36,253 nt of DNA, from positions 1 through 36,253 of the forward strand of contig JARFQE010000012.1 of NCBI GenBank assembly GCA_029287915.1, read 5' to 3'. Within the stretch, counting starts at the first letter, position 1; each line of letters starts with the position of its first letter. This DNA comes from Arenicellales bacterium. Its GTDB lineage: Bacteria; Pseudomonadota; Gammaproteobacteria; BMS3Bbin11. This document shows positions 1-36,253 of this stretch, piece by piece. A program made the translations under genes and the position numbers. A model generated the notes under the pieces. It did not search any database and was not told the DNA's origin. It saw only the letters and a list, made by a program, of their open reading frames with translations.

Positions 1-1320
1 TAACGCCTGTAATTCATCCAGGTCGGCATTGAAGCCTCGCTTGATGACTCCACCATCGCGTAACAGGGCAGGGGGATCGTCGACAACAGCACCATTAAGG
101 TATTCGGTTAATTCGGGATAGTGTCCGACATCTGACAACAACATATTAGTCAGTGGATCATCGAGCCCAGACAATGCATCATGCAGGGCAGGTAACTGGA
201 ATAGTGCCTGGCGCAAGAAGCTGATATCCCTGGGTCGTGCAGTCTTTAATGCGATACGTGGCAGAATCCGTTCGACATCACCAATATGACGAAGAATCTT
301 ATGCAGCTCATCGATATCTATCGTGTTCATCATCGCATCGATAGCCTGATGCCGTGACTGCAGGATAGAAATATCCCGTTCAGGACTGGATAACCAGCGT
401 CTAAGCAAACGTGATCCCATTGATGTCGAACAGGAATCCAGAACCGATAGTAAGGTATGCTCACGGCCGCCATTTAGATTGATATCCAGCTCAAGATTTC
501 GTCTCGAGGCTGCATCAATAATGACATGGCAACCATGATGCTCCGTTTTCAGATTATTGATATGGGGCAGCGTATCGCCCTGGGTATCACGAGCATAGTG
601 GATGACAGCACCGGCTGCCTGCAGGGCTAGAATATCATCTTCAATATCGAAGGCAGCCAGGCTCTGGACGTTGAACTGCTTTTGTAATGATTCGGTGGCC
701 GTTTTGGTATTTAGATACCAGTCTGGTATGCCCTGCAAACTGACGTTCTCGGGTAGCAGGGCCTTGACTTGATCGAAGATGTTTTCACCTACGAGTACTT
801 CAGCGGGTTGTAGTCGCTGAATCTCAGCACCCAGATTCATCGCATCAGGCAGGTGCCTGGCATTAAAGCGCCCCGAAGAGAGTTCAAGCCATGCAATACC
901 ATAAGCGTTTTTTGCAGCCGATATTGCCATTAAAAGATTTTCTTTCTTTTCATCCAGTAAACTTTCGTCGGTCAGCGTACCGGGAGTAATAACACGAACA
1001 ACCTTGCGTTCAACCGGGCCTTTACCTGTAGAGGGGTCGCCAATTTGTTCACAGATGGCAATGGATTCGCCTTTGTGGGTGAGGCGTGCCAGGTATTGTT
1101 CAGCAGCATGGTAAGGGACACCACACATTGGGATCGGTTGTCCCGCTGACTGGCCACGTTCAGTCAGGGTGATATCGAGTAGCTTCGCTGCCTTGCTCGC
1201 ATCATCAAAGAATAATTCATAGAAATCTCCCATACGGTAGAACAGCAGGATATCCGGATATTCACTCTTGAGGCGAAGATATTGCCGAATCATCGGGGTG
1301 TGCTGTTGATTTCCTGTCAT
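1..1320 (-). CDS. mutS: DNA mismatch repair protein MutS, N-terminal part (runs off the left edge)
   Basis: MutS recognises base mismatches and small loops in DNA and recruits MutL. The visible 440 codons cover roughly the first half of a protein normally near 850 residues. They include the mismatch-reading domain I with the Phe-Tyr-Glu motif (Phe33, Glu35, inside GDFYELF), the connector domain, and the start of the lever/core domain (TARPRD segment, then a DGGVI motif near the cut). The ATPase domain lies outside the window. The start ATG at 1320 gives an N-terminus ([12 protein letters not shown]) that matches the family well. It lies 24 bases downstream of the suhB stop on the same strand, so the two genes are probably co-transcribed. 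I see no strong Shine-Dalgarno sequence, which fits translation following suhB. No frameshift is visible. The identification is secure. Confidence 0.97.
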
Positions 1321-1344
1321 CAGGGAATGCCCGCTGTAATTGCT

Positions 1345-2136
1345 TTATTTATACCTTTGCATAATCGGAGAAAGCTTTCTCAGCATCTTTCTGTAGATGG
1401 CTGGACTGGCTGCCATTATATCACCCGATATAAGGTGATCGCGGCCACCATCAATCTCAGAGACTATTCCGCCCGCTTCCTGTATCAATAACACACCGGC
1501 AGCGATATCCCAGGTGTTGAGGTCGAACTCCCAGAAGCCATCGTAGCGACCGGCAGCTATCCAGGCGAGATCAAGAGCGGCAGAACCTGCACGTCTTACG
1601 CCGCTGGTCTCAGGCATCAATGCCCGGAAGCAATCAATCCAGAGATCAAGGTTTTTCGTGTCCTTGTAGGGAAAGCCCGTCGCCAGCAAAGAGTAACTCA
1701 TATTATCCGTTCTACTAACCCGGATACGGTGATCATTCAATAAAGCCCCTTCACCTTTGACCGCTGTAAACAGCTCATCCTTGATAGGATCATATACTAC
1801 CGCCACCTTAAGCACGCCTTTTTCACGCATGGCGATGGATACAGCGTATTGAGGGATGCCGTGAAGAAAATTTGTCGTGCCGTCCAGTGGATCGATTATC
1901 CATTCGAAGTCGTCACCCGCTGCGCGCCCGCTTTCTTCTGCAAAGATTGCATGATCAGGGTAGGTCTCCCTGATAGTGTTAATAATCTTCATCTCAGCCT
2001 TGTGGTCTACTTCTGAAACAAAATCAGCATGCCCTTTAACTGTGATGGTAAGACGGTCCAGTTGCTCTGCGTTGTAAGAAATAACACGGCCAGCGAGACG
2101 TGCAGCCTTGATGGCTGTATTAAGAAATGGATTCAT
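1345..2136 (-). CDS. suhB: Inositol-1-monophosphatase family protein SuhB
   Basis: This is a 263-residue member of the Mg2+-dependent inositol monophosphatase superfamily, the usual length for SuhB. The metal-binding motifs are all visible: an EESG motif near residue 70, the DPLDGTTNF signature near residues 84-92, and the C-terminal WDIAAGVLLIQEAGG motif that carries the last metal aspartate. In Escherichia coli SuhB has phosphatase activity in vitro and acts with Nus factors in antitermination of rRNA transcription; that role here is inference from family membership. It is transcribed divergently from trmJ with an 81-base gap, the same neighbour arrangement as in E. coli, and is followed closely by mutS. 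The ATG at 2136 begins a normal family N-terminus (MNPFLNTAIKAARLAG). Confidence 0.95.
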   Translation of the reverse strand: MNPFLNTAIKAARLAGRVISYNAEQLDRLTITVKGHADFVSEVDHKAEMKIINTIRETYPDHAIFAEESGRAAGDDFEWIIDPLDGTTNFLHGIPQYAVSIAMREKGVLKVAVVYDPIKDELFTAVKGEGALLNDHRIRVSRTDNMSYSLLATGFPYKDTKNLDLWIDCFRALMPETSGVRRAGSAALDLAWIAAGRYDGFWEFDLNTWDIAAGVLLIQEAGGIVSEIDGGRDHLISGDIMAASPAIYRKMLRKLSPIMQRYK

Positions 2137-2167
2137 ACGAAATTAACTCAGATAAAATTAAAAAACT

Positions 2168-2196
2168 GTTATTTTCCAAGGGCGAAACAGGCATCA
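2168..2196 (-). promoter_or_regulatory. Possible sigma-70 promoter for suhB-mutS
   Basis: On the minus strand TTGATG (complement of 2191-2196) is followed after 17 bases by AAATAA (complement of 2168-2173), about 30 bases before the suhB start. The spacing is ideal but the -10 box is only a partial match. This is a weak prediction made from sequence only. Confidence 0.3.
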
Positions 2197-2217
2197 ATTT
2201 GATACAGTCTGGACATT

Positions 2218-3060
2218 ATGAATGGAACAGAAAATTCTAACATTTATTCAGGACTTGCGTGGGCGAATATTCGCATTGTTCTGGTTGAAACCAGCCACCC
2301 GGGAAATATTGGTGCAGTGGCGCGAGCAATGAAGAACATGCTACTGGAATCATTATATCTTGTGCGGCCAAAACAGTTTCCTGATGGACAGGCAATGGCG
2401 CGATCATCTGGAGCCATAGATGTGCTGAATAATGCTGTGGTCTGTGGATCACTGGCAGAGGCGATTGCTGATTGCCAGCTTGTCATTGCTGCCAGTGCAA
2501 GAAGACGAAGCATCCCGTGGCCCATGATCAGTGCACCGGAAGCAGCATTAAAGTTGATTCAACGAGGCCAGGTGGCGCCGGTGGCACTGGTATTCGGGCG
2601 TGAGGACAGGGGACTGAACAATGAAGAACTTGACCACTGCCATTTTATGGTACAACTTCCTGCCAATCCGGAGTTTTCTTCACTGAATATTGCCGCAGCT
2701 GTTCAGGTTTTCAGTTACGAAATACGAAAAACCTTTCTTGCTGACAAGTCTTTGCAGGTGAACAATGATTCTGCTCCGGACGTCGCTAATGATTTAAATG
2801 ATGCTGACAGACCAGCAAGTAGCAACAACCTGATGAATTTGTTTACTCACCTTGAAAAAACATTAATTCAGGTCAATTTTATGCCAGCACACCGCACGCG
2901 CACCCTGATGCGAAAGCTAATGCGATTTTTCTATAAAAGTCAGATAACAGAAGAAGAAGTCAGTATATTTCGTGGTATCCTGTCTGAGCTGGATAGACTT
3001 TCATTTATAAATAAAGATCTGGAAGAGCAGATGCAAAAGTCAATTACTGAAGACGAATAA
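2218..3060 (+). CDS. trmJ: tRNA (cytidine/uridine-2'-O-)-methyltransferase TrmJ (SPOUT/TrmH family)
   Basis: TrmJ 2'-O-methylates the ribose of nucleotide 32 in the anticodon loop of several tRNAs, using S-adenosylmethionine. The 280-residue product shows an N-terminal SpoU/TrmH domain: a VETSHPGNIGAVARAMKN motif with the catalytic arginine region (residues 23-40), then FGREDRGL near residue 126 and the knot-forming motif NPEFSSLNIAAAVQVF near residue 150. The C-terminal part (from about residue 200) is the helical extension typical of TrmJ. A somewhat longer low-complexity linker (asparagine, aspartate and serine-rich) joins the two parts. The gene is divergent to suhB, as in E. coli, but is not followed by the isc genes found there. 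The ATG at 2218 is the first start in the frame. Confidence 0.93.
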   Translation: MNGTENSNIYSGLAWANIRIVLVETSHPGNIGAVARAMKNMLLESLYLVRPKQFPDGQAMARSSGAIDVLNNAVVCGSLAEAIADCQLVIAASARRRSIPWPMISAPEAALKLIQRGQVAPVALVFGREDRGLNNEELDHCHFMVQLPANPEFSSLNIAAAVQVFSYEIRKTFLADKSLQVNNDSAPDVANDLNDADRPASSNNLMNLFTHLEKTLIQVNFMPAHRTRTLMRKLMRFFYKSQITEEEVSIFRGILSELDRLSFINKDLEEQMQKSITEDE

Positions 3061-3085
3061 AGCATAAAAATTTGGAGAAGGAGTC

Positions 3086-3607
3086 ATGAAATTTTTAAAG
3101 ATTGTTCTTTTTGTAGCAGTAATACTGGCAATTGCAGGTATTTTTATGCCTCAGTCGTATACGGTAAAACGAGAAATTACAATAGCTGCTCAGGCAGATG
3201 ATATACGGGGATATGTCGAGAGTATGGACAGCTGGGAGCGCTGGGTGACCTGGGATGAAGTTCAACCACCTGCAGAGAACCGTCCAGCTCAGATGCAGTC
3301 CGGTGTGGGGTCAGGAAAATATTTTTCTGCTAATTCCGGTTCTGGATGGTTTGTGATTAAAAGTGATTCGGCTATAGATGGGTTCGAATATACAACTCAT
3401 CTGGATACCGGAAATAAGGCAACAGGCCTTGTCAGATTAGTTGAGCTAGGGCCTGAAACTAAAGTGGAATGGATTGTAAAAGGTAGCGTAAAAAGCCCGC
3501 CAGTACTCGCTCCATATATTGCAAAAAGTAAAGAGTTTCTAGTCGGCTCAGAGCTGAATCAAAACCTTAAAAACCTGAAGAAAATTATTGAACAAGAAGA
3601 AAGGTGA
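3086..3607 (+). CDS. SRPBCC (polyketide cyclase/START-like) family protein with N-terminal membrane anchor
   Basis: This 173-residue protein begins with a short basic n-region and a hydrophobic stretch (residues 4-21), which could be an uncleaved anchor or a signal peptide. What follows has the look of a SRPBCC/polyketide-cyclase fold: a beta strand (YTVKREITI), a helix with a tryptophan-rich segment (SMDSWERWVTWDE), a glycine-rich turn and later strands such as LVELGPETKVEWIVKG. Proteins of this kind bind hydrophobic ligands in a helix-grip cavity; no specific ligand can be named. A strong ribosome site (GGAGAAGGAG) lies just before the ATG. It sits 25 bases after trmJ and 33 before cpdA, so the three genes probably form one operon. 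The family call rests on pattern recognition and is moderately sure; the function is unknown. Confidence 0.75.
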   Translation: MKFLKIVLFVAVILAIAGIFMPQSYTVKREITIAAQADDIRGYVESMDSWERWVTWDEVQPPAENRPAQMQSGVGSGKYFSANSGSGWFVIKSDSAIDGFEYTTHLDTGNKATGLVRLVELGPETKVEWIVKGSVKSPPVLAPYIAKSKEFLVGSELNQNLKNLKKIIEQEER

Positions 3608-3640
3608 TATCTGGGCTGAAAGATATTAGGGTAGAGACGT

Positions 3641-4435
3641 ATGTCTCTCAATGAAGCAGTTAAATTTATTCAGGTAACTGATTCGCATTTATTTGAAACT
3701 GCCAGTCAACGCCTGATAGGTGTCAATACAGAAGACAGCCTTCGCGCCGTCATCAAACTGGTTGCTGAAGAGAACAGCGTGTCTGGGATACTTGCCACCG
3801 GCGATCTTAGCCAGGACGGTAGTCTTAAAAGTTATCAAAGGTTTGCAGATATATTACGAGACCTTGCTGTCCCCATTTACTGGACCCCGGGCAATCATGA
3901 TAACTCTGCAAGTTTTCATGCCGCACCAGAAAATTTTCCACTATCCAGACGTTCAGTAATAGAAGCGGGTAACTGGCGCATATTATTACTAGATTCTGTT
4001 CTCCCCGGATACAATAGTGGCTATCTGGCGACGACGGAACTGGATTATCTTAAGGAAAATATACGTGATGATGGTAAACATCATTTACTCGTATTGCATC
4101 ACCAGCCTGTTCCCTGTGGATCAGCATGGCTAGATACCATGAAGCTGGATAATTCCGATGATTTTTTGCGCCTTATCACTAGCAGGTCTTCTGTTAAAGC
4201 TGTGCTATATGGGCATATACATCAGGCAGGTCAACAGGATATTGCCAATATCTCATTTTTTAGCACGCCTTCAACCTGTTTCCAGTTCGCCCCCGACACG
4301 AATGAGTTTTCACTGGACTGGCGTATGCCCGGATACCGACGTTTAATGCTGTATGATGACGGCAGCATCGAAACGGATGTCATACGAGTCACTGATTTCG
4401 ATTTGAATCTTGAGCCTGCGGCGAACGGATACTAA
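3641..4435 (+). CDS. cpdA: 3',5'-cyclic AMP phosphodiesterase CpdA (class III metallophosphoesterase)
   Basis: The 264-residue product carries the full calcineurin-like metallophosphoesterase motif set of class III cyclic nucleotide phosphodiesterases: D-x-H in VTDSHLF (Asp14, His16), GDLSQDG, GNHDN, a histidine pair in LVLHHQPVPCGS, and GHIHQ near the C-terminus. The segment LLLDSVLPGYNSGYL is also typical of CpdA. It is expected to hydrolyse cAMP to 5'-AMP with a two-metal (Fe/Mn) centre and so to lower cAMP-CRP signalling. The length agrees with E. coli CpdA (about 275). It is the third gene of a likely trmJ-SRPBCC-cpdA operon. No terminator with a clear U-tract follows. Confidence 0.9.
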   Translation: MSLNEAVKFIQVTDSHLFETASQRLIGVNTEDSLRAVIKLVAEENSVSGILATGDLSQDGSLKSYQRFADILRDLAVPIYWTPGNHDNSASFHAAPENFPLSRRSVIEAGNWRILLLDSVLPGYNSGYLATTELDYLKENIRDDGKHHLLVLHHQPVPCGSAWLDTMKLDNSDDFLRLITSRSSVKAVLYGHIHQAGQQDIANISFFSTPSTCFQFAPDTNEFSLDWRMPGYRRLMLYDDGSIETDVIRVTDFDLNLEPAANGY

Positions 4436-4720
4436 TCGCTTGGAATATTGATTTATAACTAATAATCAATACCTTACAATATAATAAATAAAATTCATTA
4501 TTGCTGATGAGCCAAGCCGCTGTATCGGCATTCCAGTATTCCAATTCACCCAAAAGCCTGATCCTGGCAAACCATTACTGGCAATCCATTCTATGGAAAA
4601 TGCCATATTGAAAAGCTCAGGTTAAGGCGAAGACGGGAAGCATGGGCAGCGGTATTACTTAACAATCGATGTAATTTGCAGATATTCCATTGTGGAATAA
4701 AAGCTTTTTATGTTTCAGCG
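4436..4720. other. Intergenic region upstream of the rpsF promoter
   Basis: This 285-base stretch is AT-rich next to cpdA and more mixed towards the promoter. I find no open frame with a ribosome site, no tRNA-like cloverleaf and no convincing terminator for cpdA. It probably holds only upstream promoter DNA. Confidence 0.5.
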
Positions 4721-4749
4721 TTGTTAGCATTTTGAAAAAGTAATATAAT
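4721..4749 (+). promoter_or_regulatory. Sigma-70 type promoter of the rpsF operon
   Basis: TTGTTA (4721-4726) and a perfect TATAAT (4744-4749) are separated by exactly 17 bases. Transcription would begin near 4756 and give a leader of about 90 bases ahead of rpsF. The -35 box matches four of six consensus bases. Confidence 0.7.
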
Positions 4750-4793
4750 CCGCCGCCTTCAGTGCATAGCTGAAATACAATTAATCCTACTAA

Positions 4794-4839
4794 CTCCTTG
4801 CTTCACCAGTATTTTACGGGAAGCAATATCCGAAAGGAG
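4794..4839 (+). promoter_or_regulatory. Probable S6:S18-binding autoregulatory leader of the rpsF operon
   Basis: The leader can fold into an outer helix of six pairs, CTCCTT (4794-4799) with AAGGAG (4834-4839), stacked on an inner helix GCTTC (4800-4804) with GAAGC (4820-4824). A 9-base bulge on the 3' side (4825-4833) contains CCG (4830-4832), and the 15-base loop starts with ACC (4805-4807). An S6:S18-binding motif with a CCG bulge and a nearby ACC is known from bacterial rpsF leaders, and this element has that layout. The outer helix contains the rpsF Shine-Dalgarno sequence itself, so binding by excess S6:S18 could block translation. The pairing is seen directly; protein binding is inferred. 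Confidence 0.72.
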
Positions 4840-4844
4840 AGCAA

Positions 4845-5342
4845 ATGAGACACTACGAAATTGTGTTTCTGGTCCATCCTGACCAGAGCGAACAGGTGCC
4901 TGCCATGGTTGACCGTTATAAAACGGTAATTAATGATGCTGCTGGCACGGTACATCGACTCGAAGACTGGGGCCGTCGCCAACTGGCTTACCCGATCAAG
5001 AAAATCCACAAGGCACATTACGTACTGATGAACATCGAGTGCAGCCTTGATACCTTACGCGAAATCGAAAATATATTCCGCTTTAATGATGCCATCATTC
5101 GTTCTATTGTGTTGAAGAAAGAACAGGCAATCACTGAAGCTTCTCATCTGATGAATGAAAAAATCAGGGAAGATAGCTCTCCACGCAGAGAAGCTGCCGC
5201 TGAAGATCAGTCAGTCGAGGAATCAGATAGTGCTGAAAAGGTGCCAGAAGAAATGACTGCAGCAGAAGCGGAATCAACAGATTCAGAACAGGCCGTTAAT
5301 GAAATGGCTGATGAAGCAGAAGAAGTAAAGGAGGCTGAATAA
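4845..5342 (+). CDS. rpsF: 30S ribosomal protein S6 with long acidic C-terminal tail
   Basis: S6 binds S18 on the 30S platform. Residues 1 to about 95 are a standard S6 ferredoxin-like fold: the [18 protein letters not shown] start, the segment [21 protein letters not shown], and [12 protein letters not shown]. The protein is 165 residues, some 30 longer than E. coli S6. The added C-terminal part is rich in Glu, Ala and Ser. E. coli S6 also ends in glutamates, which RimK extends; here much of the acidic tail is gene-encoded. Start ATG 4845 follows AAGGAG with a 5-base spacer. It is the first gene of rpsF-rpsR-rplI; no priB gene lies between rpsF and rpsR, unlike E. coli. Confidence 0.97.
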
Positions 5343-5344
5343 AC

Positions 5345-5575
5345 ATGTCACGTTTTTATCGTCGAAGAAAATACTGCCGTTTCACTGCTGAAGGCATTAC
5401 AGAGATCGATTACAAAGATCTTGAAACACTTAAGGCATATATCACTGAAACGGGTAAAATTATTCCCAGTCGCAATACTGGCACCAGGCCGAAGTACCAG
5501 CGTCAGCTGGCCAATGCAGTCAAAGTAGCACGCTACCTGGCCCTGTTGCCTTATACAGACAACCATAACCGTTAA
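5345..5575 (+). CDS. rpsR: 30S ribosomal protein S18
   Basis: This 76-residue basic protein is S18, partner of S6 on the small subunit platform. The start [17 protein letters not shown], the middle segment [19 protein letters not shown], and the end [18 protein letters not shown] are diagnostic. The ribosome site (AAAGGAGG, 5327-5334) lies inside the last codons of rpsF, and only two bases separate the rpsF stop from this ATG, so translation of the pair is likely coupled. That fits joint control of S6 and S18 by the leader upstream of rpsF. Confidence 0.98.
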
Positions 5576-5595
5576 TAAAGTATAGGATTTATCAG

Positions 5596-6042
5596 ATGGA
5601 AATCATACTACTTGAAAAAATCCGTAACCTTGGTGACCTCGGAGATCAGGTCACAGTGAAACCCGGTTATGGTCGCAACTATCTAATTCCACAGGGTAAA
5701 GCCGTCAGGGCTTCTAAAGAAAACCAGGAGATTTTTGAAAGTCGTCGCGCTGAACTCGAAGCTGCGGCCAGTGAGGCATTGAGTAAAGCTCAAGCACGAG
5801 CAGCTGAATTAGAAGGCGTCGTCATTGAAATTGCACGCCGTGCCAGTGAAGAAGGCAAACTGTTTGGATCAGTTGCCGTTAGCGATATCATTGAAGCGGT
5901 TAAGGCAACGGGTAAAGAACTTGATAAAGTCGAAGTGAATCTGCCGGAAGGAGCAATAAAAGTAATAGGTGAACATGATATTGACATTTCACTGCATCCT
6001 GAAGTCAGTCTTACTCTTAAAGTTCTGGTTACTGCTGAATAA
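5596..6042 (+). CDS. rplI: 50S ribosomal protein L9
   Basis: L9 binds 23S rRNA domain V near the L1 stalk through its N-terminal domain and extends outward through a long helix. The 148-residue product has the standard layout. The N-terminal domain contains the L9 signature (GDQVTVKPGYGRNYLIPQGKA, residues 16-36). A connecting helix rich in Glu, Ala and Arg follows (about 40-75), then a C-terminal domain with the GKLFGSVAVSDI motif. An AGGAT ribosome site lies 8 bases before the ATG. It closes the rpsF operon and is followed by a strong terminator. Confidence 0.98.
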   Translation: MEIILLEKIRNLGDLGDQVTVKPGYGRNYLIPQGKAVRASKENQEIFESRRAELEAAASEALSKAQARAAELEGVVIEIARRASEEGKLFGSVAVSDIIEAVKATGKELDKVEVNLPEGAIKVIGEHDIDISLHPEVSLTLKVLVTAE

Positions 6043-6077
6043 ATATATTCAAATCAGTCATCAAGTTAAAGTAAAAT

Positions 6078-6115
6078 AAAAGGGTTCGTGGTATCCTGCC
6101 ACGCACCCTTTTTTT
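6078..6115 (+). terminator. Intrinsic terminator of the rpsF-rpsR-rplI operon
   Basis: AGGGT (6081-6085) pairs with ACCCT (6105-6109) and CGTGG (6087-6091) pairs with CCACG (6099-6103), with one mismatch between the helices and a 7-base loop. A run of seven T (6109-6115) follows directly, and A bases at 6078-6080 can extend the stem. The element sits 35 bases after the rplI stop. Confidence 0.92.
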
Positions 6116-6235
6116 ATTTCCACTAATGTATTAGCTCAATGCAGGCAGGCAATATCAATTGGTAGAAAAGAAATATAAAAATAATAAATTACATTAATTA
6201 TTATACTTAAGTAATTGTTAATTAAAGAGTATACC

Positions 6236-7627
6236 TTGTCAAATACCGCTAGAAATAATATTGAAATCCTAAAAACTCCGCCTCACTCAATCGAAGCAGA
6301 GCGATCTGTACTGGGTGGACTGATGCTCGACAGCAGTCGCTGGGATGATGTCGCAGATATTCTGGTTGCGAATGACTTCTATCGAAAAGACCATCGCCTG
6401 ATCTTTGAAGCAATTGAAAGTCTGATCGAAGATGCAATGCCGGCAGATGTCATTACGGCACAGGAGTACCTGGATAACAGCGGGCAACTGGAAAAAGCCG
6501 GTGGCCTGTCTTATCTGGATGAACTAACACGCAATACTCCCAGTGCGGCAAACATATCTGCATATGCGAGAATTGTTCAGGAACACTCGATCATGAGGCG
6601 TCTGCTCAACACCGTCAATGATATCAACCAGACGATTTATACTCCTGAAGGTCGTACACCACAGGAGATCCTGGATTTGGCAGAACAGCAGATTTATTCG
6701 ATCTCTGACGAGGGGGCAAGACACGGCTCAGGTTTCGTTGCAGTAAATGCCCTGCTCAAACAGACAGTTGACCGAATAGAAGAATTGTTCAAATCAGATT
6801 CTGATCTCACTGGTCTATCCACCGGTTTTTCAGACCTCGATAAAATAACCACCGGTTTGCAGGATTCTGACCTGATTATCGTTGCCGGGCGTCCATCGAT
6901 GGGTAAAACATCACTGGCGATGAATATTGCCGAGAATGTCGCTGTCGGCAGTGATAAGGCTGTTGCTATCTTTAGCATGGAGATGTCTGGTGAACAACTG
7001 GTTCGACGTATGCTTACCTCGCTGGGACGTATTAATGCCCAACGAGTAAGAACAGGTTCACTACAGGAAGATGACTGGTCACGCCTGACGTCAGCGATTA
7101 ACTTGCTGAGTGAAAAAAAGATTTATATTGACGACACCCCAGGCCTTAGCCCATCGGAACTGAGAGCGAGATGTCGCCGTCTGGCAAGTCAGAATGAGGA
7201 TGGGCTAGGACTAATAATCATCGATTACTTGCAACTGATGTCGCTCGGTGGCAACACGGAAAACCGCGCGACGGAACTTTCGACCATAACCAGAAACCTC
7301 AAAACGCTGGCAAAAGAGATCAATGTGCCAGTTATTGCACTGTCTCAACTTAATAGAAGTCTTGAGCAACGCACCGACAAACGCCCTGTAATGTCCGACC
7401 TGCGTGAGTCTGGCTCAATTGAGCAGGATGCTGACCTGATCATGTTTATCTATCGTGACGAGGTATATAACAAGGATGATAGTGACAGTAAGGGCATAGC
7501 GGAAATTTTAATCAGCAAACAAAGAAATGGACCAACAGGTACCGTAAGACTGACTTTCCTCGGTGAATTTACCCGCTTTGAAAGTTTTGCTGATCCTATT
7601 GATGGTGATGCAGGTGAATATTACTAA
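6236..7627 (+). CDS. dnaB: Replicative DNA helicase DnaB
   Basis: DnaB is the hexameric 5'-3' helicase of the replication fork. The N-terminal domain begins with the family motif PPHSIEAERSVLGGLMLD. The RecA-like C-terminal domain shows Walker A GRPSMGKTSL (Lys224), Walker B LIIIDYLQLM, and the DnaB motifs ALSQLNRSLEQR and SDLRESGSIEQDAD. With this start the protein has 463 residues, a normal length. No ATG exists at the right place. TTG at 6236 is preceded by AAAGAG with a 6-base spacer, while the TTG at 6215, still in frame, would add seven residues but has a poorer ribosome site. A TATACT box at about 6201-6206 may be the -10 element. alr follows 12 bases after the stop, as in E. coli. Confidence 0.96.
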   Translation: MSNTARNNIEILKTPPHSIEAERSVLGGLMLDSSRWDDVADILVANDFYRKDHRLIFEAIESLIEDAMPADVITAQEYLDNSGQLEKAGGLSYLDELTRNTPSAANISAYARIVQEHSIMRRLLNTVNDINQTIYTPEGRTPQEILDLAEQQIYSISDEGARHGSGFVAVNALLKQTVDRIEELFKSDSDLTGLSTGFSDLDKITTGLQDSDLIIVAGRPSMGKTSLAMNIAENVAVGSDKAVAIFSMEMSGEQLVRRMLTSLGRINAQRVRTGSLQEDDWSRLTSAINLLSEKKIYIDDTPGLSPSELRARCRRLASQNEDGLGLIIIDYLQLMSLGGNTENRATELSTITRNLKTLAKEINVPVIALSQLNRSLEQRTDKRPVMSDLRESGSIEQDADLIMFIYRDEVYNKDDSDSKGIAEILISKQRNGPTGTVRLTFLGEFTRFESFADPIDGDAGEYY

Positions 7628-7639
7628 GCTTATTAATTG

Positions 7640-8722
7640 ATGACTCGCCCTGTACTAGCTTGTATTGATTTAGCAGCACTACAGCACAATCTCAACCAGG
7701 TAAAAAAGCTTGCTCCTGAAAGCAGGGTAATGGCAATTGCCAAGGCCAATGCCTATGGGCATGGTTTGTTAATGTGCAGCCAGGTTCTTGAGCAAGCTGA
7801 TGCTATTGGTCTGCTTGACCTGTCTGAGGCTATTAGCCTTAGAAAAGCAGGCATCTCTCAACCAATATGTCTACTTGAAGGATTCTTTAGTGCCGATGAA
7901 ATTCCTCAAATAATAAACAATAATCTCGAACCAGTGATACACTCACCATGGCAGCTCGACGCATTGGAAAAAATTAACGATGAAGCGGATCTGTCAGTCT
8001 GGTTAAAAGTCGACACAGGCATGAATAGACTGGGTTTTTCAGCAGCTGAGTTCAAAGATATCCTGGCCCGGTTATCCGCAATGAAATGTATTGGCAGTAT
8101 CTCGGTTATGTCCCATCTGGCAAATGCTGATGAGCCTGAAAGTTTGAATAGCACCAGGCAAATACAGGCGTTTCTAGAGATAAAAGAAGCCATCAGTCTA
8201 ACTCGTAGCCTGGCCAACTCGGCTGCCATTTTTGCTCTGCCGGAATGCCACCTGGACTGGGTTCGACCTGGTATCATGCTCTATGGTTCCTCGCCCTTTG
8301 TAGATTCAAGTGCTGAAAGCCTGAACCTTAGACCCGTCATGTCTCTGAAATCAGAAATAATTTCAATAAAGAACATAAAAGAAGGTGATGCGGTTGGTTA
8401 TGGCGGCAGCTGGATTTGCCCGCAGGACATGAAAATAGGTGTTGTCGCCTGTGGCTATGGCGATGGTTACCCACGACATGCTGCCACTGGAACACCGGTA
8501 ATGGTTGCTGGAAAATTAACAAAACTTATTGGCCGTGTGTCAATGGATATGATTACCGTCGATTTGCGTGGGGTTGATGATGCAGAAGCAGGAAGTCCTG
8601 TAGAACTGTGGGGTCGGGAGGTTTCAGTTGATACTGTCGCAAAAATGTCTGGCACCATTGCCTATGAGCTTCTGTGCGGTGTTACTGCACGGGTAAAGCG
8701 ACAGGAAGCCACCAATGGCTAA
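7640..8722 (+). CDS. alr: Alanine racemase
   Basis: Alr interconverts L- and D-alanine with pyridoxal phosphate and supplies D-alanine for peptidoglycan. The PLP-binding lysine is Lys35 in the signature MAIAKANAYGHG. The N-terminal TIM barrel is followed by a C-terminal beta domain with the catalytic tyrosine in the GYGGSW motif and the conserved GRVSMDM motif. Its 360 residues are the usual length. ATG 7640 is preceded directly by an in-frame TTG (7637), so either could be used. The gene follows dnaB closely and its last 8 bases overlap the start of radA, which suggests dnaB-alr-radA co-transcription and coupled translation of radA. Confidence 0.96.
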   Translation: MTRPVLACIDLAALQHNLNQVKKLAPESRVMAIAKANAYGHGLLMCSQVLEQADAIGLLDLSEAISLRKAGISQPICLLEGFFSADEIPQIINNNLEPVIHSPWQLDALEKINDEADLSVWLKVDTGMNRLGFSAAEFKDILARLSAMKCIGSISVMSHLANADEPESLNSTRQIQAFLEIKEAISLTRSLANSAAIFALPECHLDWVRPGIMLYGSSPFVDSSAESLNLRPVMSLKSEIISIKNIKEGDAVGYGGSWICPQDMKIGVVACGYGDGYPRHAATGTPVMVAGKLTKLIGRVSMDMITVDLRGVDDAEAGSPVELWGREVSVDTVAKMSGTIAYELLCGVTARVKRQEATNG

Positions 8723-10094
8723 AGTGAAAACGCTTTATGTCTGCTCTGATTGTGGCGCACAATCATCACAATGGGCGGGTCAATGCAATCAATGCGGTGC
8801 CTGGAACAGCTTCCAGGAAGAAAGCGGTACGACTACCGCCAGCAAGGAAAGCAGCAAGGGTCTACGATTTGCCAGCTTTGCCGGCAAGCAAAAAATCGTT
8901 ACTCTGTCTGAAATCAGCGCTGAAGATACCCGCCGTTTCAGCTCGACCATTGCTGAGCTTGATCGCGTACTCGGGGGAGGCATCGTCAATGGATCGGTTG
9001 TTCTGATAGGCGGAGATCCAGGCATCGGTAAATCCACACTATTACTGCAATCGCTGGCAAACGTCAGTCGGTCGATGCCTGCACTGTATGTCTCTGGAGA
9101 AGAATCCGCACAGCAGATTGCTTCCCGCGCTGAACGCCTCGGACTCGATGCCCGTGAGTTGAAACTGATGGCAGAAAACCAGGTTGAATCAATTATTGAT
9201 GCGGCTTCTCAGGTAAAGCCAGCTGTTATGGTTATCGATTCCATCCAGACCCTGTTCACCGATGTACTGCAATCTGCACCGGGTAGTGTCTCGCAGGTAC
9301 GCGAAACAGCGGCCTTACTTGTCAGATTTGCCAAGCAAACTGGAATTTCGGTAATCCTTGTCGGTCATGTAACAAAAGAAGGGGCACTGGCAGGACCTCG
9401 CGTACTTGAGCACATGGTCGACACTGTTCTCTATTTTGAAGGTGATAGCGGAAGCCGGTTTCGACTAGTAAGAGCGATAAAAAATCGCTTTGGTCCAGTC
9501 AATGAAATAGGTGTTTTCGCCATGCAGGATGATGGACTACATCAGGTCAGCAACCCGTCAGCAATGTTTCTTGGTCGCAAGGAGACTACGTCACCTGGAA
9601 GTGTTGTCCTGGCCAGTCAGGAGGGGACACGCTCGCTGCTAGTTGAAGTACAGGCACTCGTTGATGACAGCCAGCTTTCTAATCCTCGGCGACTCTGTGT
9701 CGGCCTCGACGGGTCAAGGCTTGCAATGATTCTTGCCGTACTGCATCGTCATGCTGGATTGCAGATCGGTAGCAAGGATATTTTCGTCAATGTTGTTGGC
9801 GGCGTCAGGGTTCTGGAGCCAGCCTCTGATCTGGCTGTAGCACTGGCAGTCATATCAAGTTTTCGCGATCATACCCTCGGTAAAGATTTGGCCGTATTTG
9901 GTGAACTGGGATTGACTGGTGAAATTCGACCGGTACAGCGTGGTGATCAGCGTATTCGAGAAGCAATCAAGCTCGGTTTTAGCCAGTTGTTGATTCCGCA
10001 AGGGAACATGCCACGTAAAAATGAAAATGAAATTCGTCTAATACCTTTGAAACATGTTTGTAATATACTGGATGTTCTACACACCGTACAATAA
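8715..10094 (+). CDS. radA: DNA repair protein RadA (Sms)
   Basis: RadA is a RecA-like, hexameric branch-migration helicase used in recombination intermediates. The 459-residue product has an N-terminal four-cysteine zinc finger (Cys10, Cys13, Cys24, Cys27), then a RecA-like core with Walker A GGDPGIGKST (Lys106), Walker B VMVIDSIQTL and the RadA-specific motif KNRFG. It ends in a Lon-protease-like domain with no sign of truncation. The ATG lies inside the end of alr (8-base overlap). The order dnaB-alr-radA differs from E. coli, where radA sits elsewhere. Confidence 0.97.
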   Translation: MAKVKTLYVCSDCGAQSSQWAGQCNQCGAWNSFQEESGTTTASKESSKGLRFASFAGKQKIVTLSEISAEDTRRFSSTIAELDRVLGGGIVNGSVVLIGGDPGIGKSTLLLQSLANVSRSMPALYVSGEESAQQIASRAERLGLDARELKLMAENQVESIIDAASQVKPAVMVIDSIQTLFTDVLQSAPGSVSQVRETAALLVRFAKQTGISVILVGHVTKEGALAGPRVLEHMVDTVLYFEGDSGSRFRLVRAIKNRFGPVNEIGVFAMQDDGLHQVSNPSAMFLGRKETTSPGSVVLASQEGTRSLLVEVQALVDDSQLSNPRRLCVGLDGSRLAMILAVLHRHAGLQIGSKDIFVNVVGGVRVLEPASDLAVALAVISSFRDHTLGKDLAVFGELGLTGEIRPVQRGDQRIREAIKLGFSQLLIPQGNMPRKNENEIRLIPLKHVCNILDVLHTVQ

Positions 10095-10193
10095 ACGAGA
10101 TATAGGTGGTCATTTTATATAACAGCAATGCCCTATATAATCGATTATACGCATTAGTCAATAAACCTAAATAAAAGTCTCTTTGAGGATCTT

Positions 10194-11018
10194 ATGATAA
10201 GTAAATGCCTTTTCCCGGCCGCTGGTTATGGTACAAGATTTTTACCCGCGACCAAGGCCATGCCTAAAGAAATGATGCCAATTCTTGATGAACCGTTAAT
10301 CCAGTATGGTGTAGAGGAAGCACTGGCCTCCGGTATGGATCATATAGCTATTGTCACAGGAAGAAACAAGCGTGCGATTGAGGATCACTTTGATATCAAT
10401 TTTGAACTGGAACACCAGATCAACGGCACGGCAAAAGAAGATAAGCTGAAAAGTATCAGGAATCTGATCAAAAAATGTACCTTTTCCTACACGCGACAGA
10501 TGGAAATGAAAGGCCTCGGCCATGCCATCCTGACAGGTGAAACGCTGATTGGTGCTGAACCCTTTGGTGTGATACTGGCTGATGACCTTTGTGTTGGTGA
10601 ACCTGAACCGGTAATGTCGCAAATGGTCAGATTGTTTGATCAGCAACCTGCCTGCATCATTGCTATAGAAGAAGTACCCATGTCAGAGGTACATAAGTAC
10701 GGTGTCATCGATGCTGAAGACCTGGGGAATGGTGTTTATAAAGTAAACGACATGGTTGAAAAACCATCGATCGAAGATGCCCCCGGTAATCTCGCTATCA
10801 TCGGACGGTATATCCTGCTTCCTGAAATATTTGATGTATTGCGTAGTACTGAATTGGGGAAAAGTGGTGAATTACAAATCACCGATGCCCTGAATACGCT
10901 TGCCAAGCAGGGCAAGGTACTGGCACTCAAATTTAACGGCAAACGATTTGATTGCGGAAGTGTGAGTGGTTTTGTTGATGCTACAAATTACTTCTTCGAG
11001 AAACTGAAAAACAATTGA
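10194..11018 (+). CDS. galU: UTP--glucose-1-phosphate uridylyltransferase GalU
   Basis: GalU makes UDP-glucose from UTP and glucose-1-phosphate for glycan and envelope synthesis. The 274-residue protein starts with the nucleotidyltransferase signature (AAGYGTRFLPATKAMPKEM) that binds the nucleotide. It continues with LGHAI, a metal-binding region in VILADDLCVG, the VEKP motif and GRYIL, as in bacterial GalU. GAGG lies 8 bases before the ATG at 10194. A TATAAT-like box at 10136-10141 could serve as a promoter, with a poor -35. It converges on pgi, which supplies the same sugar-phosphate branch point. Confidence 0.95.
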   Translation: MISKCLFPAAGYGTRFLPATKAMPKEMMPILDEPLIQYGVEEALASGMDHIAIVTGRNKRAIEDHFDINFELEHQINGTAKEDKLKSIRNLIKKCTFSYTRQMEMKGLGHAILTGETLIGAEPFGVILADDLCVGEPEPVMSQMVRLFDQQPACIIAIEEVPMSEVHKYGVIDAEDLGNGVYKVNDMVEKPSIEDAPGNLAIIGRYILLPEIFDVLRSTELGKSGELQITDALNTLAKQGKVLALKFNGKRFDCGSVSGFVDATNYFFEKLKNN

Positions 11019-11038
11019 TCGAGAGTGTTTCTGCACCA

Positions 11039-11066
11039 GATTCCACAAGAGTTTTTCTCTGGAATC
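11039..11066. terminator. Hairpin between convergent galU and pgi
   Basis: GATTCCA (11039-11045) and TGGAATC (11060-11066) form a perfect 7-base-pair inverted repeat, with AGAG and CTCT able to pair further inside. There is no U-tract on either strand, so it is a weak or factor-dependent terminator at best. Its place between two convergent genes supports a termination role. Confidence 0.4.
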
Positions 11067-11080
11067 AAATTCAGGAGGAA

Positions 11081-12745
11081 TCAGGAGACCTGCGGCGACT
11101 TCCGTTTAAAATAGTTGATTAACCCACGCGTTGATTGCCCGTGCGTATCAATTGGTTCATTATCTTCCAGCTCGTCATAGATGATCTTTGCCAGCCTTTT
11201 GCCCAGTTCGACACCCCATTGATCAAAAGAATTAATATCCCAGATCACACCCTGAACAAAGATTTTATGCTCATACATGGCTATTAATGCACCGAGGTTG
11301 TATGGCGTTAATTTTTGATAGACCAGAGTATTGGTTGGATGATTTCCCGGAAATACCTTGTGTGGTAGAATTTTCTCAATCTCTTCATCACTCAAACCGG
11401 ATTTTTTCAGCTCCACTTTTACTTCAGACACATTCATTCCTCTGACCAGGGCCTCAGTTTGTGCAAGGAAATTCGCAACCAGCAACCGATGGTGTTCGCC
11501 AATGTCATTTAAGGATTCAACAGCAGTAATAAAGTCAGCCGGAATAAGTCGCGTACCCTGGTGCAGCAGCTGGAAGTATGCATGCTGGCCATTAGTACCT
11601 GTTGTGCCCCAGATTATTGGGCCGGTGGTGTAGTTAACTTCCTCACCGTGCCTTGTCACGCGTTTACCGTTGCTTTCCATGTCTGCCTGCTGCAAGTAGG
11701 CGGGAAGATATTTAAGGTACTGGTCATAAGGAATAATTGCCTGCGTATCAGCTTCGAAGAAGTTGTTGTACCAGACACCGAGCAGTCCCAGGATGACCGG
11801 AATATTCTTTTCCAGTGGCGTTTCCCTGAAATGCCTGTCCATACTGTGTGCGCCGGCGAGGAATTCTGAAAACCGGTCGTAACCGACGGCAAGCGCAATA
11901 GAAAGGCCAATTGCCGACCACATTGAATAACGGCCGCCGACCCAGTCCCAGAATTCAAATATATTTTCTTCTTTAATGCCAAAATCTGTCGCCGCACTGA
12001 TATTGCTGGAAACAGCAACAAAATGTTTTGCTAATGCGTCTTCGTCGGCGCCTGACCGCAAAAACCATGCCCTGGCGCTATGGGCATTGGTCAGGGTTTC
12101 CCATGTGGTAAAGGTCTTCGATGAAATAATGAACAGGGTTGTCTCAGGGTCAACCTTTTTGAGTGTCTCAGCGATATCGGCATCATCAACATTGGAAACA
12201 AAATGTGTTTCGATATCTTTTTTATAATGCTCAAGGGCCTTCACCACCATGTGTGGACCAAGATCTGAACCACCGATTCCAATATTGACGACCGCGCTGA
12301 TTACCTTGCCTGTGTAACCGGTATGACTACCATTGTGCACTGTCTCGCAAAAGACCTTCATCTTCTCCAGCTCAGTTCGCACTTCAGGCATTACATCATC
12401 ACCACTGGCGATCACATAAGGCTTGTTTATGTCACTCCTTAAAGCCGTATGCAGAACTTCGCGATCCTCTGTATTGTTAATTTTTTCACCATTGAACATT
12501 CTTTCCATTGCATCAGGAACAGAACACTCTCTCGCCAGTTCCACGAGCAGCTCCATGGTTTCACTGGTGATCTGATTTTTAGAATAGTCGAGAAAAAAAT
12601 CTTCCCAGCCAATGGAGAAATTTGTAAAGCGGTCAGGTTCACGGGCAAACAGATCACGCATATGGAGCCCGGATATCTGCTCATAATGAAGCCTGAGTTT
12701 CTGCCAGGCTGGGAGGGTAGTCAGTCTTGGTGAGCTTTGCGTCAT
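11081..12745 (-). CDS. pgi: Glucose-6-phosphate isomerase
   Basis: Pgi interconverts glucose-6-phosphate and fructose-6-phosphate. The 554-residue length is the normal bacterial type. Visible family motifs include GIGGSDLGPHM, SKTFTTWETL, the signature GGRYSMWSAIGLSIAL (with the preceding DWVGG), and the C-terminal signature INSFDQWGVELGK. The catalytic glutamate and histidine regions are intact. It is a single gene on the minus strand, convergent with galU and separated from the downstream beta-barrel gene of the next cluster by about 100 bases. ATG 12745 begins a normal N-terminus. Confidence 0.97.
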   Translation of the reverse strand: MTQSSPRLTTLPAWQKLRLHYEQISGLHMRDLFAREPDRFTNFSIGWEDFFLDYSKNQITSETMELLVELARECSVPDAMERMFNGEKINNTEDREVLHTALRSDINKPYVIASGDDVMPEVRTELEKMKVFCETVHNGSHTGYTGKVISAVVNIGIGGSDLGPHMVVKALEHYKKDIETHFVSNVDDADIAETLKKVDPETTLFIISSKTFTTWETLTNAHSARAWFLRSGADEDALAKHFVAVSSNISAATDFGIKEENIFEFWDWVGGRYSMWSAIGLSIALAVGYDRFSEFLAGAHSMDRHFRETPLEKNIPVILGLLGVWYNNFFEADTQAIIPYDQYLKYLPAYLQQADMESNGKRVTRHGEEVNYTTGPIIWGTTGTNGQHAYFQLLHQGTRLIPADFITAVESLNDIGEHHRLLVANFLAQTEALVRGMNVSEVKVELKKSGLSDEEIEKILPHKVFPGNHPTNTLVYQKLTPYNLGALIAMYEHKIFVQGVIWDINSFDQWGVELGKRLAKIIYDELEDNEPIDTHGQSTRGLINYFKRKSPQVS

Positions 12746-12847
12746 TGTTAAATCAGTATTGGAGTTTTTTGATTATTTTATAATACGGGTCGAATAATGA
12801 TAACTGTATCCGGATAAATTTTTATCTTAACAGGGCTATGATAATCG

Positions 12848-14110
12848 CTAAAAATACCATGCAAGGCGCGCAAACAGGCTGTTTCCGGGTGCCAGAAACT
12901 CATTATCCGCATTATCTGCAGTTATTCCGCCAAATTCAGTTCCCTCTGCACCTGCCGGCAAATTGAAACCTGCAAGCAGATCCAGATCCTGCCTCAGGCT
13001 GTAGGTACCCAGAAACTGCAGCAATGCACTGCTGTCGCCCAGATTGATAAAAAGAACAGGATTAAGGTTGAGCAGCGGTGTCATTTCGATCACTATCCCG
13101 CTGGCCAGGTAGTAGCGACCGATGGTAAATAATTCGCCGCGGGTCAGTCGTTTAAACAGGTCCGGCTGGTCAATAACATCTTGAATGGAGTGACGGTCGC
13201 CTGATAGCCCGAAGCCATTATAAAAGAGCTCGATAAAGCCACTCATGTTTCTTTCAGTAACTATTGCAGAGTAGTTGTAGTTGACCGCTGCAGACAGGGT
13301 GTTCCCATCATCTGTATTTGTCAGGGAAATGCTGGCATTGATAACATTCTCATTCCATTCACCGGTATAGGCTGCACCAATAATTTCATCGCCATAATTT
13401 ATGGCCGCCAGGAAATCCAGTTCGTAGTTTGCTCCAAGCCAGTGATATTTTCCAGCAGCTGCGGACTGATTGCTGGCTATTTCACCTGTACTGAGATCTC
13501 GACGAGGTATATACAGTGCCTGCAGGTCACTACCATTGTCGAACAGGCCCTGCATGTAGAGCATATCATCACCACTCTTGTATTCAGTATCGATGGCATC
13601 AGGAGGAAAGGGATTGAACAGGTCGAGCGGGTTATAGACCATGCCGTTTCCCCAACTGATGGCCTGTCGTCCGACACGGATGGCCATGCTTTTACCGGCG
13701 TAGGAAACAACCAGTCTGTCAATACGCTGGAAAACCACTGAAGTATCAGATTCTTTAATAACTGACGACATATCAAGCAATTGGCGACGATCACTGGCCA
13801 GTTGAGCACAACCATTGCCTACAAGGCCTCCGCGGATCACGCAGTCCGAAAGGTCGCGCGAATACAATCCATTCAGTACATAATGTATTTGGGCGTCCCA
13901 CTGGCCATCCTTGTGCCTGGCTTTAATTCTCAGGTTGCCGAGTGATTCTGTATAGGGATCACCAATCGCGGTATATGCCGAATCACTGGGGAAGTTCGTA
14001 TATGTATAGAAGTATTTTACATGGCCACCAAGTGAAGTATCAGCTGCAGCAGTTGATGTCGTACAGAGTACAACAATCAGGCGAAGAAGCTTATTGGTTT
14101 TATCAGGCAT
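12848..14110 (-). CDS. Predicted outer-membrane beta-barrel protein, last gene of the Lol-like export cluster
   Basis: The product has a classic signal peptide with this start: basic n-region (MPDKTNKLLR), hydrophobic core and an AAA cleavage site near residue 23. The mature part is full of alternating strands, has no internal hydrophobic helix and ends in aromatic residues (RLAWYF), the usual C-terminal signal for BAM-dependent barrels. The segment VGRQAISWGNGMVYNPLDLFNPFPP resembles a motif in uncharacterised barrels such as the DUF1302 type. The open frame extends upstream to 14155, but the ATG at 14110 (420 residues) gives the best signal peptide; ATG 14140 is the alternative. It starts about 54 bases after the ATPase gene, so it belongs to the same transcription unit. 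It may be the outer-membrane receiver of whatever the ABC system exports. The exact function is unknown. Confidence 0.78.
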   Translation of the reverse strand: MPDKTNKLLRLIVVLCTTSTAAADTSLGGHVKYFYTYTNFPSDSAYTAIGDPYTESLGNLRIKARHKDGQWDAQIHYVLNGLYSRDLSDCVIRGGLVGNGCAQLASDRRQLLDMSSVIKESDTSVVFQRIDRLVVSYAGKSMAIRVGRQAISWGNGMVYNPLDLFNPFPPDAIDTEYKSGDDMLYMQGLFDNGSDLQALYIPRRDLSTGEIASNQSAAAGKYHWLGANYELDFLAAINYGDEIIGAAYTGEWNENVINASISLTNTDDGNTLSAAVNYNYSAIVTERNMSGFIELFYNGFGLSGDRHSIQDVIDQPDLFKRLTRGELFTIGRYYLASGIVIEMTPLLNLNPVLFINLGDSSALLQFLGTYSLRQDLDLLAGFNLPAGAEGTEFGGITADNADNEFLAPGNSLFARLAWYF

Positions 14111-14164
14111 TTGTTGAGCGAGGGCAATGATTATTGACATAGTTACGTCACACAATCAATTACT

Positions 14165-14863
14165 CTATTGCATCTCATCTGCCACTATTTCGCCATCATG
14201 CATTTTGACCAGCCGTTTGGCAAAACTCATAACATCTTCATCGTGGGTTGAAATAATGAATGTTGTGCCAATACTGCTATTGAGTTCCCGCATCAGTGTC
14301 ATCAGCTTGTCCGAATTGGCTGAATCCAGATTGGCTGTCGGTTCATCTGCCAGTATTAATGCAGGCTTGCTGACAATTGCCCGGGCCACCGCAACGCGTT
14401 GCTGCTGACCGCCTGACAATTCTGCTGGGCGGCGTTGTTCCAGACCATTGAGACCGACCTGCTCGAGAATATCCATTGCCAGACGCCGGCGTTCATTTTC
14501 GTTGATTCCCTGTAATTGCATGACAAATTCAACATTTTCACGGGCACTCAATACCGGAATCAGGTTGTAAGCCTGGAATACAAAGCCGATATGATGAAGC
14601 CGCAGATCAGCAAGCTCGGACATGGACATCTTATCAAGACGTCTACCGGCAACGGTGATCTCGCCTTCAGTCACTACGTCAAGGCCACCAATCATATTCA
14701 GCAGTGTGGTCTTGCCTGAACCGGAAGGGCCGGAAAGACAGAGGAATTCTCCACTTTCAATATCAATATCAATATCTGATAGCGCCTTCACAGCAAGTTC
14801 GCCTTCGGAAAAAACCTTGCTCACACCACGACATTTTACTGCGTTAGCTTGTCCACTCGTCAT
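14165..14863 (-). CDS. ABC transporter ATP-binding protein, LolD/MacB type
   Basis: This 232-residue ATPase has Walker A GPSGSGKTT (Lys51), the Q-loop FVFQAYNLIPVLSARENVEF, the ABC signature LSGGQQQRVAVARA, Walker B ALILADEPTANLD and the switch histidine in ISTHDEDV. The Q-loop and the overall length match the LolD/MacB/FtsE group that powers FtsX-fold permeases by mechanotransmission. The ATG at 14863 shares an A with the TAA stop of the upstream permease (TAATG), so translation is coupled. An in-frame ATG nine bases earlier (14872) is possible. The much longer frame upstream is antisense-like in composition and overlaps the permease, so I reject it. It is the motor of the cluster; whether it is a true LolD is doubtful because the operon composition differs from lolCDE. 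Confidence 0.93.
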   Translation of the reverse strand: MTSGQANAVKCRGVSKVFSEGELAVKALSDIDIDIESGEFLCLSGPSGSGKTTLLNMIGGLDVVTEGEITVAGRRLDKMSMSELADLRLHHIGFVFQAYNLIPVLSARENVEFVMQLQGINENERRRLAMDILEQVGLNGLEQRRPAELSGGQQQRVAVARAIVSKPALILADEPTANLDSANSDKLMTLMRELNSSIGTTFIISTHDEDVMSFAKRLVKMHDGEIVADEMQ

Positions 14864-16119
14864 TACTGCCATACCCTTGTGATTGCTTCGATTGGAACCT
14901 TGCGTGAGGCGCGCCATGCAGGGACAAGACTGGCAAAAATGCCCAGAACGAGGACAACGGCATTGGCCGTTAATACATCTCTGGCCAGCAATGCAGGCAA
15001 CAGGGTGCTGCTCATGCCTGCCCATTCAAGTCCATCGGCGACACCTGAAATATCGATGCCATCCTGCACCGGCAGGATAGTCAGCCAGCTCAGCAAGTTG
15101 CCAGCGGCAAGGCCTATCATCAGCATAATGATAGATTCAATTAGTACCATGAATAAAATATTGGATGATTTCATGCCCAGTGCCTGCACCAGGCCTATTT
15201 CACGCGTTCGTTCGAACACAGCCATCAATAGTGTATTGACCAGCCCAAAGGACAGTGCCAGGAAAATAATCGCGAACCAGATCAGGATAAACCCATCCAT
15301 TACATTAAGCATGGTTCCCATATATGGATCCTGTTCAGCCCATGTCTTTACATCCGCATTCTCCATTGCTGCCGACTGCGTTTTCTTCTTCAGTTCATCA
15401 AGCTGGCGATAGTCATGACCAAGCAGGCTAATTTCAGAAATACCGGTACCCAGATTAAGCATCTTACGTACCGTTTCGAGTCCACCAAAAACATAACTGG
15501 TTTCAGTTGCCTGTGGATCGGTATCAAAGATCCCTCCAATTCTAAATCCGCGTTCGGCGATATTGTTGTCGGGATCCTGGCTCATCATTACAACACGTCT
15601 GTTTAGCTTCGTTTCCAGCCTATCCAGAAGTTTCCGGCCAACCAGCAGGCGCTTGTCATCTACTGATGTTATATAGACGCCATCGCTGACACTTTCTTCG
15701 ATGAAAGAGAGTCCGCGCTCCCGCGCTGGATCGATGCCGACCAGGGTCACGGCATAGACTTCGCGTTCGCTGCGAATAACCGCAGGAACCCTGATGCGTT
15801 GTGACCAGGCCGTCACATCGTTGGAGTCAAGCAGAGCCTGCAGGGCAGGGGACTCATTCACAGGAGGTATCAAATGTTCAACGGATGGATCATCAAGATA
15901 GCCCGCTGCATGAATCTGAATGTGGCCAGACAGGGTTTTTATCGAGTTGTCGATCATCTGATCGACCATACCCCGCATCAGGGCCGTCATCCAGATCATG
16001 CCCCAGACACCGAGGGCTATTGCGGACAGCATGATCAGGCTGCGGCGGTGATTGCGCCACAGGTTGCGCCACGCCATGCGAAAGATAATTTTCCAGGATA
16101 ATTTTGAAGCGGTATTCAT
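14863..16119 (-). CDS. ABC transporter permease, FtsX/LolCE-like (second permease)
   Basis: This 418-residue permease has the MacB/LolCE topology. A cytoplasmic amphipathic start (RMAWRNLWRNHRRSL) leads into TM1 (about residues 25-45). A large periplasmic domain follows (50-270), then three C-terminal TMs: one in the segment after the TMLNVMDG motif, one around LFMVLIESIIMLMIG and one around AVVLVLGIFASLVPAW. The last segment ends with a short basic tail. It is a clear paralogue of the permease encoded just upstream: both share WRN-W-RN/RH-RRSL at the start and a GxLDDP/YLDEP motif after TM1. ATG 16119 lies one base after the stop of the upstream permease; the longer frame to 16200 overlaps that gene in another frame and lacks sense. 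Confidence 0.9.
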   Translation of the reverse strand: MNTASKLSWKIIFRMAWRNLWRNHRRSLIMLSAIALGVWGMIWMTALMRGMVDQMIDNSIKTLSGHIQIHAAGYLDDPSVEHLIPPVNESPALQALLDSNDVTAWSQRIRVPAVIRSEREVYAVTLVGIDPARERGLSFIEESVSDGVYITSVDDKRLLVGRKLLDRLETKLNRRVVMMSQDPDNNIAERGFRIGGIFDTDPQATETSYVFGGLETVRKMLNLGTGISEISLLGHDYRQLDELKKKTQSAAMENADVKTWAEQDPYMGTMLNVMDGFILIWFAIIFLALSFGLVNTLLMAVFERTREIGLVQALGMKSSNILFMVLIESIIMLMIGLAAGNLLSWLTILPVQDGIDISGVADGLEWAGMSSTLLPALLARDVLTANAVVLVLGIFASLVPAWRASRKVPIEAITRVWQ

Positions 16120-16120
16120 G

Positions 16121-17350
16121 TCATGCTGCCTGCAGGGCCTGGATCGGGCGCAGCTTACGCATGTGCCAGATCGGGTAGATGGATGCAATAATACTGGCAA
16201 GCATGACCACCAGTGGGCCGGGTAAAATCGTTCGTAACGAGACTTCAGGAATCAAAATAGAAGGGATATTGAAACGTTCCCCCATTTCTTCCATGCCGGG
16301 GTAGGTGAAACCATTATGATAGAAGTAAAGTGTAAGCAATGAACCAGCAATGATCCCGACTATCATACCTGTGAATGCCAGCACCACTGACTCGGCGAAG
16401 ATAATCCTGCCCAGTTTACTATGACGTACGCCAAGCGCGAGCAATATACCGAATTCATGAGTGCGCTCCAGCACTGACATCAGCATGGTATTCATCATGC
16501 TGAAAGCTACCAGTATGATCAGCAGGGCATACATGATCCAGGCACTGAAAAAATCAGCTTCAATCGCTTGCCTGAGACCGGGCATCAGTATTTCCCAGTC
16601 ATGCAGTACGAGCTTATTGTCATGCTGGATAATATTATTGACATCATGACTATAGCTGTCAGCCATCTCTCGATCGCCACCGATAATAATGCTGTGTGCG
16701 TGGCTGCCCATGGCAAAGACATCACGGAAATTATCTATCGGCATCTCCATCATCTGCCGATCCAGATCACGGCTGCCTGAATTGAAGATGCCGACAACAG
16801 GTAAAATCGTCGCGGCGATGGAACCATCACGGCCACTACCAAGCAGAGTCAGTTCATCGCCTATATCTACTTTTAGATTTCGTGCGAGGGTGCTGCCAAC
16901 AATGGCTTCATTGGCTGATGCGGATGAAAGAAACCGTCCTTCCTTAACCAGACCCGGAATGGTTGAAACCAGGGATTCGTGCTCAGGATCAACACCTGTG
17001 ACCTGTACACCGATCGTGCGCTTCTCTGAGGACACCAGGGCAAATCCATATGCCCTTACCGAAACAGCATCGAGATTCGTGTCACGGCGTATCTGTCCGG
17101 CAAGCCTGTCGGCATCCGGCACAGTCCGGTACATCTGTGGTTCATCGAGGTAATTAACATCCTGTACCTGCATCTGGCCGGTGAATATGCTCAATGAATT
17201 ATCTATCATCATGCGATACTGACCAAGCTGCAAGCCGAGCATAAATACCAGCAGCACATTTGCGAATACCATTGCTGCAATGGTCAATAAAGACCTTCGT
17301 GGGTGACGCCAGATGTTTCTCCAGGCAAGAGTCAGACTGGTGTTCGTCAT
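16121..17350 (-). CDS. ABC transporter permease, FtsX/LolCE-like (first permease)
   Basis: The 409-residue product has the same architecture as its downstream paralogue. It has an N-terminal AWRNIWRHPRRSLLTI motif, TM1 near residues 19-41, a periplasmic MacB-type core domain (about 45-265) and three TMs after residue 270 (with MMNTMLMSVLERTHEFGILLALG as the coupling-helix region). The coupling helix is the typical FtsX-family contact with the ATPase. Having two different permeases implies a heterodimer, as in LolC-LolE, rather than the homodimer of MacB. It begins 17 bases after the LolA-like gene. Substrate is unknown; lipoprotein or another lipid-like molecule is a reasonable inference from the LolA-like neighbour. 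Confidence 0.9.
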   Translation of the reverse strand: MTNTSLTLAWRNIWRHPRRSLLTIAAMVFANVLLVFMLGLQLGQYRMMIDNSLSIFTGQMQVQDVNYLDEPQMYRTVPDADRLAGQIRRDTNLDAVSVRAYGFALVSSEKRTIGVQVTGVDPEHESLVSTIPGLVKEGRFLSSASANEAIVGSTLARNLKVDIGDELTLLGSGRDGSIAATILPVVGIFNSGSRDLDRQMMEMPIDNFRDVFAMGSHAHSIIIGGDREMADSYSHDVNNIIQHDNKLVLHDWEILMPGLRQAIEADFFSAWIMYALLIILVAFSMMNTMLMSVLERTHEFGILLALGVRHSKLGRIIFAESVVLAFTGMIVGIIAGSLLTLYFYHNGFTYPGMEEMGERFNIPSILIPEVSLRTILPGPLVVMLASIIASIYPIWHMRKLRPIQALQAA

Positions 17351-17367
17351 GGCTGTTTTATGATCGC

Positions 17368-18138
17368 TTATTCTCTGGGATTTCGAAGATTTGACAGGGT
17401 AAACAGGTAGTCTGGAATTTTTTTATCGAAATCCAGCATCTGCACGCTTATTTCAGTCCATTCATCTTTCTTTTCATGGTGCCTCATTTGCTGCCTCACA
17501 GCAAACATACGCCCCCCCATCTCCCTGATATCGAGCGTCTTCAAAACCTTCACTAGTTTCATTTCCTGATCTAGAAACTGATGCTCCAGCTCAACATAAT
17601 CATCACGTATATGGCTTATCTCTTTACCCCAGACGATTGCCGATTCTTCTTTTGGAATAGACTCGATAACATAGACCTTGTGACCATCTGCCATCTCAGT
17701 ACGAAGCAGTGTGTGCGTGTAACTATCGACAATCTCATCTGTTCGTGAAACATCTTTGTTTGAAAAGTCAGATCCCATCCAGCTTTGACTCATCATACTG
17801 GAGGGGATACGAATTACGCGGTTAATCTTGGGCGTAAAACTCCATACTTTATTGTCATCGAGAACTAGCGTTGCATTACCCTTGTCACGCGCGGGGGCGG
17901 TGACACGAATGAGGGTTTTTTTGCCTCCGATTGACCATCCCCGCAGTGACATTGTCCGCTCCCAGTCAGGACGATGTATCGTCATTGACATCTCTGTGTA
18001 TGATGATAATCCACGATAATGGTCAATCGCATTTTGTATGATATTTCTGGCATCAGTTCCATCCTCGCTGTAAGCCTGGGCTGGCAACAGCGCTACGATG
18101 GACAGAATGATGAAACGGGCAAATGAAGTTAATCTCAT
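17368..18138 (-). CDS. LolA-like periplasmic carrier (outer-membrane lipoprotein-sorting protein family)
   Basis: This 256-residue protein has a good Sec signal peptide (MRLTSFARFIILSIVALLPAQA, cleavage near residue 22). The rest reads as the incomplete beta-barrel fold of LolA/LolB-like carriers. Helix-strand patterns such as MSMTIHRPDWERTMSLRGW, a KKTLIRVTAPARDKGNATLVL segment and KVWSFTPKINRVIRIPSSMMSQSWMG are typical of the 'outer membrane lipoprotein-sorting protein' family (PF17131-type). It is longer than E. coli LolA (about 200). No lipobox is present, so it is a soluble periplasmic carrier. It is the first gene of the five-gene cluster with two permeases, an ATPase and a barrel. Family members are often next to large exporters, so it probably moves a hydrophobic cargo across the periplasm. 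Confidence 0.85.
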   Translation of the reverse strand: MRLTSFARFIILSIVALLPAQAYSEDGTDARNIIQNAIDHYRGLSSYTEMSMTIHRPDWERTMSLRGWSIGGKKTLIRVTAPARDKGNATLVLDDNKVWSFTPKINRVIRIPSSMMSQSWMGSDFSNKDVSRTDEIVDSYTHTLLRTEMADGHKVYVIESIPKEESAIVWGKEISHIRDDYVELEHQFLDQEMKLVKVLKTLDIREMGGRMFAVRQQMRHHEKKDEWTEISVQMLDFDKKIPDYLFTLSNLRNPRE

Positions 18139-18215
18139 ATTTATATTACGTTCTTGTCAGAAAAATGATTGATATCAGTTAATCCGCTGATAAGAATTTT
18201 TTAATGATAATTTGC

Positions 18216-18247
18216 ACAATTCTCGATGATATATGTCAAAGAATTGT
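18216..18247. repeat. Inverted repeat between the LolA-like gene and the glycine-zipper gene
   Basis: ACAATTCT (18216-18223) is followed after 16 bases by its exact complement AGAATTGT (18240-18247). It lies in the 182-base divergent promoter region. It could be an operator for a dimeric regulator or a hairpin in a transcript. No regulator can be named. Confidence 0.4.
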
Positions 18248-18320
18248 AATAATAAATACATTAACATTAATATCCGTTTGAAATCAGTTGTAATAAAGAT
18301 ACAGGACTCAGGAGAAGATA

Positions 18321-18776
18321 ATGAAACGGAATATTTTATCAGTAGCAGTCATCTCAACATTCCTGGCTGTTAGCGCCTGTACTACAGAACCAACAAAGCA
18401 GGACGCGGGCATGGTCATTGGCGGCATACTCGGTGGTGTTCTGGGTTCTCAGATAGGCCATGGTGATGGTACGACAGCGGCAATAATTATTGGTACCATG
18501 TTAGGCGGTGCTATCGGTGGGGCAGTGGGTAAATCGATGGATGACACAGACCGATTGAAGACCGCTCATGCCCTGGAAACGGTTCGTACCGGGGTACCAT
18601 CGCAGTGGAGGAACCCCGATTCGGGAAATACATACGCTGTCGTCCCTACTAAAACCTACGAAACATCGTCTGGACCATGTCGTGAATATATGATCGATGC
18701 AACGATTGGTGGAAAACTTGAGAAAGTCTATGGTACCGCCTGTCGCCAGGAAGACGGCAGCTGGAAGACGCAGTAA
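18321..18776 (+). CDS. Glycine-zipper 2TM domain lipoprotein (17-kDa surface antigen-like)
   Basis: This 151-residue protein has a lipoprotein signal peptide with the lipobox LAVSAC and Cys20 as the lipidated residue. Residues about 30-72 form a glycine zipper with GxxxG-like spacing (IGGILGGVLGSQIG, then MLGGAIGGAVGKSMDDTD), two short membrane-inserting helices as in Rickettsia 17-kDa antigen and SlyB-like proteins. The C-terminal part (PCREYMIDATIGGKLEKVYGTACRQEDGSWK) is the conserved tail of this family. The ribosome site GGAGAAG precedes the ATG. It probably sits in the outer membrane and helps envelope integrity. It is divergent from the LolA-like cluster. Confidence 0.88.
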   Translation: MKRNILSVAVISTFLAVSACTTEPTKQDAGMVIGGILGGVLGSQIGHGDGTTAAIIIGTMLGGAIGGAVGKSMDDTDRLKTAHALETVRTGVPSQWRNPDSGNTYAVVPTKTYETSSGPCREYMIDATIGGKLEKVYGTACRQEDGSWKTQ

Positions 18777-18872
18777 AAAGTCGCCAGGTGTTTATATAGG
18801 ACTGGCCTAAGGCTGGCTGGAAATACAAACGGCCTAAACGTTTTATTTAAATATCGGTAGCTTGAAGGATTA

Positions 18873-19412
18873 TCACTTTTTCTTCAGCTTCCTTATCTGC
18901 TGCAGTATTTCAGCAGAATCCCAATCACGATCACCAATCGCCTGATAGACAATTTTACCTGCAGGGCTAACGATAAATGTTGTTGGTAGGCCTCTTACTT
19001 TCCATTGCCTGATGACACTCGAATCGGTATCCATGATAAGTGGAAATTCAACTGGATACTCAGCGGTGAATGCGAATATCTGATCACTGTCTTCACCGAC
19101 ATTTATTGCCAGCATCATAATATCTTCGTCCTTTAATATTTCCCATGCCCTCTGCATTGAAGGCATTTCCTTGCGGCACGGTGGGCACCAGGTTGCCCAG
19201 AAATTGACAATGACTACCTTGCCTTTGAAATCAGACATTTTCAGGAATTTTCCATTCTGATCTTCAAGGTTGAAGTCAGGCGCGTCAGGATTACCAGCTA
19301 CACTTGTTAATGTCTGCTTTATATTCTTTCCAACTGAGCTTGCCAGGACGACCTGACTGTTTAATAAAAGGGTCAGAAATACTGTGAATACAATAGAAAG
19401 TGATTTATACAT
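18873..19412 (-). CDS. TlpA-family periplasmic thioredoxin-like protein
   Basis: This 179-residue protein has a signal peptide (MYKSLSIVFTVFLTLLLNSQ, cleavage near residue 25) and a thioredoxin fold with the active site WCPPC (Cys76, Cys79). The family motif NFWATWCPPCRKEMP and the later GLPTTFIVSPAGKI with its cis-proline (GLPTT) are typical of TlpA/ResA reductants. They keep cysteines of extracytoplasmic proteins or cytochromes reduced. I start at ATG 19412 because the frame upstream (TTG 19442) places a basic tail before the signal peptide. The gene follows a secreted protein of unknown function by 37 bases on the same strand, so the two may be co-expressed. Confidence 0.92.
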   Translation of the reverse strand: MYKSLSIVFTVFLTLLLNSQVVLASSVGKNIKQTLTSVAGNPDAPDFNLEDQNGKFLKMSDFKGKVVIVNFWATWCPPCRKEMPSMQRAWEILKDEDIMMLAINVGEDSDQIFAFTAEYPVEFPLIMDTDSSVIRQWKVRGLPTTFIVSPAGKIVYQAIGDRDWDSAEILQQIRKLKKK

Positions 19413-19449
19413 TATTTTTCGGCGTCTCTGATGTGATATCAATGGTGTG

Positions 19450-20076
19450 TTACTGAGGTGGCGGATCAGGGTGGATGTCTTCAGCGCAGATTACATTATT
19501 GATCCTGCCGTTGTACTTTTTCCCATTGCGATACCAGCTAAAGAGAAGATCAAACTGGCTGCCGGGTGGTAAACCATAACTAGTCATGCCCCAGTTATAG
19601 TCATTGATGTCGTATTGAACTTTTGTTGGTAGCAACGACCACTCAAAAGCGATACGTGCTGATTCTGACTGTTGTCGATCAAGCCAGAGTTTTTGCCAGT
19701 ATTCTCTGAGTAACATCGATTGTTTAGTGTTACCGCTAACCACCCGCCATTCAGTCAGATCAGCGGTTAAACGGAGCGAGGAATCGGAACTTGAATTCTT
19801 CATCATGGTCTGAAAAACGCAGGAGGTGCCGGCAATCTCGGTTGACGCCTGGTCAAACCCCCTGGACTCAAAATATGCCCTGGTCTGATCGGGCAGTCGT
19901 TGTTTCAATTCAAGGTAAAAACCATCATTGTCCCACAACCAGGATTTCAATCCGGTAGCAGGATCTTCGCCATATTTTATCACTGATTCACCTGCAAATA
20001 ATTGATGACTGGTTAAAACAGAGATACTGAGAGCAGCAACAATAACTGATATTGAACGTGGGCGATTTCGTTTCAT
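19450..20076 (-). CDS. Unknown secreted protein upstream of the TlpA-like gene
   Basis: I do not recognise this 208-residue protein. It has a clear signal peptide (MKRNRPRSISVIVAALSISVLTSHQLFA, cleavage near residue 28). The mature part is rich in aromatic and charged residues, with two cysteines (in SCVFQTMM and NNVICAEDIHPD) that could form a disulfide. That would fit the thiol-disulfide protein encoded directly downstream, but this is inference. The segments AFEWSLLPTKVQYDINDYNWG and QFDLLFSWYRNGKKYNG look like a small beta domain. The end is proline-rich (HPDPPPQ). An AAGGAA ribosome site precedes ATG 20076. The homologous-looking block at 20075-20142 ends just upstream. Confidence 0.7.
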   Translation of the reverse strand: MKRNRPRSISVIVAALSISVLTSHQLFAGESVIKYGEDPATGLKSWLWDNDGFYLELKQRLPDQTRAYFESRGFDQASTEIAGTSCVFQTMMKNSSSDSSLRLTADLTEWRVVSGNTKQSMLLREYWQKLWLDRQQSESARIAFEWSLLPTKVQYDINDYNWGMTSYGLPPGSQFDLLFSWYRNGKKYNGRINNVICAEDIHPDPPPQ

Positions 20077-20142
20077 TTCCTTATTCTAGCAGCTAATTTC
20101 CGAGCAGTAATGGATCAATGATGTCAGCCCATTGTTTTACCT
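20075..20142 (-). repeat. Diverged sequence copy A, remnant-like, upstream of the unknown secreted gene
   Basis: On the minus strand this stretch encodes WADIIDPLLLGN followed by a stop (stop at 20093-20095). A copy at 23533-23607 encodes WADIIDVVESGK followed by a stop, with the same number of residues. In the WADIID part, three codons differ only at the third base. The similarity runs past the stop into the AAGGA ribosome-site region. Upstream, each copy meets an in-frame stop within 20 residues, so neither is an intact gene. It may be the tail of a decayed duplicated gene. Confidence 0.4.
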
Positions 20143-20174
20143 ATTGTTGATCCCGTTGAATTCATATCGGCTCA

Positions 20175-20210
20175 ATTGAATAGCACAACTTGCAACCACA
20201 GCTATTCAAT
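20175..20210. repeat. Perfect 10-bp inverted repeat after the AsmA-like gene
   Basis: ATTGAATAGC (20175-20184) and GCTATTCAAT (20201-20210) are exact complements, with a 16-base loop. The element lies 29 bases after the AsmA-like stop codon on the minus strand. There is no U-tract on the minus-strand 3' side, so a rho-independent terminator is not supported; it might protect the mRNA 3' end. Confidence 0.5.
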
Positions 20211-20238
20211 AGGGTTGTGGAATCAGTATATGAATATT

Positions 20239-23200
20239 TCATTTTGTCTGGCTTTCTGATTTCTCGACAGCTTCTATATCTGTCTTTTGCTGAAAGTTCT
20301 CCACCAGGTGCCCGGGCAGAGTCACTGTTCTTTTAAGCACCTGGAAAGGATATGTTGCAACTTCTTTGAATGCAGTATGTTCAATATCAGGTTTATCCAG
20401 GTGACCCTTGACGGTGAGGGTAACAGATGGCCTTTTTTCCGCTCCTGATATTACAAATCCAATCAATGGAATTCGGCTGACATTTTTGTGCGCACCGGTA
20501 ATCAGGTTGAATGTCATATCGATATTGTTATCGTTCAGGTTCACGATTCCTTCACCGCTCACGTCCAGCTCATTAGAATCAATGTTGGCGGATTTAATTG
20601 TCATCAGTCCGTCCCGATATTCTAAAGCGCCGGTAATTTCCTGCGCCGGCAGGCCTTTCTGGCTGTAATCAGGCACCTTGAATGTCAGAAGTGAAGGAAC
20701 GGTGTTCACGAAAGCAAGTATATTATTGAGCGTCTTATAGTTTACAAGAACTGAATCTTCAATCCGAAAAACTCCGCTGAGGTCATTCAGGTTGCCTGAT
20801 ATTTTGAATTCCATTGTGCCTTTTGTAAAGTCTGCTCTGGATTGCAGGGCACTGATGAACCGATGGTCCAGGCCTTGTCCGATAACCGACAGTGTATTAT
20901 CAGCGAAATTGAGGCGGGCAATTCCGTTGCCATATTTCAGATCTCCATTGATCTCGCTATCGGAGATGGATATATCAAGTGTCTCAGCCAGCAGGCGGCT
21001 CCCATCATTGAAATATATGAAGCTGTTTGCTGCATTCAGGGTAAACAGGGCAGGTTTTCTGACACCCGTGGACCTTTTCCTGCTGCTGGAATGATTAACA
21101 ATACTGAGAATCGCAGGCAGGTTAAAACCGATATCACTGGTATCGACGGTTACGGTATCTGTTATTGCCACTTTACTATCATTGTTAATATTCAGGCTTG
21201 TTGATTGACCATCGTATAAACCATCGAAATGGTAATCGTGTATAGCTGCGTCGCCCTTTATGATCAATGTTTCAGGATAATTCAGTTCACCAGTGATGGA
21301 ATAGGGCAGTGAACCGTCGCCGGAGGAAAGTGCCAGCCACCCTTTATGCAGTTTATATTTTTGCATCCAGGGCGAATGCGAATGCAGCTTTTCAAAGTCA
21401 TTGAGCTTCAGGATCCAGGCCCCTGTGCTCTTGATATTGATCTGCATGCCGAGCGCAGGGACATTAAATTGCTGTGCATTTTTCCCGTCTAATATGTTCA
21501 CCTTTGTTTGTTGCCTGACCAAGAAAAGAGTGGAGCCTGCGTCATCGACTATCCTTATATTACCCAGCTTCAGACTGCCAGTACCATCACTGAGATTAAT
21601 CTGGCCGGTAATGCCGGCAGAAAGACTTTTATTTACATCAATCCCACTATTCTGAATATATAGCCAGTTATCGCGTAACGTCACATGTGCAGGAGAAAGC
21701 CTAAGTCTATCGCTGTCAACAGTTAACATTGTGTCAGCTTTTGTTAGCAGCTTGATGTCATTATCGATAACGCAATTTACCAGCAACTGTGGCTGGGCCA
21801 AAGTTATAGACCTGTAATCTAGATCAGTGAGCCTGATATCGAGATTTGCCGATGACTTTGTAAGATTGAAAGTACCGGCAATAGTAGCCTTCAGCCAGGG
21901 CGCTAACATGACAGGGGTAGCAGGGAGTCTACCGGCCCATGTTTGATGGTCAATCTCGGCGTCAAAGCCTGTTACTTTGATTTCCTTATCACCGACTTTC
22001 CAGGTGCTCGCATTCACTCTGATAGAGTCACCATCAGCACGCATACTAAACTCCAGTTTGATCGGTGAATTTCCAGTATTGGCCAGGTGCAGTGTCGTGC
22101 TGCCAGACCTGTATATGGCACTATCGATTAAAATCTGCAGATCACCCAGCTTCTCTGCGAGGTCGAGTTGACCACTTACCTGTGATGAGAAAGAATCTTC
22201 CTTGCGGATGACAAGATTGTGAATATCTATAGTAGAGGCATTTTTTAGCTCAATATCAAGGCTTGCGACGTCTATCAGATTCTGTTCAAACTCGAACACG
22301 CTGTTTACAGATTTGAATGTACCCTGTGCTGAGACATTAGCCGTGGAAAGATTGATGACCAGTTGCAAATCGGTATCAGTTTTTCCTTGTTTCTGTTCAA
22401 AGGGAAAGGGGATGCCGTAATGATCGAGCAAGGTAAGGATGCCACCTGAAGCCTGCGCAGAAGTGTTGATGTCTGCTGTCAGTAAAAAGGGTTTGTTCGA
22501 GAAGTTGATATCCAGTTTGCTTCTACCGGTGTCCTGCCCGTAGAAGCTGGCCTTCTGCGGCTGGATAAACAGGACGCCCTCTTTGAATATCACATCTGCG
22601 CTGTCTGCCTTGATAGGTTCGAGTTCCTGGTTGAACTGGTACTCGACAGCTGTCGCCTTGACAACTGCGTTTAGCGTATGCAGGATCGAAGCAGGATTGC
22701 CATACTCGATTGAACCACTGACTGACTGCAGTGATACCGTTCCGGTCTTCAGGTATTCGGCAATCCACGGAGAAATGACAGGACCAGGGTCAAACTGTTT
22801 TACGATGGGTGCTATACTGCTAATTGATTCCTTGCCTTTTGCGGAAAATGAAAGTTGCTGTGTGTCGGCATTCACTTTCAGACTAACTGGCAGGGTATCT
22901 GCGATAGTGGCATCTATACTGGCCGTCAGTTGCAATTTTTCAGGATCAATGCGAATGATTCCAGTGCCCTTGCTGTTGTATCTGGATGAACTGAACTGTT
23001 CAATATCTGCATCAAGAAATCCATTATTTATGGACAGCAGGGAACGCACTGATATAGCAGATGATTCAATAACGAGGTGCCCGCCTGTTTCAGAATCATA
23101 ATTCAGACTAGCGGTAAAGTCTGCGGCGGTAAGATCCCTGATGACGATGGTGGCAAACCAGTCATCGATGATATTCAACGCATACAGTATTTTTTTTATA

Positions 23201-23433
23201 TTATCTAAGGAAAACTCATTGTCGGGCTGATTTGTTTGTGCTTGAGCAAGCGAAACGTGATCAACCTCCAGATTCAGTCCATTGTCCCAGTGTAGACGCG
23301 CATCACTGAAATGCATTGGTGCAATAGAAGAGTCCGAAATGCTGATACCTGTATGCAGGGCAAAAATGAAGGCGACAACAAGAATCGCCAGCGTCAGCGA
23401 TATGATGGCAACTATACGTAATAACCACGTCAT
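20239..23433 (-). CDS. AsmA/YhdP-like large envelope protein
   Basis: This 1064-residue protein has one N-terminal membrane segment (about residues 4-27, LLRIVAIISLTLAILVVAFIFALH) and then a very long periplasmic part of repeated beta strands with few cysteines. Near the end comes the AsmA-like C-terminal signature: a GEGIVNLNDNNIDM region, then PLIGFVISGAEKRPSVTLTVKGHLDKPDIEH and a KEVATYPFQVLKRTVTLPGHL tail. This fits AsmA-like proteins (YhdP, TamB, YdbH) that form groove-like bridges for phospholipid movement from the inner to the outer membrane. It is shorter than E. coli YhdP (about 1266). The function is inferred from family; the exact subfamily is uncertain. It is the largest gene in the window and stands alone in its strand block. 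Confidence 0.82.
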   Translation of the reverse strand: MTWLLRIVAIISLTLAILVVAFIFALHTGISISDSSIAPMHFSDARLHWDNGLNLEVDHVSLAQAQTNQPDNEFSLDNIKKILYALNIIDDWFATIVIRDLTAADFTASLNYDSETGGHLVIESSAISVRSLLSINNGFLDADIEQFSSSRYNSKGTGIIRIDPEKLQLTASIDATIADTLPVSLKVNADTQQLSFSAKGKESISSIAPIVKQFDPGPVISPWIAEYLKTGTVSLQSVSGSIEYGNPASILHTLNAVVKATAVEYQFNQELEPIKADSADVIFKEGVLFIQPQKASFYGQDTGRSKLDINFSNKPFLLTADINTSAQASGGILTLLDHYGIPFPFEQKQGKTDTDLQLVINLSTANVSAQGTFKSVNSVFEFEQNLIDVASLDIELKNASTIDIHNLVIRKEDSFSSQVSGQLDLAEKLGDLQILIDSAIYRSGSTTLHLANTGNSPIKLEFSMRADGDSIRVNASTWKVGDKEIKVTGFDAEIDHQTWAGRLPATPVMLAPWLKATIAGTFNLTKSSANLDIRLTDLDYRSITLAQPQLLVNCVIDNDIKLLTKADTMLTVDSDRLRLSPAHVTLRDNWLYIQNSGIDVNKSLSAGITGQINLSDGTGSLKLGNIRIVDDAGSTLFLVRQQTKVNILDGKNAQQFNVPALGMQINIKSTGAWILKLNDFEKLHSHSPWMQKYKLHKGWLALSSGDGSLPYSITGELNYPETLIIKGDAAIHDYHFDGLYDGQSTSLNINNDSKVAITDTVTVDTSDIGFNLPAILSIVNHSSSRKRSTGVRKPALFTLNAANSFIYFNDGSRLLAETLDISISDSEINGDLKYGNGIARLNFADNTLSVIGQGLDHRFISALQSRADFTKGTMEFKISGNLNDLSGVFRIEDSVLVNYKTLNNILAFVNTVPSLLTFKVPDYSQKGLPAQEITGALEYRDGLMTIKSANIDSNELDVSGEGIVNLNDNNIDMTFNLITGAHKNVSRIPLIGFVISGAEKRPSVTLTVKGHLDKPDIEHTAFKEVATYPFQVLKRTVTLPGHLVENFQQKTDIEAVEKSESQTK

Positions 23434-23532
23434 ACGGACTGCTTTGTTATATCGTTAATCTCGGTGATTAGCTGTGCTGGGAAATCATAAGCATATGATA
23501 TTCTCTAGAATCGCTGATATCGAAAATGTGTT

Positions 23533-23607
23533 TTTTCACCTCCTGATTGTAGCAATTATTTTCCGGACTCTACTACATCAATAATATCTGCCCATAGTAC
23601 TTTTACA
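23533..23607 (-). repeat. Diverged sequence copy B upstream of the AsmA-like gene
   Basis: On the minus strand this stretch encodes WADIIDVVESGK and a stop (stop at 23556-23558), matching copy A near 20.1 kb without a gap in the 12-residue tail. An AGGAGG sequence follows (complement of 23539-23544), but it abuts a GTG with no spacer, so no real gene start is supported. The two copies flank the AsmA-like gene as direct repeats. Confidence 0.4.
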
Positions 23608-23710
23608 GGTTAGTAAAATTTGAATAAATAGTGTGAAGGTCGATGAATCCTAGCTGTGCGAACCCGTCGCAGTTTCATGTAATTCCATTATCAATATTCC
23701 GGGATAGAGT

Positions 23711-24349
23711 TTAGTGTCCACCAGCCCGTTCACCCCAGAGCTCTTTCAGGCGTCGGTCACGTCCACAACTCCATCTGTAGTAGTTGTAGCGAACAGGATT
23801 GACCTGGTAATAGTTCTGATGGTAATCCTCAGCAGGGTAAAATTTAGTTGCAGCAGTGATTTCTGTCACCACAGGTTTACCCAGTTTTTCTATGACCTTT
23901 TCACGAGATTTTTCGGCGTATTTTCGCTGTTCATCATCTAGATAGAAGATACCGGTACGATATTGTGTGCCAAAATCACAGAACTGGCCACGAGCATTCA
24001 GTGGGTCGATATTCAGCCAGAACACTTCGAGCAGTTTTTCGTAACTTACCTTATCCGGGTCAAAGACTATCTCTACAGCTTCAGTGTGACCGGTGACACC
24101 AGCGGAGACCTGTTTGTATGTCGGATCTTTCTGATGTCCGCCGATATAACCGGATGTTGTTGAAACCACTCCATCGAGTTTGTCGAAAGGAGGCTCCATA
24201 CACCAGAAACAACCTCCGGCAAAGATAGCGCTCTCAGATTTTGCAGGTTTTGATTGCGGATCTCCAGCAAAAGCCATGCTGGATACTGAAACCAATATGA
24301 TGAATATAAAAAAAAGTGTCTGATAGCCGAAGGCCCTTGCTAGTCTCAT
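23711..24349 (-). CDS. msrA: Peptide-methionine (S)-S-oxide reductase MsrA with signal peptide
   Basis: MsrA reduces the S-form of oxidised methionine in proteins. The active-site motif GGCFWCMEPPFDKLDGV is present, with the nucleophilic cysteine in GCFW, followed by SGYIGGH, PTYKQVSAGVTGHTEAV and GQFCDFGTQYRTGIFY. The C-terminal part (YPAEDYHQNYYQVNP) is intact. In front lies a hydrophobic signal (FGYQTLFFIFIILVSVSSMAFA), so the enzyme is probably periplasmic, unlike the cytosolic E. coli enzyme. I chose ATG 24349 (212 residues) because it gives a compact signal peptide; the frame opens at 24418 and would add 23 residues. No MsrB is seen next to it. It could repair oxidised envelope proteins. 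Confidence 0.93.
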   Translation of the reverse strand: MRLARAFGYQTLFFIFIILVSVSSMAFAGDPQSKPAKSESAIFAGGCFWCMEPPFDKLDGVVSTTSGYIGGHQKDPTYKQVSAGVTGHTEAVEIVFDPDKVSYEKLLEVFWLNIDPLNARGQFCDFGTQYRTGIFYLDDEQRKYAEKSREKVIEKLGKPVVTEITAATKFYPAEDYHQNYYQVNPVRYNYYRWSCGRDRRLKELWGERAGGH

Positions 24350-24689
24350 TTCAATGTCCCACAGGTCAATAGTGTTCTGATATCTGCTTAAGACCACAAT
24401 CATCGAATATGGTTTCATTTCAAGCCTGGCAATTGTAGATTGAAATCATGGAAAGTGCAGGGAAGGTCGAAAAATCATTATATTAAGATAATAGGCGACC
24501 AAACCTGGTGCACAATGCACTGTTATGTGCATTTGATGCCGCGAGCTGCGCCAGTGTATTTCTTGAAGTCCTTACCTAAGTATCTAATCTATTGGAAGAA
24601 TCTACAGATATTTTGGTCTGGCGCATTTTTTGCTTCTATATCAATATCATTAGCAGGAACACATTAATATAAACAGGGAGAGAAATCAG
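24350..24689. other. Gene-free stretch between msrA and the SAP-motif gene
   Basis: An open frame at 24440-24667 exists on the plus strand, but no ribosome site precedes it and its composition is not protein-like. Nothing else is recognisable. The stretch must hold the promoters of the divergent neighbours. Confidence 0.5.
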
Positions 24690-24893
24690 ATGAACATGCA
24701 GGATATTCGTGGAATCGCTAAGCGATACTCCATCAAGACATCGCGTATGAGCAAGATGAATTTGATTAAGGCTATTCAATTATCTGAAGGTAATTTTAAC
24801 TGTTTTGCTACACCATTGACTGGAAACTGTGATCAATTGAATTGTTCCTGGCGCGATGATTGCTTCGCTACTGCTAGAAAATTGCAAGGTTAA
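24690..24893 (+). CDS. Small SAP/Rho-N-like motif protein with four cysteines
   Basis: This 67-residue protein has a strong ribosome site (AGGGAGAG) eight bases before the ATG. The N-terminal half (MQDIRGIAKRYSIKTSRMSK, then LIKAIQLSEG) is a SAP/Rho-N-like helix-extended loop-helix motif, which in larger proteins binds nucleic acid. The C-terminal half has four cysteines (Cys38, Cys47, Cys52, Cys58) spaced for a possible zinc or iron-sulfur site, around the phrase CSWRDDCFATARKL. I recall similar short proteins from other proteobacteria, but their function is not known to me. It stands alone, with a possible hairpin 50 bases downstream. Confidence 0.8.
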   Translation: MNMQDIRGIAKRYSIKTSRMSKMNLIKAIQLSEGNFNCFATPLTGNCDQLNCSWRDDCFATARKLQG

Positions 24894-24940
24894 AAATTAG
24901 TAGTAAAAATCATCTTTAACGGCTTGTCGATAAATTCATA

Positions 24941-24959
24941 TTGATTCATTTTGAATCAA
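24941..24959 (+). repeat. Hairpin downstream of the SAP-motif gene
   Basis: TTGATTCA (24941-24948) and TGAATCAA (24952-24959) are perfect complements with a 3-base loop of T. It lies about 50 bases after the stop of the small gene. There is no U-tract, so it is a weak terminator candidate. Confidence 0.4.
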
Positions 24960-25056
24960 AATCTGACATATCCAGAATAAATAGGGCTGTCCGCTACACA
25001 TGAATTAATTAGTGCGTCGTGCCCGGTTTATCGAAACTGCCGTTTTATGCTGTTAT

Positions 25057-25494
25057 TCACTTACCCACAGTGTGCGCCCCTTCGCCTCCGAATCGTGTAG
25101 CGAAAAAGCCGATAATAAAACCAATAATCGCACCTTCGAGCACGAACCAGAACGGTGAACTGAGAGAACCATCAGGTCCGAAAACAGCGTGCATCATTGC
25201 CTGCATGTCATCATAGGCAAAGAACGTCAGGACAAAGTTCATCCACGCACCGAGAACCGTCGATCGAAACCACCAGGGGAAGGGAAGCTTCAAAACAGGG
25301 TGATAGGTGAAAACGCCAAAGACGCCAATGATGGCGCCGACAGTCGTATACCAGAACAGGATACCCCAGCGCAGCAGCCATCCGGCATCAGGCAGGAAAA
25401 ACGGCAATAGTATAAAACCAGTCAGACCAAATACGAAGCCTATTAGCTTGCCAATTGCTATGCGTGTCATTAACGACGGGTTACCGAACATCAT
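25057..25494 (-). CDS. Unknown small inner-membrane protein, about four TM segments
   Basis: This 145-residue protein is strongly hydrophobic. Likely membrane segments are at about residues 14-33 (GKLIGFVFGLTGFILLPFFL), 40-64 (around LLRWGILFWYTTVGAIIGVFG), 78-93 (TVLGAWMNFVLTFFAY) and 116-135 (FVLEGAIIGFIIGFFATRF). Glycines are spread through the helices. I do not recognise the family. The ATG at 25494 is followed at once by a second ATG (25491); either may be used. It follows the sulfotransferase gene on the same strand by about 146 bases, so co-transcription is possible but not required. Confidence 0.7.
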   Translation of the reverse strand: MMFGNPSLMTRIAIGKLIGFVFGLTGFILLPFFLPDAGWLLRWGILFWYTTVGAIIGVFGVFTYHPVLKLPFPWWFRSTVLGAWMNFVLTFFAYDDMQAMMHAVFGPDGSLSSPFWFVLEGAIIGFIIGFFATRFGGEGAHTVGK

Positions 25495-25640
25495 GTTGCC
25501 TACTGTACCATCTAGTTACTGTTATCAAAAAACCTCTATCAGCTGATTAATCTAACAGACAGCATGTTAAAGCCGACTATAGAGAGAAGACCTGCTATCC
25601 GCACTAATTGCAGGTTGCAGGCAATCGAGATAACAAACTC

Positions 25641-26510
25641 TCAACCAGTCTCCAGTTCAAGAAATTTCAGGCATTGCGGTTCCAACATCTCACGCGCCTT
25701 ATCAAGAATCCGTTGTTCCTGTTCTGGTGTCATTATTTCGCGATGTTTACCAACCTTTCCCTGGCGAATAAATTGTCCGGCCTTAAACAATGGCTTATCT
25801 GTGTCTCCCTGGCTGGAGAATTTCTCATCATGGGCTTTCATCCATTGAAACGAACTGTACTCAATAGCTCGCTCTCTCTGCTCAGGTGAAACATCCCAGT
25901 GCAGAAATTCGACAATACGGTCAATATTGGCAGCAAGGTCAGATTTCATGTCCTGGTAACGCAGCCACAGTACCTTCGGGTGATCGTGATAGGGCCACCA
26001 GCTCTTTATGTTGCGATACCATGCGGCAAATTCCAGCCATCGATCAATATGCTCATTAAAAGTCTTCGGCGCAGTCATATTTGCCTGTTGACGGGCTTCA
26101 TCAGTCATATTTTGCAGGTGGTGATAAAAACTGACACAGCAGTCACGTGGATCGCGTGATGTCAGGATAATATTAGCTATTCCAATACCGGGGGTCTGCT
26201 CAGCAGTGCAGTGGGTTTTGAAAACACGGGGATCGGGTATTGCTTCGTAGTAATCCAGCACCTGCTGCAAACTTTTATCCGCGCGCTGTCGTTCTAACCA
26301 CGGTACAACGTCGTCGATTGAAGAGAAAGACTCATCACCACCCGTTCGCAGCTGGTGCAGGATTTGCTGCATCCATGTGGTTCCAGCCTTCGGTGCGGTA
26401 GTGATCAGCACATCACTTTCGCGGGCCTGAAAATTGGCCAGTACATACGGATCATGATGGGGTGAGGATATACCCCATCTGGGGTCCAAATTTTTCGTGT
26501 GTTGACTCAT
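25641..26510 (-). CDS. PAPS-dependent sulfotransferase
   Basis: This 289-residue protein belongs to the Sulfotransfer_1 family, which moves a sulfuryl group from PAPS to an alcohol or amine. The 5'-phosphosulfate-binding loop is visible (VLITTAPKAGTTWMQQI, residues about 34-50), and the 3'-phosphate-binding motif appears as LTSRDPRDCCVSFYHH. The C-terminal part has the family helix FQWMKAHDEKFS and the RQGKVGKH motif close to the usual R-x-G-x-x-G-x-W pattern, though with K-H in place of the final residues. The likely start is ATG 26510 (MSQHTKN); the open frame reaches TTG 26519. The acceptor is unknown. No PAPS synthesis genes lie nearby; the SulP anion transporter is 4 kb away on the other strand. 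Confidence 0.92.
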   Translation of the reverse strand: MSQHTKNLDPRWGISSPHHDPYVLANFQARESDVLITTAPKAGTTWMQQILHQLRTGGDESFSSIDDVVPWLERQRADKSLQQVLDYYEAIPDPRVFKTHCTAEQTPGIGIANIILTSRDPRDCCVSFYHHLQNMTDEARQQANMTAPKTFNEHIDRWLEFAAWYRNIKSWWPYHDHPKVLWLRYQDMKSDLAANIDRIVEFLHWDVSPEQRERAIEYSSFQWMKAHDEKFSSQGDTDKPLFKAGQFIRQGKVGKHREIMTPEQEQRILDKAREMLEPQCLKFLELETG

Positions 26511-26776
26511 TAAATTCAATGCTTTTTTACTAATTTGTGAAGAAATAACTCAATTTGCATTCCTATGATAATGTTATTTCACTTATTTTTGCTATCCATT
26601 AACTTAACCATAAGTAAAACCGTTGGATGTTCGGCGTTCTTTTTAGCACTAACAACAGTCGTCTATGCGATGCGGATGCTCATTATTAGTATTAGCAAGC
26701 ACCACCTGCGGCAGTCGCCATTTGTGTTTTTCCTCAGGGCAGGTATGCACACGGAATAGCCTGTTTTTACCTGCTG

Positions 26777-28153
26777 CTAGGGCCTGCAGACCCAGACGGA
26801 ATGGATATTGACAAACTCGCGTATGCCGAAAATCGACAATTCACGACCATAGCCCGATAGCCGAATACCGCCAAAAGGCATGCGCGGGTCAGATTTGGAC
26901 ATCTCGTTGACAAAGGCTGCTCCAGCCTCTATCTGATTGGCGGCAATGCGCTCACCACGTGTCAAATCCCGGGTCCAGACCGAGCCGCTAAGGCCAAAGT
27001 CCGTTCCATTGGCTACTTCTATGGCCTCGGCCTCATCCTGAACATGGATCAATGTAGCGACGGGTCCGAATAATTCTTCTGACCAGGCCGCCATGCCGGG
27101 CTTTACATCGGCCAGCACAGTTGCCGGGTAAAAGGCGCCATCTCCTTCAGGCACTTCACCACCGATAAGCACACTGGCACCAGCATCTACTGTACGCTGC
27201 ACCTGATCGGCCAGCCCATCACGCAGATCTATACGTGCCTGCGGACCAATATAGACATCGTCCTCAGTCGGGTCACCCATCTTTAGTTCGCTCACCGCAG
27301 CTACAAACTTTTGCTTAAATTCTTCATAGACGGCATCAACAACAATAAAGCGTTTTGCAGCAATGCAGCTCTGTCCGCTGTTCTGGAAACGTCCTACGAT
27401 GCCGACCTCTACGGCCTTATCAATATCTGCATCTTCCAATACGATAAAGGGATCAGAACCCCCCAGTTCCAGTACACATTTCTTCAGGACCTTGCCGGCC
27501 TCGGCGGCAACGGCACGTCCGGCATTGACACTTGAAGTGATGGTTACAGCTGCAACACGCGGATCGTGCAGGACATTTGTCGTCTCCGGTATATCGATCA
27601 GCAGGGAACGAAACAGGTGCTCCGGAAAGCCTGCCTGGCGAAATAATGATTCGATCATCAACGCACAGCCGAATACATTGGGAGCGTGTTTCAACAGGCA
27701 GCCATTGCCTGCCATCAGGCCAGGCGCGGCAAACCGGAATACCTGCCAGAACGGGAAGTTCCAGGGCATAATTGCCAGCACCACACCTAGCGGGTTATAG
27801 GTGATAAAACTATGATGTGCGTCGGTTTCAATGTCTTCAGGGGCAAGAAACTGCTCTGCCTGTTCCGCATAGAAGCGGCAGACCCAGGCACACTTTTCAA
27901 TCTCCGCAATTCCCTGTAATGCAATTTTACCCATCTCATCGGTCATCATTCTGGCATATTGCTGTTTATTGGCGAGTAACAAATCACTGGCCTTCAGCAT
28001 CATCTTTGCGCGCTCCCTGATGGGAATATTGCGCCATTTCTGTTGCGCCTGATAAGTCTGTTGCAGAATGTCCTGCACTGTGTCAGGGGACATTTCCGGG
28101 TACTCGGCAACGAGGTTTCCTGTTGCTGGATTAATGCTTTTGAACATATTCAT
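26777..28153 (-). CDS. NAD(P)-dependent succinate-semialdehyde (aldehyde) dehydrogenase
   Basis: This 458-residue protein is an aldehyde dehydrogenase of the short succinate-semialdehyde dehydrogenase group (about 455 residues, shorter than GabD at about 480). Visible elements are the MPWNFPFWQVFRFAAPGL motif with the catalytic-site asparagine (Asn132), LELGGSDPFIV with the general base Glu229, and the nucleophile Cys263 in NSGQSCIAAKRFI. The C-terminal GPVATLIHV and FGGIRLSGYGREL are family motifs. I start at ATG 28153, preceded by an AGAG-like site; ATG 28147 and the open frame to 28177 are alternatives. Its aldehyde substrate cannot be fixed by sequence. No GABA or other catabolic genes lie next to it. 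Confidence 0.92.
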   Translation of the reverse strand: MNMFKSINPATGNLVAEYPEMSPDTVQDILQQTYQAQQKWRNIPIRERAKMMLKASDLLLANKQQYARMMTDEMGKIALQGIAEIEKCAWVCRFYAEQAEQFLAPEDIETDAHHSFITYNPLGVVLAIMPWNFPFWQVFRFAAPGLMAGNGCLLKHAPNVFGCALMIESLFRQAGFPEHLFRSLLIDIPETTNVLHDPRVAAVTITSSVNAGRAVAAEAGKVLKKCVLELGGSDPFIVLEDADIDKAVEVGIVGRFQNSGQSCIAAKRFIVVDAVYEEFKQKFVAAVSELKMGDPTEDDVYIGPQARIDLRDGLADQVQRTVDAGASVLIGGEVPEGDGAFYPATVLADVKPGMAAWSEELFGPVATLIHVQDEAEAIEVANGTDFGLSGSVWTRDLTRGERIAANQIEAGAAFVNEMSKSDPRMPFGGIRLSGYGRELSIFGIREFVNIHSVWVCRP

Positions 28154-29007
28154 ATCTTCTATCTCTTGTCGGGTCATATCTGTTCGTGTCGGCCGATATG
28201 GATAACAACAGGCTGTCTATATAACGGCACTATGTTTTTTGGATCATGACAATGACTGTTGGTTCAACACTGCCCAGGTTTGCTTCCCACATGAATACTT
28301 CTGAATGTGAATGCATTTTAACGAGCTGTCTTTGCACAATTACCAATCCCACTCGTTAGCATATCGAATGAGCCATACCGTTGTAAGACTCCAAATTAAA
28401 TTATTCTGTAGAGCAGGGCAGATGACAGACCTGTCATTTCCAGAAGATATGATGGGGTTGCAGACTCAATGTTTTCTAATGCTAGGTATTCATTGCTGCT
28501 GAAATAAATCATTTTGAAAGAATTCATCTTCACCGGCTTTCGACGGCACTGTTCGGTGGTTAATGACACGGGCATCTGTAGCCTGAGTTTGCCATTTCCT
28601 ATTGCTGATGACAGATAGACTGCCAGGCTGCTTTATACGATGTCTTTTTTATATTACGTAGAAGAACTTTATGTTCTGCATGTTTACTGCAGTGAACTTG
28701 TGCTGCCGCAAACTTTAATAAAGCAGGGCGGGAGTAGTCAATAAGGCAATGATCAATGGCCCTGTATCGAGGAATAAATGAATAATGAATGATTTAACAT
28801 AATATACATTATACGCACTATTATTAATCGCTGATAAGGTGTCTTCTAATTTACATCAGCCCGTTTAGTCATGTTTTCTCCTCCCGTACTACAGGTTAAA
28901 TTCATCTCATGCAAAACTTCGATTCAGATACATTGGAAGTGAATTTGCATCTACCTGTGTAATAATGTTGCGTAAATAAATTACGAATAAGCGATGAAAA
29001 AAATAAA
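28154..29007. other. 854-base stretch without a supported gene
   Basis: I find no open frame here with both length and a ribosome site. A 63-codon frame at 28311-28502 (plus) lacks one. On the minus strand, a strong site (GGGAGGAG) precedes ATG at 28872, but the frame is only 8 codons long. There is an inverted repeat at 28422-28437 and AT-rich promoter-like sequence near 28790-28830. The stretch may hold decayed genes, regulatory DNA or a small RNA; nothing specific can be claimed. Confidence 0.5.
28422..28437. repeat. Inverted repeat ATGACAG-AC-CTGTCAT
   Basis: Two exact 7-base arms are separated by two bases in the gene-free stretch. The size fits an operator for a dimeric helix-turn-helix regulator. 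No regulator gene lies adjacent, so the role is open. Confidence 0.4.
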
Positions 29008-30156
29008 GTGATAGAAGAAGAAATCGATAAACTACTCGCTGAAGAATTCCCGGTACGGAAGAACCTTATCTATCTCAACCATGCAGCGGTAGCACCATTG
29101 CCTTTACGCTCTGGCGAAGCTGTCAAGGCATTCGTTGATGAATACGTGCATTTCGGGACAAAAAACTACCAGCACTGGTCACAACATGCCGATCAGCTCC
29201 ATGCTGACCTCGCTCAGTTTATCAATGCCTCTGCTGACGAGATTGCCCTGCTGAAAAACACCTCGGAAGGCATTTCCATAGTCGCCATGGGCTTCCCGTG
29301 GCAACCTGGTGACACCGTGCTGAGCAGCGACGAGGAATTCCCGTCTAACCGTATACCGTGGCAGGCACTGGCCGACCGTGGTGTTCAATTCAAGGAAGTT
29401 ACCCTCAGGCAGGCAGGAAAAAGCCCCGAGCAGGCCTTGATCGATGAAATGGATGATTCTACTCGCTTGCTGGCAATTAGTGCTGTGCAGTACGCCAGCG
29501 GCCTTCGTCTGGACCTCGAAATTCTTGGAAAGGCCTGTCGGGAACGAGATATTGGCTTCTGTGTCGATGCTATCCAGATGCTGGGTGTCGCTCCGGTAGA
29601 TGTTGAAAAGGCAAATATCGATTTCATGATGGCAGATAGCCATAAATGGCTTCTGGGCCCAGAAGGAATAGCGCTTTTTTACTGCCGAAAAAAATGGCTG
29701 CGCATGATAAAGTTATTTCAATATGGCTGGCATATGGTTGAAAATTATGGGGATTTTCATGATAAAGACTGGCAGCCTGCAGCGAGTGCGCGACGATTTG
29801 AAAGTGGAACTCCTAATATTTTGGGAATACAGGCCTTTGCTGCCTCGTTATCCCTGATCAATGATATCGGGATTGAGACCATCGAAGATCGAGTCCTTCA
29901 CCACACTAATCTGATGCACGAATATATCGCTAAAAGTAACAATCTTGAAGCAATTTACAGTGATTCTGCTTCTAAAATGTCAGGAATAGTCACTTTTAGA
30001 CACAATAATTGTGATTTATCCGCCCTCTTCCTGCATTTACGTAAGCAGAATATCATGTGCGCCGAACGAGGCGGTGGTATACGGTTTTCACCGCATATCT
30101 ATAACACGGATGAAGAAATTATCAGTGCACTGGAGACAGCGAACCAGTTTATGTAA
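29008..30156 (+). CDS. PLP-dependent class V aminotransferase (cysteine desulfurase-like)
   Basis: The 382-residue product is a fold-type I PLP enzyme of aminotransferase class V. The PLP-binding lysine is Lys213 in ADSHKWLLGPEG, and the ring-nitrogen aspartate is Asp187 in CVDAIQMLG. The start IYLNHAAVAPLP is the substrate-binding motif common to this group. It differs from IscS and SufS. The SHKW motif and the RFESGTPNILGIQAF region place it with the isopenicillin-epimerase/selenocysteine-lyase-like branch. No cysteine that would carry the persulfide is obvious at the usual loop. The start is odd: GTG at 29008 has no ribosome site, and an ATG at 28994 is out of frame by one base across a run of seven A. 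No sulfur-carrier gene is adjacent. The substrate is unknown. Confidence 0.85.
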   Translation: MIEEEIDKLLAEEFPVRKNLIYLNHAAVAPLPLRSGEAVKAFVDEYVHFGTKNYQHWSQHADQLHADLAQFINASADEIALLKNTSEGISIVAMGFPWQPGDTVLSSDEEFPSNRIPWQALADRGVQFKEVTLRQAGKSPEQALIDEMDDSTRLLAISAVQYASGLRLDLEILGKACRERDIGFCVDAIQMLGVAPVDVEKANIDFMMADSHKWLLGPEGIALFYCRKKWLRMIKLFQYGWHMVENYGDFHDKDWQPAASARRFESGTPNILGIQAFAASLSLINDIGIETIEDRVLHHTNLMHEYIAKSNNLEAIYSDSASKMSGIVTFRHNNCDLSALFLHLRKQNIMCAERGGGIRFSPHIYNTDEEIISALETANQFM

Positions 30157-30239
30157 TCCAATAAGAAGACATATATTCTGTACAGGTTTCCACAGTTAGT
30201 ACCTGATCGGGTCCATAAATATCGATGAGAATCATATCT

Positions 30240-30459
30240 ATGAAAATTTCATCATCCATGCTATAGCACTGGTTGCACTGTTCACGGTTTGTATACCCGA
30301 CGTATCTGCCAATCCCCACTCGCTTATAAAGGCAGAAGACTTTATATTTTCTACTGCCAGTTATGCCACGGCCGCTATGGCAAGGAATCCTTTCCCAGAA
30401 TGCTATCGAAGCACTGGTCAGTGATATCAGGCTGCTATCAAATTAAGAGATCGGATTGA
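30240..30459 (+). pseudogene. Remnant of a c-type cytochrome gene with frameshifts
   Basis: An ATG at 30240 opens MKIS and soon stops. A second frame then reads like the core of a signal peptide and its cleavage site (IALVALFTVCIPDVSA, then NPHSLIKAEDFIF). A third frame contains a CXXCH haem-binding motif, Cys-Gln-Leu-Cys-His (30355-30369), followed by GRYGKESFP, as in the CHGxxG signature of class I cytochromes. A last shift gives QNAIEALVSDIRLLSN and a stop (30444-30446). The pieces occur in the right order, which makes chance unlikely. It is too short for a functional protein, so I call it a decayed gene. Confidence 0.6.
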
Positions 30460-30480
30460 TCATCAATTACCTTATATTAG

Positions 30481-30509
30481 TTAAGTATATTATTAATTAC
30501 TGATATAAT
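30481..30509 (+). promoter_or_regulatory. Candidate promoter of the SulP gene
   Basis: TATAAT (30504-30509) lies 17 bases after TTAAGT (30481-30486), 35 bases ahead of the SulP start codon. The -10 box is perfect and the -35 poor. Confidence 0.5.
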
Positions 30510-30544
30510 GCCCTGCTTTTGCTGACGCTAGAGCGAGGTAACCA

Positions 30545-32101
30545 ATGTTCCAACTGACCTGTCCCGGTAAAACATGCATCAGGAATGATGTGCTCTCAGG
30601 TCTGACGGTTGCCCTTGCCCTGGTGCCCGAAGCCGTTGCCTTCGCATTTGTAGCCGGTGTTGAACCATTAGTTGGCCTTTATGCAGCATTCATGATGGGC
30701 ATGATTACGGCTGTTATCGGCGGCAGGCCGGGTATGATTTCCGGTGCGACAGGCGCTATGGCAGTGGTCATGGTCGCACTGGTAGCGGAACACGGCATTG
30801 AATACCTGTTCGCTTCAGTATTACTGGCAGGTCTGATCCAGATAACAGCGGGCATTCTTCGCCTCGGAAAGTTTATCCGCATGGTGCCCTATCCCGTGAT
30901 GCTGGGATTTGTAAATGGCCTGGCCATTGTTATTTTCCTGGCGCAGCTAAAGCAGTTCCAGGTTGCCGATGATTCGGGCATGATGGTATGGGTTTCAGGC
31001 GCACCTTTATGGACTATGCTTGGTCTCGTTGTCCTGACCATGGCAATCATTCATTTCCTGCCAAAACTTACCACCGCAATACCTGCATCACTGGTCGCTA
31101 TCGTCAGCGTCACACTACTCGTTATCGTGTTTGGCCTTGATGCACGTTCAGTACAGGATGTATTACGCGATCTATCCGGTGACCCGGCAGCAACAATTGC
31201 AGGCGGGTTACCTTCTTTCCATCTCCCTATGGTCCCGTTTAGCCTGGAGACACTGCAGATCATTTTGCCCTACTCTTTCATTCTTGCCGGTGTCGGCCTG
31301 ATTGAATCGCTTCTGACCATGAGCCTGATCGACGAGCTGACAGAGACTCGTGGACGAGGTAATAAAGAATGCATAGGTCAGGGTGTTGGGAATACGGTCA
31401 ACGGCCTGTTTGGCGGTATGGGCGGCTGCGCAATGATTGGCCAGAGCCTGATCAACATCAATTCTGGTGGACGGGGCCGACTGTCAGGCATATCTGCCGC
31501 GCTCTTCCTGCTGGGTTTCATTTTATTTGCATCAGGATTGATTGAAATGATTCCGATAGCTGCTCTGGTTGGTGTGATGTTCATTGTTGTACTGGGAACA
31601 TTCGAATGGGCCAGTTTTAGACTGCTTGGGCGAATCCCTGTCGCTGACACCTTTGTCGGTATCCTGGTTGCAGTCATCACTGTGCTGACCGACCTGGCAA
31701 TTGCCGTCATTGTGGGTGTCATAGTTTCCGCGCTGGTGTTCGCATGGAAACATGCCAAGCATATACATGCGGACACTCATATCGACAAGTACGGAATCAA
31801 GTATTACCAACTGAGCGGGCCGCTGTTTTTCGGGTCTGTGCAAACATTTGCCGACCTGTTTGATCCCAAAAATGACCCACATGAGGTGATTGTTGATTTT
31901 GCCGATGCCCGTGTTTATGACCATTCGGGCCTGGAAGCCATCGACAGCCTCGCGGAACGTTACCTTCGTACACAGAAAACCCTTCATATACGTCACCTGA
32001 ACCAGGAATGCCAGAATCTGCTGGTGAAAGCCGGTGATCTCGTCGAGGTCAACATGATGGAAGACCCGGTCTACCGCGTGGCAGATGACCGCGTAGCCTG
32101 A
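30545..32101 (+). CDS. SulP family inorganic anion transporter with STAS domain
   Basis: This 518-residue protein is a SulP/SLC26 transporter in the inner membrane. The N-terminal two thirds carry many hydrophobic helices, and the signature near the start ([25 protein letters not shown]) is typical of the group. [32 protein letters not shown] follows the normal order of SulP helices 2-3. The soluble C-terminal STAS domain (about residues 415-510) contains [22 protein letters not shown], the usual core. Likely substrates are sulfate, bicarbonate or another anion; the sequence does not decide. GAGG lies about 8 bases before the ATG. No carbonic anhydrase or sulfate-assimilation gene is next to it, but a sulfotransferase is encoded 4 kb upstream. 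Confidence 0.93.
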
Positions 32102-32171
32102 AATCCCTGTGGAATCGAACCCATTCAGGATTCAAGGAAATACTGCCAGTATGTGATTTGTGGTATATAAA

Positions 32172-32193
32172 GGTACTATATAAAAATAGTGCC
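32172..32193 (+). repeat. Hairpin ahead of the small acidic protein gene
   Basis: GGTACTAT (32172-32179) pairs with ATAGTGCC (32186-32193) with one G-U pair and a 6-base loop. It lies about 30 bases before the next start codon, after the SulP gene. It could be part of an mRNA leader or a weak terminator. Confidence 0.3.
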
Positions 32194-32221
32194 ACAACAA
32201 TGATAATCAGGAATATATACC

Positions 32222-32413
32222 ATGCCACATGATGACAAACCTCTAGGCCGTTCAGACCTTCACGGACCTGCCCGTGACTTTGCCGACTTCTGTGATGCAG
32301 AATTCGAACGCCGTAGAAACTCTGATGAACCCTTCGACGAAGATGCTTACCTGGAGGCCATGAATATCGTACTGCGTAAGCTGAGTGACCGAACGGAGCA
32401 GGACATAGCATGA
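32222..32413 (+). CDS. Small acidic protein coupled to the Rad50-like ATPase gene
   Basis: I do not recognise this 63-residue acidic, non-membrane protein. It reads as a helical, soluble product with clusters of Asp and Glu (DEPFDEDAYLEAMN). The AGGA site at 32209-32212 precedes the ATG by nine bases. The stop overlaps the ATG of the ATPase gene by four bases (ATGA), a strong sign of translation coupling and shared function. In related SbcC/YhaN-like operons an upstream gene often encodes a metallophosphoesterase; here that gene is missing and this small protein takes its place. It may be an accessory or regulatory partner, but this is inference. Confidence 0.75.
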   Translation: MPHDDKPLGRSDLHGPARDFADFCDAEFERRRNSDEPFDEDAYLEAMNIVLRKLSDRTEQDIA

Positions 32414-34383
32414 TTATCACACATATATCTGCAGAAAACGTTCTTAAGTACAAGCAGCTACAACTCGATAATATTCCTCGTGCAGGCTTGATCACCATTA
32501 GCGGACAGAATGAGTCTGGAAAAAGTACCATAGGTGAAACGGTCTGTTTTGCACTTTTTGGACGGACATTTTCTCTCGCTAAAGATGAAATACGCCGGGT
32601 TATTCGCTGGGGTGAGGAACGTTGCAGTGTTCGTCTTGGCTTCTCTGTCTCAGGTCTGGATTATGAAATTGCCCGCTTCCTTGATAATGAAGGCAATCAC
32701 GGTGCGCGCCTCTACCTGGCTGGTGAAGAAGAAACACCCGTTGCAAAAGGCCTCAGTGCGGTCAACGAGGCACTTTATGATCTGCTGGGATACCAGTTTG
32801 ATGAGTTCGTCGAATCGTTCTATCTTGCGCAGAGAGAAATCACAACGCCCCACCCTCACAGTCATGCTATCAAAACCATGGCCGGTATAGCTGCACTGGA
32901 AAGTGTCGCAGATGAACTGGAGTTTGAAGTCAAGTATGAAAAAAGCAGGATGCCCGCGCTTGCTGAACAAATTGAAAATGTTGAGGAAGATCTACAAGCG
33001 CTGGAAATTGATCCTGACAGGCTTAAAGAACTTGAGTCACAGCATGAAATTATCAGGCAGGCGGGTGAAACACTGCAACAATGTGATGAAGGTCTGGCTA
33101 ATGCAGCGAGTGACTATGCGTTAGCCAGCAGCCAGATTCGCTCAGCTTCTACAATGAAAATCATCTCCGGCTTGCTGGCAATAGTTTCACTGCTTGCAGC
33201 GCTGGCAACAGGTGTTTCATGGTTTCTATTTAATAAACTGCCGGACTCAACATATACCCAGCAACTGTCTGCCATAGTAGAACAATATCTCCCCGGCTGG
33301 AGTGAGCAGTCAGCACTTTATCTTTCGAAGTTAGCACCTGCCACCGGTGTCTTATCCATTATATTTCTGCTGTTCTGGCTATTGTCGCACACCATGAAAA
33401 AGAAGATCTCTGCTCTACGTGACAATGGTGAAGCACTGGCGCAGCAGCTGCTGATTACTCAGCAACCAGTACCAGGCCTGGGTGATGAAATTACAACCGT
33501 ATCATCTGATGAAACTGATGATACGAATGAAACTGATGAAACTTCTGAAACTTTTGAAACTGATGAAACTGATGTAACTAAATCTGCAGTATTACAAGCC
33601 GAGCCTGAATCTATTGTTCCAGGCGATGAATCACCTGTTGGCAATACCAGCGCCATGGAACTTATTTCATCTGATCTATCAGCAATCCGTCGCTGCAAGC
33701 TTGATATGGATCGCACAAATAAACTGGTCGAAGAAAGACAAGTTCTTATTGAGGATAAAAAAATAACTCAACAGGATTCACAGGGATCTATTGAATTTTT
33801 AATAAGTCAGGAACAAAACAGGCGTGATAAAGCAGAATCATTAGACAATATGCTTGGTGACCTGCAGGAGAAAATGGATGAGCATCAGCACCGGATCCGG
33901 GTGCGGGAAATGGCAGACGAGCTGATCGACACTGCCAGTCAACATTTCTCACAACGTTTTAACAAAGACCTGCGCGAACTGGCCAGTGGCACACTACCCC
34001 TGTTCACCGAGGGCCGCTATGAGCACCTGCATATCGATAATGATCTCAACGTAAGCGCATTCTCAAGCCTCAAGCGTGATTATATGGACCTGGATGAAAT
34101 TTCCAGCGGCACTCAGCGCCAGATCATGCTGGCAGTACGCCTGGCTTTGTCACAGGAACTGGTTAACACTACCGGTGGCGGTAAACAGTTTATCTTCCTT
34201 GATGAACCCTTCGCCTTTTTTGATGATGCACGGACTCGCAATGCCATGGCCATTCTTCCTGAACTCAGTGAGGAAATCCGGCAGGTATGGGTGATTGCGC
34301 AGTCGTTCCCGGAAGATACTAAACATGATCTCAATATCGTTTGTTCCAGGGAGTATGAAAGTTTGCCGCCAGAAGAAAGTTGA
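32410..34383 (+). CDS. Rad50/SbcC-like ATPase with two central membrane segments (YhaN-like)
   Basis: This 657-residue protein has SMC/Rad50-type split ATPase ends. Walker A is GQNESGKST (Lys38); a C-terminal signature-like motif is SSGTQRQIMLAVRLAL (residues 565-580), and Walker B is FIFLDEPFAFFDD (Asp598, Glu599). Charged, heptad-like regions lie at about 155-245 and 420-500. In between are two hydrophobic stretches that look like membrane helices (about 250-274 and 308-331), so the protein is probably anchored with its ATPase in the cytoplasm. Residues 367-390 are a low-complexity segment with a repeated three-residue unit. The combination resembles YhaN-like ATPases. No SbcD-like nuclease is adjacent. 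The start overlaps the small acidic gene by four bases. Function in DNA or membrane processes is open. Confidence 0.85.
   Translation: MIITHISAENVLKYKQLQLDNIPRAGLITISGQNESGKSTIGETVCFALFGRTFSLAKDEIRRVIRWGEERCSVRLGFSVSGLDYEIARFLDNEGNHGARLYLAGEEETPVAKGLSAVNEALYDLLGYQFDEFVESFYLAQREITTPHPHSHAIKTMAGIAALESVADELEFEVKYEKSRMPALAEQIENVEEDLQALEIDPDRLKELESQHEIIRQAGETLQQCDEGLANAASDYALASSQIRSASTMKIISGLLAIVSLLAALATGVSWFLFNKLPDSTYTQQLSAIVEQYLPGWSEQSALYLSKLAPATGVLSIIFLLFWLLSHTMKKKISALRDNGEALAQQLLITQQPVPGLGDEITTVSSDETDDTNETDETSETFETDETDVTKSAVLQAEPESIVPGDESPVGNTSAMELISSDLSAIRRCKLDMDRTNKLVEERQVLIEDKKITQQDSQGSIEFLISQEQNRRDKAESLDNMLGDLQEKMDEHQHRIRVREMADELIDTASQHFSQRFNKDLRELASGTLPLFTEGRYEHLHIDNDLNVSAFSSLKRDYMDLDEISSGTQRQIMLAVRLALSQELVNTTGGGKQFIFLDEPFAFFDDARTRNAMAILPELSEEIRQVWVIAQSFPEDTKHDLNIVCSREYESLPPEES
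33508..33579 (+). repeat. Eight tandem 9-bp units inside the Rad50-like ATPase gene
   Basis: The units are 9 bases long and mostly of the form N-N-T-GAA-ACT; two (second and eighth) differ more. They encode DET, DDT, NET, DET, SET, FET, DET and DVT. The total is 72 bases and in frame, so slippage would change protein length by three residues at a time without breaking the frame. It lies in the cytoplasmic linker after the second membrane segment. Confidence 0.9.
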
Positions 34384-34400
34384 TATTGAAACAATAAAAA

Positions 34401-36253
34401 ATGAAAAACATTATCACCTGCTGGGATACCTGCCTTCAATACCTGCGTAAGTCATGGCAGCAGGTACTAACAATCCATGTCGCTTATACGGCACTTGGTT
34501 TTGTACTTTTTACACCTTTAATAGGTTTTACTGGCAGGCTTCTACTGGGTCTGTCGGGTGAGTCGGCGCTGGCTGATCAGGACATTGCCTATTTCCTGCT
34601 GTCACCGTTTGGCATGGTCGCGCTGATAGTTTTCGCTGCCCTGCTGATAGGCATCCTGGCCTTTGAGCAGGCCGCGCTGATGCGCATAGCCATTGGTGTA
34701 ATGCAGGATCAGCGCATCGACACCATTGATGCCTTGCTATTTACGGCAGCAAATATACACAGGATCTTCCTGTTTACCGTAAGACTGGTAGTACGTGTGC
34801 TGTTGCTTACCCTGCCCTTTCTCGTGATCGCTGCAGCGCTAGCCCTGTTGCTGATCACCGACTATGACATCAATTTCTACCTGACGACAAAGCCGCCAGA
34901 GTTTTTGACTGCAGTGGTCCTGATCGGAATCGTGCTGGCTGTAATGCTAGTTTTGCTCGTTCGTAAACTGCTCAGCTGGTCACTGGCGCTGCCGCTGGTA
35001 TTGTTTGGCAATGTATCACCTGCCGCATCATTTGAAGAGAGTGTTAGAGTAACAAAAGGTAACCGCAAGCTGGTCTTCAAGGTACTGGCATGCTGGGCCA
35101 TTGCTGCCATCGTGCTCGGCACCATCGTGCTAGGGGCGATACATCTTATAGGTTCATGGACTGTTCCTTTCGTCAGTGAATCGATAAGTATCCTCGTGAT
35201 ATTGCTTGGTGGGCTGTCCGTACTGTGGATGCTGGGAAACTTTCTGCTGACCACGTTTACCTCCGGCAGCTTCGCCTTCCTGGTGATGGGATTCTATCAA
35301 CAGCTAGGCCCTGAACTTGATGCAACATCATTTGAGGGTTACAACAGGGAAACCGGATCAAAGGCTTTTCAGCTCACGCCTGCAAAACTTGCCGTTGTCA
35401 TGCTTGCAGGCGTTGCCATAGCCGGGATAACCGGTGCCTGGCTATTGAAGGGCATCAGGACAACTGATGACATAACGATTGTTGCTCATCGTGGTGCGGC
35501 AGGCAAGGCACCCGAGAACACAATCGCTGCCATTAAGCAGGCTATTGAAGACAAAACAGACTGGGTCGAGATCGATGTGCAGGAGACAGCCGATGGAGAA
35601 GTCGTGGTCATCCATGACAGTGACTTCATGAAACTTGCCGGCAAGCAGTTAAAGATCTGGAATGCCACATTGGCACAGATGGGTAATATCGACATCGGCA
35701 GCTGGTTTGATACATCGTTTTCTCAGCAGCGAGTCCCTACCCTGAAACAGGTGCTTGAGGTCGCGCGCGGTAAAGCGAATGTAGTCATCGAGCTCAAATA
35801 TTATGGCCATGACGAAAGGCTGGAACAGCGCGTCGTGGATATTGTTGAAGATGCAGGCATGGTCAATGAAACAGCAATAATGTCGCTCAAGTACGACGCG
35901 TTAAAAAAGGTTCGAGTGCTGCGTCCGAGCTGGAACATCGGTCTGCTGTCAGCGACAGCAATTGGAGACCTGACCAGTCTCGATGCCGATTTCCTCGCTG
36001 TCGCCATGGGCATGGCATCGGCAGGTCTTGTCAGGCGTGCACACGAAGTGGGCAAGCAGGTATTTGTCTGGACCGTCAACGACCCGATATCGATGTCCCG
36101 CATGATGTCACTCGGTGTCGATGGCATCATCACCGACGAACCGGAAATGGCCAGGCAGGTGCTGGCAGAGCGCAAACAACTAAGTTCAGTGGAACGCCTG
36201 TTGATTCACACTGCACTGCTGTTTGGTCAGTCGTTTACTACAAAACAGTATCG
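34401..36253 (+). CDS. Membrane-anchored glycerophosphodiester phosphodiesterase (runs off the right edge)
   Basis: The reading frame starts at ATG 34401, 17 bases after the ATPase gene, and is open to the window edge (617 full codons). The N-terminal part (about residues 20-350) has several hydrophobic helices and matches the membrane domain that precedes the catalytic domain in some bacterial GDPD proteins. The catalytic domain begins near residue 360 with VAHRGAAGKAPENTIAAI (His363), then WVEIDVQETADGEVVVIHDSDF and VVIELK, so the metal and active-site residues are present. The enzyme would release glycerol-3-phosphate from glycerophosphodiesters or act on related lipid head groups. The domain looks nearly complete; the frame extends past VDGIITDEP into a further C-terminal region that is cut. 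Co-directional with the ATPase and small acidic gene, so possibly one operon. Confidence 0.9.
   Translation, partial: MKNIITCWDTCLQYLRKSWQQVLTIHVAYTALGFVLFTPLIGFTGRLLLGLSGESALADQDIAYFLLSPFGMVALIVFAALLIGILAFEQAALMRIAIGVMQDQRIDTIDALLFTAANIHRIFLFTVRLVVRVLLLTLPFLVIAAALALLLITDYDINFYLTTKPPEFLTAVVLIGIVLAVMLVLLVRKLLSWSLALPLVLFGNVSPAASFEESVRVTKGNRKLVFKVLACWAIAAIVLGTIVLGAIHLIGSWTVPFVSESISILVILLGGLSVLWMLGNFLLTTFTSGSFAFLVMGFYQQLGPELDATSFEGYNRETGSKAFQLTPAKLAVVMLAGVAIAGITGAWLLKGIRTTDDITIVAHRGAAGKAPENTIAAIKQAIEDKTDWVEIDVQETADGEVVVIHDSDFMKLAGKQLKIWNATLAQMGNIDIGSWFDTSFSQQRVPTLKQVLEVARGKANVVIELKYYGHDERLEQRVVDIVEDAGMVNETAIMSLKYDALKKVRVLRPSWNIGLLSATAIGDLTSLDADFLAVAMGMASAGLVRRAHEVGKQVFVWTVNDPISMSRMMSLGVDGIITDEPEMARQVLAERKQLSSVERLLIHTALLFGQSFTTKQY

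Follow-up and report, generated by a model that had tools for sequence, protein, structure and literature searches.

Five adjacent genes in the genome of an Arenicellales bacterium form a real, self-contained unit, which we read as probably being an ABC-powered system for outward transport of a hydrophobic compound embedded in the inner membrane (a lipid or lipid-like molecule). The genes are found on the minus strand between positions 12848 and 18138 of the window, by which we mean the whole stretch of DNA analysed (36,253 nucleotides; contig JARFQE010000012.1), and are transcribed in the order carrier, permease 1, permease 2, ATPase and barrel:

17368..18138, minus strand: LolA-like periplasmic carrier (256 aa; PF17131, E 3e-52)
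16121..17350, minus strand: FtsX/LolCE-like permease 1, type VII ABC (409 aa; FtsX, E 3e-16; MacB_PCD, E 2e-12)
16805..16843 (approximate), minus strand: permease 1 region matching the LolA-docking Hook, where canonical LolC/E/F proteins have about 5 residues more
14863..16119, minus strand: FtsX/LolCE-like permease 2 (418 aa; FtsX, E 1e-13; MacB_PCD, E 2e-8)
14165..14863, minus strand: LolD/MacB-type ABC ATPase (232 aa; ABC_tran, E 8e-34)
12848..14110, minus strand: outer-membrane beta-barrel, porin-like (AlphaFold2 model with about 18 strands; weak DUF1302 match)
13565..13672, minus strand: most conserved barrel segment, GRQAISWGNG...P.D.FNPF.P...EYK.GDD (48 barrels aligned)

The five genes, their order and their single strand agree with a preliminary description of the locus, and so, exactly, do its intergenic gaps of 17, 1, −1 and 54 bases in transcription order. 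The one-base overlap is the TAATG at which the ATPase start meets the permease 2 stop, and the last gap is counted from the barrel ATG at 14110, from which the barrel's signal peptide begins, although an upstream TTG at 14155 lies in the same open frame. Scanning the window for promoters and terminators gave no useful signal.

We considered whether the cluster could simply be the normal Lol system of this cell. A search of its own genome (assembly of 2.78 Mb in 139 contigs, 95.7% complete) revealed a canonical LolCE/LolF on contig C128 (494 bits) with LolD adjoining, a true LolA (PF03548) on contig C37 and a true LolB on contig C101. Proteobacteria commonly have one LolF together with LolD (PMC11784454). 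Because these canonical parts are encoded separately, on other contigs, and the Hook of the cluster permeases is shortened (below), identity with the normal Lol system was ruled out. The cluster does share with LolCDE or LolDF, LolA and LolB a type VII ABC permease fold, a LolD-like ATPase and a LolA-like carrier fold, but it lacks a full Hook, its permeases fall outside the LolC/E/F clade, its carrier belongs to PF17131 rather than PF03548, and a barrel takes the place of LolB.

The two permeases, described at the outset as non-identical, are 27% identical to each other. Both contain FtsX and MacB_PCD domains (Pfam) and score 114 and 121 bits against the NCBIfam lolCE profile, far below its equivalog cut-off of 362, while LolD ranks first among the NCBIfam profiles matched by the ATPase (231 bits, below the cut-off of 308). 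The Hook (aa 167–179) is the part of LolC that recruits LolA; it is essential and is predicted to be used by all LolC and LolF proteins tested (PMC10865981). We aligned the cluster permeases with E. coli LolC and LolE and with the LolF of the same genome, and compared the region equivalent to residues 161–185 of E. coli LolC. This region spans 19–20 aa in 229 of 229 cluster-type permeases and at least 24 aa in all 38 canonical LolC/E/F proteins, and a FastTree tree split these two groups without error (support 1.0). Region length alone is no proof of docking, since LolE has the full-length region yet does not bind LolA. With a deletion at the Hook site in every cluster permease, however, recruitment of the carrier must differ from that of LolA by LolC, and as a caution these permeases should not be annotated as LolC or LolE.

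The carrier begins with a cleavable signal peptide, MRLTSFARFIILSIVALLPAQAYS, and has no lipobox cysteine. It matches PF17131 (LolA_like) with 177 bits, against a curated cut-off of 30, and gave no match to the Pfam LolA family PF03548 at E 0.5. Its AlphaFold2 model (pLDDT 92) resembles the solved folds 4z48, 9tp6, 3bk5 and 3buu with TMq of 0.71–0.80 (0.77–0.80 for the best three) but reaches only about 0.4–0.47 against true LolA. The predicted LolA-like half-barrel and the above-cut-off score place the protein in PF17131, which bears out the earlier call of a LolA-like carrier with a signal peptide. The same family and fold are seen in a Bacteroidota protein that was studied alone, LolA3 of Porphyromonas gingivalis (PDB 9tp6, matched by structure with TMq 0.79 and 27% identity; PMC13103446). 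Neither the LolA arginine nor the LolB leucine is present in LolA3, and its binding to LolB is weak, to the point that it barely binds (PMC13103446).

The barrel call was likewise upheld by an AlphaFold2 model (pLDDT 93, pTM 0.86), which forms a single chain of about 18 strands ending in a C-terminal F. Its Foldseek neighbours are MOMP, OccAB3 (of the Occ porins), AlgE and chitoporin, at TM 0.50–0.55; Omp85, TolC and LptD were all absent from the best fifty structural matches. The match to DUF1302 (PF06980) is sub-threshold (16.6 bits against a curated cut-off of 23.2; E 0.004), and weak matches were obtained for 18 of 48 barrel orthologues (best E 5e-6), while the barrels of two variant clusters lie above the cut-off, at 57 and 61 bits. 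Together with the predicted outer-membrane beta-barrel fold, the protein contains the G.Q...WG motif of DUF1302 barrels, its conserved segment aligns with a GNQVINWGES stretch of a DUF1302 protein on contig C77 of the same genome, and five residues (G162, R163, Q164, G195 and D197) are invariant across 48 barrels. The barrel is a porin-like relative of DUF1302. In the model, residues 165–195 have no regular secondary structure despite high pLDDT, and this long, conserved inter-strand segment is possibly a plug or a carrier-docking element.

We next turned to the conservation of the unit as a whole. In the nearest relatives (G001 and G002) and the truncated G003, G004 and G007, the five genes are syntenic together with their flanks. 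Synteny extends over the entire neighbourhood in the 8 genomes sampled from the order, so these close relatives alone prove little on linkage, and their pattern would also fit an ABC operon that happens to sit beside an unrelated carrier and porin. Two near relatives contain a second, divergent copy elsewhere, with a carrier, an ATPase, a fused double permease of 835 residues and a barrel that is about 20% identical.

A permease profile was searched against 369 genomes of the class and the regions around its matches were examined. The order carrier–permease–permease–ATPase–barrel (C-P-P-A-B) was present in the window's own genome and 24 others, C-A-[fused PP]-B in five, rearranged orders (P-P-c-A-B and similar) in 14 and A-P-C-B in nine. 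A separate scan of named genomes, seeded with the carrier only, gave 80 loci, corresponding to the 80 nearest relatives of the carrier, and 56 of these had the 4.8 kb or more of downstream sequence that made them testable. In 53 of the 56, a permease, an ATPase and a barrel lay downstream in the same orientation, a frequency that applies to the present clade rather than to PF17131 carriers in general. The downstream order was strictly P-P-A-B in 50 of those 53, where the median gaps were close to zero. Overall, the class-wide and carrier-seeded sets include 76 loci with the exact C-P-P-A-B order; the barrel and carrier profiles were trained iteratively on the very loci they were used to score.

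The unit is found in Gammaproteobacteria, Alphaproteobacteria, Desulfobacterota and Bdellovibrio-like (Bdellovibrionales) metagenome-assembled genomes, and among the named genomes with it are those of Shewanella gelidii, Parahaliea mediterranea, Desulfosarcina widdelii, Desulfobacter vibrioformis and Rhodobacteraceae. A protein search also identified all five genes, in order, in plasmid records of Vibrio campbellii and of Persicobacter sp. (Bacteroidota). As controls, canonical lolCE loci had no carrier or barrel nearby, either in 29 loci with 1.5 kb flanks or in five with flanks of about 7 kb. Because the set recurs at distant loci in several phyla and in four gene orders, while flanking genes outside the five are not conserved across more than single clades, an accidental neighbourhood was ruled out, and we give it almost no credence. 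The preliminary expectation that relatives keep carrier, permeases, ATPase and barrel together thus held in many genomes and several phyla. With a canonical Lol set encoded separately, its proposal of a parallel route with a periplasmic carrier and a barrel receiver is well supported at the level of the unit. Two apparent fusions were set aside: the 614-aa carrier–barrel fusion of locus L110, considered as evidence of contact, contains only half a carrier domain, is split into separate frames in the homologous L111 and is a degenerate or frameshifted gene, and the 1056-aa 'fused carrier' of L082 is probably an over-extended ORF.

The genes around the unit gave no clue to its substrate. When 1076 neighbour proteins from 139 loci were clustered, no family was shared by more than 11 loci, mostly of one clade, and no conserved lipoprotein or biosynthesis gene was found beside the unit. 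As cargo, one dedicated product is therefore less likely than a cell-wide lipid or a range of hydrophobic molecules forming a broad class. The same result bears on a second, dedicated lipoprotein route, in which the permease pair would extract one or a few special lipoproteins, the carrier would ferry them and the barrel would insert them or flip them to the surface. Such a route fits the resemblance of permeases and ATPase to LolCDE and LolF by profile and PDB match, but we consider it unlikely given that every permease compared has a shortened Hook, that the carrier family is without the LolA signatures and has a member that hardly interacts with LolB, that no lipoprotein gene accompanies the unit outside close relatives, and that similar carriers and barrels work with RND pumps linked to small hydrophobic molecules.

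These RND-powered counterparts are also present in the same genome. Contig C123 (locus L026) encodes an MMPL-type RND pump and, after it, a PF17131 carrier, 31–32% identical to that of the cluster, and a 396-residue barrel that is a distant profile relative of the cluster barrel (E 1e-5), while contig C77 (L027) carries a DUF1302-DUF1329-YCF48-RND set. Among described systems, AmeABCD of Castellaniella defragrans confers monoterpene tolerance (PMC6394551), and PP_0765/0766 of Pseudomonas putida, with PP_2018/2019, are linked to growth on Tween 20, with predicted contacts between barrel and carrier and between carrier and pump (PMC10866462). A DUF1329 gene is reported in PMC13101534 to matter for growth on phenanthrene, and an MMPL-LolA fusion and its adjoining porin in Thalassolituus are induced on a C28 alkane (PMC6304351); the RND counterpart probably serves long alkanes. 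Like the cluster, AmeABCD and the P. putida set (PP_0765, PP_0766, PP_2018 and PP_2019) combine a pump, a LolA-fold carrier and a DUF1302-type barrel, and they are tied to hydrophobic compounds, as is the role proposed here. They differ in that their pump is a proton-driven RND protein (MMPL/HAE3), which is absent from the cluster, where a putatively heterodimeric, two-permease FtsX-type (type VII) ABC transporter occupies this place. Their carrier is DUF1329 instead of PF17131, they include an extra periplasmic protein (YCF48-like or other), and their barrel, unlike that of the cluster, scores well above the DUF1302 cut-off. These comparisons suggest that a LolA-fold carrier and a DUF1302-type barrel may constitute a module fed by either an ABC or an RND pump.

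Since RND counterparts are required for growth on hydrophobic nutrients, uptake is also conceivable, with the barrel admitting a hydrophobic nutrient, the carrier receiving it and the ABC transporter moving it to or from the inner membrane. The requirement for, or induction of, PP_0765/0766 and of the Thalassolituus porin beside MMPL-LolA with hydrophobic substrates would fit such a retrograde path. Type VII ABC transporters such as LolCDE and MacB, however, extract their substrates outward, and the unit has no part similar to a type II importer or to an MCE protein, which leaves uptake very improbable.

MacAB-like efflux of toxic hydrophobic compounds would involve the same mechanism as the one we favour, with the carrier standing in for MacA, the barrel for TolC and a cargo that is foreign or waste. 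The permeases do contain MacB_PCD domains, the permease and ATPase families are of the MacB type seen in MacAB-TolC and DevBCA-TolC, and AmeABCD provides a precedent in monoterpene tolerance. A TetR regulator within 3.5 kb also hinted at such a function, but only 12 of 139 loci have one, and this link was dropped as rare. Moreover, where MacAB-TolC and DevBCA-TolC use a membrane-fusion protein and TolC, the unit has a soluble carrier and a porin-like barrel; MacA and TolC are both missing from the five genes, and no other gene family is conserved alongside. The unit also occurs in many free-living uncultured lineages that seem to share no obvious toxic-compound niche. We accordingly regard efflux as improbable, slightly more so than the lipoprotein route.

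Among published proposals, the BBJ23-29 cluster of Borrelia comes closest; it is a putative exporter of a non-polar ligand and is reported as a cluster in Borrelia only (PMC13078400). It too combines a MacB/LolE-like ABC transporter, a LolA-like carrier and a dedicated outer-membrane barrel, but its barrel is of the Omp85 type, its permease is single (homodimeric), and it includes two TPR proteins and one unknown protein. In the open-access literature, with most subscription journals outside this scope, we found no paper on the present ABC set, and none of the papers naming PF17131 or COG2834/COG4591 concerns this cluster. The preliminary remark that no characterised system with exactly this set was known needs qualifying by the related sets in C. 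defragrans, P. putida and Borrelia.

For outward transport of a lipid or lipid-like compound, we propose that the two permeases would pair as a heterodimer, with a LolD-like ATPase dimer supplying the power, and that mechanotransmission of the MacB/LolCDE type would lift the cargo out of the inner membrane's outer leaflet. The soluble LolA-like carrier would then accept the cargo in its hydrophobic cleft, cross the periplasm and dock on the DUF1302-type barrel from the periplasmic side, and the barrel would take up the cargo or release it, either at the outer membrane or to the outside. Formation of this complex and the class of cargo are inferred, as is the outward direction, which is read from the permease family.

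Delivery of lipids and other greasy molecules to the outer membrane is only partly understood, with few complete routes known that lead there from the inner membrane. The cluster defines, with all its parts, a compact, self-contained and widely conserved candidate for such a route, one member of which occurs in the culturable Vibrio campbellii. It also accounts for the presence, in many genomes, of several genes annotated as 'outer membrane lipoprotein-sorting protein' that are not LolA. More broadly, and with the balance about even, the unit may represent a widespread ATP-driven outward pathway of diderms for lipids or lipid-like molecules, apart from Lol, Lpt and Mla, that leads from a Hook-less heterodimeric LolCE relative through a LolA3-type carrier to a DUF1302-type barrel, with carrier and barrel suggested as a common module for ABC and RND pumps.

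Two further carrier- or barrel-containing sets, both with RND genes, lie on other contigs of the same genome.

L026:3241-8124 (contig C123), RND, carrier and barrel run: TetR-like regulator, MMPL/HAE3-like RND pump, PF17131 carrier, barrel
L027:3871-10309 (contig C77), AmeABCD-type set: DUF1302 barrel, DUF1329, YCF48-like and MMPL RND genes

The first includes the regulator (assigned by eye) and encodes a 775-aa pump and a 396-aa barrel, and its carrier, of the same family as that of the cluster, closely matched Vibrio parahaemolyticus 3bk5 (phmmer, E 1e-96). The second is of the same type as AmeABCD of Castellaniella defragrans.

Variants of the component genes were found in other genomes.

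L034:9701-12208 and L035:8722-11229, fused permease, 835 aa: two complete FtsX/MacB permeases, head to tail
L126:417-6329, three barrel genes adjoining a permease–carrier unit
L110:3435-5279 and L111:2870-4764, half LolA-like carrier domain immediately preceding a DUF1302 barrel

The fusion sits in a second, divergent cluster copy of two relatives and recurs in genomes G116, G070 and G185. The three barrels (337, 337 and 380 aa), with equal profile scores and a regular spacing of 2,385 bases, represent either a tandem duplication or an assembly artifact. The half-carrier, which shares a single frame with the barrel in L110 and occupies a separate one in L111, is probably a decayed carrier gene.

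Upstream of the carrier, the window contains two other genes of interest.

18321-18776, +, 17-kDa-type glycine-zipper lipoprotein, transcribed divergently from the carrier gene
20239-23433, -, AsmA/YhdP-like protein, 1,064 aa (by eye)

The lipoprotein gene keeps its position in two close relatives (L028, L029). The AsmA/YhdP-like protein, a few genes upstream of the cluster, is a further candidate inter-membrane lipid protein.
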